Assembly: GCF_000969985.1 (NCBI RefSeq)
Contig: NZ_CP009526.1
Span: 4,402,001-4,466,000 of the forward strand
DNA from: Methanosarcina barkeri str. Wiesmoor
GTDB taxonomy: Archaea > Halobacteriota > Methanosarcinia > Methanosarcinales > Methanosarcinaceae
Direction: 5' to 3'
Length of the DNA: 64,000 nt
Part shown: in pieces, positions 1 to 64,000 of the stretch
How positions within the stretch are numbered: position 1 is the first letter of the stretch
How the letters are laid out: the number at the start of each line of letters is the position of its first letter
Notes under the pieces: model-generated
The model's database searches: none
What the model saw: the letters and a program-made list of their open reading frames with translations, nothing else
What the model was told of the DNA's origin: nothing
Program-made: the position numbers and the translations under genes

Positions 1-109
1 ATGTATATAGAGTCCTAAACAAGTTTTTCATATTACAAATTTTTATACTTATGGAGAATTAATACAGGAGATGACGACTCAAACGTTAATCTTTTTTCGG
101 CTTGTACAG

Positions 110-146
110 GCCTTAATCCTTGTTTTATTGGCTCTTGCTCACGAGT
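110..146 (-). repeat. Degenerate CRISPR repeat remnant beyond the IS element
   Basis: This 37-nt stretch aligns without gaps to the repeat of the array at 1633-2900, with about 6 mismatches (31 of 37 identical); the core CTTGTTTTA and the end CTTGCTCACGA are kept. It lies 1.4 kb beyond the distal end of the intact array, on the far side of the IS5-family element and a small ORF. I infer that it is a relic of an older, longer array. Confidence 0.75.
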
Positions 147-205
147 GTTAAGTTAAAAATAAACATATTCACAAACTGATGAATATTACTATAAAAGCGT
201 CTCAC

Positions 206-1083
206 TTAGAGCCTATCCGAAAAGTAGAATACCTATATTTTATGGTAATATTTATTAGTGTCAACACGAAAAAACGGACATGACTACGAGATCTCTAACG
301 ACTTCTGGAATAAAATCAAACCATTATTACCTCTCCCTAAATCTAAAAAGAAGCCTGGAAGACCTAGAAAAGATGATAAGAGAATCTTAAGTGGTATACT
401 GTATCTTCTTCGTACTGGTTGCCAATGGAAATCTTTGCCACGATTTTATGGAGCTCCAAGCACTGTTCATGATCGATTTCAAGAATGGCAAAGATCTGGC
501 TTCTTTGAAAAAATGTGGCAATCTGGTCTAATGGAGTACGAGAATAAGAATGGATTAGAGTGGGAGTGGCAAGCAATTGACGGTGCTATGACAAAAGCAC
601 CATTAGGTGGATCAGGAACCGGAGCTAATCCAACTGATCGCGGCAAGAAAGGTACAAAAAGGAGTATTTTAACAGATGGTAAAGGTATACCACTTTCAGT
701 AACTGTTGATGGAGCAAATCGTCACGATAAAAAGCTTGTAAAAAGGACGTTGGATGCCATTATTTTTGAAAGACCTTTCCCAGATGAGGGAATTCAGAAC
801 ATGTGTATGGATAAAGGATATGATTTTCCTGATATCAGAGAATTGGTCAAAGAATATGGTTATACCGCCCATATCAAAAGTCGTGGAGAAGAAAACATAA
901 GAATAGAGATACCAGGTTTTAGGGCAAGAAGGTGGGTTGTAGAAAGGACACATTCATGGCTAAACAGATTCAGAAGACTGCTTATTAGATGGGAAAAGAA
1001 AATCGAGAATTACCTTGCTATGCTTCATTTCGCATGTGCATGGATAACATTCAGAGCAGCAGGATTTTTCGGATAGGTTCTTA
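206..1083 (+). mobile_element. IS5-family insertion sequence with its target duplication
   Basis: The element proper runs 209-1080 (872 bp). Its ends are imperfect inverted repeats: GAGCCTATCCGAAAA on the left, and GAACCTATCCGAAAA read inward from the right. It is bounded by the 3-bp direct repeat TTA at 206-208 and 1081-1083, a length typical of IS5-family subgroups. One full-length transposase lies inside, so the copy may be active. It sits between a decayed CRISPR repeat and the rest of the array's trailing end. Confidence 0.92.
258..1076 (+). CDS. IS5-family transposase
   Basis: DDE transposase of 272 residues. The N-terminal half has the DUF4096-like segment (SGILYLLRTGCQWKSLP, about residues 45-61) typical of IS5-family enzymes. 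The catalytic part includes QAIDGAMTKAPLGG (first Asp), DKGYDFPDIRELVK (second Asp) and RRWVVERTHSWLNRFRRL, which carries the final Glu. Translation probably begins at GTG 258; the reading frame stops at TAG just inside the right inverted repeat. Length is normal for the family and no frameshift is visible. Confidence 0.93.
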   Translation: MSTRKNGHDYEISNDFWNKIKPLLPLPKSKKKPGRPRKDDKRILSGILYLLRTGCQWKSLPRFYGAPSTVHDRFQEWQRSGFFEKMWQSGLMEYENKNGLEWEWQAIDGAMTKAPLGGSGTGANPTDRGKKGTKRSILTDGKGIPLSVTVDGANRHDKKLVKRTLDAIIFERPFPDEGIQNMCMDKGYDFPDIRELVKEYGYTAHIKSRGEENIRIEIPGFRARRWVVERTHSWLNRFRRLLIRWEKKIENYLAMLHFACAWITFRAAGFFG

Positions 1084-1096
1084 GTAAAAGTAAAAA

Positions 1097-1486
1097 TCAT
1101 AATCTTAACTTCTGCTTATAAATCATCTTTTTTCCGTATCCATTATATTTGTGTAACATAATTCTTGTACCGTCAGCTTCTATTTCTGCATATCCAGTAA
1201 CAGGATAAAACATAAAAAACTTAATTGTGCCACCCCAGCTCCTATGTAATGTTATAGCTTTTAACTTTCTAATTTTAACTTTACCCGATATTATATTATA
1301 CCTATAACTTTTCTCGTAATCATCACCCCATTTACCTACACTTGTTACTTTTCCGGTAAATATGCGAGCCACGTTACAGTGTATAACTCTATCTCCAAAC
1401 GCCTTACCATATTTTGGCTTACTACTTCGGGTTTGATTATTATTTTTACTACCAAATAAATTTTTAAGGAAATCTAGCATTTCCAT
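1097..1486 (-). CDS. Hypothetical protein between IS and CRISPR array
   Basis: Open frame of 129 residues ending 14 bases from the IS boundary. It is basic and Lys/Tyr-rich, with no membrane segment and no motif that I recognise. ATG at 1486 or ATG at 1480 are possible starts; neither has a strong Shine-Dalgarno sequence. It lies between the IS and decayed CRISPR repeats, so it may be part of the old flank of the array. It could be a non-functional open frame; I cannot assign a function. Confidence 0.45.
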   Translation of the reverse strand: MEMLDFLKNLFGSKNNNQTRSSKPKYGKAFGDRVIHCNVARIFTGKVTSVGKWGDDYEKSYRYNIISGKVKIRKLKAITLHRSWGGTIKFFMFYPVTGYAEIEADGTRIMLHKYNGYGKKMIYKQKLRL

Positions 1487-1516
1487 CGCCTGATATACTT
1501 AGTAAAAAATAAAAAA

Positions 1517-1597
1517 GTTTCAATCATTTCCTTTTTTATTGGATCTTGATCGCGAATAGTATATACACAACTTACTTAAAAAGCATTGCTCACGAAT
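1517..1597 (-). repeat. Decayed distal end of the CRISPR array
   Basis: Two broken repeats precede the first full one. At 1517-1557 a 41-nt relic keeps GTTTCAATC and TTGGATCTTGATCGCGAAT around a diverged middle. At 1586-1597 only the end TTGCTCACGAAT remains, followed by a spacer-sized 35-nt stretch before the repeat at 1633. Repeat decay at the end away from the leader is usual for CRISPR arrays and supports minus-strand transcription. Confidence 0.8.
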
Positions 1598-1632
1598 CGA
1601 GTTCTCTGGGAATGTATGCCCAAAGGCTGTAG

Positions 1633-2900
1633 GTTTCAATCCTTGTTTTAGTGGATCTTGCTCACGAATCCTTACAGCCTTAGCACATAATGACACATTT
1701 GTAAGGTTTCAATCCTTGTTTTAGTGGATCTTGCTCACGAATCGTTGCAGAGGTTCTTCTGATGTAACTTTCCGGAAGTTTCAATCCTTGTTTTAGTGGA
1801 TCTTGCTCACGAATAAAAGAGCTAAGTATCTAATTATACGTGAACTTAAGTTTCAATCCTTGTTTTAGTGGATCTTGCTCACGAATTAATGTATGATCCT
1901 CCAGTTTATTTAAAAATGGAGTTTCAATCCTTGTTTTAGTGGATCTTGCTCACGAATTAGATTGCAAACAGATTTTGAATGTCAAAAAGAGTTTCAATCC
2001 TTGTTTTAGTGGATCTTGCTCACGAATCACTTTGTGAATATGTTAAATTATCTGATGAACAAAGTTTCAATCCTTGTTTTAGTGGATCTTGCTCACGAAT
2101 CATCTTCTGGTACCTCCCCTTCTTTATCTCCTGGGGTTTCAATCCTTGTTTTAGTGGATCTTGCTCACGAATAATGACAACAATGATAACAATGTATATA
2201 TACCTAGTTTCAATCCTTGTTTTAGTGGATCTTGCTCACGAATTTGATCTTTGTTTTCTCCTTTTACTCGTAATATCGTTTCAATCCTTGTTTTAGTGGA
2301 TCTTGCTCACGAATACTCTAAAAGATCTTCCAGATAAAGTAGCTGAAAAAGGTTTCAATCCTTGTTTTAGTGGATCTTGCTCACGAATATTACAAAAAAG
2401 GATGCTACCGGAATTTATGTTCTCGGTTTCAATCCTTGTTTTAGTGGATCTTGCTCACGAATTGGGATTACGTAAGCTTTTGCTTCATCTGCGTTGTCGT
2501 TTCAATCCTTGTTTTAGTGGATCTTGCTCACGAATAATATACTCTATGTACCTCTCCCTCGCGTATAGTTGTTTCAATCCTTGTTTTAGTGGATCTTGCT
2601 CACGAATTTGATCTTTGTTTTCTCCTTTTACTCGTAATATCGTTTCAATCCTTGTTTTAGTGGATCTTGCTCACGAATGCCAAAGCAAACAATTGATGAA
2701 AATAGGATGTGTAAAAGATGACTGGTTTCAATCCTTGTTTTAGTGGATCTTGCTCACGAATCTTAAAAAAGGTGATAGGATAGACATACCGGGTTTCAAT
2801 CCTTGTTTTAGTGGATCTTGCTCACGAATTTATGTATGCCGTAGTACATCCTAAATGAATCGAGTTTCAATCCTTGTTTTAGTGGATCTTGCTCACGAAT
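1633..2900 (-). CRISPR. CRISPR array, 18 repeats and 17 spacers, transcribed on the minus strand
   Basis: Eighteen essentially identical 37-nt repeats start at 1633, 1706, 1778, 1850, 1921, 1991, 2064, 2136, 2207, 2278, 2352, 2426, 2499, 2571, 2642, 2725, 2793 and 2864. On the plus strand the unit begins GTTTCAATCCTTG and ends CTTGCTCACGAAT. Read on the minus strand it ends in ATTGAAAC, the 8-nt tag known as the crRNA 5' handle in many archaeal type I systems. Spacers are 31-37 nt apart from one of 46 nt (2679-2724). The spacers at 2244-2277 and 2608-2641 are identical. The leader is on the high-coordinate side. No cas genes lie in the window. Confidence 0.98.
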
Positions 2901-3010
2901 AGGGCAAAAATTTCCGTTATTTGGCTAGAAAAGGCCTGAAATGAGTCCTTTTATGGAGTTGAAATTCTTGTTGGAAAATTATCAAACCCTTTATAAATAC
3001 AAGAAAAACA
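2901..3010 (-). promoter_or_regulatory. CRISPR leader with TATA-box promoter
   Basis: Directly beyond the last intact repeat lies AT-rich DNA. On the minus strand, GTATTTATAAAGG at 2988-3000 fits an archaeal TATA box, which would place the transcript start near 2965, about 65 nt before the first repeat. Position and orientation agree with decay of the repeats at the other end. The assignment is from sequence pattern only. Confidence 0.6.
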
Positions 3011-3447
3011 GGGTTTCTAGCGGTTTGGAAACATTCTGATATATGCCTTTCTTTCTATTTAACTTTTGTATTTAAAAGCGTTCTAAGTAGATTTAAAGCC
3101 CGGCTTAATTCAATGATGGTTTTACTATTTTTTAAAAACACTGAATTTAAACTATTTTATTCATCCAGACACTGAATTCAATCCAAAACTAACAAACGAA
3201 TAAAAATATTATTTTGTATTATTTAATATTATAGAATTATTGTATTAGTATTACATATATTTAGGAATGTATTTATAGCAAAACGGGTCTAGTCTTGTTC
3301 ATCTTAATTTTTGTCAAAAAAGTATTGCCGTATTATTATGCTTTTTCAAAAAAGTGTTATTTAACTGATTTGGGATTACTGAAAACACTACTGGTAGGTA
3401 ATCCTATTGCAATAATTTAATATAACTACAAGAACGGAGGAGTTTTA
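3011..3447. other. AT-rich intergenic region upstream of the ABC importer
   Basis: No open frame of note. It must hold the promoter of the importer operon. A strong ribosome binding site (GGAGGAG at 3436-3442) ends the region and points to a start near 3448. Confidence 0.5.
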
Positions 3448-5175
3448 ATCAAGAAAAATCAGCAATATATCTTAATAGGGGCAATAGCCATAATTATTGC
3501 TGCTGCTGTTGCTTTCATGCCTGGTGACGAGCCAGCTAGTCCGGCCTCCGGAGTATCGGATGAATCGGTTTCCGAAGGTTCAGATGCGTTAGCTCCCGGA
3601 GATTCGAATGAATCAACTTCCCAGGGCTCGGATGAGTTAGCTTCTGGAGATTCAAAAGAATCAACTTCCCAGGGCTCGAATGAGCTGGTAGCAGCTGTCG
3701 GAACACATGGCGGAGAGCCGGAAACCGGTTTTAACCCGATTACCGGATGGGGTTATAGTCATGAACCGCTGGTCCAAAGTACTCTTTTTAAAAAGGACAG
3801 TAATGGGTCTCTTATCACAGATTTAGCGACAAATTATTCTGTTAGTGACGATGGGTTTACCTGGACTGTTAATATAAGAGATGACGTAAAATTCCATGAT
3901 GGGGTACCTTTAACTGCCAGAGATGTAGCATTCACGTTTAATACCGCAGCAAATTCGAGTGGAGTCGATCTCTCAGTACTGAAAAATGCGGTAGTCCTCG
4001 ATAACTACACGGTTGAATTCACATTAAACGATCCGCAGACGACTTTTATTCACAAGCTTGTAGCTATCGGGATTGTGCCTGAACATGCCTATAATGATAC
4101 TTACGGAGAAAATCCGATTGGGTCAGGCCCATATCGATTTGTAGAATGGGATAAAGGTCAGCAGGCAATCTTTGAAGCAAATCCGGATTACTACGGTCAG
4201 GCACCTTACTTTAAAAAATTAACTTTACTCTTCATGCAGTCCGACACGGCTTTCGCGGCAGCTAAATCAGGACAGGTTGACATAGCTGAAATTCCTTCTT
4301 CCTACGCTGATCAGAAAGTAGATGGAATGAAAATAGTGTCCCTTAGTTCCATTGATGCTCGGGGAATAACCTTCCCAATGCAGCCCGACACGGGAAAGAA
4401 AACGGAAAATGGCTACTCAATCGGAAATAATGTAACCTCCGATCCTGCGATACGAAAAGCTCTGAACATTGGAATAGACAGGCAGACCTTAATCGATGGA
4501 GCATTAAACGGGCAGGGTGAAGAGGAATTTACGGGTGTGGACAAACTACCCTGGGGCAATAAGGACGCTATATTCGAAGACGGAAAAGTAGACGAAGCAA
4601 AGAAGCTTTTAGCGGACGCCGGCTGGAAAGATACCGATGGTGATGGCATTCTTGAAAAGAATGGAACGAAAGCAGAATTTACCTTATTGTATTCCTCAAA
4701 CGCCCAGGAAAGGCAAGCCTTAGCCGTTGCACTGAGCGAGGAAGCTAAAGAACTGGGAATAAACATTAAAGTCGAAGGTAAGAGCTGGGACGAGATTGAT
4801 ACCCTGGCGCATTCAACTCCTGTAGTTTTCGGATACGGTTCGCTGGATCCAACGGACTTATACCTGAGATATTACAGCAAAAGCTACGACCCTTCAAACT
4901 ACAACAATATAATACTATACAACAATTCGGTCGTGGACAACTATCTAAAGACAGCCATAACTAGCACTGATCAGGATACTGCCAATAAAAACTGGCAACT
5001 GGCTGCCTGGGATGGAACAACAGGATTTTCTGAAAAAGGAGACGCTACCTGGCTCTGGATTGCAACTATTAATTACATGTACATTATGGACGAGGATATA
5101 GATTTCGGGACTCCCAAAATCCAGCCTCATGGTGCCAATATCTTCGGTAATATCCTGGAGTGGAAACGTACATAA
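3448..5175 (+). CDS. ABC importer substrate-binding protein, peptide/nickel family (SBP_bac_5)
   Basis: Extracytoplasmic binding protein that would deliver peptide, nickel or a nickel chelate to the permeases encoded downstream. The first ATG is at 3517, but the frame is open upstream and encodes a textbook signal peptide (KKNQQYILIGAIAIIIAAA) preceded by GGAGGAG at 3436-3442. The matching start is ATC at 3448, so a non-standard start or a start-codon mutation is implied. After the signal comes a Ser/Glu/Asp-rich linker of imperfect repeats (STSQGSDELASGDSKE-like), then the binding domain with LATNYSVSDDGFTWTVNIRDD and VKFHDGVPLTARDVAFTF, hallmarks of the DppA/OppA/NikA family. No lipobox cysteine is seen. 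Ligand cannot be told from sequence. Confidence 0.85.
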   Translation: MKKNQQYILIGAIAIIIAAAVAFMPGDEPASPASGVSDESVSEGSDALAPGDSNESTSQGSDELASGDSKESTSQGSNELVAAVGTHGGEPETGFNPITGWGYSHEPLVQSTLFKKDSNGSLITDLATNYSVSDDGFTWTVNIRDDVKFHDGVPLTARDVAFTFNTAANSSGVDLSVLKNAVVLDNYTVEFTLNDPQTTFIHKLVAIGIVPEHAYNDTYGENPIGSGPYRFVEWDKGQQAIFEANPDYYGQAPYFKKLTLLFMQSDTAFAAAKSGQVDIAEIPSSYADQKVDGMKIVSLSSIDARGITFPMQPDTGKKTENGYSIGNNVTSDPAIRKALNIGIDRQTLIDGALNGQGEEEFTGVDKLPWGNKDAIFEDGKVDEAKKLLADAGWKDTDGDGILEKNGTKAEFTLLYSSNAQERQALAVALSEEAKELGINIKVEGKSWDEIDTLAHSTPVVFGYGSLDPTDLYLRYYSKSYDPSNYNNIILYNNSVVDNYLKTAITSTDQDTANKNWQLAAWDGTTGFSEKGDATWLWIATINYMYIMDEDIDFGTPKIQPHGANIFGNILEWKRT

Positions 5176-5202
5176 AATTAAACCGAAACTGGATTTTGGA
5201 AA

Positions 5203-5245
5203 GGAACGGTCATGAAAGTCTCTCAGTAAGGCTGAGGACCGTTCC
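5203..5245 (+). terminator. Hairpin between binding protein and permease genes
   Basis: GGAACGGTC at 5203-5211 pairs with GACCGTTCC at 5237-5245, with a second inner stem CTCAG/CTGAG. It lies 30 nt after the binding-protein stop and could trim or partly terminate the message, giving more binding protein than permease. Function is inferred. Confidence 0.45.
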
Positions 5246-5614
5246 CTAAAGTTCTTAGTAAAACTGAGGATGAAAAAGACGGCGAAAAATTAACTATTAG
5301 TGATTAATCCTGTAGTTAGCAATTAATCAATTCCGTAATTAGTGAATAACTGAGCCTTTAATTCTGATCTTGCATGTTCAGTTATTGCATGTTCAGTTAT
5401 TGCATGTTCAGTTATTCATTTTTCCTTTCTTTTTGTCCACAGATGGGTTTGATGTGACCGATTGGAAAAGGTATAAAACACCTGTTTTACCGGATTTAAT
5501 CTTATTTTAGCTTTAAAAATTGCGAAAACTCCTACTAATCCCTGAAACCGTTCACAAATTGGTATTTACGTTAAAATGGACAGCATTATAGAATAATATG
5601 TATGAGGGAGTAGC
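5246..5614. other. Intergenic region with a 15-bp tandem repeat
   Basis: About 370 bases without a gene. It holds three tandem copies of a 15-bp unit (TGCATGTTCAGTTAT) at about 5370-5418 and ends with the ribosome binding site GAGGGAG at 5604-5610. Confidence 0.6.
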
Positions 5615-6607
5615 GTGTCAAACAATGAAAAAATAGCGGGCTTCATCGGAAAAAAGGCCTTCAGGTTGGCAAGCCTTTTGATTATAGTTTGTCTTGCAAG
5701 TTTCATGCTTATACAGTATTCGCCTATAGATCCCGTTAGAGCCTATATCGGGGAAATGCCAGTAACCGCAGAACACAAAGCTAAACTTGAAGCTTACTGG
5801 GGGGTTAATATCCCTCCGCAGGAAAAGTTCCTGAACTGGGCTGGAGATATTCTTAAAGGAGACTTTGGGACTTCACTGATTTATAGGGTTCCAGTTATTG
5901 ATGTCATTAAAGAACGATTTACAGCTTCCCTTGTTCTAATGGGAATTTCTTGGCTATTTTCAGGAATTTTAGGTTTTGCTTTAGGAATAATAGCGGGCGC
6001 GAAGCAAGGTACGTGGGTCGATAAGGCAATAAAAATTTATTGTTACGCTCTGGCTGCTGCACCGACATTCTGGTTAGCACTGGTTCTTCTAATAGTGTTT
6101 TCAGTATATTTGGGCTGGTTCCCAATAGGATTACGTGTACCTATAGGGGTTACAGCCGACAATGTAACGTTTTTTGATTGGTTCAAGCGTTTAATTCTCC
6201 CGGCACTAACTTTGAGTTTATTAGACATTGCCAAAATTACAATGTTCACTCGAGAAAAATTAATCGAAGTCCTCTCCAGTGATTATGTCTTATTTGCAAA
6301 GGCAAGAGGTGAAAAAGGTCTGGATCTTGTATTGAGGCATGGAATTCGAAACGTTGCACTTCCGGCCATTACCCTGCAGTTTTTAGGATTCAGTGAACTG
6401 TTCGGGGGCACAGTTCTGGTTGAACAGGTATTCTCATATCCCGGAATCGGACAGACTGCAGTGGCAGCAGGACTGGGATCCGATGTACCACTGCTTTTGG
6501 GAATAGTCATCTTCAGCACTTTATTTGTATTCTTCGGAAACCTGATTGCTGATATTATCTATGAATTTGTTGACCCCAGGATAAAGCAACAGGAGGCATT
6601 AATGTGA
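5615..6607 (+). CDS. ABC importer permease, DppB/NikB type
   Basis: Inner-membrane permease of 330 residues with about six membrane segments. The N-terminus (ASFMLIQYSPIDPVRAYIG) and the C-terminal LVEQVFSYPGIGQTAV are characteristic of the DppB/OppB/NikB half. The coupling segment with ARGEKGLDLVLRHGIRNVALP contacts the ATPases. The GTG start at 5615 follows GAGGGAG at 4 nt spacing. The stop overlaps the next start by 4 bp, so the two permeases are translationally coupled. Confidence 0.93.
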   Translation: MSNNEKIAGFIGKKAFRLASLLIIVCLASFMLIQYSPIDPVRAYIGEMPVTAEHKAKLEAYWGVNIPPQEKFLNWAGDILKGDFGTSLIYRVPVIDVIKERFTASLVLMGISWLFSGILGFALGIIAGAKQGTWVDKAIKIYCYALAAAPTFWLALVLLIVFSVYLGWFPIGLRVPIGVTADNVTFFDWFKRLILPALTLSLLDIAKITMFTREKLIEVLSSDYVLFAKARGEKGLDLVLRHGIRNVALPAITLQFLGFSELFGGTVLVEQVFSYPGIGQTAVAAGLGSDVPLLLGIVIFSTLFVFFGNLIADIIYEFVDPRIKQQEALM

Positions 6608-7461
6608 GCACTACTGTTGTGACAGTTAACAGGGGACTATTTAGAGGATTAAATCTCAGGCAGAAAACGCTTCTGATAATAGGTTTCACTTCACTTTTAT
6701 TACTTTCAATTGTGGTTTCCAGCGTGTTTTTAGGTGAGGAACCGCTACATACCAATTTCGGCTCTAAAAACCTTGCTCCTTCTCTGGAACACCCATTCGG
6801 AACAGATTGGATGGGAAGAGACATGTTTATAAGGACTCTGGAAGGACTGGGTTTAAGTATACTGGTTGGAGGGCTTGCTTCTACAATCAGCACTGTATTG
6901 ACCGTAATTTTAGGATTACTTTCAAGTGCAGGAAAAACTGCAGACTCCTTTGTGTCGTGGCTGGTAGACCTCTTTCTTTCAATTCCTCATCTGCTTTTAA
7001 TAATTCTTATTTCCATCGGAATGGGAGGAGGAGCAACAGGAGTTATTACCGGAGTTGCATTAACGCACTGGCCAAGCTTAACAAGGGTCGTAAGAGCAGA
7101 AATCAAGCAACTGAAAACCCAGGAGTACATTCATATCTCCAGGAATCTTGGCAGGTCAAAATGGTGGATAGCTACAAGACACATTCTACCTCATCTGGTT
7201 CCCCAGATACTGTTAGGCACGATTTTAATGTTTCCACATGCGATTTTGCACGAAGCTTCAGTCACATTCCTGGGGTTCGGGCTTTCACCACATGAACCGG
7301 CAATCGGTATAATTCTTTCCGAATCTATGAGGTATCTTTCAGCAGGATACTGGTGGCTTGCATTTTTCCCGGGATTGTCGCTGTTAATTGTAGTTCTGGC
7401 ATTTGATATGATTGGAGAAAGTTTAGGAAAGCTGATGAATCCGAAAAATGCTCATGAATAA
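6604..7461 (+). CDS. ABC importer permease, DppC/NikC type
   Basis: Second permease half, 285 residues, pairing with the upstream DppB/NikB-type subunit. It has the typical N-terminal membrane segment, then HPFGTDWMGRDMFIRTLEGL, the usual signature of the DppC/NikC subfamily, and the EASVTFLGFGLSPHEPAIG region near the C-terminus. It starts with GTG at 6604, overlapping the previous gene's stop (ATGTGA). The following ATPase genes are 327 bases away across a repeat array, an unusually wide gap inside such an operon. Confidence 0.93.
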   Translation: MSTTVVTVNRGLFRGLNLRQKTLLIIGFTSLLLLSIVVSSVFLGEEPLHTNFGSKNLAPSLEHPFGTDWMGRDMFIRTLEGLGLSILVGGLASTISTVLTVILGLLSSAGKTADSFVSWLVDLFLSIPHLLLIILISIGMGGGATGVITGVALTHWPSLTRVVRAEIKQLKTQEYIHISRNLGRSKWWIATRHILPHLVPQILLGTILMFPHAILHEASVTFLGFGLSPHEPAIGIILSESMRYLSAGYWWLAFFPGLSLLIVVLAFDMIGESLGKLMNPKNAHE

Positions 7462-7479
7462 ATTTCTTTTGTTACTTGA

Positions 7480-7750
7480 TTCAAAATATAGTGGAGTTGA
7501 AATTTACTGGAGTTGAAATCTACTGGATTCAAAATGTGCTGGATTCAAAATTTACTAGATTCGAAATTTACTAAATTCAAAATGTGCCGGATTCAAAATT
7601 TACTAGATTCAAAATATGCTGGATTCAAAATGTGCCGGATTCAAAATTAACTAGATTCAAAATATGCTGGATTCAAAATTTACTAGATTCAAAATTTACT
7701 AGATTCAAAATGTGCTGGATTAGAAATGCTGGATCTAAAATGTACTGAAT
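7480..7750. repeat. Degenerate tandem repeat between permease and ATPase genes
   Basis: Roughly 15-17 imperfect copies of a 15-18-bp unit based on GATTCAAAATTTACTA or GATTCAAAATGTGCTG fill the space between the nikC-like and nikD-like genes. No gene is visible in it. It may lengthen the untranslated message between the two halves of the operon. Confidence 0.85.
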
Positions 7751-7788
7751 AAAAAAGATGTTAGATTTAGATCTGGAGAGCGTGAAAT

Positions 7789-8847
7789 ATGGGAAATAAA
7801 GCTGAAATAAACCCTGAAAAAGAGTTAGCTACTAGACTTGAAACAGTTGCTGGAAAGGATAAAACAGTTACTGGAAAAAGGGATAAAACAATTGCTGGGG
7901 AACGGAAAAAAACTGAAGCTCTGTTGAACGTAGAAGATCTTTCGTTGTCGTTTACTCAATATGCGTTTGGGCTTAGACAGACTGAACTGAAAGTAATTTC
8001 TAATTTGAGTATCCAGGCTTATAAAGGTGAAATTCTGGCTATTGTAGGGTCAAGCGGCTCAGGTAAAAGTCTTCTGGCTCATGCGATTTTAGGAATTTTG
8101 CCTTCAAACGCAAAACTAGAAGGCAAGATCGAATACGATGGCGAAGAACTTACCCAGGAAAGAAAAGAAGAAATGAGAGGCAAAGAAATTGCCCTGATCC
8201 CGCAAGCTATAACCTATCTTGACCCTTTAATGAAAATCTCAAATCAAGTAATAGGATGCGTTGAAAAAGAAAAAGAAGGCTTAATGAAGAAACTTCAGAG
8301 AGAAATTTTTCGGAGATACGATTTAAAACCCGATGTCGAAAGAATGCTCCCTCATGAGCTCTCAGGAGGAATGGCTCGAAGAGTTCTGGTTTCGACTGCT
8401 GTAATAAGCTCTTCAAAACTCGTAATTGCGGATGAACCAACTCCAGGGTTAGACGAAAATACTTTGAATGAGACCCTGAGTTACTTCAAAGACATGGCAG
8501 ATAAGGGGTGTGCAGTGATACTCATAACTCATGACATTGAAGCTGCATTAAAAATCTCCCATAAAATCGCAGTATTTTATGCAGGTACGGTCCTGGAAGT
8601 AGCTAATGTTGAAGACTTTAAAAATAATGGTGAGAACCTAAGACACCCGTATACCCGTGCACTCTGGAATGCCCTTCCCCAGAACAACTTCCAGGCAATC
8701 AAAGGCCATCAACCGATGCAGGATGAAGTCATTGACGGATGCATTTTCTATGAAAGATGTTCCAAAAAGAAAGCTAGCTGTTCTCAGGGAACTCCTCAAT
8801 TGAAACAGGTCAATGGAGGGATGGTGAGGTGCAATAATGCGTCTTAA
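7789..8847 (+). CDS. ABC importer ATPase, DppD/NikD type
   Basis: Cytoplasmic ATPase of 352 residues. After a Lys/Glu/Thr-rich N-terminal extension of about 40 residues with repeated KTxxGxxKT units, it shows Walker A GSSGSGKS, ABC signature LSGGMARR and Walker B LVIADEPT followed by a D-loop (PGLDE). The C-terminus has the oligopeptide/dipeptide transporter extension with cysteines (CIFYERCSKKKASC), common in Dpp/Opp/Nik ATPases, sometimes with an Fe-S cluster. It overlaps the next ATPase by 11 bases. Start ATG 7789 follows GGAGAG. Confidence 0.93.
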   Translation: MGNKAEINPEKELATRLETVAGKDKTVTGKRDKTIAGERKKTEALLNVEDLSLSFTQYAFGLRQTELKVISNLSIQAYKGEILAIVGSSGSGKSLLAHAILGILPSNAKLEGKIEYDGEELTQERKEEMRGKEIALIPQAITYLDPLMKISNQVIGCVEKEKEGLMKKLQREIFRRYDLKPDVERMLPHELSGGMARRVLVSTAVISSSKLVIADEPTPGLDENTLNETLSYFKDMADKGCAVILITHDIEAALKISHKIAVFYAGTVLEVANVEDFKNNGENLRHPYTRALWNALPQNNFQAIKGHQPMQDEVIDGCIFYERCSKKKASCSQGTPQLKQVNGGMVRCNNAS

Positions 8848-9448
8848 AGGTGAGAACATAAGTTTCGGGTATAAAACAAATAACTTGATTTTAAAGGATG
8901 TTAATATTTCTTTGGGCAACGGAGAAGTACTGGGCCTGATCGGGGATAGTGGAAGCGGAAAATCAACTCTCTGTAAGATCTTAGCAGGCTACGAAAATAA
9001 GTATCAGGGGAAGGTAAGTCTAGATGGGAAAGAAATCCCGTCAAAAGGCTATAATCCGGTCCAGCTCGTTTTTCAACATCCGGAAAAAGCTGTAAACCCT
9101 AAATGGAGAATGAAAGATATTCTAAACGAAGGACACCTTGTTTCACAGGATATTATAGAGGCATTTGGAATAAAAAATAACTGGCTTAACCGATGGCCCA
9201 ATGAGCTTTCAGGAGGAGAACTTCAGAGGTTTGCCCTTGCAAGAGCTTTAAGCCCTAAAACCAGGTTTTTAATTGCTGATGAAATTACTACAATGGTAGA
9301 CGCTATTACTCAAGCTCAAATCTGGAATATCGTTTTAAATATCGTCGAAGAACTTAATATTGGAGTACTGGTCGTAAGCCATGACAGAAATTTAATTAAC
9401 AGATTATGTCACAATACAATTTATCTAAAAGACATAAATAATACTTGA
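8837..9448 (+). CDS. ABC importer ATPase, DppF/NikE type (short)
   Basis: Second ATPase of the importer, 203 residues, with Walker A GDSGSGKST, signature LSGGELQR, Walker B RFLIADE and the switch His in VVSHDRN. It is shorter than usual (OppF/NikE proteins are often 250-330 residues) because it ends just after the nucleotide-binding core and lacks the C-terminal oligopeptide-transporter extension. It overlaps the upstream ATPase, which supports cotranslation. Confidence 0.92.
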   Translation: MRLKGENISFGYKTNNLILKDVNISLGNGEVLGLIGDSGSGKSTLCKILAGYENKYQGKVSLDGKEIPSKGYNPVQLVFQHPEKAVNPKWRMKDILNEGHLVSQDIIEAFGIKNNWLNRWPNELSGGELQRFALARALSPKTRFLIADEITTMVDAITQAQIWNIVLNIVEELNIGVLVVSHDRNLINRLCHNTIYLKDINNT

Positions 9449-10196
9449 CAAAAACAAATAGTGCTTGACAAAAACCAAAATAATACTTGACAAAAAAGTG
9501 AGCCAATATTTAATATAATGTCTAATGTTTAATTTTGAAGTCTTTTTGTATTATATAACGAAGCGTAAAACCACCTGGCTCTAACCTGGAGGTTATAACT
9601 TCAACCTAATTTTTTTCCATATAGTATTAACGACCGGTTTTAGTACAGAGCTCTCGAGTCTGATTTTAATTTTCTTCAAATTCGATTCACCGTTTTACGA
9701 CAAAAACTATGCATTATTAAAACAAGAAAAAAGGCGTTTTGTCAGCTTAACCTTGCAACTCTGAATATTTTGTAACTCTGAATATATTGTAACTCTGAGT
9801 ATTTTGTAACTCTGAATATTTTGTAACTCTGAGTATTCGCAATATGGTTCTTAACATGGTTCTATGTATAATATTTCATGTTTCTTTCAAGAAAAGTTTA
9901 TAAATTCCACAGTAACTTTTATCCAGTGCTTCTGTACATGTGTACGAATCATCTTTATATGCAGTACACTTCGACGTGTATTCACATTTCATATCAAACA
10001 AATTTGTTTTCCCGAACACTATGTTAAAAAGTTTCATATGATAATATACGATATTAACATATATAACTTTATTTAGTAGTTGACGATTATGTAACTCCCC
10101 ACACGGGAATTTCTACGTTTTTATCCAAGAGTTTTACGAGGCTATCTCAAAACCTGTTTTATTCCAAGTCACTTAAGGAAATTATCCATCTTACTC
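9449..10196. other. Intergenic region with two short tandem repeat arrays
   Basis: No convincing gene. At about 9443-9500 there are three copies of a unit ending CTTGACAAAAA. At 9757-9838 there are five copies of a 17-bp unit (AACTCTGAATATTTTGT), starting at 9757, 9774, 9791, 9808 and 9825. A 70-codon open frame at 9864-10076 has no ribosome binding site and a Phe/Ile/Cys-rich composition that looks non-coding. Confidence 0.7.
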
Positions 10197-11085
10197 TCAG
10201 GGAATCATGTCTCTGATATCTATATAATAAGGACTGAAATCTGGCAAGTCCCCTTCAAACGATTTTGCAAATATACTCCAGGTTTTGATCTGCGGTTTCA
10301 GTTTTTTCATTATTGCAAGAAAATCATCATCCGGATCTGTTGCGGTCATAAGGTAATCCTGTTTCATATCGATTAATAGGTTACTTAACTGTTTGAAGAA
10401 GCCAGCAGAGCTTCAGGTCATTGTTTATCAAATGCGTGATCAGCGATATAAAATAATTTCAAATATTATCTTTCGGCTGTAATTTTCGGTACTTTTGTAA
10501 TATGGTTCAGGACTCCAAAAGCAGATATCATCATCTTCATTGCGGTCGGTTCTCTAACGTAATATAAATTCCCCAGTTTAGAATTATCCCATAGTCCAGC
10601 ACAGGCTACGATTTTATTATTCTCGTCTCTGGCCACCCAGAAATTCTCCAGTCCATACCCAGGAGATGGCTTTCAAACACTCTTCAAAGGTTTGAGCTGT
10701 AAACGGCAAGAAATATCGAAATCCTGAATTATATTCGTTAATAAGGGCGACTGCATCACCAAGTTCTTTCCCATCAACAGGATTCATTGAATATTCTGGT
10801 GATATATCCGACTTTTTATAAGTTGGAACTGCTAGCGTTTTAATATCTCCCACGCTGGAATATCCCATCTTACCGAATAAAGATTTGGAAGCGTTATTCG
10901 ACTCGTACACATAGGCATAGGTGTAACTTAATCCCATTTCCAGGACTTTTTCTTCTGCCTTCTTATATCCTTCTTATCTACGCCCAGAGCACAGTTTTCA
11001 TCGCTCTGTGAACACAATTTCTTTATTTCCAGTAAGTTAGATTCTCATCATCACTGAAAAGTCTAATGGAGATCACAGATATACC
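10197..11085 (-). pseudogene. GNAT-family acetyltransferase, frameshifted
   Basis: Read on the minus strand, pieces in different frames join into one GNAT-like protein: a start near 11085 (ISVISIRLFSDDENL), LLEIKKLCSQSDENCALGVD, then KKAEEKVLEMGLSYTYAYVY and YESNNASKSLFGKMGYSSV (the acetyl-CoA-binding part), FTAQTFEECLKAIS, YGLENFWVARDENNKIVAC, LGNLYYVREPTAMKMMISAF, and a C-terminal tail ending DFSPYYIDIRDMIP with TGA at 10197-10199. At least three frame breaks and some stops separate them. The order of fragments is intact, so this is decay in place, not transfer of a fragment. Confidence 0.85.
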
Positions 11086-11229
11086 CCAATTATTGGTTTT
11101 TTCCTTTCAACTAAATCTTCCTATATAAGTATCACACACTAAATATATATCTGTTGTTATCTCTGACTCGTATATGATATTTAAATGCAGACATATTAAA
11201 AATAGAGTAACGGCTGATGAAAAAGTAGT

Positions 11230-11385
11230 AATGAACAAGGAATGATGAGCAAAGAATGATGAGCAAAGAATAACGAACAAAGAATAACGAACAAAGAATA
11301 ACGAACAAAGAATAACGAGCAAAGAATAATGAACAAAGAATAATGAGCAAAGAATGATGAGCAAAAAATGATGAGCAAGGAATAG
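11230..11385. repeat. 14-bp tandem repeat
   Basis: About eleven copies of a 14-bp unit alternating between AATGATGAGCAAAG and AATAACGAACAAAG lie just downstream of leuB. Since 14 is not a multiple of 3 and the unit lacks stops in the minus-strand frames, all three minus frames stay open with the same peptide periodicity. These open frames are artefacts of the repeat, not genes. Confidence 0.92.
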
Positions 11386-11413
11386 TAAAAAAATATAGGG
11401 AAGGAGAATTGAA

Positions 11414-12541
11414 TTATTCTCCCTTTATTATCCTTGCAATGTCGTCTCCGACATCTGAGGTTGTGCTCTTGCCACCCATGTCATAGGTTTTTACTTTGCT
11501 GTCCAGAATGTTTTTCTGGATTGCATTAACTATGGTGTCTGCGGCTTCTTTTTCTCCGAGATGTTCTATGAGCATTGCACCTGCCCAGATTGTGGCAATC
11601 GGGTTGACTTTGTTCTGTCCCTTGTACTTCGGAGCTGAACCGTGAATCGGCTCGAACATGCTCGTGCCTGTCGGGTTGATGTTTCCACCGGGAGCAAGGC
11701 CAAGGCCACCCTGGATCATGGCTCCGAGATCAGTAATAATGTCTCCGAACATGTTCGGGGTTACAACCACATCGAACCATTCGGGGTTTTTCACAAACCA
11801 CATTGTGACGGCATCAACGAAATTAAAGTCTGTAGTAACGCCGGGATGTTTTGCAGAAATTGCATTGAACTCTTCTCTCCAGAAGCCGTAGATATCGGAA
11901 AGCACATTTGCCTTGTCAACGGAAGAAACGTGTTTTCTCCGGTTCTCGGCAAGGTCAAAGGCGTACTCGATAACCCTGTCTGTACCTTCCTTGGAGATAA
12001 GGCCTATCTGGTATCCTATTTCTTCGCTGTCAGTCTCGATATCAAGACCGAATTTTGCAGAGTAGAGCGTTCTTTTTACTTCAAGAAGGTCTTTGCTCGC
12101 TCCTTTTTTTGCTCTACCGCCGACCCCTACGTAGAAGTCCTCGGTGTTTTCCCTGACAACCACAAAATCGATATCTTTCGAGGTTTTGTCTTTGAGAGGG
12201 GTCCACACCCCATCAAGAAGTTTTATCGGGCGAAGGTTAACATACTCGTCAAAATAAAAGCGTGCAGTTAATAAGATTCCCTTCTCAAGGACGCCAGGGG
12301 CAATCCTTGGATCTCCGATGGAACCAAGGTAAATGGCAGGGTATCCGGATAGCTCCTTTAAGGTATCTTCCGAAATCAGTTCTCCCGTTTCAAGATAATG
12401 ATCTGCTCCCTGCGGGTATTCAATCCACTCTACATCAAAACCGAATCTTTCGCCAGCGGCATCTATTACCTTTCTGCCTTCGGCGATAATTTCTGGGCCT
12501 ATCCCGTCGCCCGGGAGGACCGGAATCTTATACTGCGTCAT
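11414..12541 (-). CDS. leuB: 3-isopropylmalate dehydrogenase (isocitrate/isopropylmalate dehydrogenase family)
   Basis: NAD-dependent beta-decarboxylating dehydrogenase, 375 residues, probably oxidising 3-isopropylmalate in leucine synthesis. It opens with [15 protein letters not shown], has the substrate-binding Arg segment [25 protein letters not shown], and the metal/NAD region [20 protein letters not shown] followed by [11 protein letters not shown]. The ATG at 12541 follows AAAGGAGTG, so I prefer it to the GTG-type extension 57 bases upstream. leuD-like small subunit lies 95 bp upstream in the same direction. The segment [20 protein letters not shown] differs from classic bacterial LeuB, so a related acid (homoisocitrate, D-malate) remains possible. 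Confidence 0.8.
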
Positions 12542-12636
12542 ATTTACACTCCTTTGAAATTTACAGGCAAAACTGCCTTTTTTATTGCGAGATCTCAAAC
12601 GCGGACAGGGCTGTCTCAGGACAGATTTCCTGTTTT

Positions 12637-13125
12637 TTAGCGTTCAGAGACCAGTTTCCTGGCATATTCGATAAGTCCACCCTCATCCACGATTTCACGC
12701 ACGAAATCAGGGAGAGGGGTTGCCTGGTAGGTTTCACCTTTTGTCTTGTTTTCAATAACTCCTGTGGACAGGTCTACTTCAAGCTCGTCTCCATCGTCAA
12801 TCCTGTCAGTATCAGGGCATTCCAGGACAGGAACTCCGATATTTATTGAGTTCCTGAAAAAGATCCTTGCAAAAGATTTTGCAATTACACAGGCTACCTT
12901 TGCTCCTTTCAGGGCAAGGGGCGCGTGCTCACGCGATGAGCCGCAACCAAAATTGTTTCCCGCGACTACGATATCATTTTCATGAACTTTTTTTGCAAAT
13001 TCGGGGCGTACACCTTCAAACGTGTACTTTGCAAGCTCTTCAGGGGTATTGTAAATCAAGTACCTTCCGGGAATCACTGCATCCGTATCCACGTCGTCTC
13101 CGAACTTCCAGGCTCTTCCTTTCAT
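12637..13125 (-). CDS. leuD: 3-isopropylmalate dehydratase small subunit
   Basis: Small (swivelling-domain) subunit of the aconitase-family isomerase, 162 residues from ATG 13125 (an upstream TTG adds 8). [17 protein letters not shown] and [20 protein letters not shown] are the family signatures. The specificity loop reads YLIY. In methanogens YLRT is associated with homoaconitase and YLVY-like loops with isopropylmalate isomerase, so leucine synthesis is favoured. The matching large subunit is not in this window. It is followed by leuB, an order that fits a pathway pair. Confidence 0.88.
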
Positions 13126-13313
13126 AACATCACCGGTCTTTTGTTGCAATTAAATGCAGCTACATTAGAATTTTTACAGCCCGAATTTAGCTGCATTCAC
13201 AGGGTTGAAGTATCACAGGTAATATTTATATTATTTTCTAACATGACTCAAAAATTAGTTAACAATTCCAATTCTCTTAATCCTGAGTTTTCCCCGAAAA
13301 TCTACAAAATGAG

Positions 13314-14651
13314 TTACTTTTGTAGTTGAACGGCATTTTCATTGCTTTTTTCTTTGAGATGAGAGTCAAAAGCACTTGGTTCCCCTCCTCCGTGCCAGCT
13401 TAGCCTCGGGCGGATGCGCACAAGATGAACTGACTCGGAATGGTCATCCACTATCAGGGCAGCCCCTCTTTCACTTCCCATCTTCTTAATATATGCCTGG
13501 AGATTTTCCTGCATATAAAGAGGCCGTGAAGTTTCCAGAGCAAGAATATCATCACTTGCCGTAAGGCGGTGGCAGATAAGAAGGTCACTCTGGGAAACAA
13601 CATCCGGATGCAGGCTTGCAGGCCGTTGGGTTGCCAGGACAAGGGAAAGGCCAGGCTGCCGGCCCTGTCTGAGGCAGCGGTTAATAAGTACCTTCGAAGC
13701 AAGGCCTTCAGTCTTTGCGGGTATGAAAATGTGAGCCTCATCTATAAAGAGCCAGACCATGGGAAATTCTTCCCTATGAGCCTTTTCTCCCATAAGTTTT
13801 TTTTCGTAGGTTCTTCTTGCCTCAAGTCTTGCTTCATAAAGTCTACCTGCAATAATTGATACTGCTGCAGCGCAGACGTTTTCGTTTTCAAGCGTACTCA
13901 CATCAAGGATAGTTGTTCTCCCTCCCGACACGAGATCTGACAGTTTTGTTCCTTCTTTTGAGAAAAGGCCCCAGGAATTTACTGCTCTAAAGTAATTCTC
14001 TACAGCTCCTTTTGAAGCCTCATCCGAGCGAGGGTCTCCGGCAATCTCGCGGAGAATTTCTTCAAAAGAATATGCTTCTCCTTTTTCTCTGAGGGATTCT
14101 ATTGCTCTTACCATTAGAATTCCAGGAGGAGAAACCTCTTCGATACTAAAGATCCTGCACCACTGGCTTCCTGAAAGTTCGCTTATCGGGATGGAAAATG
14201 GCTTTACATCAATATTCCTTTCCCTATAAGCTTCAACCTTGCCCACAGGCACGAAAATCTCAATATCGAGCCCGGCTGGAGTGAGTTCCCAGTTTTTAAG
14301 CTTCCGCGCTTCAAAAGCGTTTGGATACTTCATCGTCCAGAAAATCCCCATAGTGTCAATAACAACGGATGCAAGTCTTTTTTTAATGGCCGGTTCAAGA
14401 AAAGCAAGTTCTTCAAGCAAACAGCCCATGGTATAGGATTTTCCGTATCCTCTTTTCCCGCAGATCAAAATAGCATGAGGCTTCAGGGCATCAAGATAAA
14501 CGGCTGCTCCCCGCGAGTGGTCAAGTGCCATGTAATTTCCAATTGACAGGAGACCCTTTCCAGGGTTCTCTTCACTTCCAAGTACACGCAGCGCCCCAGT
14601 ATTTTTCCCCCGAAAAACAGGCCTTAGTTCTTTATTTTCAATTTTAGGCAT
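13314..14651 (-). CDS. HerA-like DUF87 ATPase
   Basis: P-loop ATPase of the HerA/VirB4-like (DUF87) group, 445 residues. N-terminal beta-rich part (LLSIGNYMALDHSRGAAVYL), Walker A CGKRGYGKSYTMG, a middle segment, Walker B WLFIDEAHIFIPA and the sensor LVLATQRPASLHPDVVSQSD, followed by ICHRLTASDD. HerA proteins pump or process DNA, often with NurA in end resection, but no nurA, mre11 or rad50 gene is adjacent, so this may be one of the orphan relatives. A decayed copy of its N-terminal region lies at 16478-16565. Confidence 0.88.
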   Translation of the reverse strand: MPKIENKELRPVFRGKNTGALRVLGSEENPGKGLLSIGNYMALDHSRGAAVYLDALKPHAILICGKRGYGKSYTMGCLLEELAFLEPAIKKRLASVVIDTMGIFWTMKYPNAFEARKLKNWELTPAGLDIEIFVPVGKVEAYRERNIDVKPFSIPISELSGSQWCRIFSIEEVSPPGILMVRAIESLREKGEAYSFEEILREIAGDPRSDEASKGAVENYFRAVNSWGLFSKEGTKLSDLVSGGRTTILDVSTLENENVCAAAVSIIAGRLYEARLEARRTYEKKLMGEKAHREEFPMVWLFIDEAHIFIPAKTEGLASKVLINRCLRQGRQPGLSLVLATQRPASLHPDVVSQSDLLICHRLTASDDILALETSRPLYMQENLQAYIKKMGSERGAALIVDDHSESVHLVRIRPRLSWHGGGEPSAFDSHLKEKSNENAVQLQK

Positions 14652-14918
14652 CAGATAGTATCGGATTGAAAACTATTTAAAATAATTTACTTAATAACAG
14701 TTAAATAAAATAAGTATTGTAACTAGTATAAAGGGTGATATGTAGCTTTAATTTATTTTATGTAGGCTGAATAGTTACATTTATTATTAATTAATACATT
14801 TATAGTGTATCTTACATAAGGCAGTGGCAAAAGAGAGTTGGAACGAAATTAATAAAAAACAATTGCAGCCGAAAGTAGGATTTTTAGTAAAATAAATAGT
14901 TTAGGTGGGAAGGTATAA
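14652..14918 (+). promoter_or_regulatory. Upstream region of the putative modified-peptide operon
   Basis: AT-rich divergent region between the HerA-like gene and the small WCVACGAG protein. A TATA-like TTTATAGTG lies at about 14809-14817, about 100 bases before the start codon, allowing a long 5' untranslated region. The ribosome binding site GGTGGGAAGG is at about 14903-14912. Confidence 0.4.
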
Positions 14919-15287
14919 ATGGAACTTACAGAAAAGCAGCGTACTTTATTGAAAGGACAGATTGAAGAATTTCTAAAGACTAAAAATTCTGAAGACGATT
15001 GGTGTGTTGCATGCGGAGCAGGGGCTGCAGAGTCAAAAGATTTGTTGTCCAGAGATCCGGAAATATATCGTCAATTTACTTCTAAAGAAACAATAAATGA
15101 TTTGCTTACATCTCCCACAGTTTCAGCACTGATTCAAAAAAGTGGTTCTAATATGTGGTGTGTTGCTTGTGGTGCAGGCAAAAGTAAATCACTTGGTGAA
15201 GATGTGATTAATCCTGCGATGAATAAGGGGTCATCCGCAGAGATTGATAAAGCAATGACCAAAGTCATTGAAATTCTTAAAGAATGA
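14919..15287 (+). CDS. Putative radical-SAM-modified peptide precursor with two WCVACGAG motifs
   Basis: Small soluble protein of 122 residues with no membrane segment. The only cysteines are in two identical octapeptides, WCVACGAG at residues 28-35 and 80-87. Residues 1-27 are charged and helical-looking (MELTEKQRTLLKGQIEEFLK), like a RiPP leader; the tail (EIDKAMTKVIEILKE) is also helical. It is followed 51 bases later by a radical SAM/SPASM enzyme, the arrangement typical of peptide-modifying systems such as sactipeptides and ranthipeptides. I infer that the enzyme modifies the Trp/Cys motifs. Alternatives: a CxxC metal-binding or redox protein matured by the enzyme. I do not recognise a named family. 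Confidence 0.8.
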   Translation: MELTEKQRTLLKGQIEEFLKTKNSEDDWCVACGAGAAESKDLLSRDPEIYRQFTSKETINDLLTSPTVSALIQKSGSNMWCVACGAGKSKSLGEDVINPAMNKGSSAEIDKAMTKVIEILKE

Positions 15288-15301
15288 ATCTGAGATTCAT
15301 T
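15283..15301 (+). terminator. Hairpin and T-run between precursor and radical SAM gene
   Basis: AATGAATC (15283-15290) and GATTCATT (15294-15301) form a perfect 8-bp stem with a 3-nt loop, overlapping the precursor stop codon and followed by TATTCTTTTTTCTTTTTAA. It may partly terminate transcription, giving much more precursor than enzyme message, as is common in RiPP operons. Confidence 0.6.
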
Positions 15302-15338
15302 ATTCTTTTTTCTTTTTAATATTTGAGGGGACTTTGAA

Positions 15339-16430
15339 ATGGAATTATATAAGTCTAAATTAGTTCGAATTTTTTATAATATTACAAATCGTTGCAATTT
15401 ATACTGTCATTATTGTTATGCAGGTTCTGGTCATCCAGTTGATCAAGCCCAACTATCCTTAGATACTATTGAACGTATAGCTTCAGACGGGAGAAAGTGT
15501 GGTGCAAGTTCGGTACTTCTATCTGGGGGTGAGCCTTTTTTTCGTAAAGATTGGTTTGATGTGTTTAGCGTTTTCGATGATTATGGATACGACTTATCAG
15601 TTAGTTCAAATGGAACATTGATAAATGAAAAAACTATTCAAAAGTTAACAAAATTTAAAAATATAATATTTCAAATAAGTTTAGATGCATCTGAACAAAA
15701 TTTTGATAAAATTGTTGGTGTTAATGGAACGTTCAAGCGAGTGACAAAAGCAATAGATCTCTTGCTAGCAAATGGATATGAAATTCAAGTTAACAGTGTG
15801 TTGCATAAAAGCAACTTTCAGGATATACCTTTCTTAATACGATATTCTTATGAACGAGAGTTGTTATTACGTTTTACTCTTCTTAGCACAGATTATGGTA
15901 GAGCGAAAGGAAGTCCTTTAAGTCTTGATTTGAGCCAAATTCAAAAGGTTATTCAGGCAGTTCACGTTTCCAGAAAAGTAAATCCATACGTAGAATTAAA
16001 TATTCCACCATTACTTCTTCATCCAGACGACTTATTCCATATTTCTCCTTCGTGTGGGTGGATGCATCATCAGTGTGGAATACAAAGTAATGGCGACGTA
16101 ACTATTTGTGGACTCTCCGGTGGTAGACCAGATCTTGTGGCAGGTAATGTAAAATCACAATCGTTGGAATATCTGTGGAATAACTCTCCTCTATTTAGGA
16201 AACTGCGATTGTTGGAAATCACTAAGATCAAAGAAATTTGTGGAATTTGTCCGTTTTTAAGTGTATGTGGGGGGTCATGCAGGCTAACTCCTTACATATC
16301 GACTGGAGACTTTTACGCTCCGAACGGTGTTTGTCAGATGTTTTATGAAGCATTGAAGCGTGGTGATATAGAAGACTTTCCTTCCTATGTGATCAATCTG
16401 GGTTTTATGGAGTGCCTATCTCAAAATTAA
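15339..16430 (+). CDS. Radical SAM/SPASM peptide-modifying enzyme
   Basis: Radical SAM enzyme of 363 residues. The cluster motif CNLYCHYC (Cys 19, 23, 26) binds the 4Fe-4S used to split S-adenosylmethionine; LLSGGEPFFRKDW is the GGEP motif and SLDASEQNFDKI a typical strand. The C-terminus has a SPASM domain: CGIQSNGDVTIC, then CGICPFLSVCGGSC (C-x2-C-x5-C-x3-C) and a last Cys in NGVCQMF, expected to bind auxiliary Fe-S clusters. The start ATG 15339 follows TTGAGGGGAC. The gene lies directly after the two-motif small protein, its likely substrate. No peptidase or exporter is next to it. Confidence 0.9.
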   Translation: MELYKSKLVRIFYNITNRCNLYCHYCYAGSGHPVDQAQLSLDTIERIASDGRKCGASSVLLSGGEPFFRKDWFDVFSVFDDYGYDLSVSSNGTLINEKTIQKLTKFKNIIFQISLDASEQNFDKIVGVNGTFKRVTKAIDLLLANGYEIQVNSVLHKSNFQDIPFLIRYSYERELLLRFTLLSTDYGRAKGSPLSLDLSQIQKVIQAVHVSRKVNPYVELNIPPLLLHPDDLFHISPSCGWMHHQCGIQSNGDVTICGLSGGRPDLVAGNVKSQSLEYLWNNSPLFRKLRLLEITKIKEICGICPFLSVCGGSCRLTPYISTGDFYAPNGVCQMFYEALKRGDIEDFPSYVINLGFMECLSQN

Positions 16431-16477
16431 TATGTAATATGTAGGATATGGTAGGGAAGTCACTCTCACCTTCTCAT

Positions 16478-16565
16478 TAAACGGTAGCTCTCAGCGAGTG
16501 GTTAAATGCCATGTAATTTCCAATGGACATGATGCCTTTTCTGGGATATCCTCACTTCTAAAAAC
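16478..16565 (-). pseudogene. Decayed fragment of a second herA-like gene
   Basis: About 85 bases align almost without gaps to the N-terminal coding part of the HerA-like gene (14507-14590). Read on the minus strand they give SEDIPEKA, a frame break, then SIGNYMAFNHSLRAT, matching SIGNYMALDHSRGAA. It sits on the far side of the putative RiPP pair, so the pair is bracketed by herA sequence. I infer a duplication or recombination at this locus. Confidence 0.8.
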
Positions 16566-16672
16566 TAAAACTCTAAAAATTCAGAATCTCTAAAATATAA
16601 AGGTTAAGAGCTTAGCTCAACCCTGAAAAGTAAATATTAGAATGTCTCAGAAAATTATATGGAACTATTTGT

Positions 16673-17743
16673 TTAGGATATTATCTTATCCAGCTGGCCT
16701 GTTTGGGCTGCGATTTTGATTTCCCTGGCTATTCTTCTTCCGGTTGAGAGGTTTTCTTCCATCAGGTCGGCATAAGGAGAACCTGAAATGTAAAGGTTTG
16801 TTCCTGCAACAATTCTGGCCGAGATCTCAAACACTTTAATCTCTAGCGTATCCGTAAAAACAGTCTCAAGGCAGAAAGACCCTATCATCCCGCCAAAGAG
16901 GCCAAGAGATTCTTCAACTACCCTTTCTCCAAGAGAGAAGATGAGGGGTAAGAGGGATTCTCTTGCTACAAGGGGCATATTTCCTGTGACTACATATGTC
17001 GGGCGGATTCCTGCTCCTACGAGTTCTCTGGGGGAACCGAGCCTGAAAATTTCATCCGCATTGGATTCTACCCTGCGGTCCATGCTCAGAAGTTCAAGGC
17101 TGCCCTTGCTTAAAGTGTATCCTTCGTTTCGGATAGGGGAATAGAAGTAATGAAGGTAATAACGGGTCCCGGTGATAAATTCCTGAATCGTGTACTTCTG
17201 GGTCCGGTCTATAAGTTCTTCGAACTCTTCGTAGGTTTTTGCGACGAAGAAACCTTTTCCTCCTTTTGCCCCGTCGTACTTGACCATTACAGGCCCATTA
17301 ATATCGTGAGGATCATCGACTTTTCCGGGCATATGAATGCCTGCTCCGAGCAACCACTCACGCTCTTTATCCCTGTCTGATTCCCATTCGAGCACAGCCC
17401 GGTTTCCAAAAGTAGGTACGGCCATATCTGCAAAATTTTCCGTGCCAAGGTAAGCAACTACTGAGCCGTGTGGGATAATAATGGTGTTTTTCTGTCTAAG
17501 CTCCTCAGCCTTATTCATTATATCGGCATAGCTATCGACGACAAGGTACTCATCGGGTTTTGCTTTGGGAAAAGCCTCATAAAATTTTGGAGGCTTGCCG
17601 ACGCAGATTCCCAGAGTTCTGAAGCCTTCTTTCCGAGCTCCGTCAAAAATTTGAAGGCTAGAGTGGGAGCAAATTGTTGCAATTGTAATGTTTTCTAAAT
17701 CGTAATTTTTCAGAAATTCAAGAACCTGCTGTTTTGTGATCAT
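16673..17743 (-). CDS. purP: 5-formaminoimidazole-4-carboxamide ribonucleotide synthetase
   Basis: ATP-grasp-type enzyme of 356 residues that forms FAICAR from AICAR, ATP and formate, the archaeal formate-dependent step of purine synthesis. N-terminal IATICSHSSLQIFDGARKEGF and GICVGKPPKFYEAF, central NTIIIPHGSVVAYLG and PTFGNRAVLEWESDRDKER, ATP-binding VMVKYDGAKGGKGFF, and C-terminal FEISARIVAGTNLY are typical of PurP. Length is normal. It is divergent from the next gene. purN lies 40 kb away in the window. Confidence 0.95.
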   Translation of the reverse strand: MITKQQVLEFLKNYDLENITIATICSHSSLQIFDGARKEGFRTLGICVGKPPKFYEAFPKAKPDEYLVVDSYADIMNKAEELRQKNTIIIPHGSVVAYLGTENFADMAVPTFGNRAVLEWESDRDKEREWLLGAGIHMPGKVDDPHDINGPVMVKYDGAKGGKGFFVAKTYEEFEELIDRTQKYTIQEFITGTRYYLHYFYSPIRNEGYTLSKGSLELLSMDRRVESNADEIFRLGSPRELVGAGIRPTYVVTGNMPLVARESLLPLIFSLGERVVEESLGLFGGMIGSFCLETVFTDTLEIKVFEISARIVAGTNLYISGSPYADLMEENLSTGRRIAREIKIAAQTGQLDKIIS

Positions 17744-17932
17744 GATTGGTACCAGCGGAAAATTTAGATTAGTATATACAATGTTCTATTTAAGGTTAAG
17801 GTCTGGATTCTATATCTAGATATAGTAGTGAATGAATATTCTGCCATAAAAATAAAACTTTATATTGATTCGCGCAAACTAAGGTTAGACTCTGAGGTAA
17901 AAATAGACAGGTTTTTAATCCAGGAAGTAATT

Positions 17933-18850
17933 ATGGACGAGCTCAAAGATCAGGATGGTTTATCGGCAACCAGCGACTCCTTGCCGGGATCGGAGCAGCT
18001 GGAGCAGGGTGGCAAGGTGCTTGTTCTCCCGGTAAATGGGGAATCCAGAAAGATCACTCAAATCCTTTCCAATGAAACATCAATAAAGATTCTTGAGTTG
18101 CTCGGAAAAAAAAGCATGTCTGCAACCAATATTGCAGAGGAGCTGGAGCTTCCCCTTACTACTGTCAAGTATAATCTTGACTCACTTATAGAGTCCGATC
18201 TTATAAAGATCAAACAAATAAAGTGGAGCAAGAAAGGAAGGCAAGTAAAGATCTACGAGTCAGCCGAAAAACTGATTGTCCTCGTTCCTTCGAAAAGCTC
18301 TATAGACAAACTCTCTCTCGTAAGCCTGCTGCAAAAGTACCTCGGAGTAATAGGAGCTGCCTTTTTTGCAGCCGCAGGTATAGAGTATTTTTCAGCTTAT
18401 ATGAAAGCAAAACGGGTAATTGATGCAACTGCTCCTTTGAGAATGAGGACAATGGAAACACTTGACAATTCTTCTCCAGAGCAAATGATACTGGGAATAA
18501 ACGAGAGCAATAACGTAAGCCCGAAAATAGCTCTCGACCAGCAGGTGCCCGAAGGAGCTGCAAATACAAGCTCTGAGGCTCTGGGATCTGGAGAAGGAAA
18601 TCTGTCCTCTGGACTGGAAGCTGGCACTACTCAAGGAGTTACTGAAGTCCCGATGTCCACCCCGGATGGTTTAAACTCTGTACCGGGGTGCTCATCTATT
18701 CCGCCTGAAGGGTTATCTCATGCAAGCGGGATTCATGGGCTTTATGACATGCTTTTTCTTCACCCTGGGTTCTGGTTCCTGTTAGGGTGTCTTTTTATAG
18801 TAGTCGTACTGATTGTAAGAGAAGTCTATTATAAGAAAAAAGCCAAGTAG
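17933..18850 (+). CDS. Membrane-anchored winged-helix regulator (ArsR-like)
   Basis: Predicted transcription regulator of 305 residues. A winged-helix domain lies at about residues 40-115 (ETSIKILELLGKKSMSATNI, ELPLTTVKYNLDSLIESDLI, WSKKGRQVKIYE). A membrane segment follows (LGVIGAAFFAAAGIEYFSAY), then a Ser/Gly/Glu-rich linker and a second C-terminal membrane segment (FWFLLGCLFIVVVLIV) with a basic tail. The frame is open 35 codons upstream, but ATG 17933 has AGGAAG before it. Such membrane-bound HTH proteins are common in Methanosarcina; its target is unknown. truA begins 8 bases after its TAG stop. Confidence 0.8.
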   Translation: MDELKDQDGLSATSDSLPGSEQLEQGGKVLVLPVNGESRKITQILSNETSIKILELLGKKSMSATNIAEELELPLTTVKYNLDSLIESDLIKIKQIKWSKKGRQVKIYESAEKLIVLVPSKSSIDKLSLVSLLQKYLGVIGAAFFAAAGIEYFSAYMKAKRVIDATAPLRMRTMETLDNSSPEQMILGINESNNVSPKIALDQQVPEGAANTSSEALGSGEGNLSSGLEAGTTQGVTEVPMSTPDGLNSVPGCSSIPPEGLSHASGIHGLYDMLFLHPGFWFLLGCLFIVVVLIVREVYYKKKAK

Positions 18851-18858
18851 AGATTCTT

Positions 18859-19668
18859 ATGAGAGTCGCTTTAAAACTTGCATACATAGGCACCGAGTTT
18901 CACGGCTCCCAGATCCAGCCCAATGTTGAGACTGTGGAGGGAGAACTCTTCAAGGCTCTTCGAAATCTCGGGATTATAGAAAGCCCCAAGTCTGCGAATT
19001 ATACCTGCGCCGGCAGAACTGATGCCGGGGTTCACGCCCTTGAACAGGTTGTTGCCTTTGACACGGATAAACTGAACCTGGCAATTCCAAGGGTAATAAA
19101 TTCCGAACTTACCCCAGGAATCTGGGTCTGGGCCCACGCGGAAGTGCCCTTAAGCTTTGATGCCAGAAGAGATGCGGTTTCCAGACACTACCGCTATGTA
19201 ATGAGCGGAAAAGAGTATGATATCTCCAAAATCCGGGAAGCTTCAAAATTTCTGCTCGGAACGCACGATTTTGAAAACTTTTCGCGAACCAATGGAGAAA
19301 AAAGTACGGTTCGAACCATAGAAAGGATCGATGCCCGCATAGATGGAGAACTTATAAAAATCGACGTTGTTGGGAATAGTTTCCTCTGGAATATGGTCCG
19401 GAAAATTGTGACCGCCCTTTCCATGATCGGAAAAGGAGTACGTGATACCGATTGGCTGCTCCAGATGCTGAATCCGGAGATTTATGAAGAAGGAATCGAA
19501 TCTGCTCCTGCTTATGGATTGACCCTCCTGAAAGTGAATTATAACGAGAAAATAGAATGGATTGAAGACAATTACTCTATCAGGAGAGCAGGTGATCAGA
19601 ACCAGAAACGTATCCTCAGGCATAGGGTCATGGCAGAAGTGCTAGAAGAATTGATCTCCCATGAGTAA
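18859..19668 (+). CDS. truA: tRNA pseudouridine(38-40) synthase
   Basis: Enzyme of 269 residues converting uridines 38-40 of the tRNA anticodon arm to pseudouridine. The catalytic Asp is in CAGRTDAGVHALEQVVAF; LSFDARRDAVSRHYRYVM and FENFSRTNGEKSTVRTIE, and NSFLWNMVRKIVTAL near the C-terminus, match archaeal TruA. It starts 8 bases after the regulator's stop, so the two are likely cotranscribed, and is followed by oligo-T runs. Confidence 0.94.
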   Translation: MRVALKLAYIGTEFHGSQIQPNVETVEGELFKALRNLGIIESPKSANYTCAGRTDAGVHALEQVVAFDTDKLNLAIPRVINSELTPGIWVWAHAEVPLSFDARRDAVSRHYRYVMSGKEYDISKIREASKFLLGTHDFENFSRTNGEKSTVRTIERIDARIDGELIKIDVVGNSFLWNMVRKIVTALSMIGKGVRDTDWLLQMLNPEIYEEGIESAPAYGLTLLKVNYNEKIEWIEDNYSIRRAGDQNQKRILRHRVMAEVLEELISHE

Positions 19669-19702
19669 AAAGTGCCTTTACATGGATTCTTAACATTTTG
19701 AA

Positions 19703-19768
19703 TTTCATTTTGATTTTAATTTTTTTGATTGTACTTTTTTTGATTGTACTTTTTTTTGATTGTACTTA
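19703..19768 (+). terminator. Repeated oligo-T tract after truA
   Basis: Three tandem copies of a unit T-rich tract plus GATTGTACTT follow truA. Archaeal RNA polymerase terminates at oligo-T stretches, so this is a plausible transcription terminator for the regulator-truA pair. It is also a short tandem repeat. Confidence 0.6.
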
Positions 19769-20000
19769 TATAGTATTTATCCGAAGTAAGACGATATCAA
19801 TAGCTTTCTTTAATTAAATTCAATAGACATATCTCTCAAAATCAATTTCCCTCAATTATTGGCTACTGATTCCATTTTTCATTTTCACTGGTTGGTATTT
19901 GAATCTCAATCTTTTCGGATATGCTTTAAGTTGAAATCGTTGGCAGTAAATTGACTTCATATAGGCTGAATAATTGTTAAAATCAATAAACATCGATAGA

Positions 20001-20072
20001 GTAAGAAGAACAGTAAGAAGAACAGTAAGAAGAACAGTAAGAAGAACAGTAAGAAGAACAGTAAGAAGAACG
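20001..20072. repeat. 12-bp tandem repeat
   Basis: Six copies of GTAAGAAGAACA end exactly at the stop codon of the next, minus-strand gene. The array forms that gene's immediate 3' flank. Confidence 0.93.
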
Positions 20073-21332
20073 TTAGTAATGAACGAGCCCTATCTTTTCA
20101 CCGCTTGGAAAATATATAAATCCGTTTACCTTCAGTTTCCTTAAGGCATTATCAAAAGTAAAATCGAATAGCTTTGTATTACTCCTGACAGTGCTTAATA
20201 AAAGAGGAATTCCTGCATCATCCAGTTCTGTTATTTCTTTAAGCAGGACTTCTGCTTCAGAAGGCAATCTATACAGAGAGTTTGTTGACATTTTTTTAAG
20301 TTCACTTACGTTATGTCTTGACCCATCCATTACATCTGACCAAAGTCCTGTACTTGTTTTCAAATCATTAAGTGTTACCCAGGATTTAAAATTAAGTCTG
20401 GCAAAGGAAGTAGCTAATTTCGGAATAACCGATCCGATGTCCTGATAATACGGAATGTCTTCCCTTGAAGATATTTCATCCAGAATAAAGTACATTGCAT
20501 TTTCCATTCTCTTTTCTACTTTTTCAGGAACATATGGCTGGAATAGAAGAGAGTTAACCATATATGCTCTTGCTATAGGCAGGTATTCTTCAAAACTTTT
20601 CTTATATTCCCCATATGTTTTGAATGCCATGTTTAAAGGAATTGGAAGGTGAATAGGCACATCGGTTACATCAAAATAAGATAAATTAACTTCGCGACTG
20701 TTAAGAGGATAAATTTCCTCATTATTTTCCAGAAACTTATAAAAGTTCTTGGAAGAAGGCCGTCGAAATTCCTGAGGGACAATTCCTAATATCCTCTTAA
20801 AAGCGGCCCATTTCTGTCGATCCCGGTGTGTATCCAGAGCTACGGTGTTTACTCCGCCTTTCTCAAGGTCTGTTATTTGAGGGGCTGAGATTGCACACAT
20901 ACCCAAACAGTATCGAAAATCCTCAATGTTGTAAAAGTTTGGATTTTTCACAGGAGTTGATAAAAACTCCAAAAACTCTTCTGTACTTGCTAAGTCTTTA
21001 GCCCGAATTTTATTTGGATTTATGTTTTTCCAGCCAATTATGTATTTAACTAAAATTGGGTCAAGTTTCTGCTCTTTAAGTCCATAAAATGTTTCGGTTT
21101 CCGTCACAGCAACTTCTACTAATTTGTCCTTTGGTGGAAATTCCCCGCTTTTTACCACATAAATCTGGTTTCTAGGGTCATTATAATAAGGAGAAGGATC
21201 AAGATAGAAAATTCCTTTTTCCTTATCTTTGTACCGGACATAACCCGTATTTTCTATTCTAAAAATAAGATTATATTCGCTTGCTGCAAATTCATAACCA
21301 CGGCTTCGGTCTTTTAAAGGAGGCAATGCCAT
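20073..21332 (-). CDS. Uncharacterised archaeal protein, 419 residues
   Basis: I do not recognise the family. The protein is soluble, with no signal or membrane segment. Near the N-terminus is a beta-rich stretch (YVRYKDKEKGIFYLDPSPYY), followed by an alpha-rich middle and a C-terminal part that looks like a winged helix (FDFTFDNALRKLKVNGFIYF). Cysteines at YCLGMCAIS could be structural. A single gene, convergent with truA and flanked by tandem repeats. Codon use looks like that of neighbours, and the length and lack of stops make it a real gene. Confidence 0.8.
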   Translation of the reverse strand: MALPPLKDRSRGYEFAASEYNLIFRIENTGYVRYKDKEKGIFYLDPSPYYNDPRNQIYVVKSGEFPPKDKLVEVAVTETETFYGLKEQKLDPILVKYIIGWKNINPNKIRAKDLASTEEFLEFLSTPVKNPNFYNIEDFRYCLGMCAISAPQITDLEKGGVNTVALDTHRDRQKWAAFKRILGIVPQEFRRPSSKNFYKFLENNEEIYPLNSREVNLSYFDVTDVPIHLPIPLNMAFKTYGEYKKSFEEYLPIARAYMVNSLLFQPYVPEKVEKRMENAMYFILDEISSREDIPYYQDIGSVIPKLATSFARLNFKSWVTLNDLKTSTGLWSDVMDGSRHNVSELKKMSTNSLYRLPSEAEVLLKEITELDDAGIPLLLSTVRSNTKLFDFTFDNALRKLKVNGFIYFPSGEKIGLVHY

Positions 21333-21575
21333 AGGATCACTCTTCGCAGATTAATTACTTACCCATAATCTTTATACACCTTCCAGGTAGAAAAGATTAT
21401 CAGTTTTTTAACTCCCCCCAGTTAATAAACAAAAATGTATTTTGCAATAATATTTAGCTTCATGGATAATGTGCTTTTAATGTCATGGATAATATATTTT
21501 CCAGCAAAAACGCTATCAATAAAATTATCAAGAAAAACAGGTTACAGGTTACCTACTGAATGTAGGTTTGATTCT

Positions 21576-22643
21576 TCATTCCCGCTTCCCATTCTCATTT
21601 TTTAATTTTTTCTGAAAAATAGTTATTGTCCGGGTAAGGCTTCGATGTACTCTCTGGGAATAAATCTTAAGAACCTTAAGCCCTGCCTTTTCCCCATATT
21701 CCGCTGCAGCTTTATCCGAAACTACAACTGCGATGCCTCCGGGCTTAAGGACACGCTCGATCTCACTAAGAGCACAGGAATAGAGTTCTTCCAAGGACCC
21801 TCCGAGAATTGCTGCCGATCTGCCATAGGGCGGGTCAGTGACGACTGCATTTATTGTTTCTTCTTTTAACGGAACCCTACAGGCATCTCCTTCCATCAGG
21901 GCGTAATCCAGTTTAAAGGCTTCAAGGTTCATATGGGCACCCTTAACAAGTTTTTCCTGAGCATCGATTCCTATAACCCTTGCTCCCATAAGCCCGGCTT
22001 CAATAATAATTCCTGCAGTGCCGCAAAATGGGTCCATAAAGAGTTCTCCTGGCTTTATTCCAGAGAGGTTTGCGAGGGCGCGGGCAACCCTCGGCATAAG
22101 GACACCAGGATGGAAAAAAGGTTTATTCTGGGGGTTTCTGGCTTCATATGCACTTCTGTCGATAGAGGACAGGAGAGTTCCGAACACAGCTTTTTCACTC
22201 AGGATCACTCTGAACTCCACGTCCGGGTCTTTCAGGTTTGCCCGAAAGCCTTTCCTGTAAATGCATCCTCCTACTTTCTGTTCAAGAAACTCGCCCGGAA
22301 AATCCACATGGTGTTTGATTCGTTTTGCTCTGACCACAAAACTTTGTCCTTCTCTGATGTAGCCTGATGAATCAAAGGCTTCTGCAAGTTTCAGGATTGC
22401 ATCCGGAGTATTTTCGGAGATCCCAACAACCTTCAGGATATGGTGGGTCATTGCCAGCCTGTCAGTTATCGGGCCTCGAAGGATTTTTTCCACATCCTCT
22501 TCTTTGCCAGTTATTTCCACTACCAAGCACTGGTCAATAATAGTATGGGTCCGAAAATCAAGTCCCTCAATTCTGAGGCAGGCAAATACTTCGGCAGCGG
22601 GCAGTTCTTCATGTTCTCCAGAAAGTTCAAAAGCGTATAACAT
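21576..22643 (-). CDS. tRNA (guanine(10)-N2)-dimethyltransferase, TrmG10 type
   Basis: Methyltransferase of 355 residues that methylates G10 of archaeal tRNA. The N-terminal half is a THUMP-type RNA-binding region (about residues 1-160). The catalytic domain shows FMDPFCGTAGIIIEAGLMGA (SAM-binding), GIDAQEKLVKGAHMNLEAF, and VTDPPYGRSA, the DPPY motif of amino-methylating enzymes, then EIERVLKPGGIAVVV. This domain order is that of the TIGR01177/Trm11-related family. It starts at ATG 22643. Confidence 0.92.
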   Translation of the reverse strand: MLYAFELSGEHEELPAAEVFACLRIEGLDFRTHTIIDQCLVVEITGKEEDVEKILRGPITDRLAMTHHILKVVGISENTPDAILKLAEAFDSSGYIREGQSFVVRAKRIKHHVDFPGEFLEQKVGGCIYRKGFRANLKDPDVEFRVILSEKAVFGTLLSSIDRSAYEARNPQNKPFFHPGVLMPRVARALANLSGIKPGELFMDPFCGTAGIIIEAGLMGARVIGIDAQEKLVKGAHMNLEAFKLDYALMEGDACRVPLKEETINAVVTDPPYGRSAAILGGSLEELYSCALSEIERVLKPGGIAVVVSDKAAAEYGEKAGLKVLKIYSQRVHRSLTRTITIFQKKLKNENGKRE

Positions 22644-22885
22644 TGGTGATCCGGAATAGGTTGATAATTGTAAACTCGAAATGATATTCGTACCATAACG
22701 TTGAGGAAATGAATATAAAACTCCGTGCGTGAAACGTGAAAGTAGTTATTAAAAGTAACTGATGGGTTTGATTGCAGTTATTCTGTGAAATATCAAGGCA
22801 TATCAAAAAGTGTAAATGAATTTTAAAAATCAAGTCGGTTAGTATATAAAAAATTAAAAATCATATTATTATCACTATGACATAA

Positions 22886-23625
22886 GGCTTTGGTAGTTAA
22901 CTATAGTTATATATTATGAGAACCTATATTTCTATATGAACTGCCCAAGGTGTAATAGTTCCACTCACAAAAAGAATGGTATAGTATTTGGACGTCAACA
23001 CTACAAATGCCATGATTGTGGATATAATTATACCGTAGAGGTAAAATCAACTGCTAGCTCCCCTTCTGTTAAGAGACAGGCTTTGCAACTCTATCTTGAA
23101 GGGTTAGGATTTCGCTCAATAGGAAGATTTTTAGGAGTAAGTCATGTTTCTGTCCAAAAATGGATAAAGAAATTTGGTCAGGAGTTGGAGGACCTAAAAA
23201 GCGAAAATGAGATATCTATTGTTGAAATGGATGAGATGAACACTTACATCGGTAACAAAAAAAATATTGCTGGATCTGAATTGCTGTTGATAGAGTTGGG
23301 AAAAAATTCATCAACTGCTCTTTTGGCAGCAGAGGAACGGAAACTGGACAACTAATATGGGAAAAATTAAAGCAAAAAGAGATTGGAGAGGTGATGACAG
23401 ATCACTGGAGAGCATATGCAGAGTTTCTTCCAGAAAATATTCATACTCAATCCAAAGCCGAAACGTATACAGTTGAAGGATATAACGGCATATTGAAGCA
23501 CTTTCTGGCAAGGTTGAGACGAAAGACAAAATGTTATACGAAGAGTATTGAAATGCTAAAGTACTCTGTTCTTCTATTGATGAAACATAGAAATAAAGAG
23601 ATAGCTATAATTAGTTAACAATACC
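22886..23625 (+). mobile_element. IS1-family element, copy 1 (inactivated)
   Basis: A 740-bp element starting GGCTTTGGTAGTTAAC and ending GTTAACAATACC, imperfect inverted ends. It is almost identical to the copy at 26986-27725 in the same orientation, with only a handful of base differences. No 8-9-bp direct repeat is visible at its flanks, unlike copy 2. The transposase is broken. Confidence 0.88.
22936..23618 (+). pseudogene. IS1-family transposase, copy 1
   Basis: The first frame (22936-23355) encodes a zinc-ribbon start (CPRCNSSTHKKNG, CHDCGYNY), an HTH segment (LGFRSIGRFLGVSHVSVQKW) and the first catalytic region EMDEMNTYIGNKK. After an A8 run (23257-23264), where IS1 elements use a -1 frameshift, the shifted frame reads KYCWI, a TGA stop (23274-23276), then IAVDRVGKKFINCSFGSRGT and the rest to 23618 (DHWRAYAEFLPE, VEGYNGILKHFLARLRRKTK). 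So even with frameshifting the protein is cut by a TGA where Trp is usual. Confidence 0.85.
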
Positions 23626-24091
23626 AAAAGTATTACTGTTTAATATGCTTCAGTCGCGCCCTCCAGACTGACGCGTTAAGGAATATATATGTGGCTTCAT
23701 AGAAAGCCTTACAAACGATATTTTGAAGACTAGTGTCATGAAAATTTAATTTTAGAGCATCTGAAACCCTGAATCCCTTATCCCTGAGAAGCTACTCAAA
23801 TATTATGTTCCATAATTAATTTTTCGTGATACTAGTAATGAGAGTATCGGACAGGCTTTTGAGAAATACTTAATGTCAAGTATAAAAAGACAAATTAGGT
23901 AAATTTTTTAATATAAATATCTACTTTTAATCTATTTATCTTTTATTTACGAAAAATTTCTTATATATATAAATACTACAAATTATTAGTCAATAATGTA
24001 AATTTCTAATTAAAAATTGGATTAAAGTTAAGTATAAAATTAAATTTAATATTAAAAATGACTATATTTACAAATCAGGAAGACAAGATTT
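23626..24091. other. Intergenic region with a 108-bp palindromic element
   Basis: No gene seen. ACTAGTGTCATGAAAATTTA at 23729-23748 recurs inverted near 23817-23836 (read inward ACTAGTATCACGAAAAATTA, 17 of 20 identical), giving a small inverted-repeat element like a MITE. The rest is AT-rich and ends with the ribosome binding site AGGAAG of the glycosyltransferase. Confidence 0.55.
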
Positions 24092-25108
24092 ATGATCGTG
24101 CCAGAAATATCGATCATCATTCCACTCTATAATAAAAGTATCCATATCGCACGGGCATTGAATTCGGTTCTTAACCAGACATTCTATAACTTTGAGGTAA
24201 TTGTTGTGGACGATGGTTCTACAGACGGTGGAACGAAGATTGTTATGGATTTCAATGACCCTCGGATTCGTTTGATCCAACAGAAAAATCAGGGCGCATC
24301 GATAGCAAGAAATGTGGGTGTCCAGTATGCTAAAGCAAATCTGATTGCTTTTCTGGATGCAGATGATGAATGGACACAAAACTACATAGAAATAATCTTG
24401 AAATTGAGAAAGCGATACCCTCAAGCTGGTATGTATACTACAGCTTACCAAATATCGACCCACGATGGAAAGCTTACTTGGCCCAAATATAAATATATAC
24501 CTTTTCGATCATGGGAAGGACTACTCCCCAACTTCTTCAAATCTTTAGCTTTTGGAGATTCTCCAGTCCGTACTTCTTTATTATCCGTCCCCAAGAGTAT
24601 TTTTATAGAATTGGGTGGGTTCCCACCGGGATATAGATGGGCACATGATGTTGATTTGTTCGGGAAAATTGCACTGAAATATCCAGTTGCTTTTAGTTGG
24701 AAACTAGGGGGCATATATCACGGGGACGCAGTTAATCGCCTTAGTGATCTAAAACGTCCAATAGACTATGATGAGCCGTTTATCGAGACTGCTCGTAATG
24801 CTATAATAAATGGGGAAGTTCGGCCTGATTTTATTGGGCCACTCAATGAATTCATCTTCAGACAGGAGACCCCTCGTGTTGCAAGATATATACTGTCAGG
24901 AAACTCAGAAACCGCCCGAAATATCTTAAGTCAGTGTAAACCGAAGCAATACTATTACTACTCCATGAAGATATTATTGCTCCTATTATCAATAATACCT
25001 TATCCTGTAATTAGATACTCAACCAATATAAAGTTTTTAAAAATAGCTTTAATGGAATTATTTCATATCTCACCAGAGGCAAAGTACTCACAGGGTCTCT
25101 ATCGTTAA
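24092..25108 (+). CDS. Family 2 glycosyltransferase
   Basis: GT-A-fold transferase of 338 residues that moves a sugar from a nucleotide donor, probably onto a surface glycan or glycoprotein. ISIIIPLYNKSIHIARALNS and VIVVDDGSTDGGTKIV are the nucleotide-binding start, NQGASIARNVGVQYAKA and IAFLDADDEW contain the DxD-type metal motif. RWAHDVDLFGKIALKYPVA is the likely acceptor-side region. The C-terminus has a short hydrophobic stretch (YSMKILLLLLSIIPYPVI). It is bracketed by two IS1 copies with a radical SAM gene, so it probably belongs to a variable cell-surface locus. Confidence 0.92.
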   Translation: MIVPEISIIIPLYNKSIHIARALNSVLNQTFYNFEVIVVDDGSTDGGTKIVMDFNDPRIRLIQQKNQGASIARNVGVQYAKANLIAFLDADDEWTQNYIEIILKLRKRYPQAGMYTTAYQISTHDGKLTWPKYKYIPFRSWEGLLPNFFKSLAFGDSPVRTSLLSVPKSIFIELGGFPPGYRWAHDVDLFGKIALKYPVAFSWKLGGIYHGDAVNRLSDLKRPIDYDEPFIETARNAIINGEVRPDFIGPLNEFIFRQETPRVARYILSGNSETARNILSQCKPKQYYYYSMKILLLLLSIIPYPVIRYSTNIKFLKIALMELFHISPEAKYSQGLYR

Positions 25109-25223
25109 TCCACCATAAAGTAACGGCTTCTACTTTTTAGGATTTTGAACTCGATACTCACTAAGCCACTAAAAATTTTGAGTTGTTGTCATTTGGCAAC
25201 ATTAAACTGCAAAGTAACGTTTT

Positions 25224-26237
25224 TCACACAGATATCGATCCATGCGTTACCTTTCCACTCCTCTTAATCTCTTCCCATGAGATCCAATGTTTATCTTCAA
25301 GCATTGTGTTATATAGCTTGCATTTTACGCACGGTATATCATCCCTGGCCGGTTTTTTACCCATCAACATCGATCTGGCGTAACTCATTTTTTCGTTGTT
25401 TAAAACAGAGATTAGATTATCTTTGAAAACATTGCCGTAATCTTCCCAAAAGTTCACATTACATCCAAGCATACGCCCATCAAAGTTGATTTGCGGGTTT
25501 TTCCATAACATGAAGCAGAGTGGCCTGATATAGTTAACTCCATATTTTTGGTAGTACTCATCCCTATTTGCAACCCCTAATCCAGTTTCTTTACTTATAT
25601 GCTCTTTATCTTTAACTGGCGAAAACACTTTATCGCTGAACATATTTCCCCAAGATAATTTTAGAAAAAAGTCCATTCCAAGGTCCTGAGCCATTTCGCG
25701 GGCACGATCGACAAAACCTTCATTATGGCCGAAAGCAACAAATTGCCATAAAAGTTTAGGGTATGGAGAATTATACTTTTTTTTATATCTGTTTATAGCT
25801 TTTATATTGTTTATAACATTATCAAAGTTCCCTCTTTGTCTGTAAATCTGGTAGGTTTTATTATCTATGCCGTCAATTGAACAGGTAATTCCCTTAAATC
25901 TGTATTTAACAAGTGACTCTATTAACTCATCAGTCATCGTGTTTAGGTTAGCGCCATTGTTGGCGCATACTGCAACATTTTTCTCATAGGCATATTTTAT
26001 CATGTCGATGAGTTCTGGATTTAAAAATATCTCGCCATAGTTCGATAACTCAATTTCTTTGATAAACGAGTTATTATCTATAATTTGTTTAAAATCACTA
26101 TATTTTAAAAAGCCAGATCCAATGGCAGCAGCGACCTTGCCATTAGCTGTAGGACAAGTAGGACATCTCAGCTGGCAGACTGTTGAAACGTCTAATCGAA
26201 TTTTACTTGGTTGGATTTCTTTAGGTGTAGATGCCAT
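25224..26237 (-). CDS. Radical SAM/SPASM domain protein
   Basis: Radical SAM enzyme of 337 residues. The cluster motif CQLRCPTC is at about residues 21-28 (C-x4-C-x2-C spacing in view: VCQLRCPTCPT), then LSNYGEIFLNPELIDMIKY, where the GGEP position reads YGE as in many SPASM proteins, and CSIDGIDNKTYQIYRQRG. The C-terminal SPASM-like part has CFMLWKNPQINFDGRMLGC and CVKCKLYNTM. ATG 26237 follows AGGTGG and is preferred over GTG 26249. The substrate is unknown. It converges on a glycosyltransferase within the IS1-flanked segment, which suggests cell-surface or glycan-related chemistry. Confidence 0.88.
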   Translation of the reverse strand: MASTPKEIQPSKIRLDVSTVCQLRCPTCPTANGKVAAAIGSGFLKYSDFKQIIDNNSFIKEIELSNYGEIFLNPELIDMIKYAYEKNVAVCANNGANLNTMTDELIESLVKYRFKGITCSIDGIDNKTYQIYRQRGNFDNVINNIKAINRYKKKYNSPYPKLLWQFVAFGHNEGFVDRAREMAQDLGMDFFLKLSWGNMFSDKVFSPVKDKEHISKETGLGVANRDEYYQKYGVNYIRPLCFMLWKNPQINFDGRMLGCNVNFWEDYGNVFKDNLISVLNNEKMSYARSMLMGKKPARDDIPCVKCKLYNTMLEDKHWISWEEIKRSGKVTHGSISV

Positions 26238-26249
26238 ATTATTATCCAC

Positions 26250-26985
26250 CTGTGTAATTTAGAGGATTTTACTAGGTGTTCTATCAATCTACTATAATCC
26301 AGGATTTCATAAAATGTTTTCCTGTATAACACTCATAGTTTGCCCTTAGAATATTACTAAAGTTCAATAGATCACACATCCCTGAGTAAGAAAAGAATTA
26401 AACACTCGATAGCTTTGAGTTTCTTTTCTTCAGAACATCTCGATTCGGTTTTTAGGCTCTTCTCTGTTTTGTATGAGTTGAAAATAATTGCTTAGTTAAA
26501 AAGCATTCAGATCAAATATGAAAAAATCAAGCTTGAACGTGATTTTTTAACAAGAACTATTTCCATATCTTATATATGATGCTTCAACATTCAGGAGCTA
26601 TATGTAAGTTACCCACTCAAAAGAGCGAAGAGTCAGTTTTTATTTAACTGATTAAGTATATGATAGTTAAAAGGTTAAATAATGTTAGGACCTTCAACAG
26701 CTTAGACGTGAAAACAAATTAAGACTGGATAAAATACTATCAAATCTAATGGGTGACTCTAAACTTGGCTTGAATTAAATTACTGTTACTTCATCCTTGT
26801 AAAGTTAACAGTTCATGAGAGTGTCTGAAGTGACTGATATAATAGAGATGAGAAAGCTCATGAAATGGATGAAGGTATAAATTAATGAAGTAGGTCTATT
26901 GCTCTCTAATTGCAAATCGGTTAATGTGCAGAGCCGAGAATATGAACTCAATCAAGGTCTTAATCTTATTATTAGAATTAATACA
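26250..26985. other. AT-rich intergenic region upstream of IS1 copy 2
   Basis: About 735 bases with no supportable gene. Many stops in all frames and no clear homology to neighbouring sequences. It holds the promoter of the radical SAM gene. Confidence 0.6.
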
Positions 26986-27733
26986 GGCTTTGGTAGTTAA
27001 CTATAGTTATATATTATGAGAACCTATATTTCTATATGAACTGCCCAAGGTGTAATAGTTCCACTCACAAAAAGAATGGTATAGTTTGTGGACGTCAACG
27101 CTACAAATGCCATGATTGTGGATATAATTATACCGCAGAGGTAAAATCAACTGCTAGCTCCCCTTCTGTTAAGAGACAGGCTTTGCAACTCTATCTTGAA
27201 GGGTTAGGATTTCGCTCAATAGGAAGATTTTTAGGAGTAAGTCATGTTTCTGTCCAAAAATGGATAAAGAAATTTGGTCAGGAGTTGGAGGACCTAAAAA
27301 GCGAAAATGAGATATCTATTGTTGAAATGGATGAGATGAACACTTACATCGGTAACAAAAAAAATATTGCTGGATCTGAATTGCTGTTGATAGAGTTGGG
27401 AAAAAATTCATCAACTGCTCTTTTGGCAGCAGAGGAACGGAAACTGGACAACTAATATGGGAAAAATTAAAGCAAAAAGAGATTGGAGAGGTGATGACAG
27501 ATCACTGGAGAGCATATGCAGAGTTTCTTCCAGAAAATATTCATACTCAATCCAAAGCCGAAACGTATACAGTTGAAGGATATAACGGCATATTGAAGCA
27601 CTTTCTGGCAAGGTTGAGACGAAAGACAAAATGTTATACGAAGAGTATTGAAATGCTAAAGTACTCTGTTCTTCTATTGATGAAACATAGAAATAAAGAG
27701 ATAGCTATAATTAGTTAACAATACCTTAATACC
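26978..27733 (+). mobile_element. IS1-family element, copy 2, with near-perfect target duplication
   Basis: The element is 26986-27725 (740 bp), the same ends as copy 1. It is flanked by TTAATACA (26978-26985) and TTAATACC (27726-27733), 7 of 8 identical, the duplication length known for IS1. Its right end is 11 bases from the start of an EamA transporter gene. Confidence 0.88.
27036..27718 (+). pseudogene. IS1-family transposase, copy 2
   Basis: Same structure and same lesions as copy 1: first frame 27036-27455, then an A8 run, a shared in-frame TGA, and a second open stretch to 27718. It differs from copy 1 at a few codons (GIVCGRQRYKC versus GIVFGRQHYKC; TAEVKS versus TVEVKS). Because the broken TGA is shared, one copy cannot have been made by its own transposase after the mutation; help in trans or recombination is needed. 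Confidence 0.85.
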
Positions 27734-27736
27734 ACG

Positions 27737-28612
27737 TTGGAAAATATGATGTTATGGTTGGCATTTGCTATTTTAACAGCATTTTCTGAATCAATAAAAG
27801 ACGTGTTAAACAAGAGACTCTTAACTCAAGTCAATGAGTACTTATTAGCATGGTCGCTAGTATTATTTGCACTACCATGGTTAGTTTTATCTTTATTTTT
27901 CACAGGTATTCCCCCACTAAAAACTGAGTTTTGGTCTTACCTCATAATAGATAGTATCCTGAATATTGTAGCCAATCTCTTATATATAAGAGCAATCAAA
28001 CATGGGGATCTCTCATCCACTGTTCCTATTATAAATTTCACTCCTCTATTTCTTATTGTAACTTCTCCTCTAATTTTGGGAGAAAGACTAAATATTTTTG
28101 GCTGCATTGGAGTTCTACTTGTTTTGACCGGTTCATATTTTATAAATTTTCAAGTAAGAGATAAAGGATATTTGTATCCCTTTCATATGCTTCTTAAAGA
28201 GAAAGGACCACGAACAATGCTTTGTGTCGCACTAATTTGGAGTATAACTTCTACTATGGATAAAATTGGAGTAATTAATTCTTCGTCATTTTTTTGGGCA
28301 ATTTCACTAAATATATGTATATTTGCTTTAATGAGTCTCTTTCTACTGCATAATTCTAAAGTTGATAGCAAAAAGATTAACCACAATCTAAAGGATTTTG
28401 TATTTCTCGGCTTTTTTTATGCATTAGGATGGTTAGCTCAAATGACGGCGATCAGTTTAATATCTGTAGCTTATGTGATCTCAATAAAGAGGTCAAGTAC
28501 ATTAATAAGTGTAATACTCGGTTACCTGTTATTTAAGGAAAGTAATATAAAATGGAGACTACCAGGAGCGACAATAATGTTTGTAGGTTTTTTAGTGTTA
28601 GCTTTATCATAA
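27737..28612 (+). CDS. EamA/DMT-family transporter
   Basis: Integral membrane protein of 291 residues with about ten membrane segments in two EamA-like halves (first half with DVLNKRLLTQVNEYLLAWSL, second with WSITSTMDKIGVINSSSFFW). The drug/metabolite transporter superfamily moves small metabolites; the substrate is not evident. Start TTG 27737 or ATG 27746. The IS1 right end lies 11 bases before the TTG, so the insertion probably replaced or moved its native promoter and the N-terminus may be altered. Confidence 0.85.
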   Translation: MENMMLWLAFAILTAFSESIKDVLNKRLLTQVNEYLLAWSLVLFALPWLVLSLFFTGIPPLKTEFWSYLIIDSILNIVANLLYIRAIKHGDLSSTVPIINFTPLFLIVTSPLILGERLNIFGCIGVLLVLTGSYFINFQVRDKGYLYPFHMLLKEKGPRTMLCVALIWSITSTMDKIGVINSSSFFWAISLNICIFALMSLFLLHNSKVDSKKINHNLKDFVFLGFFYALGWLAQMTAISLISVAYVISIKRSSTLISVILGYLLFKESNIKWRLPGATIMFVGFLVLALS

Positions 28613-29142
28613 ATTGATACAATTCCGCAATCCAATTATTGTTGTTATTTGGAAGCGTGGAGGACCATAAATAGAGTGACTCTCAAGTCATAAATGAGAA
28701 TCTTCGCTAGTTTTTTCTACACACTCTTTAACATTGATAAACTGCCAACTCCTCCTAATATGAAGTTTTTTGACATTATACCACATAGGTGACGTCCACC
28801 TATGACTAGATGAGGTGTAAGTGCTGGAACTTGAATACTTTTGGCTATGATCACAGTCAGAAAGAATACCACATTGTATTGATCACTAAATATTGAATAT
28901 TCGATATTAAGATAGTTGAAAAGAGTTAGAAATCAATCTTCAACAACACTTGTACCAAGAAAAAAATCTTACTGTTGAAATGAGATCGACTATCTACGTT
29001 TGTTCTGGAGTGATTCAAGAATCTCATTATCCAAATAGTTCAATAAATAAAAAATGTACAATTACTTCAGCTTCACCTTCAATTACGAAAACTAAGGAAA
29101 ATATATGAGAAAGTGGTAAGTCTACATATTCATTAAAATACT
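28613..29142. other. Intergenic region, EamA gene to 1.6-kb IS
   Basis: No gene. A small palindrome (CATAGGTG, 5-nt loop, CACCTATG) lies at about 28785-28805. The rest is AT-rich with no visible structure. Confidence 0.5.
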
Positions 29143-29248
29143 ACTATAGTGGCACAATTCCATAATCTAGTGATTTTTCTTATTGTTACTTCCTTAAACC
29201 TACATTTTTTCTTTGCTAACTACCTCAAAAAGCTGCAATAATCTTGAA

Positions 29249-29286
29249 AAACAGATTCTTTGGCATTTTTGCCAAAGAATCTGTTT
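29249..29286 (-). terminator. Perfect 16-bp hairpin downstream of the transposase
   Basis: AAACAGATTCTTTGGC (29249-29264) pairs exactly with GCCAAAGAATCTGTTT (29271-29286) across a 6-nt loop. It lies inside the IS, beyond the transposase stop, and may protect against outside transcripts or end the transposase message. Confidence 0.6.
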
Positions 29287-29380
29287 ATTCATTTGATCTT
29301 TTTACTGACTCTTTCACTTAAAATCGATACGCTCCGCTACTTCCCAACATGAAATTTTTATTAAAATAACTTACTACAAC

Positions 29381-30678
29381 TTAAAATAGAGTAAATAATC
29401 TGAACAATTCTAAAAATGACTTTTTTGGTTTCTTGAGTAAATTTAGTCTTCTCATTTCAGTAAGTTTAATCTTATTTTCAATTCCTTTATCAGTTCTAAA
29501 CTGCTTCTTACTATCCATTTTTAGACTTTTTGAATAGTAACTTTCAATAGGGTTATTTGTCGCCGGAGCTCCAGGAAGATGATGGAACAAAGTAAGATTT
29601 AACCAGTGTTTATTGATCATCCACAATCTTTTTTGAATCGCGTCATCATATGTTCTTATATTTTCCATTAATTTATTGAAGTTATATTTTGCTTTTTCAA
29701 GACTATTAAATGGAAGATTTTCTTTATTTCGCCTCCTTTTCAGCTTTAACTTATATCTATATTGATTAAATTCCTTTTTTACCTTTTTACTCCATTTTAA
29801 ATGTTTTTCTTCGCTATTAATTACGTTAAGTTCTTCAGATAGAAGTTTTTCCAGAAATTAGATCTCATTTTCACTATTATAAAATATATTCAATAACTTG
29901 TATTTTAATAATTCTTGTTCAATAGTTGTTTTCTTTGGGAAATCACTAACTATAAGCTTGTTTAAGTGCATCAAACAATATTGATGCACTAACTTCTCTC
30001 CAAAAACTTCCTTTAATATATTAGGATATCTCTTATCAAAATCCGTAACAATAAACACAGGTTCTGATGAATCGAGATTTTTCCGTAGAAATTTTTTGAT
30101 GGTTTCTGGACTTTTATCTTCGAAAAGTTCATCTGCTATTGATCTATGAGTTTTTGCGTCCAATAAGGTTAAATGGTATTTCTGACACCTTCCTTTTTCC
30201 GGATGCGGTTCATCATAATGTACTATACGTGTATTCCTGAGATTGGAACATTCTCCTTTTCCATTTTTTCGTTGAATGCTCTAAAAATAGTACTTTTTGA
30301 TCTTGGAAGTATAAAGGCCATTATATCAGAAATTCCATCATAAGAAACGTTATGATATCTGAGTACCTGGAAAAAATTATTGAATAAATCAAAAAGTAAA
30401 GTTTTCAGATGTTCCCAAAAACTATGACCTTCTTCGCATGTACTACCACAATTTGAGCATTTAGATTTCCCAATCTTGATTGCTCCAAGACCTTTTTTGG
30501 TGTATGAATTATAGCCATTATGAACCATACGAGTATTACAAATGGGACAAGTTGGAGGAGTTTTTCTGCGAAAAACTCCTCTTGCAGTATATTCGTAATC
30601 ATTGTCAAAACTATCAAAAAGATTTAAGAGAACCGAGAGGTCCGAAAAGTTATTAAGATTAAGATTTATAGTTACCAT
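29381..30678 (-). pseudogene. Transposase of the 1.64-kb IS, interrupted
   Basis: N-terminal piece (30223-30678): two zinc-binding pairs (CPICNTRMVHNG, KCSNCGSTCEEGH) and a helix-turn-helix-like stretch (YHNVSYDGISDIMAF, SKSTIFRAFNEKM). A frame change near 30220 leads to IVHYDEPHPEKGRCQKYHLT, then TDFDKRYPNILKEVF and VHQYCLMHLNKL, which resembles the MULE/IS256-like DDE arrangement. One TAA at about 29858-29860 splits this frame from the C-terminal part (PGAPATNNPIESYYSKSLK), which holds a probable final Glu. Two lesions make it non-functional. I cannot name the IS family with certainty. Confidence 0.82.
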
Positions 30679-30686
30679 CGTTGTGC

Positions 30687-30736
30687 CGTAACATCATTAC
30701 ATAATTACAGAATTATAAATTTATGTAGTGATGTTA
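30687..30736. repeat. Inverted pair upstream of the IS transposase
   Basis: GTAACATCATTACATAA and its inverted partner (one mismatch in 17) lie 16 nt apart, just ahead of the transposase start, still inside the IS. It could be a transposase-binding or regulatory site. Confidence 0.55.
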
Positions 30737-31109
30737 CACTTATTTTTATCACTAGATTTTGGAACTGAGTCACTATAGTTCAATCAATAGGATTGTAGTT
30801 AAAAAATTAGTCCATGATTCGGTAGAGATCTTTAGCAATTAGGCAAATAGGTTTTACATATTTCATATATTTAGAATTTAGATTTTAGGGTCTCATAAAG
30901 TCATTAAAAAGTAATGCTAAAAATAGCATATAGTAGCTTTTCAAAAAATCCTATAAAGACCTAAAATCCATAATCAAATTAAATCCTAAAGTTTATTAGT
31001 TATAAAATTAATCTTTTCCAAAGTTGAAAATCCGGCACTATACTATCTAAAAGCTTCTGAGAATCACATACATTCGGTACAAATATAAAATAATGGAGTG
31101 TGAGCATAT

Positions 31110-32384
31110 ATATCCAAAATCAAGATTCTATATGATAGATCTCAGGCTGATAGGCGGCGAACATGTTTCTGGAGAAACGAAGAATTTCTGTCTAGGTATA
31201 AACAAAATCATGAATTTGAATTTGTTAGTATAGCCGATTATGTAGATGAAATACCAATAGACGTCGATTATTTAATAAAAAATCCATCTTATACTAATTA
31301 TCTAAATGAGAAATATACTGATTATATAAAAAAAAATCCATTGTATACTGATCATCTAAGCGAAAAATATGCTGACTATTTAAAAAAAAATCCAAGTCAG
31401 GAAAAGCAAGCAAAACCATTAGATGATCCTACATTTCTTTGGACTTTCTCTGGTAAAAAGTTGGATTCTTTATTCCTTTTGAGTATCTTAGATAGAAGTA
31501 AAACAGATATTATTATTGTTAATTGGCACTCTATTAACAATGATCCTATCTACGGTTCAGATAGAAGTTTTACATTTTTTAGTCATTACAAAATAGGTTT
31601 GAATTCTTGGGTTAAAAAAGGCGGAATTCTTATACTTGAAGCACAGTGCGGTCAATGGGTACCTGTACAGGAGTCATACAATATATTTGACGAAAGTATT
31701 GTTACGACAAAAAAAGGACAAGCTATAGGTAAATCGTGTAAAATTAATACTAAATTAAAGAATCACCCAATTCTACGAAATGTTGATAACAATACAGGTA
31801 GGATAGACGTACCCTCCAAAAACTTATGTAAATTGCTTTGGTATCCCAAAAAAAGTGAGGACCAAACGCTCCAAAATAATATGCCCGGTTATAGCGATAT
31901 AAAATTTTATCAAGGCTGGTTTGAGAAATATTCTAATGAATGGGATCCCTTAATATTTACAGATGACCAGCGTAAAAAGCCTATTATGTTATGCCACATC
32001 CCTGTGAAAAATTATAGCAAATATGTTCCTATAGGAGCTTTAGTAATTACAACGATGTATTTAGGGTCATCTCTTCACGAGCAGTTGATTGAAAATCTTT
32101 TTGGTCTAGCTCAAAATAATTCATTGTTTGAGTATTGTCGTGACAGGGAAAACGAAAAAATAAAAACAAAAAAAGTGATACTCTGTTTCAGTATAGTTTT
32201 GGTTTTGTTTTATGTTATTGCAAATAAAATAAATTTACAAGTAAATGTTCTTAACCGAGCAATAAATTCCAAACTTATTAATACTACTTCAGCATTTATT
32301 TTTGCAATTGTAACATCTTTAATAGCTTCAATAATATATCCCTATATTCTTGCATATTATTCCAACAAAAAAAAGCAGCGTTAA
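31110..32384 (+). CDS. Unknown membrane-anchored protein with N-terminal YT-EKY repeats
   Basis: The frame is open from 31104 and encodes about 425 residues. ATG is absent from the whole N-terminal part; ATA at 31110, 11 nt after GGAG, gives SKIKILYDRSQADRRRTCFW, which looks like a true N-terminus, whereas the first TTG is at 31341. Residues about 55-105 hold three imperfect repeats of the type KNPxYTxxLxEKYxDYxKK. A middle domain (IIIVNWHSINNDPIYGSDRS, WVKKGGILILEAQCGQWVPV) has alternating strands and helices like a class I glutamine amidotransferase-like fold. Two C-terminal membrane segments follow (VILCFSIVLVLFYVIANK; TSLIASIIYPYILAYY). Function unknown. Confidence 0.6.
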   Translation: MSKIKILYDRSQADRRRTCFWRNEEFLSRYKQNHEFEFVSIADYVDEIPIDVDYLIKNPSYTNYLNEKYTDYIKKNPLYTDHLSEKYADYLKKNPSQEKQAKPLDDPTFLWTFSGKKLDSLFLLSILDRSKTDIIIVNWHSINNDPIYGSDRSFTFFSHYKIGLNSWVKKGGILILEAQCGQWVPVQESYNIFDESIVTTKKGQAIGKSCKINTKLKNHPILRNVDNNTGRIDVPSKNLCKLLWYPKKSEDQTLQNNMPGYSDIKFYQGWFEKYSNEWDPLIFTDDQRKKPIMLCHIPVKNYSKYVPIGALVITTMYLGSSLHEQLIENLFGLAQNNSLFEYCRDRENEKIKTKKVILCFSIVLVLFYVIANKINLQVNVLNRAINSKLINTTSAFIFAIVTSLIASIIYPYILAYYSNKKKQR

Positions 32385-32403
32385 TCACCAATATTTTGTA
32401 AAT
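32385..32403. other. Short spacer before a MITE-like element
   Basis: The short stretch between the unknown membrane-protein gene and the palindromic element at 32404; nothing is seen in it. Confidence 0.3.
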
Positions 32404-32533
32404 GAGGTCACCCCAAAACCAACTTTATTCTCAAAATCATAAAATTTTCAGAATTGCTTTCATAAACCGAAGTTCAAGTGATGATTGCAAATTCGAGATC
32501 TAAAAAAGTAATTTTGAGTTTTGGGATAGGCTC
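32404..32533. repeat. MITE-like element A
   Basis: About 130 bp with related inverted ends: left GAGGTCACCCCAAAACC, right (read inward) GAGCCTATCCCAAAACT. The left end continues AACTTTATTCTCAAAA, shared with elements at 52015-52112 and 54061-54286. It has no coding capacity and resembles non-autonomous derivatives of IS5-type elements whose ends begin GAGCCTATCC. Confidence 0.65.
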
Positions 32534-33140
32534 TTTAATAAAGTGTTTAAAAATTCAGGGACAATTTTACAAGACAATCTTTAAAATATTTTTGAATAAT
32601 AGTTAGTTTTAGATAATTTATTCAGAGTATTATTGAAACTTGTTTTTATGCTTCAAGTGCGTAAGTTCTTAGAATTTTATCAATAAATTCTCTTGTCTCC
32701 TTAGTTCCCCCCTCTGGAGCCCAACTTGGGAATACTTTCTCAGATTCATTTACATATAGGGTCCTTCTAAATCAGTACTAAAACTAAGGGCATACAATGC
32801 TTATTTTAGATGATAGGTATGTATTTAGAGGTTCTCCAATTAAGGTACACTTTAAAAATCAATTTTTTAGATAAATAATCTATAATACTCTTTTAAATCA
32901 AGAAAAAATTGAGATAAATACATAATTCTTTTACAATTTATATTTATTTATAAATAAGGCATCTAATATCATTTTTATCCATACAAAATTCAATGTTAAA
33001 AGTAAGGATAAATCAACGTTTAATTTAACAATTAAAGTATTTAATTCATTTAAACAGTAAATAGATCATTTAATAAATGTACCTTAACTGGGGGAGGGCT
33101 GACACTACATTATATTTGGCAAATAAGGTTTAATATCCCT
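32534..33140. other. Gene-free AT-rich region
   Basis: No supportable open frame or RNA. No obvious repeat besides A/T runs. Confidence 0.5.
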
Positions 33141-33547
33141 TAAAACCTTAGTTTGACAGTATAAATTAACTTTAGTGAGAAGCTTCAATTTTTTGTCAAA
33201 AATCAATTGACAGTATTCATAAATTTCGTTAAATTACCTCTGATTTTCCAGCTTCATAATCACTATGAGGTAAATTAGTAGAGATTTTTGTCCCATTTTA
33301 GCACTTTTGGCACCTGACTTTTTGGATAGTATCTATATTTTATCTGAGATTCATGCTATCTGTCAAATTCTATACCAAAAATTTGGTCAAAAATCATAAA
33401 AATAGCTATCAAGAGAAAGAGAATCATCTGTCAAATTGAATCGTAAAAAATGGGCAAAAATTTGTTGAAATAATGTTACTTATCATTCCAATGGATATGA
33501 AAACAATCTTCCCACATAAAAATCAAACTGTCAAACTAAGGTTAAAA
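33141..33547. repeat. About 405-bp element with inverted ends and recurring CTGTCAAA motifs
   Basis: CCTTAGTTTGACAG at the left (about 33146-33159) recurs inverted at the right as CTGTCAAACTAAGG (about 33529-33542). Inside, TGTCAAA or its complement recurs at least five more times, including TTGTCAAAAATCAATTGACAG at about 33195-33215 and ATCTGTCAAATT twice. There is no open frame. It could be a non-autonomous mobile element or an array of binding sites. Confidence 0.6.
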
Positions 33548-33553
33548 AACTAA

Positions 33554-33946
33554 TCATTTTTCAAGGGGTCTATTTACATATGAACCGCCTTTGATCTCGT
33601 ACAAGACAGAGTCTTCTTTGAGCGAAATTATGGAATGCAAACTATTTGGTGGAAACACTACTCCTTTTTTCCCATTCTCTAAATTTAGAACCAAATAATT
33701 AATTATTTTACCTTTATCACTAAATTCAAGAGCTAAAAAACTTTATTTTAAAATTAAAAGTGTTTCATTATTATTGGTGCCCATGTGTTTATGTGGACGT
33801 ATGTATGCACCGGGTTCAACAGCATTTAAAAACAGCTGGAAAGGTTCCTCAGATCTTTTATTAAAAGAATGATCAGCTTTTTTTCTCTCACTTTCTTTGG
33901 CTTTCTGAGAAACGCAATCAATAAGGTCATCATTTATTTTAATCAA
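33554..33946 (-). pseudogene. WbuC-family cupin protein with one in-frame stop
   Basis: The N-terminal half (DDLIDCVSQKAKESERKKAD, EPFQLFLNAVEPGAYIRPHK with the HKH metal motif) ends at a TAA after ETLLILK. The same frame resumes at once with SFLALEFSDKGKIINYLVLN, VVFPPNSLHSIISLKEDSVL and YEIKGGSYVNRPLEK and ends at TGA 33554-33556. Together they make a normal-length WbuC cupin (about 130 residues), a family found in sugar/surface-polysaccharide loci. One point mutation explains the stop. TAA is not the pyrrolysine codon, so readthrough is unlikely. Confidence 0.82.
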
Positions 33947-34263
33947 TTAAGATCACCTCATGTAGTTATAAAGCAGCTAGTGGTCAACCATCATAAAAAT
34001 TTAAGCGCAAATTTTTCTACTTTAAAATTCAGCAGTCAACTAATATTTAATGATCATTTCATAGCAAAATCTTAAACAGGAATTTTTCTGAATTCATTAT
34101 TTTGACTGCCTTTTTGCTCTAATTGTTAAATAATTACAGTAAAGAAAGATATATAAGCTATATTTTATTGTTGCGAAATGATACTAAAGCAAGAGTGAAA
34201 ATATAATGTAAGATATTTGTGAAGGCATTAAAGATGAGTATCAGATCAAAATAATTTTTTCCT
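33947..34263. other. Gene-free intergenic region
   Basis: AT-rich DNA between the cupin pseudogene's 5' end and the DUF1805 gene's 3' end. Nothing recognisable in it. Confidence 0.5.
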
Positions 34264-34551
34264 TTAAAACATCCTTTCCAGAGCTTCCCTGCCAGTCATT
34301 CCGGGTTCGACCCCGAGTTCCTTCGCGAACTTGGTTACTTCAACGACCTGGGCTTTGAGCATATCTTCAAAACTCTGTACGCCTTTTACCTTCGCTGCCG
34401 TGTCCCCAAGTGCCTCTGCAGCACTTACATTAAGGTATCCGCACATCAGGAAGCCTTTCTCTGCCCTTATAACCAGAAGAGGGTATTTTTGCATCTCAAA
34501 GCGGAGGCCAAGAGCACACCCTTTTTCAAGCTGAATCTGTTCAATAAGCAT
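34264..34551 (-). CDS. DUF1805 domain protein
   Basis: Small protein of 95 residues matching the DUF1805 (YunC-like) family by overall pattern: LEKGCALGLRFEMQKYPLLVI, then AEKGFLMCGYLNVSAAEALG with a conserved Cys, and a helical C-terminal part (KLGVEPGMTGREALERM-like). The function of the family is unknown. It lies 16 bases downstream of a secreted-protein gene in the same direction, so the two may be cotranscribed. Confidence 0.85.
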   Translation of the reverse strand: MLIEQIQLEKGCALGLRFEMQKYPLLVIRAEKGFLMCGYLNVSAAEALGDTAAKVKGVQSFEDMLKAQVVEVTKFAKELGVEPGMTGREALERMF

Positions 34552-34567
34552 ATTTTTCAGAATAGCT

Positions 34568-35392
34568 TTAAACCAGATTAACTTTTTGGACTATCTGATA
34601 AAACCATATAAAGATGTCTTTGAAAAATCCAGAGGATTTACTGGCTTCTACGGCTTTTCCGGCAGCTCTGGTTTTATTTACGGATGCATTGGTTTTGTTT
34701 TCTGCATTCTGCTCAATGATTCTTTTTCTTTCCTGCATCTCGGCTTTGTAGGTTTCATTTTCAGAAATCCAGAGAGTTATATTTCTTTCCGGGCTGAAAT
34801 TGCCTTTAAGAACTGTATGGTTGTTACCGGATTCCTGAGTTTTATTATTCAGCCCTTCTGTCTTTTCGACATCATAGCCTGCAGGCAGATTGATTGTGAC
34901 ATTCGAGGTCGGGGTACCCATAAACCAGATATTCGCCTCCTGATCAATCGGTTTCCCGAAAGTATAGTTTACAGTCGCAGAATTAGTAATTGATGAGGTT
35001 TTTTCAATCCCGCCCAGAGCTTCTTTTGAGAGTACGAAGTCAACATCTGTTACTTTGACTGGCTCCGAAGTACCATTGAGTTTCACATCAGGTTTGGTTT
35101 TTACAGATTCTTCCATTTGATCTCTGAGAATAATTTCTGCTTTCAGGATTTCCCACGCATTAACAAACTTATCACTGTTTCCTGCTTCCAGGTCTATGAA
35201 ATTCCTGAAAACAACAGATTCATTGTCTGTAATTTGTTCTTGATATTCCCAGGTCATTCCGCCCCTTTCCAGTGTGATGTTATTGCTGGGTGCGAACGCA
35301 GCAGTACAGGGCTCTGCCAGAAAGGCAGGCATAAAAAAGGTTATTAACAGAAAACCGGTTAAAAAAAGATTGTATGCTTTCAAGGTGCTCAA
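34568..35392 (-). CDS. Predicted secreted, C-terminally anchored protein of unknown function
   Basis: Exported protein of 274 residues with an N-terminal signal (FLTGFLLITFFMPAFLAEP), an Asn/Thr-rich beta-type ectodomain with several N-glycosylation sequons (NHT, NIT, NET, NAS) and a Lys/Ala-rich helix before a hydrophobic C-terminus (DIFIWFYQIVQKVNLV). It starts at TTG 35392 or an internal TTG; no strong ribosome binding site is seen. I do not recognise a domain. It is likely cotranscribed with the DUF1805 gene. Confidence 0.75.
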   Translation of the reverse strand: MSTLKAYNLFLTGFLLITFFMPAFLAEPCTAAFAPSNNITLERGGMTWEYQEQITDNESVVFRNFIDLEAGNSDKFVNAWEILKAEIILRDQMEESVKTKPDVKLNGTSEPVKVTDVDFVLSKEALGGIEKTSSITNSATVNYTFGKPIDQEANIWFMGTPTSNVTINLPAGYDVEKTEGLNNKTQESGNNHTVLKGNFSPERNITLWISENETYKAEMQERKRIIEQNAENKTNASVNKTRAAGKAVEASKSSGFFKDIFIWFYQIVQKVNLV

Positions 35393-35709
35393 CTCATGTT
35401 TTTTAGTTTTCTGGCTTTTTGCTAACCTTTACACTCTTCTCCTTTTTTAGTCCCGGTTCTTCTTCGATATATTCTCGACTTACCTTAATTTATTTTCGAG
35501 TTATTATCGACTTACCTTAATTTGTTTTCGAGTTATTATCGACTTACCTTAATTTATTTTCGATTTATTCTCGACTTACCTTAATTTATTCTCAATATAA
35601 TTTAATTTATTTTCGATTCGTTTTCAATTTATTTTCAACTTATCCTAATTTATTCTCTATTTAGTTTTCTCTTTATTTTCAATTTCATTTTCCCTTTATC
35701 TTTTGGGTT
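35393..35709. repeat. Intergenic degenerate tandem repeat, about 32 bp
   Basis: From about 35474 a unit of about 32 bp (CGACTTACCTTAATTTATTT plus TCGAGTTATTAT) occurs about three times, then decays into AATTTATTNTCAA-like repeats up to 35700. No gene. Confidence 0.8.
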
Positions 35710-36600
35710 TTACTTTGTTGTAATTTCACAGCCGTCCTGGGTTACTATTATGGTGTGTTCGGCCTGGGCTACAAGTCCTCCTGCACTTTCGAGAAGTACA
35801 GGATAAGAGTGAATAATTCCTGCTTTTTCGAGCTGGATTAATACGAAATCCAGTTTGTCGGATTTGAGCCAGCGCTTTGCAAAAGGCAATTCTCTGTATT
35901 CTTCAACCTGTTTCAGGACATTCCGGACTGCAGGCAAACGGACCGGTTTTTTCCTTATAAGGCTGTATATCTCGGCCCAGTTCCCATCATGGACAGCACC
36001 GACCCCGTCCGTTGCAAAGGGCTCGATTGCAAGCACATCTCCTTCTTTTAGAATTGCTCCTCCTTCCACATGCCGGTTAGGAACAGAAGGATCATCATGG
36101 GCTTCATACTGGGAAAGCCCGTGACCTGTCAGGTTCAATATCGGGTTCAGTCCGTAACTGCGAATGCTGTTCTCAATTGCAGCTCCTAATTCCCCGGTAG
36201 AGATTCCTGGCTTTGCAAGGTCGATGGCAGCAGCAAGAGCCTCTTCGGCGGCTTTCTTGATGTCGGAATTTCCTGATAAGTCAACAGTGACAGCCGAGTC
36301 TGCAACATATCCGTCCACATGGACCCCGAGATCCAGCTTCACCATATCCTTTCCAAAAACGTCAGTATCTCCTATCTTTGGGGTTGCATGTGCAGCCTCC
36401 TGGTTTCTTGAAATATTGCATGGAAAAGCAGGCCTGCCTCCTAGCTCTATAGTCCGGTTTTCCACAAACTCCGCAACTTGCAGCAGAGTGTTCCCTACCC
36501 TGACCATTTCTACGGCTTCGGCCCTGACAGTTTTCAGAATCCTGCCTGCTTCCCTGTATTTTTCAAGGATTTCTTGCTTATTGTGCACATTATCGGTCAT
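35710..36600 (-). CDS. map: Methionine aminopeptidase, type II
   Basis: Metalloprotease of 296 residues that removes the initiator methionine from nascent proteins. Metal ligands are visible in KLDLGVHVDGYVADSAVTVD (two Asp), GHGLSQYEAHD (His), EPFATDG (Glu) and the last Glu in VAQAEHTIIV. AFPCNISRNQEAAHATP carries the substrate His. The insertion before the C-terminus (LPFAKRWLKSDKLDFVLIQL) marks it as the archaeal/eukaryal type II enzyme. ATG 36600 follows AAGGGG. Confidence 0.96.
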   Translation of the reverse strand: MTDNVHNKQEILEKYREAGRILKTVRAEAVEMVRVGNTLLQVAEFVENRTIELGGRPAFPCNISRNQEAAHATPKIGDTDVFGKDMVKLDLGVHVDGYVADSAVTVDLSGNSDIKKAAEEALAAAIDLAKPGISTGELGAAIENSIRSYGLNPILNLTGHGLSQYEAHDDPSVPNRHVEGGAILKEGDVLAIEPFATDGVGAVHDGNWAEIYSLIRKKPVRLPAVRNVLKQVEEYRELPFAKRWLKSDKLDFVLIQLEKAGIIHSYPVLLESAGGLVAQAEHTIIVTQDGCEITTK

Positions 36601-36948
36601 GTTAACCCCTTGTAAATGTTGTTATTGTAATTTATTGAAGTTTTATTGAAATCTTGTAATTTATTGGAGTTTTATTGAGATCTTATTGAAATTCTTGATA
36701 ACCTATTGTAATTTTACTGGAACATACTGGACTTATTAAATTCTTATTGGAATTTTACTGGAAAGTACTGTGACTCTGACAGTTTTCCTGAGTGTGTTCC
36801 TTATGTGAATCTTTAATTTTCGATTTGAACCAGTGATTTTCAATTCAAACGGACAACCTTCATTTTAATAGACTATCTTCGATTTGAGTAAGTTAAATGT
36901 TGTTATTAAAATATAAAAATATAACAAATCTTTTCAGTTGTAAATCTT
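36601..36948. repeat. Intergenic region of degenerate TTATTGGAATTTTA repeats
   Basis: Imperfect repeats built on TTATTGAAATCTTG and TTATTGGAATTTTACTGG fill about 36625-36775. The rest is AT-rich and gene-free. Confidence 0.7.
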
Positions 36949-38118
36949 TTATACTACAAATCTTTTTTCCAGCCCTGTAAAGTTCTGACACCCATTTTCA
37001 GTGACCAGGACCATATCCTCGATTCGTATTCCTCCAACCTCAGGATAGTACAGACCAGGCTCGAGAGTGATTACATTGCCTGCCTCAAGTAAAACCCCGT
37101 TTTCTCCGACTCCCGGGAGTTCATGTATATCGAGCCCTACCCCATGTCCTGTTGAGTGAATAAACCCTACCTTTGCACCACTTCGGTAGGTGTCATAACC
37201 GTGTGCCTCGAAGAAGTCGCAGACAGCGTTATGCACATCGGATGCCTTTACTCCTGGCTTAACCATTTCAAAGCCTTTTTTCTGGGCTGCAAGTACAGTT
37301 TCGTACATTTTTTTAAGCTCTTCCGAAGCTTTTCCATGCAGGACTGTGCGCGTCATGTCCGCAAAATAGCGTTTCGTTTTGCTCCGCGGGAAAATATCCA
37401 GGATTATCGGGGCATTTGCTCTCAGAGGGCCATCCGTAGTCCCATGGGGGTTTGCTGTATCTTTGCCGCATGAAACAATAGTCTCTTCGGCTTCGCATCC
37501 ATAATCAAGAAGTGTATGATCTATAACCGAAAGCACTTTAGCTCCTGTCAGTACCTCTCCTGCATGATAGAGGATACCATCCCTTTCTTCTGCTCCTGAT
37601 ATCAAGGCTATTGCAGCTTCCATAGCCTTTTCTCCGGCCATCTGGGCGTACTTTATGGCTTCAATCTCTTCCGGCTTTTTCAAGCTCCTGATTTTTCGGA
37701 ACGGGCTTTTTATTGGAACTACGGAAAAGCCCGCTTCTGTGAGGAAGTTTGATTCGAATACCGGGAAATCGTAAGGCACTGCGACTTTCTTAATTCCGTC
37801 TCCCGCAAGCAGTTCGGATAGGCAAGCTGCGTAGGCGATAGATGGATCTTTCTTTTCCTTCATCTTCTCCCTGTAGCCCAGGTCCTGCAATGTTTTTATT
37901 GTCGAAACCCTTGACTCGATTTTAGCTCTTCCTTTTTCCATATCCGAAATAAAAAGTATCTCTTTTCCCTCGTCGGTTTGCAGGTATGCAAAATCGTCGG
38001 AAGCAAGGAAGCGGGTTACGTAATAAATATCTGAATTGTGAAGATTCCCTGTCATAAGATAGGCATCGGTTCCTGCCTCTTCAAGGGCCTTCTTTATACT
38101 GAACTCTGGTTCGGTCAT
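36949..38118 (-). CDS. Xaa-Pro aminopeptidase-like M24 metallopeptidase
   Basis: Creatinase/prolidase-fold enzyme of 389 residues. The N-terminal creatinase-like domain (about 1-150) is followed by the pita-bread catalytic domain: PIILDIFPRSKTKRYFADMT (two Asp ligands), STGHGVGLDIHELPGVG (His), ITLEPGLYYP (Glu) and GIRIEDMVLV (Glu). It is expected to cleave Xaa-Pro dipeptides or N-terminal Xaa-Pro bonds in protein turnover. It lies downstream of an unknown gene, 38 bases away, in the same direction. Confidence 0.9.
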   Translation of the reverse strand: MTEPEFSIKKALEEAGTDAYLMTGNLHNSDIYYVTRFLASDDFAYLQTDEGKEILFISDMEKGRAKIESRVSTIKTLQDLGYREKMKEKKDPSIAYAACLSELLAGDGIKKVAVPYDFPVFESNFLTEAGFSVVPIKSPFRKIRSLKKPEEIEAIKYAQMAGEKAMEAAIALISGAEERDGILYHAGEVLTGAKVLSVIDHTLLDYGCEAEETIVSCGKDTANPHGTTDGPLRANAPIILDIFPRSKTKRYFADMTRTVLHGKASEELKKMYETVLAAQKKGFEMVKPGVKASDVHNAVCDFFEAHGYDTYRSGAKVGFIHSTGHGVGLDIHELPGVGENGVLLEAGNVITLEPGLYYPEVGGIRIEDMVLVTENGCQNFTGLEKRFVV

Positions 38119-38156
38119 GCAGGGTAATTCTAGCTTTGTGCATAAAGGTCTTATTG

Positions 38157-38786
38157 TCAGGGCTTCTTTCCTTCCAGTAAGATTTCTTCTTTTATTTTAT
38201 GGTTTAAAATGAGAAGCTTCTCAAGCAACTCAAAATAATGGTTAAGAGAGGCTGTCATTTCATCCGAAAACCTGAGAAAACACACATACTTTCTTCTCCC
38301 CAGTTCGTTTACCCAGGCTTTATTCTCAGGTTCCCCTTCTTCGAGTTTCCAGAAAATCTCGGTGGCGCAGCCAAGGATTTTTCGAACGCTTGAGGTCAGA
38401 TCCTTTCGAATTTTTTCTTTTTTAAATTCCACATAGTCCCTTGAACTATCCGGCTGAAGTAGTACGTTTCTATGAATCCAGTAATCGCCGTGGTTAAGAT
38501 GAGTTTCTACAATATCTGAAATTTTGAGGGATAGCTCCTTCAGGTCTAAGTTTGATTCTCCAGCCTTTTTGTTGTGAAGTCTTAAGTTCTCAGGAAAAAC
38601 TGCATTTTCTGGAGAGTTCGCTGCTATTTCCATTTCTCTTTGAATCCATTCAGAGGTGAATTTTTTGGTAGCTTCAATAAAAACGAGAGTTTCAAGCTCC
38701 ATTTTTACTCTGGTATCTTCCAATCTTTCCTGCATGCTGTCTAATTCTTCCTGGGAATCGTCAGACACAACATATTCAACTCCCAT
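38157..38786 (-). CDS. Hypothetical coiled-coil-rich protein
   Basis: Soluble protein of 209 residues, mostly helical and highly charged (DDSQEELDSMQERLEDTRVK, HYFELLEKLLILNHKIKEEI). There is no signal peptide or known motif; HGDYWIHRNVLLQPDSSRDY is its most distinctive stretch. It is probably transcribed with the M24 peptidase. I do not recognise the family. Confidence 0.75.
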   Translation of the reverse strand: MGVEYVVSDDSQEELDSMQERLEDTRVKMELETLVFIEATKKFTSEWIQREMEIAANSPENAVFPENLRLHNKKAGESNLDLKELSLKISDIVETHLNHGDYWIHRNVLLQPDSSRDYVEFKKEKIRKDLTSSVRKILGCATEIFWKLEEGEPENKAWVNELGRRKYVCFLRFSDEMTASLNHYFELLEKLLILNHKIKEEILLEGKKP

Positions 38787-39074
38787 CTTTCATTCTTCCA
38801 ACTCTACCTTTTTTCGCAGTAATAAATAATTCAATTTTTTTAGCTGTTACGTTTACTTTAAATACTGTTCGTATATTATGAGACTTTATATAAACTCAGA
38901 TAAGCTTATAATATATCTGTTAAATAATATATCCGTTAAGGAAAAAGAGAGCTCGCAAGAATCAAGGTGAACCTAATAAACTCTGCCATTAGAGTGGAAT
39001 ACCTATATCTTTTTTATTTATCCAGTTTGCTGGTAAGGGTACAGACGACGTGAAAAAGAGGAAGCATTAAGAAA

Positions 39075-39272
39075 ATGATAGAAGATATACTTTACTTTGG
39101 AAACGTAGTTTTCTTTCTTTTTTTATGTGAGATAACAATTCAAGTTGTGTTTAACGTTATCCGAATGTGCTTGAGGAAAGACGGAAGTCCCACAGGCGAC
39201 GAATACCACAGATTATATGAAGAAAGTATGGAATGGATGAGGCAAGGAAGTCGGAAGCCTCACAGAAGATGA
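39075..39272 (+). CDS. Small single-span membrane protein
   Basis: Open frame of 65 residues with one hydrophobic segment (ILYFGNVVFFLFLCEITIQV) and a charged tail (EYHRLYEESMEWMRQGSRKP). A GAGG sequence lies 12 nt upstream of ATG 39075. The DNA coding the tail is partly duplicated just after it (GATGAATACTACAGATTATT at 39268-39287), showing local repeat expansion. Not conserved in any way that I can judge; it may not be a gene. Confidence 0.4.
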   Translation: MIEDILYFGNVVFFLFLCEITIQVVFNVIRMCLRKDGSPTGDEYHRLYEESMEWMRQGSRKPHRR

Positions 39273-39315
39273 ATACTACAGATTATTTTAATAAAGTATG
39301 ATCTTATATTCAGAA

Positions 39316-39535
39316 GTGATGAGTTAAAAAGTACTTAAAAAAGTTTTTATTTTTACTCAAAAGTGATGAGTTAAAAAGTACTTAAAAAAGTTTTTATTTT
39401 TACTCAAAAGTGATGAGTTAAAAAGTACTTAAAAAAGTTTTTATTTTTACTCAAAAGTGATGAGTTAAAAAGTACTTAAAAAAGTTTTTATTTTTACTCA
39501 AAAGTGATGAGTTAAAAAGTATCTGAAAAAAGATT
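39316..39535. repeat. 47-bp tandem repeat, about 4.7 copies
   Basis: Units begin GTGATGAGTTAAAAAGTACT at 39316, 39363, 39410, 39457 and 39504, exactly 47 bp apart. The first four are nearly identical; the last diverges after AAAAAGTA. Each unit holds a run of T after AAAAAAG, so the block, just 3' of the tRNA-Asp gene, could end transcription. Confidence 0.96.
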
Positions 39536-39572
39536 TCGTTCGATTGGTAACAATCGAACTTTAATTTGGAAA

Positions 39573-39645
39573 CGCCCGGACCGGGATTCGAACCCGAGTC
39601 GGAGCCTCGACAGGGCTCCATGATAGGCCTCTACACTATCCGGAC
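39573..39645 (-). tRNA. tRNA-Asp (GTC)
   Basis: 73-nt cloverleaf on the minus strand. Acceptor GTCCGGA pairs with TCCGGGC (one G-T), discriminator G73. The anticodon arm is GAGCC-CTGTCGA-GGCTC with anticodon GTC. The T arm has CGGG-type stem with loop TTCGAAT. CCA is not encoded. Confidence 0.95.
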
Positions 39646-39757
39646 ACTTCAGTGTCTTTTGCTATTGATTTTCACTCGCGTTGCGAGCAAAACATAAACG
39701 CTTTTTTAATATATAAATGTTCCCGTTGAAGCTTTTCGATTCTGGAAATTGTTTAGG

Positions 39758-39873
39758 TCCCGCCTCCCAGACTCGAACCGGGGACATCGCGGTGCCTGCG
39801 CGGAAATGTACGGGTAATTTTACCCGCACGAGCCGAACTACAGCCGCGCACTCTACCACTGAGTTAAGGCGGG
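39758..39873 (-). tRNA. tRNA-Tyr (GTA) with a 44-nt intron
   Basis: On the minus strand the ends CCCGCCT and AGGCGGG pair, giving the C1-G72 pair that marks archaeal tRNA-Tyr, with discriminator A73. The D arm is ACTC/GAGT and the anticodon stem CGCGG/CCGCG, with anticodon GTA. Between G37 and the following A lies a 44-nt intron, containing the stem GCGGGTAA/TTACCCGT, at the canonical position for archaeal splicing endonuclease. T arm: CCCGG-TTCGAGT-CTGGG. Confidence 0.93.
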
Positions 39874-39877
39874 ACAA

Positions 39878-40306
39878 TGTATATTATTCCACTATTTATT
39901 ATTCCACTGTTGCACTGCTTGAGTGCACCATCTCATATATGGCGATGATATATATGTTTTACGCTAGATATTGGTTATAGAGGCATTTTTATGAAAATTT
40001 TACCCATGTACGTTTATTATATAGCCTACTTTGCCCCTTACTCTGAAGAGTTCTCAAGAGTATGTTCATAACTCGGCATTACTCCCCGGTTTTAAAAAAT
40101 AACCGACTTTTCATTTAAAATAATCAGAATCAAACTAAATATATGCAGATTTAAAAATAAAAACAATAATCTTCACTCTTAAAAACAATAAGCCTCGCAT
40201 TAAAAATGAGATATTTCCTATTAAGAGCAAGTTAGAGTCAAAAATAGTTACAATAAATGAATTATGAAAAGAACCTGAAGGTTCTTCCCTATTGTGTTTT
40301 CCTTGT
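39878..40306. other. Intergenic region upstream of tRNA-Tyr and downstream of metK
   Basis: AT-rich. It holds the promoter for tRNA-Tyr (minus strand) and the 3' end of metK. No gene. Confidence 0.5.
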
Positions 40307-41503
40307 TTAGAAAGTGTCCAATTCTCCTTTAATTACCATTTCGGTAATCTTTGTCACATTGGAAAGCCAGTCATCCATGACAACTTCGGCTTCGGCTTTG
40401 ACCTTTGCAAAAGAAGTGCCTTCTTTGGGAATAACCTGCGCACTTGCTACGAGTGGCTGGTCAATTGGTTTTCCGATCTGGGAAAGCAGCCTTATGTAAA
40501 CGTCCTGGACTTCCGGAACCTGCTTTACAATATCGCGGGCCATCTGGGTCGAGAGAAGGTTGTAAATTTTGCCAATGTGATTAATCGGATTCTTTCCACT
40601 TGTTGCCTCCATACTCATAGGCCTGTTTGGCGTGATCAAACCATTGCAGCGGTTTCCGCGCCCTACTGAGCCGTCATCCCCCATTTCGGCTGAAGTGCCT
40701 GTAACTGTGAGGAAAATAGAGCTGGTTTTCAGGTTATCTCCTGTGTTAATGCAGACTTTCACATTGCGCTCAGTATACCTGGTTGCCATCTCCTCAACAT
40801 AAGTCTGCATTTCCTGGGTCATATTTATATAGCTGTCCAGGTCGTCAATATATCTCCCGATCATACCGCTGCATATTGTAAGAGTTATATCTTCCCCATC
40901 CCTGAGTCCCATGACCTTCATATCTTCTCCGATTCCAGGCATGCGCGACTTAAGGTCTGTGAGCAGTTGTCTTTCGGTGTTATATACAAGGTTTTCAAGC
41001 TCTGAAAACGGAGCATGCCCAACCCCAAATGAGGTATCATTTGCAACCGGAATCCTATCTCTTTTGAAGACATCTCTCAGGTCTGAAGACCCTGTCCCGA
41101 GTTTGCAGTCCATTATGACATCTCTTTCGAGATCCATGTTTACAAGAGTATTCTTAAGATATTGTCTGGCAGCTTGTAGGGCTACAGACTCGGTAGCAAG
41201 ATCTACTCCTTCAAACTCCTTTGTTGCCCTGCCTACCAATAGAATATATATGGGCTGCAGTATTTCTCCGCCCCCGAACCTGGGGCTGGATCTCCCGGCT
41301 ACAATCTGGGTTTCGTCAGTATTATGGTGGAGTACGGCTCCACATTTACTTATGTATTCTCTGCATAGTGCGCGACTTACGGCTTCGGCCAGTCCGTCTG
41401 ATATACTATCAGGATGCCCTATCCCTTTGCGTTCTACAAGCTCGATCCTCTGTTTCTCAACAGGAGTTTGGAAGAGCTCCTCCACTTTGATATTTCGGGC
41501 CAT
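40307..41503 (-). CDS. metK: S-adenosylmethionine synthetase, archaeal type
   Basis: Enzyme of 398 residues making S-adenosylmethionine from methionine and ATP. It belongs to the archaeal AdoMet synthetase family, distinct in sequence from bacterial MetK: QRIELVERKGIGHPDSISDG at the N-terminus, HHNTDETQIVAGRS, GTGSSDLRDVFKRD and VGRGNRCNGLITPNRPMSME. AdoMet supplies the radical SAM and methyltransferase proteins in this window. ATG 41503 follows GAGGATC. Confidence 0.96.
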   Translation of the reverse strand: MARNIKVEELFQTPVEKQRIELVERKGIGHPDSISDGLAEAVSRALCREYISKCGAVLHHNTDETQIVAGRSSPRFGGGEILQPIYILLVGRATKEFEGVDLATESVALQAARQYLKNTLVNMDLERDVIMDCKLGTGSSDLRDVFKRDRIPVANDTSFGVGHAPFSELENLVYNTERQLLTDLKSRMPGIGEDMKVMGLRDGEDITLTICSGMIGRYIDDLDSYINMTQEMQTYVEEMATRYTERNVKVCINTGDNLKTSSIFLTVTGTSAEMGDDGSVGRGNRCNGLITPNRPMSMEATSGKNPINHIGKIYNLLSTQMARDIVKQVPEVQDVYIRLLSQIGKPIDQPLVASAQVIPKEGTSFAKVKAEAEVVMDDWLSNVTKITEMVIKGELDTF

Positions 41504-41989
41504 TTGGATCCTCTTTTTTCAAAATCGATAATAGTTTTTATTATTAAATGTTAGTGTTATTGATTTACTATTTTTCGGTCAGTTGTACCATCAGTCTGCT
41601 ATACTTAGCACTCTGTTGTGGTTAATTCTTCTGTTGCTCTGACATTAATAATATTCTAATATATACTTCAAGAATCAATTCATATTAAATTACTATGGCT
41701 ATATAATTTTTCCCCGGTCTTCATTACTGGAAGTAATATTAGCTTTAAAAACGATTTTTTTGCTTTCAATCCTGGAAGTTTACTGATGGGGTTTACTTAC
41801 TGGTTATCAAAATTAATTCGTAATGAGTAGGCTTTTTATCTATGGACCTGCCTTTCTTAAAGGAAAACTTCTATGAGACCTTACCGTGAAGTCTATATCA
41901 TACTAGAGTATTCTGGATAAACGTTTTTACTTTGATGAGCTTACCCGGGAAAATACCTCCCGGCAGATTATTTATAGAGGACATAACAG
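41504..41989. other. Divergent intergenic region between metK and hisG
   Basis: About 490 bases without a gene; it must contain both promoters. No repeat or riboswitch-like structure is evident by eye. Confidence 0.5.
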
Positions 41990-42859
41990 ATGATTCGCAT
42001 TGCAATACCCAATAAAGGGCGCCTTTACGAACCCACAATCTCTATTTTCAAAGATGCAGGGCTCCCAATAAGTGGAGGGGCCGAAAGTCGAAAACTTTTT
42101 GCAAAAACTACCGATCCGGATATCCATATCCTCTTTGCCAGGGCTGCTGACATCCCTGAGTACGTACAGGACGGAGCTGCGGACGTAGGTATTACAGGCA
42201 TAGATCTGATTACGGAAAGGGGAGCAAAGGTTGAAACTCTTCTTGACCTTAAATTCGGAAAGGCCAGCCTTGTTCTGGCTGTCCCTGAAGACTCGGACTT
42301 CCAGAAAGCTGAGGATCTTGAAGGCCGAAAGATTGCAACCGAGTTTCCGGAAATTACACACCAGTACTTCAAAAAGCATGGAGTCAATGTTGAGGTTATA
42401 AAGGTCAGCGGAGCCTGTGAAATGACTCCACATGTGGGAATAGCAGATGCAATCGTGGACATCTCAAGCTCCGGAACCACTATGATGATAAATCATTTAA
42501 AGCCTATTGAGACTGTTTTTTCTTCTACAGTCTACCTGATTGCAAATAAAGAAAGCCTCAGGACAAAGGAAAAAATTCTGGACATCAAAACTGCACTGGA
42601 AAGCGTACTTAATGCAAAAGATCGGCGTTATCTTATGATGAATGTCCCCGAGTCTTCCCTCCAGGCAGTAAAAGAAGTTCTTCCAGGAATGTCAGGTCCA
42701 ACGGTTATGAAGGTCGAGTCCAGCAAATTGCCAGGAGAATCCATCCTTGCAGTTCACGCTGTTGTGGACGCAGACTTGATTTTTACCATTGTAAATAAGC
42801 TGAAGAAAGTTGGTGCGCGTGACGTTCTTGTCGTACCTATCGAAAGAATAATGCCCTGA
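41990..42859 (+). CDS. hisG: ATP phosphoribosyltransferase, long form
   Basis: First enzyme of histidine synthesis, joining ATP and PRPP; 289 residues. The long form (HisG_L) carries a C-terminal ACT-like domain for histidine feedback inhibition (MKVESSKLPGESILAVHAVV to the end), so no HisZ is needed. The catalytic part has IRIAIPNKGRLYEPTISIF, DVGITGIDLITERGAKVETL and the PRPP loop GIADAIVDISSSGTTM. hisA and hisB follow in the same direction. Confidence 0.96.
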   Translation: MIRIAIPNKGRLYEPTISIFKDAGLPISGGAESRKLFAKTTDPDIHILFARAADIPEYVQDGAADVGITGIDLITERGAKVETLLDLKFGKASLVLAVPEDSDFQKAEDLEGRKIATEFPEITHQYFKKHGVNVEVIKVSGACEMTPHVGIADAIVDISSSGTTMMINHLKPIETVFSSTVYLIANKESLRTKEKILDIKTALESVLNAKDRRYLMMNVPESSLQAVKEVLPGMSGPTVMKVESSKLPGESILAVHAVVDADLIFTIVNKLKKVGARDVLVVPIERIMP

Positions 42860-42967
42860 AAGAAAAAGGCTGGAAAAATGGGTTTTCAGGCAAGACAAAC
42901 AAAAGGAGATTTAATAGAAGGAGATTTCTCAAAGATAGAATGAGATTCTCAAAGACGTGTCGGAGAT

Positions 42968-43711
42968 GTGACTTTGGTTTTTGAAGTAATTCCTGCAGTG
43001 GATATGAGGGGTGGAAAATGCGTTCAGCTTGTGCAGGGAGTGCCTGGCAGTGAGATTGTATCCATTGACGATCCTGTTGAAGTTGCCCTTGATTGGGTCA
43101 GAAAAGGGGCAAAGACTTTGCACCTGGTAGATCTGGACGGAGCAATTGAAGGAGAGCGTAAAAACGCTCCTATAATCGAAAAAATAGTAAGTGCATGCCA
43201 AAAAAAAGGGGTGCAGATTCAGGTTGGAGGAGGCATTCGGAGTTTTGAGGATGCAGCTTCTCTGCTTGAACTGGGAGTCTCGAGGGTAATTCTAGGAACT
43301 GCTGCACTCAAGAACCCGGAACTTGTACAGCAGCTCTCCAGTACCTTTGGAAACGAACATGTAACTGTTGCCCTTGATGCAAAAAACGGAAAAATATCCA
43401 TCAAAGGCTGGACTGAGGAATGCGCACAAACTCCTGTAGAAATGGGCAGGAAGTTTGAAGAGCTCGGGGCAGGCAGCCTGCTTTTTACAAATATAGACAC
43501 CGAAGGCCTTATGCAGGGAGTAAATCCTGTCCCTACAAAAAACCTTGTGGAATCTGTCAGCATTCCTGTAATCGCATCTGGAGGAGTAAGTTCTCTTCAA
43601 GACCTACGGACCCTGAAGAAAACCGGAGCATCAGGGGTTGTGGTAGGCAGCGCTCTATACACAGGCAGGTTCACACTTGAAGCTGCGATTGAAACAACCC
43701 AGCAGGAGTGA
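42968..43711 (+). CDS. hisA: ProFAR isomerase
   Basis: TIM-barrel enzyme of 247 residues (phosphoribosylformimino-AICAR ribotide isomerase) in histidine synthesis. EVIPAVDMRGGKCVQLVQG carries the catalytic Asp, HLVDLDGAIEG follows, then the phosphate sites QVGGGIRSFEDA and VIASGGVSSLQDL and GASGVVVGSALYTGRF. Start is GTG 42968, about 108 bases after hisG. Probably cotranscribed with hisG and hisB. Confidence 0.95.
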   Translation: MTLVFEVIPAVDMRGGKCVQLVQGVPGSEIVSIDDPVEVALDWVRKGAKTLHLVDLDGAIEGERKNAPIIEKIVSACQKKGVQIQVGGGIRSFEDAASLLELGVSRVILGTAALKNPELVQQLSSTFGNEHVTVALDAKNGKISIKGWTEECAQTPVEMGRKFEELGAGSLLFTNIDTEGLMQGVNPVPTKNLVESVSIPVIASGGVSSLQDLRTLKKTGASGVVVGSALYTGRFTLEAAIETTQQE

Positions 43712-43851
43712 TCTGAACCTTGTTTTTATTTCCTGGCAGAGGACCTTCAGCATAATTCCACTTTTTCAATCTTCCGGAAATAGATAGGAAAAAGAGCTCA
43801 CAGGCAGCCAGATAGAAAGTATTTATAAATTTAAAGAGAATGTGATGCTGT

Positions 43852-44427
43852 ATGAGAACAGGCAGAATGTCCCGCAAAACAAAAGAGACCGATATCCAGC
43901 TTGAACTGAACCTTGACGGCACTGGGATTGCCGATGTCAACACAGGAATCGGGTTTTTTGACCATATGCTTACTTCTTTTGCAAGGCATGCAGAATTTGA
44001 CCTCAAGGTACGTGCGGAAGGTGACCTGTACGTGGACGAGCATCACCTTGTGGAAGACACAGGAATAGTTCTCGGAAAAGTGCTTGCAGAGGCACTCGGG
44101 GATATGGCAGGAACTGCTCGTTTTGGGGAAGCCAGAATTCCAATGGATGAAGCCCTTGCCGATGTTGCCCTGGATATAGGCGGACGCAGCTATCTTGTCC
44201 TGAAAGCTGAGTTTGCATCTCCCCAGGTAGGGCAATTCAGTACCCAGCTTGTAAAGCACTTCTTTGAAACGCTGGCCTCAAACGCAAAAATTACCATCCA
44301 TGCGAGTGTCTATGGTGACAATGATCATCACAAGATCGAAGCTCTTTTCAAAGCCTTTGCCTATGCTATGAAACGTGCTGTAAAAATCGAGGGTAAAGAG
44401 GTAAAAAGTACTAAAGGTACCCTGTGA
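43852..44427 (+). CDS. hisB: Imidazoleglycerol-phosphate dehydratase
   Basis: Monofunctional HisB of 191 residues that dehydrates imidazole-glycerol phosphate. The two metal-binding histidine motifs are present: [17 protein letters not shown] plus [15 protein letters not shown], and [20 protein letters not shown] plus [20 protein letters not shown]. Third histidine gene in the run. ATG 43852 or 43867 could be used. Confidence 0.96.
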
Positions 44428-44625
44428 AGCAAACCTTTTCAAAAACTGCTTGCCCGCAAGCCTTTTCAAAAACTGCTTGCCCGCAAGCCTTTTCAAAAAA
44501 GGCTTGATCGAAAACCTTTTCAAAAAAGGCTTGATCGAAAACCTTTTCAAAAAAGGCTTGATCGAAAACCTTTTCAAAAAAGGCTTGATCGAAAACCTTT
44601 TCAAAAAAGGTTTGATCGAAAACGA
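44428..44625. repeat. 27-bp tandem repeat after hisB
   Basis: About five copies of a 27-bp unit (GGCTTGATCGAAAACCTTTT plus CAAAAAA), preceded by two to three copies of a related unit with GCTTGCCCGCAAGCC. Each copy can fold as a small hairpin (CCTTTTCAAAAAAGG). It may act as a transcription end for the his genes. An open frame through it is a by-product. Confidence 0.93.
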
Positions 44626-44943
44626 GGAAACGTTTGAATTTAAGGAACTTATCCTTGAACCCTATCGTCGTGATAAAACGGCGTAACGATTGAGGGTCAA
44701 CAGTTGCGCCCGAGAGTGCTGAATTAAGGGCAAAAGATACTGATTTTTGCTTCCCTCAAGATGGATTGATTTACGCGAGTTCCGTCTACCGAGTCCTGCT
44801 CCAGGATGATGGAATCCGTTTGAATCTAATCTGATTCCGCAGGCTCAGGTGCATAGTTTTTCGTTTTCTGTCGCTTCAAAAGTTAAGTAACCTTACTTTT
44901 TTATTCCGGAAAACGAATTTAATATATAATTTGGGGGAATGAA
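44626..44943. other. Intergenic region before the quinone reductase gene
   Basis: No gene recognised. More GC-rich than most spacers here. It ends with the ribosome binding site GGGGGAATG. Confidence 0.45.
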
Positions 44944-45585
44944 ATGAAAGTTCTTTACGTTTACGCACACCCGGAACCGAAGTCTTTTAACGGCGCTTTA
45001 AAGGAAACAGCACTTGCTGCCCTACAGGAGAAAGGGCATGAAGTAAAGCTCTCGGACCTTTATGCAATGAAGTTTCATCCTGTCCTGAAAGCTTCTGATT
45101 TTCCAGAACGAAAAAAGCAGGATGTTTTCAAGCCTTTCTTTGAAGCAATACAGGCCTCTAAAACAGGAGCTTTTGCACCTGATGTTAAAGAAGAAATGGA
45201 TAAAGTAAAGTGGGCAGACCTCCTAGTATTTCAGTTCCCTATTTATTTCACTTTCATGCCAGCTATAATGAAAGGATGGATCGACCGCGTCCTGGCTCCT
45301 GGGTTTGGTTTTAACCCGGTTACGAATAGTGATTACGATACCGGGCTTCTTAAAGGAAAATCCGCAATAATTGTTACAACTACCGGAGCTCCAAAAACAA
45401 TGTATTCTGAGGGAGGAGCACACGGAGACCTGAACAAGCATTTGGAATCAATAACCCATTGTATTTTTGAATATATGGGGATGAAAGTGCTTCCATCTTA
45501 CATAATTTACGAAGCGAGCAGCATGTCCAGGGAAAGAGGAGCTGAAGAATTAGAAAAGTACAGGCATCGAATACTTGACCTTTAA
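44944..45585 (+). CDS. NAD(P)H dehydrogenase (quinone), flavodoxin-fold
   Basis: Flavoprotein of 213 residues in the NQO1/MdaB/KefF-like group (Flavodoxin_2), which transfers two electrons from NAD(P)H to quinones or similar acceptors, often for detoxification. MKVLYVYAHPEPKSFNGALK is the FMN/FAD phosphate loop; VFQFPIYFTFMPAIMKGWID and AIIVTTTGAPKTMYSEGGAH are typical. Methanosarcina uses methanophenazine instead of quinone, so the natural acceptor is uncertain. Single gene. Confidence 0.9.
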   Translation: MKVLYVYAHPEPKSFNGALKETALAALQEKGHEVKLSDLYAMKFHPVLKASDFPERKKQDVFKPFFEAIQASKTGAFAPDVKEEMDKVKWADLLVFQFPIYFTFMPAIMKGWIDRVLAPGFGFNPVTNSDYDTGLLKGKSAIIVTTTGAPKTMYSEGGAHGDLNKHLESITHCIFEYMGMKVLPSYIIYEASSMSRERGAEELEKYRHRILDL

Positions 45586-45748
45586 ATGAAAAGAAAACAC
45601 TTTTTTACTTTTTTAAATGTCGTACTGGAGAACCATCGGATTTTTTACTACTTCTCTATTATATTCATATAGGATGTTTTTATAATAAGTTATATTAACC
45701 GTTATGCATATTCAGACATATCGTCTAGATTTCATGTGAGGGTTTTGA

Positions 45749-46567
45749 ATGAAAAAGGTCTCAGCATTCATAATTATCATGTTATTGGCTATGGCTATGG
45801 CTGGCTCCGGATGTACGGAAAAAATGTCTCCTACTCCTGCTTCTAATAATTCGGGAAATGAATTTGAGGGAAGGCAAATCATTGTTTGTTCCGGAGCAGG
45901 ACTTATAAAGCCCATGAATGAATTGATCGGGAATTTTGAAAATGAAACTGGAGCAGATATTGAGGTTCGTTATGGAGGAAGTGCTGAAATCTTCGGATTT
46001 CTGACTTCTAAGGAGTGCGACGTCTTTATTCCCGGAGACTATCACTACACTGAACAGGCTATGGAAAGGAATTATGTTTTCAATGACAGTGTGGAAAACC
46101 TGACCCGGCATATCCCGGTTATCGCAGTACCTGCGGGAAATCCTGCAAACATAAGCAAACTCGAAGACCTGGCAAAACCCGGAGTAAAGCTGGCTCTTGG
46201 AGACCCGAATGGGCCTGCAATAGGCAGGGTAGCGGAAAAGATCTGTACACAGGCAGGAATCCTTCCTGAAGTAAAAAATAACACAATTGTCAAGACTGCA
46301 ACAGTAAACCAGCTTCTTATTTACCTCGCGTCCGGAGATGCGGATGCGGCAATTATATGGGAAGATATGGCAAACTGGAGTGAAGCCAGTGGAAAAATCA
46401 AAGTAATTCCTATCCCTGAAAAACAGAATAAAATACAGACCATACCCACAGCAGTTTCCACATATACAGAAGACTCTAAACTGGCAGAAGCATTTAACAC
46501 TTACATTGCAGGAGATGAAGCGAGGGCTACCTGGGAAAAATGGGGCTTTGAGCCATGCAGTTCTTAA
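45749..46567 (+). CDS. modA: Molybdate/tungstate ABC importer, substrate-binding lipoprotein
   Basis: Binding protein of 272 residues. A lipoprotein signal (AFIIIMLLAMAMAGSGC) is followed by a low-complexity linker and the ModA-like domain: VCSGAGLIKPMNELIGNFEN, VRYGGSAEIFGFLTSKECDV, then GDPNGPAIGRVAEKICTQAG and YLASGDADAAIIWEDMANW. Ser/Gly at the oxyanion site are consistent with molybdate or tungstate. Its stop overlaps modB by 13 bases. Whether it prefers Mo or W (ModA versus WtpA) cannot be told. Confidence 0.9.
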   Translation: MKKVSAFIIIMLLAMAMAGSGCTEKMSPTPASNNSGNEFEGRQIIVCSGAGLIKPMNELIGNFENETGADIEVRYGGSAEIFGFLTSKECDVFIPGDYHYTEQAMERNYVFNDSVENLTRHIPVIAVPAGNPANISKLEDLAKPGVKLALGDPNGPAIGRVAEKICTQAGILPEVKNNTIVKTATVNQLLIYLASGDADAAIIWEDMANWSEASGKIKVIPIPEKQNKIQTIPTAVSTYTEDSKLAEAFNTYIAGDEARATWEKWGFEPCSS

Positions 46568-47361
46568 AATATCCGGGTATGAAATACTCCTGGTTCAAGA
46601 AATTCACAGTGGGCATTGCCCTTTTCTTTACTTTTTTGCTTTTCTTATCCATAGGAACCTTGCTCTTCGTCCTTAGTCCATCAGAAATCTTTTCAGCCCT
46701 GCTTTCGGAAGAAATGCTTTATTCAATGAAGCTTTCCGTGCTGACCTCTTCAATCTCAACATTTTCTGTAATGTGCTGCTCAATTCCAACAGCTTATGCC
46801 CTTTCACGTTTCTCCTTTCCAGGAAAAAGCATTATAAAAACCGTACTCGGGCTTCCGATGGCATTTCCTGAACTGGTAATGGGTCTTGCCCTCCTGCTTC
46901 TTTTCGGGCAGAGCTTTCTCGGGCCTGTGCTTGAAGCTGTGGGGATAAAGGTAACCTTCAGCAAGCTCGGGATAATAATTGCCCAGTTTTTTGTAGCCTT
47001 TCCCTATGCTGTAAGGATAATCTACTCCACCTTTGAAGACATCAACCCAAGATACGAACTGGTCTCAAGGAGCTTTGGGTACGGAGAATTCGAAACCTTC
47101 AGGCACGTGACTCTTCCAATGGCAAAGAGTGGGCTTTTTGCTTCAGGAGTGATCACCTTTGCTCGCTGTATAGGGGCTTTTGGAGCAGTGCTGGTGCTGG
47201 CAGGTGGATCATATATGTATACCGAAGTTCTGCCTGTGACCCTCTACCTGAACATTTCCTATGGAAATCTGGAAATGGCAATCACAAGTGGAATTTTGCT
47301 CATGGGAATTGCTTTTCTTGCCATTCTCAGCTTTGAAAGGTTTGAAGGAGGAAGGCTGTGA
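46555..47361 (+). CDS. modB: Molybdate/tungstate ABC importer, permease
   Basis: Permease of 268 residues with about six membrane segments. PTAYALSRFSFPGKSIIKTV, LGLPMAFPELVMGLALLLLF and the coupling motif LVSRSFGYGEFETFRHVTLP (EAA loop) are those of ModB/CysT-type permeases. It overlaps modA (13 bases) and modC (4 bases), so the three are cotranslated. Confidence 0.93.
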   Translation: MQFLKYPGMKYSWFKKFTVGIALFFTFLLFLSIGTLLFVLSPSEIFSALLSEEMLYSMKLSVLTSSISTFSVMCCSIPTAYALSRFSFPGKSIIKTVLGLPMAFPELVMGLALLLLFGQSFLGPVLEAVGIKVTFSKLGIIIAQFFVAFPYAVRIIYSTFEDINPRYELVSRSFGYGEFETFRHVTLPMAKSGLFASGVITFARCIGAFGAVLVLAGGSYMYTEVLPVTLYLNISYGNLEMAITSGILLMGIAFLAILSFERFEGGRL

Positions 47362-48419
47362 GTTTTCTTGAAGTCAGGGACCTCTGCCTTGATGTTGGGG
47401 GTTTTGAACTCGATAGAATAGAACTCAAAGCCGAAAAAGGAGATTACCTGACCCTAATAGGCCCTACTGGCAGTGGGAAATCCCTTCTCCTTGAAACGAT
47501 AATAGGATTTTACGGCCCTGAAAAGGGCAGAATTATTCTCGAAGGAAAAGATATTACCGATCTTCCTCCTAATATGAGGCAGATAAGTATAGTGTATCAG
47601 GATCACATGCTTTTTCCACACATGAATGTTTTCGAAAACATAGCATATGCAGTCCGAAAAAAACTCCGAGACAAAAAACAGATCGAAACCGAAGTAAAGC
47701 AGATTGCCGGAGTCCTGGGGATCGGTGAGTTGCTATACAGAAAACCAGCTACCCTGAGCGGGGGAGAAAGGCAAAGAGCAGCTCTTGCAAGGAGCCTTAT
47801 AGTCAGACCAAAACTGCTCCTTCTGGACGAACCTTTCAGCGCCCTTGATGTAAGGACAAAAGAAAAGCTCAGGAAGATGCTGAAAAAAGCGATCAATGAG
47901 TACAGTACTACTGTTTTGCATGTGACCCACGATTTTGAAGATGTCTGGGCTCTGGCGAACCGCGTGGTCGTATTAAGGAAAGGGAAAGTTATGCAGTCCG
48001 GAGACCCTGAGTCGGTTTTCAGGCAACCGTCTCCTGATTTCGTGGCCGAGTTTCTGGGCACCAATGTGCTTAAGGGAAAGGTAAAGGCTCTCGAAGGAAA
48101 ACTCACAGTGATTGAAGCCGAAGGACTGGAAATCTATTCATCAGATCCTGCCGAACCTGGAGAAGAGGTTGCTATCTCTATTCGCCCGGAAGAGATTATT
48201 CTTGCCAGAGGGATTATGGAAAGTTCGGCCCGAAACACTTTGAAAGGAAAAGTTACAGAAGTTTTCAAAAAGGAACATCTTGTCGTGGTCGAGATGGAGA
48301 TGGGGAATGTGGAAATTAAAGCCGTGGTTACGCCGACTTCATGTGAAATGCTCGGACTCGAACCAGGCAGGGAAATATATTCTGTGTTCAAAGCTTCAAA
48401 TGCCAGGATAATAAGGTGA
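47358..48419 (+). CDS. modC: Molybdate/tungstate ABC importer, ATPase
   Basis: ATPase of 353 residues with Walker A GPTGSGKSLL, signature LSGGERQRAALARS, Walker B LLLLDEPFSALD and switch VTHDFEDVW. The C-terminal third is a TOBE domain (about 280-350, VAISIRPEEIILARG and LVVVEMEMGNVEIKAVV), which binds oxyanion and can inhibit transport. GTG start overlaps the modB stop. Confidence 0.94.
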   Translation: MSFLEVRDLCLDVGGFELDRIELKAEKGDYLTLIGPTGSGKSLLLETIIGFYGPEKGRIILEGKDITDLPPNMRQISIVYQDHMLFPHMNVFENIAYAVRKKLRDKKQIETEVKQIAGVLGIGELLYRKPATLSGGERQRAALARSLIVRPKLLLLDEPFSALDVRTKEKLRKMLKKAINEYSTTVLHVTHDFEDVWALANRVVVLRKGKVMQSGDPESVFRQPSPDFVAEFLGTNVLKGKVKALEGKLTVIEAEGLEIYSSDPAEPGEEVAISIRPEEIILARGIMESSARNTLKGKVTEVFKKEHLVVVEMEMGNVEIKAVVTPTSCEMLGLEPGREIYSVFKASNARIIR

Positions 48420-48495
48420 ATTCACAGGAAAATTCATAGGAAAATTCATAGGAAAATTCACAGGAAAATTCACAGGAAAATTCACAGGAAAATTT
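48420..48495. repeat. 15-bp tandem repeat after modC
   Basis: Five to six copies of GGAAAATTCACA or GGAAAATTCATA type units, 15 bp apart, start at the modC stop codon. Confidence 0.92.
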
Positions 48496-48666
48496 GAAGT
48501 TGGAATGAACTAACGCATGTTGGGATCAAGATTTACAGAACCAGAAGTAAAGTGAAAATAAACCGGTAGCAAAGAAATTGATACGAGATTAATACGAAAA
48601 ACCGGCAGCAAAGAAAATTGAAATATAAAAGAAAGAAATTTATAAAGAAAATCTTTGAGGTAAAAT

Positions 48667-49458
48667 ATGATAGACCTTTTTGAGCTGTATTTTTATGAAG
48701 ACTGTCCTTATCAGGATGAAAGCGCAGAACTGCTCAGGCTTGAAGGCAGGGGGAAAATGAGGATTGTTTCAAGAGAAAACGGTGTATGTGCCTGCGCCAG
48801 CGACCTGGCAGAGTATTATGAAAGAAAAAACATGAAGACCCTGAATTACCTTCGAGACGGAGAGACTTTCAAGCCCGGGGATGCAATTTTCGAAGCTGAA
48901 GGAGACCTTAAACTTCTGTTCAGGTACTGGAGGGTTTCCCAGACTTTCCTCACCATCATGTGTGCAATTGCCACGAAGACTGCCTCTCTCGTTAGTGCAG
49001 GCCGAAAGGCAAACCCTGACATTATTATCGCAACAAGCCGTAAGACCCACCCCGGATCGAGGATATTTGAGATTAAAGCTGTCCGGGCAGGCGGAGGAGA
49101 TATCCATAGAAACTCCCTCAGCGATTCTATCCAGTTCAGCCAGAACCACCTGGAAGTTGTAGGCGAACTGGGAAAACTCAGGGCTATTAAAAAGATAGAA
49201 ATCGAACCCAGAACGAGAGAAGAAGCGTTCAAATATGCCGGAATGTCGGATATTATGCTTCTTGACCACATTTCTCCGGAAGAACTGCGGGAACTCGGGC
49301 CCGAACTTAAGAAACTAAATCCAAAGCTTGAACTTGCAGTGGGAGGAATCAAAGGGCCCATGATTCCTGAATACGCTCCTTTTGTAGATATTATCGTTAT
49401 AAGCGCTCCCTATTATGCAAATCCCCTTGACTTTACAACAAAAATGGAAAGAATTTAA
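48667..49458 (+). CDS. modD: ModD-like nicotinate/quinolinate phosphoribosyltransferase family protein
   Basis: Protein of 263 residues in the NadC-like family called ModD, often found with molybdate transporters; its true reaction is unknown. FELYFYEDCPYQDESAELLR is at the N-terminus, then RYWRVSQTFLTIMCAIATKT, IIIATSRKTHPGSRIFEIKA (the NadC-like Arg/Lys/His site), RNSLSDSIQFSQNHLEVVG and LELAVGGIKGPMIPEYA. The position just after modABC is in favour of a role in Mo/W use rather than NAD synthesis. ATG 48667 follows GAGGT. Confidence 0.85.
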   Translation: MIDLFELYFYEDCPYQDESAELLRLEGRGKMRIVSRENGVCACASDLAEYYERKNMKTLNYLRDGETFKPGDAIFEAEGDLKLLFRYWRVSQTFLTIMCAIATKTASLVSAGRKANPDIIIATSRKTHPGSRIFEIKAVRAGGGDIHRNSLSDSIQFSQNHLEVVGELGKLRAIKKIEIEPRTREEAFKYAGMSDIMLLDHISPEELRELGPELKKLNPKLELAVGGIKGPMIPEYAPFVDIIVISAPYYANPLDFTTKMERI

Positions 49459-49489
49459 AAAAGATATAAAAAGGTAAAAAGGTGGCAGC

Positions 49490-50398
49490 ATGCCAGAAAC
49501 AGAATCTTCCGAAAAAAGAAAATTCCCGGTAAATGAAGAAAAAAAGTACAAAAATGGACTGAAAGGGAAAGGAAAAACAGGAGAAGCAAATAAAATGGAA
49601 GGAAATAAAGAAGAAACTGGAATTTTGCCCTCCCTGGTTAATTCCCTCAAAAATGATCTGGGTCCTGCTCTTAAGGACATAGAAGTAAAGGATGTCAGGA
49701 TAGGGCTCGCCTATACCGGAGTTATGATTTCCGAAAACTATGGAGGCGTTGCCTGCACCCCGCTTTACGAGTTTTCAGGCTGTCCTACTCTCGGGTTTGC
49801 GGGCTCTCTGAAAGGTAAAACTGCGGATAAAGTTCTTGAACTTGCCCTGTCCAAAAATCCTCTTGAAGCCTCAGTCGGAGTTGCAACTGCAAATGCTCTT
49901 TCTCACATGCTGCGAGATATTAAACCTGAAAATTTCCCGGCATCAAACATAGATATCCTTGACCTCATAAAACCCGAAGACAGAGTTGCAATGGTAGGAT
50001 ATTTCGCTCCCCTTGTCCCTAAAATCCTGAAAATAACAAATAAGCTTACGATCCTCGAAAAGCGTGAAATCGAATCTCCGAAAACCCTGACTCTGCCCTC
50101 GGAAAAAGCCAGAGAAGTTCTCCCCACATCGGATGTAATCATTCTCAGTGCAAGTACTCTTGCCAACAGGACTTTTGATGAACTACTGTCCCTGCGGGGT
50201 GCAGCAAGGGAAGTTGTCCTGCTAGGCCCAAGCTCTCCTCTTTACCCTGCCCCGTTTTTTGAGAGAGGAATTACTGCAGTAATGGGAACCCAGATTCTTG
50301 ATCCTATAACTATGCTTACCATTGTCAGCGAAGCAGGAGGTACGAAAAAAATTCACAAGTGCTGCGGGGAAAAGGTAGCATTTAGAAAAAATAAATAA
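49490..50398 (+). CDS. DUF364 protein, putative heavy-metal chelation domain
   Basis: 302 residues. After a Lys/Glu-rich N-terminal extension of about 45 residues comes a DUF4213/DUF364-like core: RIGLAYTGVMISENYGGVAC, KNPLEASVGVATANALSHML, VAMVGYFAPLVPKILKI, DVIILSASTLANRTFDELLS and VVLLGPSSPLYPAPFFERGI. The family is proposed to handle metals. It lies 31 bases after modD in the same direction, so a part in Mo/W homeostasis is likely but unproven. The end HKCCGEK has two adjacent cysteines. ATG 49490 follows AAGGTGG. Confidence 0.85.
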   Translation: MPETESSEKRKFPVNEEKKYKNGLKGKGKTGEANKMEGNKEETGILPSLVNSLKNDLGPALKDIEVKDVRIGLAYTGVMISENYGGVACTPLYEFSGCPTLGFAGSLKGKTADKVLELALSKNPLEASVGVATANALSHMLRDIKPENFPASNIDILDLIKPEDRVAMVGYFAPLVPKILKITNKLTILEKREIESPKTLTLPSEKAREVLPTSDVIILSASTLANRTFDELLSLRGAAREVVLLGPSSPLYPAPFFERGITAVMGTQILDPITMLTIVSEAGGTKKIHKCCGEKVAFRKNK

Positions 50399-50727
50399 AT
50401 CAAAAATAAGTCTGCTTGAGCGAAGTAATAAAGGATTTTGTGCTGTTGTACTTGAAGTGCAACTCCAGAAAACTTCCTATTTTCTGTGATCTCCAGGCGA
50501 AACTCGGGTGTTGAACTTATCCTGAAACTCAAAATTATTTTTTTGAACTATACATTTCGAATAATCAGTCAAGTTTTTGACTATATTTTCCAAAATAAAG
50601 CTTTAAAACAACTATATTAAGGTTTATATATATTAATCAAACTTGATTTATACAAAAATTATATAATTAACCTTTAAATTTAAAATAAGTTTATTTTCCC
50701 TCTTATCCTACAAGTATTTTTATCTCT
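50399..50727. other. Intergenic region with a MITE-like fragment
   Basis: At about 50517-50550 the sequence GAAACTCAAAATTATTTTTT and what follows match the left end of the element at 54061-54286, so a partial copy of the MITE family sits here. No gene. Confidence 0.5.
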
Positions 50728-50931
50728 TTTTCTGGCAATTTAACGGGCACACAGCTATAGGCTTGAATATTAGCCGGAGCAATCAATGAAGACAATACGG
50801 CAAGCTCGATGAATCTGACCCTGGACTCAACCAGTGCCTGGAATGTGACAGGAACTTCATACCTGACAAGTTTCACAGATGAAGATTCCACATTGTCTAA
50901 TATCAAAGACAATGGAAATGCCATATATTAT
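50728..50931 (+). pseudogene. 5' fragment of a split surface-protein gene
   Basis: The plus strand encodes INEDNTASSMNLTLDSTSAW and NVTGTSYLTSFTDEDSTLSN ending NGNAIYY, a beta-helix-like repeat common in archaeal and bacterial surface proteins. A frame break near 50755-50770 separates it from an upstream piece (FSGNLTGTQ). The frame runs into the inserted element at 50932 and continues at 52116 (DSNSSTNSWLEGKTYTLTDG). Only the C-terminal part of the ancestral gene is present. Confidence 0.8.
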
Positions 50932-50935
50932 GAGC

Positions 50936-51296
50936 CTATCCCAAAAGTTCATTTACTCTAATTATTGCTGCTGCCATTACAACTCCTAGATATGATTCTT
51001 CTTTTATTTCATATCTCGGGAATACTTTCTTGCATGACTCTATCCAGCTAAAAAACCTTTCTACTATGCTTTTCTTTTTGTATTCTTCCGTATCAACCTT
51101 TATTGTTCTTCCTCTCTTCTTTTTCTTCCGATTTCTTTTATTTACTGGTATATTGGACTTTATTCCTCTTCTCCTGTTATATTTTCTAATTTTAGCTGTA
51201 TCATACATTGCATCAGCTGTTACTTTGGAAGGTCTGTTTAGAATTTCTTCTTATACTTTATGGAACACCTTAGGTATATCAAACCCATAAACATAC
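50936..51296 (-). pseudogene. IS5-family transposase, 3' part only
   Basis: On the minus strand: MMYVYGFDIPKVFHKV, a stop, then LNRPSKVTADAMYDTAKIRK and YNRRRGIKSNIPVNKRNRKK, finally SIVERFFSWIESCKKVFPRY with the last catalytic Glu. This is the C-terminal third of an IS5-type transposase, unlike the one at 258-1076. The N-terminal two thirds are gone. Confidence 0.85.
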
Positions 51297-51550
51297 ATCA
51301 TGAATGACGCAGCCTGGGGGCGAATTTGAAACAAGTTCGTCCTTTTACATTTTTTGAATTTGTTCTCTCGTACTTCAAATCTAAGTTAATAGGACTTAAA
51401 GTTTAAATTACAAAGCCAATTGCAGTAAACTCATACTTTTCTAAAATTTAAATTTCAACAACGATGCCTATTGTATTTAATTTGGCATCATAAAACATGT
51501 AATGGCTAATTAATTTGAAGTAAGATGACTACAAAAATTAAATTTAAAAA

Positions 51551-51946
51551 GTGATGTTTGTGAAAATACAAAAACTCAAATCTGAAGAGATTTTTGGATT
51601 AATGTTAGGCGTTGTAATTAATTTTATTTTGTTAAGATTGTCTTTTCAGATAATCGATGTGTTACATTTTTCCAATCAAATAGTTGTTTGGGTTAATACT
51701 GGTCTTATCGTTTTCTTCATAATACTGGGGCATTATATAGTCTCAAGGAAAGTAATTGACGAAAAAAAGAGAACTGAAGACATAAGAGGTCTTAAAAGTA
51801 ATCTACTGGGTTTTTTCCTGTGGCTTATTTTTATAATAATTGCAACCTTGTTGGATATAGAAATTAATCGGACTGCGATTACAGTGGGAGGGTATATTAC
51901 AATACTTTTAATCCTTTTATATATGAATAAGAAAGGGATTACCTAA
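51551..51946 (+). CDS. Possible passenger membrane protein, 131 residues
   Basis: Four hydrophobic segments (IFGLMLGVVINFILLRLSF, VVWVNTGLIVFFIILGHYIV, LLGFFLWLIFIIIATLLDI, ITVGGYITILLILLYM) with short charged loops, a plausible small membrane protein. It starts at GTG 51551 or ATG 51554; no ribosome binding site is evident. It lies inside the insertion. Unknown family; may be an old host gene or a passenger. Confidence 0.5.
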   Translation: MMFVKIQKLKSEEIFGLMLGVVINFILLRLSFQIIDVLHFSNQIVVWVNTGLIVFFIILGHYIVSRKVIDEKKRTEDIRGLKSNLLGFFLWLIFIIIATLLDIEINRTAITVGGYITILLILLYMNKKGIT

Positions 51947-52014
51947 AAAATAATTCCACGTAGGAATTGAATTCACAGATATATGAAAAATATTAGTTCC
52001 GGCAATTTAGTAAA

Positions 52015-52112
52015 TGAGCCTATTCCAAAACCTTGACTTTGGAATAATCACTCTAATTTATAACGTGAAAATAGTATAGATTTGGGAATAAAATTGGTTT
52101 TGGGATGAGCTC
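52015..52112. repeat. MITE-like element B
   Basis: 98 bp with inverted ends: left GAGCCTATTCCAAAACC, right (read inward) GAGCTCATCCCAAAACC. The right end continues AATTTTATTCCCAAA, as in elements A and C. Its outer right end is also the right end of the compound insertion. Confidence 0.7.
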
Positions 52113-52208
52113 TATGACTCAAATTCCAGCACAAACAGCTGGCTTGAAGGCAAAACTTATACCCTGACTGATGGAGGTCAACTAACTCCTGTGATAGTTT
52201 CGCAGTAA
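52113..52208 (+). pseudogene. 3' fragment of the split surface-protein gene
   Basis: Encodes YDSNSSTNSWLEGKTYTLTD and GGQLTPVIVSQ, then TAA at 52206-52208. It continues the frame of the fragment ending at 50931. Its own transcription terminator is intact downstream. Confidence 0.82.
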
Positions 52209-52231
52209 TATATGGATTAAAAACAATTCTT

Positions 52232-52257
52232 GTAGCCTCAAAAGGCTACACTTTTTT
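52232..52257 (+). terminator. Hairpin terminator of the split surface-protein gene
   Basis: GTAGCC (52232-52237), 6-nt loop, GGCTAC (52244-52249), then ACTTTTTT. It lies 23 bases after the stop codon. Confidence 0.75.
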
Positions 52258-52361
52258 CTGAGCAAATCCAATCCCCACAGTCCTTCGGGTACTGTTTTTA
52301 TATTTAGAGAGATTTCTTTGAAGAGACTTCTTTGTAATGATAACCGTTAATGTTTCTCATT

Positions 52362-53363
52362 TCATGCTGAGCGTTTGAAAACCAGTAAAGATAAAAGCAA
52401 CAAAATGGCAGTTATTGAAGTAAAGCCAGGCGTTTGATTAGTTTTCTCATTGCCAGCGATCGTTTCTTTATTATCTGAGAAATTGGTATCACCGCTTTCA
52501 TTCACATCTAGTTCAACGGCTGGTGCTAAATTAACTATTGCCTCTCCTCTCCACTCAAAAACTACGGGTACCTCGCTTACTCCTTCTTGTTTGCAGTGGT
52601 TGTCGATTATTAGATAAATTTCGTCAATTATAGAATCATTAACATTTTCTAGAGATTTTGGGTCAAAAGCCACAAATATATATCCCCTGTAGTTGTAACC
52701 GTAACCGGTCAGTGATCCATCAGATGATTTCATGTAAGGCTGAAGATCATCTCTGAAACTATGAATACAATTTCCCGCTGTTTCTTCCCATTCCACTTTT
52801 TTATTAGCGTCTGTAATAACAGGCATTGTTCCCCGAGTAGTTATGAATCCGGACTCAGTTTTAACTTCATCGAAAATCTGAGGACCATAATCAGGTAACG
52901 GGAGATTCTCCTCATCATGTGCCCACATAAAGACCACAGGAATTTCATCTATGCCTTCCTGCTGTTCGCAGTAGTCCTCAATTTTCTGATAGATCTCGTC
53001 AATTCTGGAGTCATTTACTTCTTCTTTATAGGCAGAACCTAATTCAATTATCAGCATTTCGTTATTGGAAGCAACGTTTTTTATAGAATTGTCAAATTCG
53101 GAATATGACGGCCCTATTTGTGTAAGATTAAACCAGCAATTTACAATTGAGTTTTCCCACTTCTGATCAATTGTTTCTGGTAAGGTTCCTCTGTATGCTA
53201 TGAACGAGGGATCATTTTCAAATTCCTTTATAGAAGGCTCAGAGATCTTATTAGATTTGGAATCGTTAAATTCGTTATCATTTGCACTTGCAGAACCACA
53301 TAAAAAGAGAGAAACACAAATAATAAACATTAGCCATTTGCAAATATTCCTTCTTTTGAGCAT
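52362..53363 (-). CDS. Exported PGF-CTERM-anchored protein with a duplicated domain
   Basis: Exported protein of 333 residues. Signal peptide at the N-terminus (KWLMFIICVSLFLCGSASAN). Two copies of a domain of about 120 residues follow: FIAYRGTLPETIDQKWENSI and DEIYQKIEDYCEQQ in the first, FITTRGTMPVITDANKKVEW and DEIYLIIDNHCKQE in the second. An Asn/Thr-rich linker leads to QTPGFTSITAILLLLSLLVF and basic KRSA, the PGF-CTERM signal that archaeosortase A cuts for lipid anchoring. The domain's function is unknown. ATG 53363 follows AAGGTCTGA. Confidence 0.85.
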   Translation of the reverse strand: MLKRRNICKWLMFIICVSLFLCGSASANDNEFNDSKSNKISEPSIKEFENDPSFIAYRGTLPETIDQKWENSIVNCWFNLTQIGPSYSEFDNSIKNVASNNEMLIIELGSAYKEEVNDSRIDEIYQKIEDYCEQQEGIDEIPVVFMWAHDEENLPLPDYGPQIFDEVKTESGFITTRGTMPVITDANKKVEWEETAGNCIHSFRDDLQPYMKSSDGSLTGYGYNYRGYIFVAFDPKSLENVNDSIIDEIYLIIDNHCKQEGVSEVPVVFEWRGEAIVNLAPAVELDVNESGDTNFSDNKETIAGNEKTNQTPGFTSITAILLLLSLLVFKRSA

Positions 53364-53727
53364 TTCAATCAGACCTTATAAATTACTTAATAATCCTAAC
53401 TTCTATTATTGTCTTAAATTAGTCTTAAAATCAAGCAGCTTCGAGTTTGTGCAAAGTGAAATATAAATAAGTAGACAGGACTTTTATGCTACCGGGCTCA
53501 TAGCTCAACTGCTCTAGTTCTTTAAATAAAATAGTGTCAGAACATAAAATACTTTTCAAATTTTCGAATTTTATATTTGTTCGCTTAAAACAAGAATTTT
53601 AAAAATATTGATTTAGTCAAATACTATGTTGCTTGCAGTGGAGTGCGCCAGCGCAACTTTAATTTTCCATGCTGACTGTATAACCTATAAAATTACACAT
53701 AATTATCTAAGCACACCAGGTGATTTC
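53364..53727. other. Intergenic region before the DUF190 gene
   Basis: AT-rich, gene-free. GGGCTCATAGCTCAACTGCT at 53493-53512 resembles a tRNA 5' half (acceptor and D-arm) but no matching T arm or 3' acceptor follows. Confidence 0.4.
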
Positions 53728-54033
53728 ATGCCTTCAGCACTTCTTCGCATATATCTAAAGCAAAACGCAACTTTTCATGACGAATCCATTTATGAGAAGG
53801 TTATCGAATTTTTACTTGACTCAGGTATTAATGGCGCCACTCTTCTCAGAGGAATTGAAGGTTATGGAGCAGATAAAAAAATCCATACCATAAAAGTCTT
53901 GCAGCTAAGCCATGACATTCCAGTCGTTATGGAAGTAATTGACGATGAAGAAAAACTAAGATCCTTAATTCCTCAACTGCGAGAGATTGTTGGAAATGAG
54001 CTTATGACGATTCAGAAAGTAGAAATTGTTTGA
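53728..54033 (+). CDS. DUF190 (PII-like) protein
   Basis: Protein of 101 residues of the DUF190 family, which has the ferredoxin-like fold of PII signal proteins. MPSALLRIYLKQNATFHDES, IYEKVIEFLLDSGINGATLL and RGIEGYGADKKIHTIKVLQL match the family (the RGIxGYG motif is its mark). ATG 53728 follows CCAGGTGATTT; an upstream in-frame ATG at 53626 adds a poor leader. Members often lie with CrcB-type fluoride channels, but none is here. Confidence 0.9.
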   Translation: MPSALLRIYLKQNATFHDESIYEKVIEFLLDSGINGATLLRGIEGYGADKKIHTIKVLQLSHDIPVVMEVIDDEEKLRSLIPQLREIVGNELMTIQKVEIV

Positions 54034-54060
54034 TTGGATTCATAAAATGAAATATGAATG

Positions 54061-54286
54061 GAGCTGACCAAAACTCAAAATTATTTTTCTGAATCCCATA
54101 TTTTAAATAGTTAAGCAAGCTTCCGATTATGGAAAATAATTCTGAAAATAATTTGTAAAATGATTTGTAAAATGATTTGTAAAATGATTTGTAAAATGAT
54201 TTGTAAAATAATTTATAAAATAATTTGTGAAATAATTCTGAAAATTTACTAATTTTTGAGAACAAAATTGGTTTTGGGATGGGCTC
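54061..54286. repeat. MITE-like element C with internal tandem repeats
   Basis: 226 bp with ends GAGCTGACCAAAACTCAAAA on the left and, read inward from the right, GAGCCCATCCCAAAACC then AATTTTGTTCTCAAAA. The centre holds about eight to nine copies of a 13-bp unit (AATGATTTGTAAA, at about 54148-54240). No coding capacity. Confidence 0.75.
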
Positions 54287-54724
54287 ACCACCTATATTTA
54301 CTTTTATCGAGTTGGCGAAAGCTAGAAATTTAGTAGGTTCAACAGCAGCTGGAAAAAGTTTTTAGTCCTCGTCAACTTGGCGGTACACGTTTTTAAAAAG
54401 TTGCATTGATCCTATATACTGAAGGTAATTTGTAATTTACAGAACTTTTAATATACTGCCCTGAAAATTTGAATATCCTAAAAATTCAGAATTTTTACGG
54501 GAAAAACTACTGCATTTTTTGGCTTGCTCTCTAGCATTTTCTGTCCTGCTCTTTGGCATCTTCTGCCTGTTCTCTAGCATTTTCGGACCTGTTGCTTTCC
54601 ACATGACGAATCCAATGGAGAGTATGTACTCACGGTTATGAATAAGAAAGACCATACAATAATATAAAAAAGACCATATAATAATTAAAGGCAATATTAA
54701 CGCTTATTCAGGGGAGTGATTAGC
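54287..54724. other. Gene-free intergenic region
   Basis: Contains a short repeat of GCATTTTCTGTCCTGCTCTT-like units at about 54510-54600 (three related copies: GCATTTTTTGGC, GCATTTTCTGTCC, GCATCTTCTGCC, GCATTTTCGGACC). No gene is recognised. It ends in the ribosome binding site GGGGAGTGA. Confidence 0.55.
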
Positions 54725-55240
54725 ATGGTAGAGAACGAGCAATTGTATAATGAAATCAGGGAAGCTGTTAATGCTATTCCGATGAAGATTGGCTTTGAGG
54801 GTATAGATGGAATTTCTGAGTACGTTACGAAGAGCGTTTTAGTTGGATATGCAATTGTCCAGTATACAGTCTCAGAAAAGGGGTTAGACAACAGGGAAAT
54901 CACGAAGACGTTTGTTAAATCAAATCCAATTTATCAAGATGGTTCAGGTAGTGGTATCTATGGTGTGGAAACCCACATAGGAAATGAGGAAACTGTAATT
55001 GGTGTTGTGCCAGCTACACGTCCAACGTATGGAATTTTTGGGTTAATGCCTCTTGATGACCTCTCACTTGAACAGGTCACTTCTCTTTCGTTTAGTCACT
55101 TTGGAGAAGACAAGTTTTTAGGATTCGAATATGAAGGTGTTGAACATCCCAATTGGATCAGTATGCTTCGTGAAAAGTGGATAGAGATAGTGTATGAACA
55201 TGAAAAGGAACGTGAGATGTGGGGCGAAATAAAAGAATAA
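54725..55240 (+). CDS. Hypothetical protein, 171 residues
   Basis: Soluble, acidic protein. Distinctive stretches are IDGISEYVTKSVLVGYAIVQ, YGVETHIGNEETVIGVVPAT and PTYGIFGLMPLDDLSLEQVT. I do not recognise a family. ATG 54725 has GGGGAGTGA before it; GTG 54716 is less likely. A single gene between MITE-like elements. Confidence 0.75.
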   Translation: MVENEQLYNEIREAVNAIPMKIGFEGIDGISEYVTKSVLVGYAIVQYTVSEKGLDNREITKTFVKSNPIYQDGSGSGIYGVETHIGNEETVIGVVPATRPTYGIFGLMPLDDLSLEQVTSLSFSHFGEDKFLGFEYEGVEHPNWISMLREKWIEIVYEHEKEREMWGEIKE

Positions 55241-55735
55241 GGGACAAAAAGTCAAAGAAATTCATAGTCAAGGGCCAAAGTTTCGTCTCCAATCTCAAGT
55301 GAAAGGGTAACCACGTAAAGCAAAAAAAACAAAAAATTAAGTAAATAGGGGCGCAATTCTTCCGTGCTTTCCGTGTCTTCCGTGGTTATAAAGTAAGTGT
55401 AAATACTCTTATATTGGAGACTAATACTCTTAATATTGGGGACTATAATTCGGAGGCTTAGCAACTAAGTAAGCCCCCTATCTTGCTTTCATTATCAATG
55501 AAATGAAAATGCTGGAGATCAGCAGTTCTTGACATAAGCCTCATGAGGGTAATATCTAATCATAACGGTGATATATAATTTCTACATAAAGTTTACAAAA
55601 TAATCTACAGTGTCAAGATACAACTGGAATTTACTCAATGTTTAACTTTTTCTTTGCCTGTTATTGTATTTTATATTGAACTTTCAACTGGTTTTGAATC
55701 TGCGAAATCATTTCAGGATACAACACTTACGTTGT
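55241..55735. other. Intergenic region with an ACCACGGAAGACACGG-type repeat
   Basis: On the minus strand AACCACGGAAGACACGGAAA and GCACGGAAGAATTGCGCCCC (about 55345-55387) form short tandem ACGGAA-type units. Such accacgga-type repeats are scattered in many prokaryotic genomes and give false open frames. No gene is recognised here. Confidence 0.55.
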
Positions 55736-56218
55736 ATGGGTGAAATAGTGAGAAAAGCGCTGATTGTATTGGTAGTGTTGTTCGGCATATTCCTCGCAAT
55801 AGGATGCGCTGGAAATAAACCGGTAACTTCAAACGAAACAGGAACTCCTGGACAGGCTGTAACTCCGGCTGAGGATATAACTGAAGCTGTAAAGGAAACT
55901 CCTGTTACAGAAATAAGTCCTTCTGAGGCAGTTACTCCAACTAAAATACAGACTGCAACTGAAATGCAGAATGTGACAGGGATAGCGGGACTAAAAGAAT
56001 ATACACTTAAAGAACTTGCAGAATACAACGGTGAAAATGGGACGGCATATGTTGCCTATCAAGGCCAGGTCTATAATGTCTCTGATAGTAATATCTGGAA
56101 AGACGGCACTCATAAAGGATGCAATGCTGGGACGGACCTCACTGGAAAAATGGACAAGGCACCACACGGAGCTGCAATATTAAAGGGTTATCCTGTTGTC
56201 GGGACTTTGAAAAAATAA
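55736..56218 (+). CDS. Cytochrome b5-like heme/steroid-binding domain lipoprotein
   Basis: Exported protein of 160 residues from ATG 55736. A lipoprotein signal (ALIVLVVLFGIFLAIGCAGN) is followed by a Thr/Glu/Pro-rich linker and a C-terminal domain of about 75 residues: LKEYTLKELAEYNGENGTAY, VAYQGQVYNVSDSNIWKDGT, HKGCNAGTDLTGKMDKAPHG. These match the cytochrome b5-like heme/steroid-binding fold, with the two histidines (THKG and APHG) as candidate heme ligands. Function unknown; perhaps an extracytoplasmic heme or redox protein. Confidence 0.85.
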   Translation: MGEIVRKALIVLVVLFGIFLAIGCAGNKPVTSNETGTPGQAVTPAEDITEAVKETPVTEISPSEAVTPTKIQTATEMQNVTGIAGLKEYTLKELAEYNGENGTAYVAYQGQVYNVSDSNIWKDGTHKGCNAGTDLTGKMDKAPHGAAILKGYPVVGTLKK

Positions 56219-56683
56219 CATAATTCTTGAATATGAATTTAACCGGAATTCTCTTAAACTCACTATCAAACTAGAGATTGTTTCTCTTTTTTTGCATTAA
56301 TTAAGGTAGATAATAGTTCTCTAAAAAATTATATCTTAATTTAAATTTAAATTAAAGAGTAGGTTATATATAGTATAGTTAGCTGTAAACTACGATATTA
56401 AAGAAGGAATTGCAAGCCTTTCCTGATGAAGAAATAAACAGAGGTTATATTTTTACGATTTTAGATCGAACACAAAAAATAAGAAATATATTGCTAAACA
56501 TAAAAATTGAATGTCATTCATAATTTAAACAAGATCTCACTGATTTACATACTATCTTTTTATTAAGAAAGCAATAAAGATATATTTAAGTCGCTAAATA
56601 AGCCTATAAGCTCTTAAATAATAACTCATTTTTGATATTATGGGAAAGATATAGAAAAAAGTGAGACTTGGAGTAGAAAAAGA
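56219..56683. other. Gene-free AT-rich region
   Basis: About 465 bases, very AT-rich, many stops. TATA-like stretches at about 56365-56375. No repeat or RNA recognised. Confidence 0.5.
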
Positions 56684-57430
56684 ATGCCTGGGAAGAATGA
56701 AAAAAAATTATCCAAACTAAAAGATTTCTGGGTAGAATTTTTCGCAGATCGGAAAGACGGCGGCCACAGATCTTCAGATGAGGAATTTATTTCCCTGGAA
56801 GCTAAGGAAAAACTATTCCATCTGGATGGGGGCAAAACCCTGCTTGATTTTGGATGCGGTGCCGGTGAGCTCCTGGTTTACTATGCACCGGAATATAAAC
56901 AGCTCGTAGGAGTTGATTTTTCCGCATCCATGCTTGATGAAGCAAGCAAAAAAATCAGGGAAAGAAAATGTGGGAATATATCGTTAATTCAGGCTGATGA
57001 TAAAACTGTCTGGGACAAACTGGAATACTCTTTTGATCGGATAACCGCAGCTGGAGTGATTCAGTATTTGACATTGCAAGAAATTGATAACTTTATCTTT
57101 AACGCGTCAAATTACCTTAATAAAGGGGGTAAAATAGTGTTGTTTGATATACTGGACCCCCGCTTATATCCATTATGGAAAATAGGGCTGTTTTCACAAG
57201 ATGCAGGCTTCGGGAAAATATTACGCAAAGTCGGGTTTGAGTTTAAGGTTATATTATCGGCAAGCTTGAGTAATCGACCAAGAGATATTCTTGGGTTTGC
57301 TCACAACCCCTATGCAATTAAAAAGATAGCAAATAGATATGGTTTTGAAACTATTTTTGTAAAATCAATGTATTACGAGTACAAGTATCATGCAATAATA
57401 TCTCGAACTTCAGAGTCTCGGGAGTTTTAA
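56684..57430 (+). CDS. Class I SAM-dependent methyltransferase
   Basis: Methyltransferase of 248 residues. SAM-binding motifs are clear: TLLDFGCGAGELLVYYAPEY (motif I), LVGVDFSASMLDEASKKIRE (acidic loop), FDRITAAGVIQYLTLQEIDN and LNKGGKIVLFDILDPRLYPL. It is of the Methyltransf_11/25 type; the substrate is unknown. ATG 56684 follows GGAG. A single gene between gene-poor regions. Confidence 0.88.
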   Translation: MPGKNEKKLSKLKDFWVEFFADRKDGGHRSSDEEFISLEAKEKLFHLDGGKTLLDFGCGAGELLVYYAPEYKQLVGVDFSASMLDEASKKIRERKCGNISLIQADDKTVWDKLEYSFDRITAAGVIQYLTLQEIDNFIFNASNYLNKGGKIVLFDILDPRLYPLWKIGLFSQDAGFGKILRKVGFEFKVILSASLSNRPRDILGFAHNPYAIKKIANRYGFETIFVKSMYYEYKYHAIISRTSESREF

Positions 57431-57851
57431 GAATCAAATTCATGCTGGTGCGGCCAGCTTCAAGCAATAATGTAAATAGTGTATGTCCATGCAATCGCTC
57501 TGAATTCCCTTATAAGCTCTATTCTATTATGCTCTATTCTATATTACAAACACTCAATGTATACTCGAAATGACACGAATTTAAGTGCAACACTATTTAC
57601 TCTTTCGATAGCAAACCGGTAGGTGAAGCAGTACAGATAGGTGGGGCAAGATAGGTGGGGCAATACAGGATCAAATGATGATGTTGTGGCCTTTAAGGCA
57701 GAAAATGAGACTCTTAAGGGTATTCTACATGCGATAATCTCAGTTCAGTCACACTATAGTGCAAAATAATACTATTCTGACATAGAGTAACGATAACGCA
57801 AACAATAATAACGCAAACAATACGGCAAATTTGCCATTGCCATCTCTACCA
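57431..57851. other. Gene-free intergenic region
   Basis: Convergent space after the methyltransferase and purN. Holds small direct repeats (TAGGTGGGGCAA twice at about 57639-57663; ACGCAAACAATA twice at about 57795-57822) and no gene. Confidence 0.5.
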
Positions 57852-58466
57852 TTACAATTCGATTACACCTTTGCTTATTAGTTTCAAGGTATCCACATAG
57901 AAGGAGTTTTCTTTTTCTAGTACCCTTTTTGACAGGGTATCTATTGTATCTCCCTCCAGAACTTCAATTTCACATTGCCGAATTATCTTTCCTGTATCGT
58001 ATTCCTCTTCTACCAAATGAATTGTAACACCTGTCGTTTTCTCTCCTGCATCAATAACCGCTCTGTGTACGTTGATTCCATACATTCCTTTGCCACCATA
58101 TTTGGGCAAGAGTGAAGGATGAATGTTAAGTATACGGCCTTTGTAATATTTCAAAACCTTAGGTCCTAGTTTTTTCATGTACCCTGCAAGGGCTACTATA
58201 TCTGCGCCACTTTCAGTTAGTACTTTACATATTGCTTCATCTAATTCGTCTTCTTCTGGATATGTTTTATTACTCAGGTGATATTCAGGAATTCCTGCTA
58301 TTCGTGCTATTTTCAAGGCTTGCGAAGTTGAGTTATTGCTTATGACAGCACATACTTCCCCGTTCAAATCCCCACTTTTGCAAGCATCAATAATCGCTTG
58401 CATATTAGTTCCTCTGTGGGAAGCAAATATTGCGATATGTAATTTTTTTGTATTTTCACTTTTCAT
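57852..58466 (-). CDS. purN: Phosphoribosylglycinamide formyltransferase
   Basis: Enzyme of 204 residues transferring a formyl group from a formyl-pterin to glycinamide ribonucleotide in purine synthesis. HIAIFASHRGTNMQAIID is the phosphate loop; AGYMKKLGPKVLKYYKGRIL, NIHPSLLPKYGGKGMYG (catalytic Asn and His) and TIHLVEEEYDTGKIIRQ (catalytic Asp) are typical. Lengths match. ATG 58466 follows GGAG. Archaea may use the formate-dependent PurT instead; here the PurN type is used. Confidence 0.95.
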   Translation of the reverse strand: MKSENTKKLHIAIFASHRGTNMQAIIDACKSGDLNGEVCAVISNNSTSQALKIARIAGIPEYHLSNKTYPEEDELDEAICKVLTESGADIVALAGYMKKLGPKVLKYYKGRILNIHPSLLPKYGGKGMYGINVHRAVIDAGEKTTGVTIHLVEEEYDTGKIIRQCEIEVLEGDTIDTLSKRVLEKENSFYVDTLKLISKGVIEL

Positions 58467-58489
58467 AATCTGTAACTCCGGCTGTGAGA

Positions 58490-58775
58490 TTAAATTAGTG
58501 TCAGGACAGTACGGTCATATTTGCGGCAGGTATCATATATGTGTCTAATTCGTCGTTCATCAATCATCTTTTTTCCCTTCAAGCCCAGCAGCGATTTTTT
58601 ACAGATTCTCTCCAGAACTGCAAGTTCTTCTTCGTTCAGAATTTCCTAAATCTTCTCAAAAAACTTCATATTCACCCAGTTTCCGATCTCAACCACCTTT
58701 TTTCCTTTATCGGTGAACTCTAGCAGGCAAATCCTTCCGTCCCTCGAAGAAGCCTTTGTTTTCAACAGACTTGGT
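58490..58775 (-). pseudogene. C-terminal remnant of a MarR-family regulator with an in-frame TAG
   Basis: One frame reads LLKTKASSRDGRICLLEFTD, KGKKVVEIGNWVNMKFFEKI, a TAG, then EILNEEELAVLERICKKSLL to TAA at 58490-58492. This is the wing and C-terminal dimer helix of a MarR-type HTH protein. The N-terminal half is missing: a stop precedes PPSLL. TAG can encode pyrrolysine in Methanosarcina, but the truncated 5' end makes decay the simpler reading. Confidence 0.75.
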
Positions 58776-58949
58776 GGCTACAAACATAGGTTTTGACCGT
58801 GCAAAAGTAGCACGAAAAGATAAATAAAAACGTCTTTAAATAATAAAGGGTCTGGGGTGTTAAGGAATCCAATTCTAAGAACATGGATAATGTAAACAGG
58901 ACTGGTTGGTTTTCTAAATCAATGTGTTCTTAGTTCCTATCCGAAAAGC

Positions 58950-59037
58950 GGTACTGTTAAGTCTTAGGGGGATGGTTATAATTGCATGTTCACCTATAAC
59001 TGGAAAATTTCTTATCCCCCTAAGTCTTAACAGTACC
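58950..59037 (+). promoter_or_regulatory. Long inverted repeat ahead of serC
   Basis: A 24-bp arm (58950-58973) starting GGTACTGTTAAG and ending AGGGGGAT recurs inverted at 59014-59037 with one mismatch, around a 40-nt centre that contains a second short pair (GGTTATA/TATAACT). It ends 18 bases before the serC start and would form a very stable hairpin in its leader. GTTCCTATCCGAAAAG at 58933-58948 just before it resembles the end of IS5-type elements, so it may be a mobile-element remnant, not a riboswitch. Confidence 0.65.
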
Positions 59038-59055
59038 AAAAAAGGAAAAGATAAA

Positions 59056-60168
59056 ATGAAACCAACACGAGTTCCTAATAATCCTTGTTTTTCTTCTGGG
59101 CCTTGTGCCAAACATCCAGGGTATTCTATTGAAGAGCTGAAGGATACACCTTTTGGCCGGTCACACCGTAGCAACTTAGGCAAGGAAAAATTAGCTGAAG
59201 CAATTAAAAAAACAAGAGATATGCTTGGACTTCCTGATGATTATCTGGTAGGTATTGTACCGGCTTCCGATACAGGCGCTTTTGAAATGTGCTTGTGGTC
59301 CATGCTAGGGTGCCGCGGGGTTGATGTCCTTGTTTGGGAATCTTTCAGTAAAGGATGGGCAACCGACATCACTAAACAGTTAAAATTAAAAGATGTCCGA
59401 GTTTTTGAGGCAGAATATGGGAAATTACCAGATTTAAAGAAGGTCGATTTCAAGAATGATGTCGTCTTTGTCTGGAATGGAACTACTAGCGGAGTCAAAG
59501 TACCCAACGGCGACTGGATTCCTGAGAACCGGGAAGGGCTCACGCTTTGCGATGCCACATCTGCTATATTTGCTATGGATATACCCTACCATAAACTGGA
59601 TGTCATTACCTTCTCATGGCAGAAGGTTTTAGGTGGGGAAGGTGCACACGGAATGCTGATTTTATCTCCGCGGGCTGTTCAGCGGTTAGAAAGCTATACT
59701 CCTGCCTGGCCATTACCCAAGATTTTCCGACTGACCAAAGGTGGTAAACTGAATAAGAAGATTTTTGAAGGCTCTACTATTAACACCCCATCTATGCTGG
59801 CTAATGAAGATTGGCTGGCAACACTAAAATGGGCAGAGTCTGTCGGAGGGCTTAAACCACTTATCCAGCGGACAAATGATAATCTGGCGGTCTTTGAGGC
59901 ATTTGTTGCTAAAAACAACTGGATTCATTTCTTAGCGGAAACAAAAGAGATAAGGTCCAGTACCAGTGTCTGCTTTAAAGTTGATTTATCCGATGAAAAG
60001 CTTAAAGAACTGATTAAAACGCTTGAGAAAGAAAAAGTTGCTTATGACATCGGTTCTTACCGTGATGCCCCTTCGGGTTTGCGCATCTGGTGCGGTGCTA
60101 CCGTCGAGAAAGAGGATTTACAATGCCTCTGTGAATGGATCGAATGGGCTTACAATTTGGTTAAATAA
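59056..60168 (+). CDS. serC: Phosphoserine aminotransferase, Methanosarcina type
   Basis: PLP enzyme of 370 residues making phosphoserine from 3-phosphohydroxypyruvate and glutamate. [20 protein letters not shown] and [20 protein letters not shown] open the protein, [20 protein letters not shown] follows; [20 protein letters not shown] and [20 protein letters not shown] carry the PLP-binding Asp and Lys. It fits the SerC subfamily of Methanosarcina and alphaproteobacteria. ATG 59056 has AAAGGAAAAG before it; the longer frame upstream runs through the inverted repeat and is not coding. Confidence 0.94.
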
Positions 60169-60177
60169 TAAAATCCT

Positions 60178-60240
60178 TTTTGTTATCAGCAAAGAAGAGT
60201 TCGTGAGAGATCGTTAATATCTTTTTTGCTGATAGCAAGA
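60178..60240 (+). terminator. Inverted repeat after serC
   Basis: TTGTTATCAGCAAAG just after the serC stop is matched in inverse orientation by TTTTTTGCTGATAGCAAG at about 60220-60238. The T-run and stem are compatible with transcription termination. Confidence 0.5.
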
Positions 60241-60682
60241 GGATGTTTTATCCAAAATAATTTTACTCTTTAAAGATATAAAACACTATCTAATAATATT
60301 TAGATTCTCTTGCAAAACTTGTATTCTCGTAACTTCAAAATACGAACTTCTTGAACTAAAAGTTCGTATATTGAATAGGAAAAATATACAGGTTTTACAA
60401 ACCTGTGCATATCAAAGAGAGTTTTAAGGCGAAATTATTTCAGGATAAAATACATTCCAACTCCCATAAAATCACATATAAAAAGTAAAAAAGAAGACTA
60501 GGCGTCAATCGATAGATGATATATAGAAGACGCATTGATCTGAGAAGTTGCAAATAACCTTTATCTGCAACTCCTGATCATTTATATACTTCAGTGATAT
60601 ACTTCAGCGCCCAAACTACTTAGTCCAACTTAGTAGTCCAACTTAGTAGTCCAACTTAGTAGTCCAACTTAGTCCAACTTTA
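60241..60682. other. Gene-free region with a hairpin and 13-bp tandem repeat
   Basis: ATACGAACTT (60340-60349) and AAGTTCGTAT (60360-60369) form a perfect 10-bp stem. At about 60616-60680 four to five copies of AGTCCAACTTAGT follow one another to the end of the SIMPL gene. No gene. Confidence 0.7.
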
Positions 60683-61438
60683 TTATTTAATGTAGTACGT
60701 AACCTGTACTGACATTGAGACGGTAGACTCGCCTGGCTGAATTGGAGTGGACCCTGCTCCTGCTCCCTTTGCTGTTGTTGCCATATCATATTCGTAAATT
60801 GCTCTGGAACCACTGTTTTCACTTACAGATGAAGTCTGCACACCGGTTATCTTAGTCCCCAGGCTCTTAGCAAGCGTAGTGGCTTTAGAAGATGCATCTG
60901 ATACTGCTTCATTCATCAAGTCTTCACGAAGCTGTTTTTGCTTGTCATCGGATACCGAGAATGAAATGCTTCCAATCTCATTAGCTCCTGCGGCTGTGGA
61001 CCTGTCAATGATATCACTCAGGTTGTCGAGATTTTTAGTTGTGACCTGCACACTGTTGGATGCAGAGTAACCTTTGATTGTTTGCGTATCATTCGCATCA
61101 TAGTTGTATACCGGGGATACGGAAACATAGGCTGTCTGTATTTCCTTGTCCTGCAATCCTATCGCTTTAAGTTCTGCTATTACAGAGCTCATAAGGGCTG
61201 CGTTTTTATCTGTCGCTTCTTTTGCAGTTTCAGATTGAACTACAACACCGATGTTCAATGTTGCCGTGTCAGGGATAACTTTCTGTTCAGCATATCCACT
61301 AATGGAAATAGTATTTTCCGTATCCTTTTCAGACCCACTCTGTGAAATGGCGTATATCGTTGCTGACATCAGCACCAGAACAACTGATAGCGCAATGATA
61401 ACGTAATAAAGCTTATTGTTTTTATTTTCCTGTGACAT
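60683..61438 (-). CDS. SIMPL (DUF541) domain exported protein
   Basis: Protein of 251 residues from ATG 61438, which follows GGAGTCGGTGA. One N-terminal membrane segment (LYYVIIALSVVLVLMSATIY) is followed by an extracytoplasmic SIMPL/DUF541 domain: ISISGYAEQKVIPDTATLNI, TAYVSVSPVYNYDANDTQTI, KGYSASNSVQVTTKNLDNLS and a C-terminal VSMSVQVTYYIK. The family (bacterial YggE, BP26) is linked with oxidative stress; its activity is unknown. Confidence 0.9.
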   Translation of the reverse strand: MSQENKNNKLYYVIIALSVVLVLMSATIYAISQSGSEKDTENTISISGYAEQKVIPDTATLNIGVVVQSETAKEATDKNAALMSSVIAELKAIGLQDKEIQTAYVSVSPVYNYDANDTQTIKGYSASNSVQVTTKNLDNLSDIIDRSTAAGANEIGSISFSVSDDKQKQLREDLMNEAVSDASSKATTLAKSLGTKITGVQTSSVSENSGSRAIYEYDMATTAKGAGAGSTPIQPGESTVSMSVQVTYYIK

Positions 61439-61839
61439 TTTCACCGACTCCTTGTTTAATGTTTTGTTAACTGACAATTCAGCCGTTTCTAGCAAGTCAT
61501 AAATGTATCCTCACATATTAAAGAATTACTTAAACTTCAACTACGGTCGCAGTTATGGCAGTCGCCCGATATTGAAAGAAAAATACATATAAAGTAGTGA
61601 AAAGAGAAAGGGCTGAAAGATAAGAATTCGAGATTTTCCAGCATCAACCGGCAGGTCACATTCAAAGGACTGTGATCATTTTCAAAATAAGATGATTTTT
61701 AATTATCTCTTCATCACTAAATTTTGGCATCGTATCCACAGGAAAATGAAAAGAAAAAAAGGTGAGGGCTTTAATCGCTCTCACATCAGCTGTTTGTTTT
61801 GCACTATCCTTTAAAAGAAGAAGTGAAAACAGACTTAAC
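61439..61839. other. Intergenic region between the SIMPL gene and fmdB
   Basis: About 400 bases without a gene. Upstream of the SIMPL gene it holds that gene's promoter; beyond it is the 3' end of the fmd operon. No clear terminator. Confidence 0.5.
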
Positions 61840-63141
61840 TTACTTTCTTGCCTTGATTTTCTCAAAGAGCTGCTTCAGGGTGTCTTCATTGCTCTTCGTA
61901 AACTCGAAGGGCGAGCTTGTGAAAGGTTCGAAGTGCACGGCAACATCGTCCAGCCTGTAGAAGGTCCCGTCACATTCCATGGCATCAATGACTCCAGGAA
62001 GCACGATATCCGAAGCAGCTACGGTTGGGCAGGGAGCGATATCCAGACAAATCATGGGCATCTCAGCGAGTAAAGAAGCGCAATCTGCAGGGATATGGCA
62101 GACAAGGTCAGCACACATTACAAAAGCTGCATCAACGTCCTTTTCTCGAAGCAAATCTACGGTTGTAAACTCTCCAGGATTATAACGCGGGTGTCCACGC
62201 ATGAAGTCAAGCCCGAAGGGATAGCCGTACATATAGGCAGCGACCTGGTTAAAGCCTGCAACGTTGCAGTGGCCACGGAGAGCTCCGAGGGTAAACTTGG
62301 AAAAATTATTCAGTTCCTTTACAAAATTCATTGCAATTTCGGCATTCCTATGTTTTCCAATGGATGAGGAGAGCCCGAGACCTACTGAGATAGCTCCGAA
62401 TGTGCAGTTCTTCATCATATCGAGCATCTCTTCCATAACAGGAATAGGCACTCCTGTGATCTCTTCTACCGATGGATGAGGAGTCTTTCCATGAAGCAAG
62501 GTCATAAGTGCGCTAATCAGTTCGTAATCCGAGCCGGGTTTGAGCTGTACGTGCAGGTCGGATGCTTCAGCAGTTGGAGTTTTTCTCGGGTCTACAGTTA
62601 TAACTGTCCTGTCAAAACGTCCGCGTTTTGTCCAGTACCCTCTCGGGAAAACTGCGTACCTTGACATCTGTCTTGGCATGGATTCAAGAGGATTGGTTCC
62701 CCAGTAAATCAGGAGGTCAGCCCTGTTTTTCTTCTGCCCTTCAGTTGCACCGACTTTTCCGGATTCCTGGATTCCCATAGCTGTTGGACCGTGGCAGATA
62801 GTGGCATTAGAATCAACAATCGCACCAAGGTATTCCCCTAGCTTGAGCCCGATTTCATGTGCTTCACATGAGGTTTCACTGCCCATGAAAAGCAGAGGAC
62901 GCTTTGCTGAAACAAGGATATCGGCTGCCCTTTCAAGAGCTTCGTCCCAGGCAGCAGGGGTCAGTTTTCCTTCGCTCTTTATAAGTGGTTGCCTGAGCCT
63001 GTGAGAACTTACAACTTCCTGAAATTTGGCATTTCCCATCTTACATGCGTTTTTAGCTTCAATCTTTCCGTCTCCAAATTCAACCTGGATATCATCACAG
63101 GCCGCCCCGCAGACCGGACAGACTATGTTTTTGTAAATCAT
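61840..63141 (-). CDS. fmdB: Formylmethanofuran dehydrogenase subunit B
   Basis: Catalytic molybdopterin subunit, 433 residues, of the enzyme that reduces CO2 to formylmethanofuran, the first step of methanogenesis from CO2 (reverse in methyl oxidation). N-terminal CPVCGAACDDIQVEFGDGKI holds a 4Fe-4S motif completed by ACKMGNAKF. ATICHGPTAMGIQESG carries the Cys expected to ligate Mo or W; a selenocysteine form would have TGA there. LIYWGTNPLESMPRQMSRYA and LGALRGHCNVAGFNQVAAYM are typical. It is last in the order C-D-B known for fmdEFACDB; ATG 63141 follows GGAGGG. Confidence 0.95.
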   Translation of the reverse strand: MIYKNIVCPVCGAACDDIQVEFGDGKIEAKNACKMGNAKFQEVVSSHRLRQPLIKSEGKLTPAAWDEALERAADILVSAKRPLLFMGSETSCEAHEIGLKLGEYLGAIVDSNATICHGPTAMGIQESGKVGATEGQKKNRADLLIYWGTNPLESMPRQMSRYAVFPRGYWTKRGRFDRTVITVDPRKTPTAEASDLHVQLKPGSDYELISALMTLLHGKTPHPSVEEITGVPIPVMEEMLDMMKNCTFGAISVGLGLSSSIGKHRNAEIAMNFVKELNNFSKFTLGALRGHCNVAGFNQVAAYMYGYPFGLDFMRGHPRYNPGEFTTVDLLREKDVDAAFVMCADLVCHIPADCASLLAEMPMICLDIAPCPTVAASDIVLPGVIDAMECDGTFYRLDDVAVHFEPFTSSPFEFTKSNEDTLKQLFEKIKARK

Positions 63142-63143
63142 AC

Positions 63144-63533
63144 TCACTGCCCTCCGATATAAATTTTCAATACTACATCTTCGGCGCTAAGAACCTCTTC
63201 TTCAGTGGGCTCAATTGATACTGGGGCACCCTTATAGAGAGGAGAACCCGTAGAAAGAGTATCAGGATCGATGATAACATTTGACCAGATAGCCCTTGGC
63301 ATAAACACCTGTCCTGGCTGGACTGAATCCGTACATTTTGTATAAACTACAATCGAATGTTTTCCATTCTGGCTTGTTACTTTCACTTTAGATGGAGAAC
63401 AGAGTGATGCAAAATCCACAGGCGAAATCCAGCATGATGCACACTCCATGGTGTACTCGTCCGTGAACTTGTCCCCGCCTTTGGCAAGCCTGCCTTCATT
63501 AATCGTACTTCCGCTAATGAGTAATACTTCCAT
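63144..63533 (-). CDS. fmdD: Formylmethanofuran dehydrogenase subunit D
   Basis: Small subunit of 129 residues with the molybdopterin dinucleotide-binding fold. EYTMECASCWISPVDFASLC, KHSIVVYTKCTDSVQPGQVF and MPRAIWSNVIIDPDTLSTGS, PLYKGAPVSIEPT are typical of FwdD/FmdD. ATG 63533 has GAGGTGAG before it and the frame upstream overlaps fmdC. The stop is 2 bases before fmdB. Confidence 0.94.
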   Translation of the reverse strand: MEVLLISGSTINEGRLAKGGDKFTDEYTMECASCWISPVDFASLCSPSKVKVTSQNGKHSIVVYTKCTDSVQPGQVFMPRAIWSNVIIDPDTLSTGSPLYKGAPVSIEPTEEEVLSAEDVVLKIYIGGQ

Positions 63534-63543
63534 GCTTCTCACC

Positions 63544-64000
63544 TCAGAGTTCCGGGTTTGTGTCTGCAACCACGTAAAGAGCTCCTTTTGCCCGCTTGCT
63601 AATTGCATAGTCCCCTGTGAATTTCTTGAATTCGCCTATTAACTCAACCTCTCCGGATGTAATGCTATTTTCCATGGATACAAATTCGAAACCTGGGGAG
63701 AAACGCTCGATTTTGCCTCCTATGACTATGGTGCCTCCTGCCATTTCAGCACCTACTCCACGAAGAGCGCTGCCTTTTACGAAGATGAGCCCGCCGTTCT
63801 GGCGGATTCCGCAGAAGCTTTTAACATCGCCTTCAACTAGAATTTCGCCGCCGTCCATGCCGCCTCCTAGCTGGTGGCGCGCCGAACCTTCAATAACGAT
63901 GCGTCCGCCTTTCATGCCGTGCCATTTTCCTCTGTAAGCACAGCCTACATGGTCTCCGGCATTGCCTTTAATATGCAGCAGCCCACCTGTCATTTCCATA
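63544..64000 (-). CDS. fmdC: Formylmethanofuran dehydrogenase subunit C (partial)
   Basis: C-terminal 151 residues of the subunit; the gene continues past the window edge. The glycine-rich beta-helix repeats (GNAGDHVGCAYRGKWHGMKG, GRIVIEGSARHQLGGGMDGG, GGLIFVKGSALRGVGAEMAG) are those of the GXGXG domain shared with glutamate synthase. FmdC ties the other subunits together. It stops 10 bases before the fmdD start. Confidence 0.94.
   Translation of the reverse strand, partial: MEMTGGLLHIKGNAGDHVGCAYRGKWHGMKGGRIVIEGSARHQLGGGMDGGEILVEGDVKSFCGIRQNGGLIFVKGSALRGVGAEMAGGTIVIGGKIERFSPGFEFVSMENSITSGEVELIGEFKKFTGDYAISKRAKGALYVVADTNPEL

Follow-up and report, generated by a model that had tools for sequence, protein, structure and literature searches.

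The slot between herA and purP in this stretch of DNA (the window, 64,000 nucleotides) is probably a recombination scar, and its content varies among relatives. The genome of the window (4.9 Mb, two contigs) carries there a repeat of part of herA, sequences of mosaic affinity, and no close copy of the oxidoreductase gene found in the slot of its relatives, whose sites are differently filled or empty. In the proposed history, the left arm would comprise leuD, the intact herA and a cassette of two genes, while the right arm would comprise a different, decaying herA allele together with its spacer and purP. Both arms would have been joined illegitimately at the end of the cassette (~16478), inside the old herA at about codon 52, presumably by homology-facilitated illegitimate recombination with a homology anchor on one side only. 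The second herA allele would then have lost its first codons and promoter in another small deletion, leaving the fragment at 16478–16561, and the slot would have lost the oxidoreductase gene present in near relatives. The order and orientation of the fragment fit those of an old herA 5' end next to purP.

The resident herA (13314–14651, minus strand) is an intact HerA/FtsK-like ATPase gene encoding 445 aa (DUF87, 1.8e-11). Its product holds a DUF87/HerA central domain, yet scores far under the curated HerA equivalog cut-offs; in PADLOC it matches 11 HerA models and mad8, with a best score of 72.2 bits. The protein is closest to that of the congener G028 (95% at the amino acid level), in agreement with the herA tree. 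Near full-length herA matches occur in 21 of the 30 genomes of the genus, including this one, and the other nine, several of which are incomplete assemblies, hold remnants or nothing. The region upstream of herA (14652–14711) is homologous to that of relatives, with homology fading at around 14711, or by 14730 when aligned to G023. At the opposite side of the slot lies purP (16673–17743, minus strand), which encodes formate--phosphoribosylaminoimidazolecarboxamide ligase (NF009781, 739 bits) and also groups with G028. A search of Rfam returned nothing at gathering score within 13000–18000.

The repeat is direct and has an ungapped core of 64 nt, in which 14497–14560 pairs with 16478–16541 at 83% identity. 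Gapped alignment extends it to 14497–14581 against 16478–16561 (85 columns, 80%, one 1-base gap), with a score of 48, compared with a maximum of 15 in 1000 dinucleotide shuffles. When the whole genome was queried with 14470–14660, the fragment was the only other significant match (E=4e-14), the next one having E=0.067. The matched stretch of the resident gene (14497–14581, minus strand) corresponds to codons 24–52, and the decayed copy, on the same strand, is collinear with codons 52 to 24 and has one 1-base deletion. Alignment against the resident herA revealed no further similarity to it in 16431–16477 or 16566–16672. The first-pass annotation had described a match of about 85 bases with a frameshift to the N-terminal coding region of herA. 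The repeat and a single indel are indeed there; position 16478, however, pairs with 14497 instead of 14507, and the match covers codons 24–52 rather than the first codons of the gene. Its placing of a two-gene cassette between the intact herA and the fragment was correct, as 14919–15287 and 15339–16430 lie between both copies.

Several observations suggest that the fragment derives from another herA allele. Over the 85 nt, the resident herA and that of G028 are identical, and the fragment differs from them at 17 of 84 sites (eight at first, one at second, and eight at third codon positions). The third-position divergence between this genome and G028 is 148/1314 (11.3%). For a copy made after the two split, at least 17 differences in 84 sites would have a probability of 3.9e-6 if the branch of this genome is given half of this divergence, 0.012 if it is given all of it, and 0.12 at a rate of 15%. 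Among the states that differ from those of the resident gene, the fragment shares six with the decayed herA of G022 (p=0.0026), five with each of G015, G021 and G019 (p 0.009–0.013), and five with a consensus of outgroups, G022 among them (p=0.0026). These values come from 13 genomes with no correction for multiple comparisons, under a null of 72% transitions (11 of 17 observed), and the shared states could be homoplasy, since both G022 and the fragment are decayed. When placed on a fixed 15-row tree, the fragment fits best with G022 (RELL 0.48, or 0.70 with the neighbouring branches), and placements with the resident herA, G028 or the pair of them reach 0.09 together. The AU test, applied to 85 columns of weak signal, keeps the resident herA as the sister of the fragment (p=0.27); the only placement that it rejects is the one with the G020 group (0.029).

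The sequences around the fragment have mosaic affinities as well. Trees pair this genome with G028 for leuD, herA, purP and HTH (local support 0.89, 0.94, 0.99, and 0.95, respectively), and G013 joins the pair next (0.95, 0.80, 0.51, and 0.98). In bins along 12500–19700, the closest genome is mostly, not always, G028. In the bin that starts at 16550, G028 is without a match, while G023 matches at 92% and G022 at 84%. The purP-proximal spacer (16557–16672) belongs to the type found in G023, with which it shares 92% identity in 112 columns, and can be aligned to G022, G018 and G006 as well. G028, G013, G020, G016 and G001 have a different spacer, located behind the oxidoreductase gene, with no match to the spacer found here. 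The fragment leans to G022 and the spacer next to it to G023, so that none of the sampled genomes fits as the only donor, and none of them shows the donor arrangement. These mosaic affinities fit a homology-facilitated displacement, which would involve one homologous arm and one non-homologous joint and may have been anchored on either side.

The herA-purP junction was examined in 20 of the 29 congeners, including G009, in which herA is a remnant. In the other nine, purP lies beyond the stretch (G019, G003, and G027), the flank is of 1.5 kb only (G007), or herA is absent or a remnant, or purP or the locus is not covered (G004, G010, G011, G017, and G024). Searches with the fragment, with the 5' part of the resident gene and with that of each genome's own herA gave no match at E<=0.01 in any of the 20 junctions, a threshold that a much decayed scrap could escape, and whole-genome searches showed that both cassette proteins are absent from these congeners. 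Therefore, junctions lacking both cassette and fragment, which the first-pass annotation had proposed to seek in related strains, do exist in all 20 congeners examined, and the opposite picture, in which every relative holds the cassette and the fragment has no excess similarity to herA, was not found.

What the relatives hold in the slot differs from one to another. A flavodoxin-fold NAD(P)H oxidoreductase-like gene (Flavodoxin_2, 6.5e-35) is found in G028, G013, G020, G016, G001, G012, G002 and G009, and lies in pieces beside herA in G019. Another, regulator-like reading frame, alike by eye, is present in G014, G002, G026, G008 and G005, and in the last of these its start matches winged-helix domains (HVO_A0261_N, 4e-10; HTH_5, 5e-6). 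The slot of G002 includes a third frame of 310 aa, and no ORF of at least 60 aa from an ATG was found in the junctions of G023, G022, G018, G006, G015, G021, G025 and G029. A search of the whole genome under study for the oxidoreductase hit a single gene, inside the window at ~44944–45501, through two separate segments (identity 27% and 42%; E 7.9e-9 and 7.1e-8). Hence, with no close copy, this genome lacks the slot oxidoreductase of its sister. The earlier suggestion of a herA-linked island holds in that the slot is variable and houses different genes in relatives, and 'variable slot' is as far as the term can fairly be taken.

Scraps of repeated elements lie between herA and the cassette, and they may mark joins. 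Positions 14719–14742 (plus strand) match, with 2 mismatches, a dispersed repeat, GTAACTCGTATAAAGGGTAATATG, which elsewhere constitutes the left edge of a block. This block spans 348 columns and is 93.7% alike in this genome and G028, with no match between the fetched flanks; in G028, the start of an IS110-type transposase adjoins it (28.3 bits, cut-off 29). At 14763–14778 (plus strand) lies a perfect 16-nt terminal repeat of a MITE family with termini GTAACTATTCAGCCTA, which was found in this work. Allowing at most 2 mismatches, this terminal repeat occurs at 25 sites in the genome, versus 2 for a reversed control. The 16 pairs listed (three are one site and two share one end) are mostly 194–196 bp long, others measuring 214, 296, 329, 346, 372, and 599 bp, with masked bases in two of these others; six of the 16 pairs are flanked by a perfect 8-bp target duplication, as judged by eye. 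Unlike in these pairs, the locus holds one end alone, with no inverted partner within the window at up to 3 mismatches, which argues that the piece is a scrap and not an element. No target duplication was seen by eye around 14719–14778. Short matches to 14705–14925 occur in 22 of the 30 genomes of the genus, the repeats being counted together. A resemblance by eye between sequence left of the cassette and the region upstream of the oxidoreductase gene was discarded as a surviving piece of the latter, being not significant in 12 of 12 junctions.

Three other histories can be considered for this locus. The first-pass annotation had suggested gain by recombination with duplication. In a local duplication of this kind, insertion of the cassette would have duplicated the 5' end of the resident gene, and the duplicate would then have decayed fast. 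The direct orientation of both copies in the same genome and the AU test, which on its 85 columns keeps the resident gene as sister, are in line with this, and the argument from rate is weak if the unconstrained rate is 11–15% (P 0.012–0.12). Nevertheless, 17 differences in 84 sites where G028 shows none, the states shared with G022 and the outgroup, and an adjoining spacer of another allele type speak against a young copy of the resident herA, and we regard such a duplication as improbable. It is also unlikely that the fragment is a vertical relic, that is, that this lineage retained a spacer of ancestral type along with a remnant of an old herA, that the intact herA and the cassette came later on the left, and that separate transfers brought the oxidoreductase block to G028, G013 and others. 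A spacer type common to G023, G022, G018 and G006 and the decay of herA in several congeners are what such a relic would leave, and if the oxidoreductase gene was lost and gained several times, this genome could have kept the older spacer. However, four gene trees pair this genome with G028 as its sister, and the slot oxidoreductase looks old, since it is present also in the distant G012, G002 and G009 and broken in G019.

Transport of both genes by a mobile element with its ends at 14719–14778 is very improbable. The perfect MITE end and the other dispersed repeat, which lie 140–200 bp upstream of the precursor gene, would suit it, but the end is solo within the window, no target duplication is seen by eye, and neither gene is a transposase or an integrase. 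A composite transposon or integrase island was likewise discarded, given the solo terminal repeat, the presence of only two genes between herA and the fragment, and a direct repeat of just 80%.

The recombination scar that we prefer resembles the displacement model for the effector-immunity arrays of Vibrio cholerae (PMC5361080), in which a new module lies behind a conserved arm and the remnant of an older module lies downstream. It differs from this model in that the scrap is here the 5' end of a helicase-like gene and the anchor may be on either side. The authors of the Vibrio model call such displacement events rare.

The cassette itself consists of two genes on the plus strand. The first (14919–15287) encodes a putative precursor peptide of 122 aa, in which the motif WCVACGAG occurs twice (residues 28 and 80). 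The motifs are 52 residues apart, and both copies look constrained, because each of the 4 DNA differences in their 24 nt falls on a third codon position. The second gene (15339–16430) encodes a radical SAM/SPASM maturase-like protein of 363 aa (PF04055, 9.3e-24; PF13186, 1.6e-9; both above cut-off). Its cysteines lie in CNLYCHYC, C-x12-G-x4-C and CxxCx5CxxxC, with another Cys downstream, in line with the CxxxCxxC radical SAM motif and the SPASM cysteine pattern. A search of PDB by sequence returned 13 distinct chains, of which the best is PqqE (E=2.8e-15). In PADLOC, residues 11–162 match two prokaryotic viperin models (77.0 and 72.8 bits), and these matches were taken as superfamily similarity.

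This arrangement has the marks of radical SAM/SPASM RiPP cassettes, namely a short peptide gene with a repeated, cysteine-containing core directly before a gene whose product holds both sets of cysteines. In contrast to the known ones, neither protein could be placed in a defined RiPP family: among the 92 NCBIfam models matching the maturase, the best 25 are all under their curated cut-offs (the nearest, WgkB, with 149.6 bits against 650), and no homologue of the precursor was found in the collections searched, its best family profile being CCDC84 (E=5.9e-4, 20.0 bits, under the cut-off of 25.3) and its NCBIfam search giving nothing below E=0.17. From this architecture, the most likely function of the cassette is to encode a precursor peptide and an enzyme that would modify the cysteines of the WCVACGAG motifs, and a cysteine-linked peptide is the most likely reading of the putative product.

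The two genes also stand apart in composition and distribution. Their GC3 is 25.2% (precursor) and 25.3% (maturase), versus 39.9–48.1% in leuD, herA, purP, HTH and truA, and the value of the maturase gene is the second lowest among the 28 ORFs in the window that reach 250 aa. In 58 other genomes, the precursor had no match better than E=0.0195, and the maturase reached E<=1e-30 in only four, always with 29–33% identity. These results, together with the low GC3, support the gain of the cassette proposed in the first-pass annotation. In a search across the class, the maturase was found at E<=1e-45 in this genome only (1 of 237), and in a sample of the phylum the same was true of the precursor at E<=0.01 and of the WCxACGAG DNA pattern, which occurs at two sites (1 of 392 in both cases). 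The cassette was not found in scans of genome contigs, viral contigs, plasmids and phages (the latter with the precursor as query). Of these, the scans of genome and viral contigs with one protein extend no further than close relatives, and the records nearest to this genome may be missing there. Three weak precursor matches (E 0.02–0.1) and the four maturase matches of 29–33% were rejected as leads, as their loci of ~3–4 kb hold no WCxACG in ORFs of at least 40 aa, and so were three viral contigs that carry the motif at the DNA level, whose reading frames are unlike the precursor. One Verrucomicrobia locus is a weak match (24% over 140 aa). No paper on the herA-purP locus was found in the literature, as judged by titles or the start of abstracts. 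More tentatively, the cassette could be the first representative of a new RiPP class to be seen, with a two-core precursor and a dedicated maturase, brought into one lineage of the genus and parked in the herA-purP swap site.

The scrap of herA, which probably belonged to another allele, would thus record that recombination, and not a simple duplication, rebuilt the slot, and the putative peptide-modifying gene pair within it, with no known relatives, represents a directly testable target.

The herA-like gene is decayed in three congeners, G023 (locus L058), G022 (L059) and G018 (L060), while leuD and purP are matched there over their full length. In a further genome of the genus, G009 (L061), herA is reduced to remnants, and the variable herA-purP junction holds an open frame of 209 aa for the flavodoxin-fold NAD(P)H oxidoreductase-like protein, which matches the oxidoreductase of G028 at 86.5%.

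Other repeats are found elsewhere in the window. A CRISPR-like array at 1607-2900 comprises 18 copies of a 37-nt repeat spaced at 68-83 nt, and one stretch is present twice inside it (2207-2314 and 2571-2678, 100% identity). Tandem arrays lie at 7440-7775 (16-nt units), 11191-11393 (14-nt units) and 19988-20083 (12-nt units), and two direct copies of 300 nt each (22863-23162 and 26963-27262; 96% identity) are separated by 4.1 kb.

The dispersed repeat found at window 14719 also forms the left start of a 348-column block shared by the Wiesmoor genome (L140, 2564-2909) and G028 (L141, 2709-3056), which is 93.7% alike between flanks without match; the L141 copy is accompanied by the start of an IS110-like transposase. 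The piece at 14763-14778 belongs to a MITE family with GTAACTATTCAGCCTA termini, mostly 194-196 bp long and at several copies flanked by target duplications of 8 bp (judged by eye), which is present in this genome and in several congeners, with sites in L099, L103, L109, L110, L112 and L122, among others.

Follow-up and report, generated by a model that had tools for sequence, protein, structure and literature searches.

Does a 122-residue protein with two identical octapeptides form a peptide-modifying system with the radical SAM/SPASM enzyme encoded next to it? This question is raised by two adjacent genes in a 64,000-nucleotide stretch (the window) of a Methanosarcina-like methanogen genome of 4.9 Mb. 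The radical SAM RiPPs studied experimentally are mostly bacterial. A review of these systems contains no word starting with "archae" (PMC8326336). Our reading, held with moderate confidence and drawn from sequence, is that the two genes make up a minimal pair of RiPP type that was acquired horizontally and whose enzyme would modify the Cys residues, and perhaps the Trp residues, of both WCVACGAG motifs.

The small protein and its WCVACGAG motifs

The candidate precursor or substrate is 122 amino acids long (positions 14919 to 15287, + strand). Its translation bears out the preliminary description: WCVACGAG occurs at residues 28 to 35 (15000 to 15023, +) and again at residues 80 to 87 (15156 to 15179, +; the two are listed as direct repeat D3), and the Cys residues at 29, 32, 81, and 84 and the Trp residues at 28 and 80, all within the motifs, are the only ones in the protein. 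When the composition was shuffled (n = 20,000), an exact internal repeat of at least eight residues arose in none of the shuffles, the maximum being seven residues, reached once. The WCVACGAG repeat is beyond chance. A search of the protein's own genome found one copy of the small protein and only two matches to the motif.

We compared the two halves of the protein and observed that the Cys/Trp octapeptides are the only similarity kept between them. The sequences flanking the motifs are unrelated, with an alignment score of 21 against a shuffled mean of 22.6. In the motif DNA, 4 of the 24 bases differ between the two copies, each change being synonymous, a pattern that is illustrative and not a formal test because the octapeptide was picked for its identity. 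Since several silent changes lie beside fully diverged flanks, these data suggest that the two motifs derive from an old duplication in which eight residues were held by selection.

The preliminary description had placed the motifs between charged helical segments. AlphaFold2 run without an alignment lends this weak support, giving helices at residues 5 to 21, 92 to 103, and 106 to 121 with a mean pLDDT of 46. No Cys4 fold is present in this low-confidence model. The only NCBIfam match to the protein was a sub-threshold L37e fragment, and the Pfam matches were likewise all below cut-off, including zinc-knuckle- and zinc-finger-like segments and CCDC84 (20 bits; cut-off, 25.3). PHROGs gave weak CxxCG-type matches and assigned no family.

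These matches bear on the possibility that the small protein is an unmodified metal-binding protein, in which the two CxxCG knuckles make a Zn site or an Fe-S, rubredoxin-like Cys4 site and which donates electrons to the enzyme, acts as its scaffold, or has a role independent of it. The sub-threshold zinc-finger and L37e fragments speak for this possibility, as does the occurrence of WCxxCG doublets in zinc-ribbon-like reading frames at loci, such as L177, L173, and L213, that have no radical SAM motif. However, eight identical residues, Ala and Gly among them, with flanks that are not shared exceed what Cys ligands need. Zinc ribbons usually carry a hydrophobic strand after the CG, whereas the segments that follow it here, AGAAESKD and AGKSKSLG, have none, and the absence of a Cys4 fold from the model also counts against a metal site. 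We regard this explanation as doubtful and prefer the reading of the small protein as a maturase substrate.

The radical SAM/SPASM enzyme

The downstream gene (15339 to 16430, +) encodes an intact protein of 363 amino acids, identified by its Pfam domains and motif cysteines. That a radical SAM/SPASM gene lies 51 nt downstream was claimed in the preliminary description and holds, since both domains score above the Pfam cut-offs: Radical_SAM (PF04055) at 84.9 bits against 29.5, and a C-terminal SPASM domain (PF13186) at 38.3 bits against 21.5. The CX3CX2C radical SAM motif is formed by C19, C23, and C26, a GGEP motif is present, and the SPASM region carries a full set of eight cysteines (239, 246, 257, 301, 304, 310, 314, and 332); seven or eight are expected where a SPASM domain binds two auxiliary clusters. 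Whether AuxI has four Cys ligands (fully ligated) or three (open) tells SPASM enzyme types apart. Pairing the cysteines with those of AhbD by motif order assigns C301, C304, C310, and C332 to AuxII and C239, C257, and C314 to AuxI (PMC10452713). C246 may be a fourth AuxI ligand, which matters because AuxI is open in the thioether-forming CteB and not in SuiB or anSME (PMC10452713).

The best sequence matches of the enzyme in the PDB were PqqE (E 2.8e-15), SkfB (1.5e-13), and SuiB (1.5e-11), followed by MoaA. A Foldseek search with the enzyme model, in which the barrel is confident and the SPASM part has low confidence, returned SuiB, SkfB, and PqqE at the top, each with a probability of 1.00 and with 17 to 22% identity in the fold alignments. 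By these sequence and model matches, most of the solved structures closest to the enzyme belong to RiPP maturases. Like them, the enzyme combines a radical SAM barrel bearing CX3CX2C with a SPASM region. Unlike them, it has no N-terminal RRE and no PqqD partner that we could find, its similarity to them is weak, and its candidate substrate has 122 residues with two internal cores. No PqqD/RRE domain was found by Pfam or NCBIfam in the enzyme or in the neighboring genes, a search that divergent RREs may escape. An RRE is dispensable in some RiPP classes.

No NCBIfam subfamily model reached its cut-off. The top model was WgkB (NF050035), a streptococcal Trp-Lys crosslinking maturase, at 149.6 bits against a cut-off of 650, and the small protein has no WGK motif. 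AhbD (TIGR04545) scored 134.8 bits (cut-off, 500) and NirJ 121.2 (cut-off, 515). Because AhbD and NirJ, which do not act on peptides, score near WgkB and all three fall far under their cut-offs, the fold alone is not diagnostic of a peptide substrate. The AhbD of the same genome is 27% identical to the enzyme and has a similar order of SPASM cysteines. However, the likely host AhbD is encoded elsewhere (L108), next to siroheme-pathway-like genes, and is distinct from the 363-residue enzyme. Another known system, ACGX (TIGR04340), acts with an ACGx-repeat peptide, and Ala-Cys-Gly also occurs within each WCVACGAG. The small protein, in contrast, has no ACGx tandem repeats and is matched by no ACGX target model of NCBIfam at E ≤ 10, and TIGR04340 (cut-off, 400) is not among the best 25 NCBIfam models for the enzyme, the 25th of which scores 59.7 bits.

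The small-protein and enzyme genes are both intact, adjacent, and co-oriented. The 51-nt spacer between them (15288 to 15338, +) contains an AT-rich hairpin, AATGAATC-TGA-GATTCATT, which overlaps the stop codon and is followed by a T-rich run. The hairpin is not significant against shuffles (z = -0.27); together with the T-rich run, it is a possible leaky terminator. We also noted that both genes lie in one reading frame from 14919 to 16427 and that the intervening in-frame stops are all TGA, so that the frame is open under table 4, which is probably a coincidence. A fused chain read through the TGA codons, for which table 4 was used for modeling only, was submitted to AlphaFold2, which did not place or dock the small protein confidently on the enzyme.

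Genomic slot, probable foreign origin, and search for relatives

The pair lies in a species-specific insert (about 14711 to 16576, with approximate edges) within a variable slot between conserved HerA-like (PF01935) and DUF1246/DUF1297 genes. These flanking genes agree with the earlier claim that no peptidase or exporter is encoded beside the pair. In sister species, the same slot holds 123 bp (L104), a flavodoxin-fold oxidoreductase (L099 to L102), or a TnpB-like gene (L106); in L098 it holds an apparently damaged copy of the flavodoxin-fold oxidoreductase. A remnant copy of the HerA-like gene, from its 5' part, lies where the insert ends downstream (16478 to 16561, -) and is 83% identical to 14497 to 14560 over 64 nt, suggesting that the slot was rearranged when the cargo arrived. 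The GC3 of the small gene is 0.254 and that of the enzyme gene is 0.253, against 0.40 to 0.49 in the neighbors, and GC is 0.30 to 0.37 over most of the gene pair. Both genes have a foreign codon usage. Because the two share the same foreign GC3 and a single insert that is absent from the sister genomes, the pair looks like cargo that was acquired together, recently, and as a unit.

Two further features of the window were observed. Between genes at 11107 to 11378 (-), a short direct repeat of low complexity, LxIxLCSLFFxxYSL, makes up three overlapping frames. A further radical SAM protein of 341 amino acids (PF04055; 25224 to 26249, -) is encoded beside a glycosyltransferase-like gene and is flanked by two near-identical transposase-like reading frames at 22936 and 27036.

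We consider it unlikely that only chance or shared mobility made the two genes neighbors, with the small protein serving an unrelated function and the enzyme having a different substrate, either another protein or a small molecule. The broad SPASM group does include the heme makers AhbD and NirJ, the enzyme falls under the cut-off of every peptide-maturase family, and the slot swaps its cargo among species. However, the genes share one strand, a 51-nt gap, an equal GC3, and one insert, and the genome has a separate gene for AhbD itself. Cys/Trp core repeats, moreover, are a classic substrate feature for radical SAM/SPASM maturases, and the small protein has them. These points favor a functional pair of maturase and substrate.

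When WCxxCGxG proteins were sought beside SPASM genes in other genomes, as the preliminary description had proposed, no further example came to light. The small protein had no convincing relative in 186 genomes of the order, in plasmids, or in viral contigs. Its order-wide matches (E 0.02 to 0.7) were short and of low identity, many of them within longer unrelated frames, and were rejected. Scans with DNA patterns for WCxACGAG (viral contigs), WCxACGxG (order), and doubled WCxxCG (viral contigs) turned up no second system; the motif matches fell in frames that were short or lay outside genes, in repeats of low complexity, or in zinc-ribbon-like proteins. Only one of the matched loci, L192, carried a radical SAM motif, and it was discarded because its frame is of low complexity. 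The small protein was not seen to be common without the enzyme in these searches.

For the enzyme, no ortholog was found in the 186 genomes of the order, where the best other match has 33% identity (E 1.5e-41), or, with E ≤ 1e-40 as the limit, among 393 genomes from the phylum. A GTDB-wide scan of 84,980 species genomes, made with six exact 8-residue patterns that detect close relatives only and could miss intermediate bacterial relatives, found no close relative of the enzyme; the one match, a radical SAM protein in L042 (24%), is unrelated. The DNA of the pair had no plasmid match. Within the order, the enzyme's nearest relative (30 to 33%; L030/L107) is itself nearly unique and belongs to a cluster of four SPASM genes and a PqqD-like gene without the WC motif.

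The cluster at L107 (G174; 4683 to 9873, -) belongs to another genome of the genus and comprises four radical SAM/SPASM genes and one for an 87-residue PqqD-like protein. The nearest relative of the 363-residue enzyme is a protein of 372 amino acids, and an IPPxLxxPD-type segment is common to both. The L107 cluster has no obvious precursor.

Since no second example was found, the functional link between the two genes rests on their adjacency in one genome. Of the RiPP role put forward in the preliminary description, the maturase-like structural matches, the equal foreign GC3 and shared insert, and the octapeptides as the sole retained residues are in its favor; an RRE was not recognized and a second genome did not appear. 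The RiPP interpretation is plausible, resting on one genome, and the pair looks like a new form of a known type of peptide-modifying system, with no other instance to date.

Proposed modification and its precedents

If the enzyme is a maturase, its N-terminal [4Fe-4S] cluster would be the site of SAM cleavage. The 5'-deoxyadenosyl radical generated there would abstract hydrogen from one residue per core, and the role of the auxiliary clusters would be to bind a core Cys, to accept the electron, or to do both. A core Cys would thereby be joined to a nearby residue, giving an intrapeptide crosslink twice per protein. Each bond would cost 2 Da (-2 Da), and the protein would thus lose up to 4 or 8 Da (-4 or -8 Da). 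A Trp-Cys bond is possible, but a Cys thioether would be more likely, since this is the route of the maturases of sactipeptides and ranthipeptides, which are the SPASM enzymes best known for Cys-rich substrates (PMC8326336). With neither a peptidase nor an exporter encoded next to the pair, the product would either remain on the protein or be processed by enzymes encoded elsewhere.

Both unusual features of this proposal have parallels. In TvgA/TvgB, as proposed here, one radical SAM enzyme acts on repeated short cores in one precursor; there, however, the cores are TVGG, Val is converted to cyclopropylglycine, and the tvg cluster includes oxidase and peptidase/transporter genes (PMC9062424). 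In quinohemoprotein amine dehydrogenase, the small-protein substrate QhpC is Cys-crosslinked by the radical SAM enzyme QhpD and the product is protein-bound, but that system has a 28-residue leader cut by QhpE, the flavoprotein QhpG, and partner subunits, none of which is present here (PMC7876137). Since repeated cores (TvgA) and a protein-sized, Cys-crosslinked substrate (QhpC) each have precedent, their combination would be a variation on a known kind of system.

A bolder version of the proposal is that the one SPASM enzyme puts the same crosslink or redox group on both WCVACGAG sites, making an uncleaved two-site cofactor or metal-binding protein that would found a new archaeal class. We consider this improbable. 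A modification other than a crosslink (epimerisation, Trp oxidation, or a cysteine tryptophylquinone-like step) that yields a protein-bound redox cofactor seems very unlikely: Trp and Cys adjoin in each core, no peptidase was found nearby, and a radical SAM enzyme is known to mature a protein-bound tryptophylquinone subunit (PMC7876137), but QhpD itself forms Cys-to-Asp/Glu bonds (PMC7876137), the quinone requires the separate flavoprotein QhpG, absent here, and the sequence holds nothing that would select such chemistry.

As a crosslinking RiPP-type pair, a two-gene unit with two identical cores and a protein-sized substrate would be compact enough for in vitro work. It would reveal how one SPASM enzyme reaches two distant sites when no domain for binding a leader can be recognized in it. 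Few protein-derived cofactors are known to be made by radical SAM enzymes, and a product retained on the protein would be one more.

Elsewhere in the order, related archaea encode other SPASM enzymes that adjoin proteins with long Cys-repeat tails (NNPCPAGQPNTPCPMG, CLAGKPDNTIT, CLRGPIQ, and CPPSP). These lie in L037 (2769 to 3497, 1411 to 2844, and 26 to 1333, all -), L033 (2785 to 3837, -), L038 (2874 to 3878, -), and L032 (176 to 1141, +). An N-terminal PqqD-like domain was confirmed in the SPASM enzymes of L037 and L038, the two that were checked. Some of the tails are attached to subtilase (PF00082) or M4-peptidase (PF02868) domains, and L037 has an eCIS-core (PF13699) protein on its other side. 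The tail proteins are possibly a family of exported proteins modified by maturases. Although these loci differ from the WCVACGAG system, they are cases within the order of a SPASM enzyme encoded next to a large protein with repeats.
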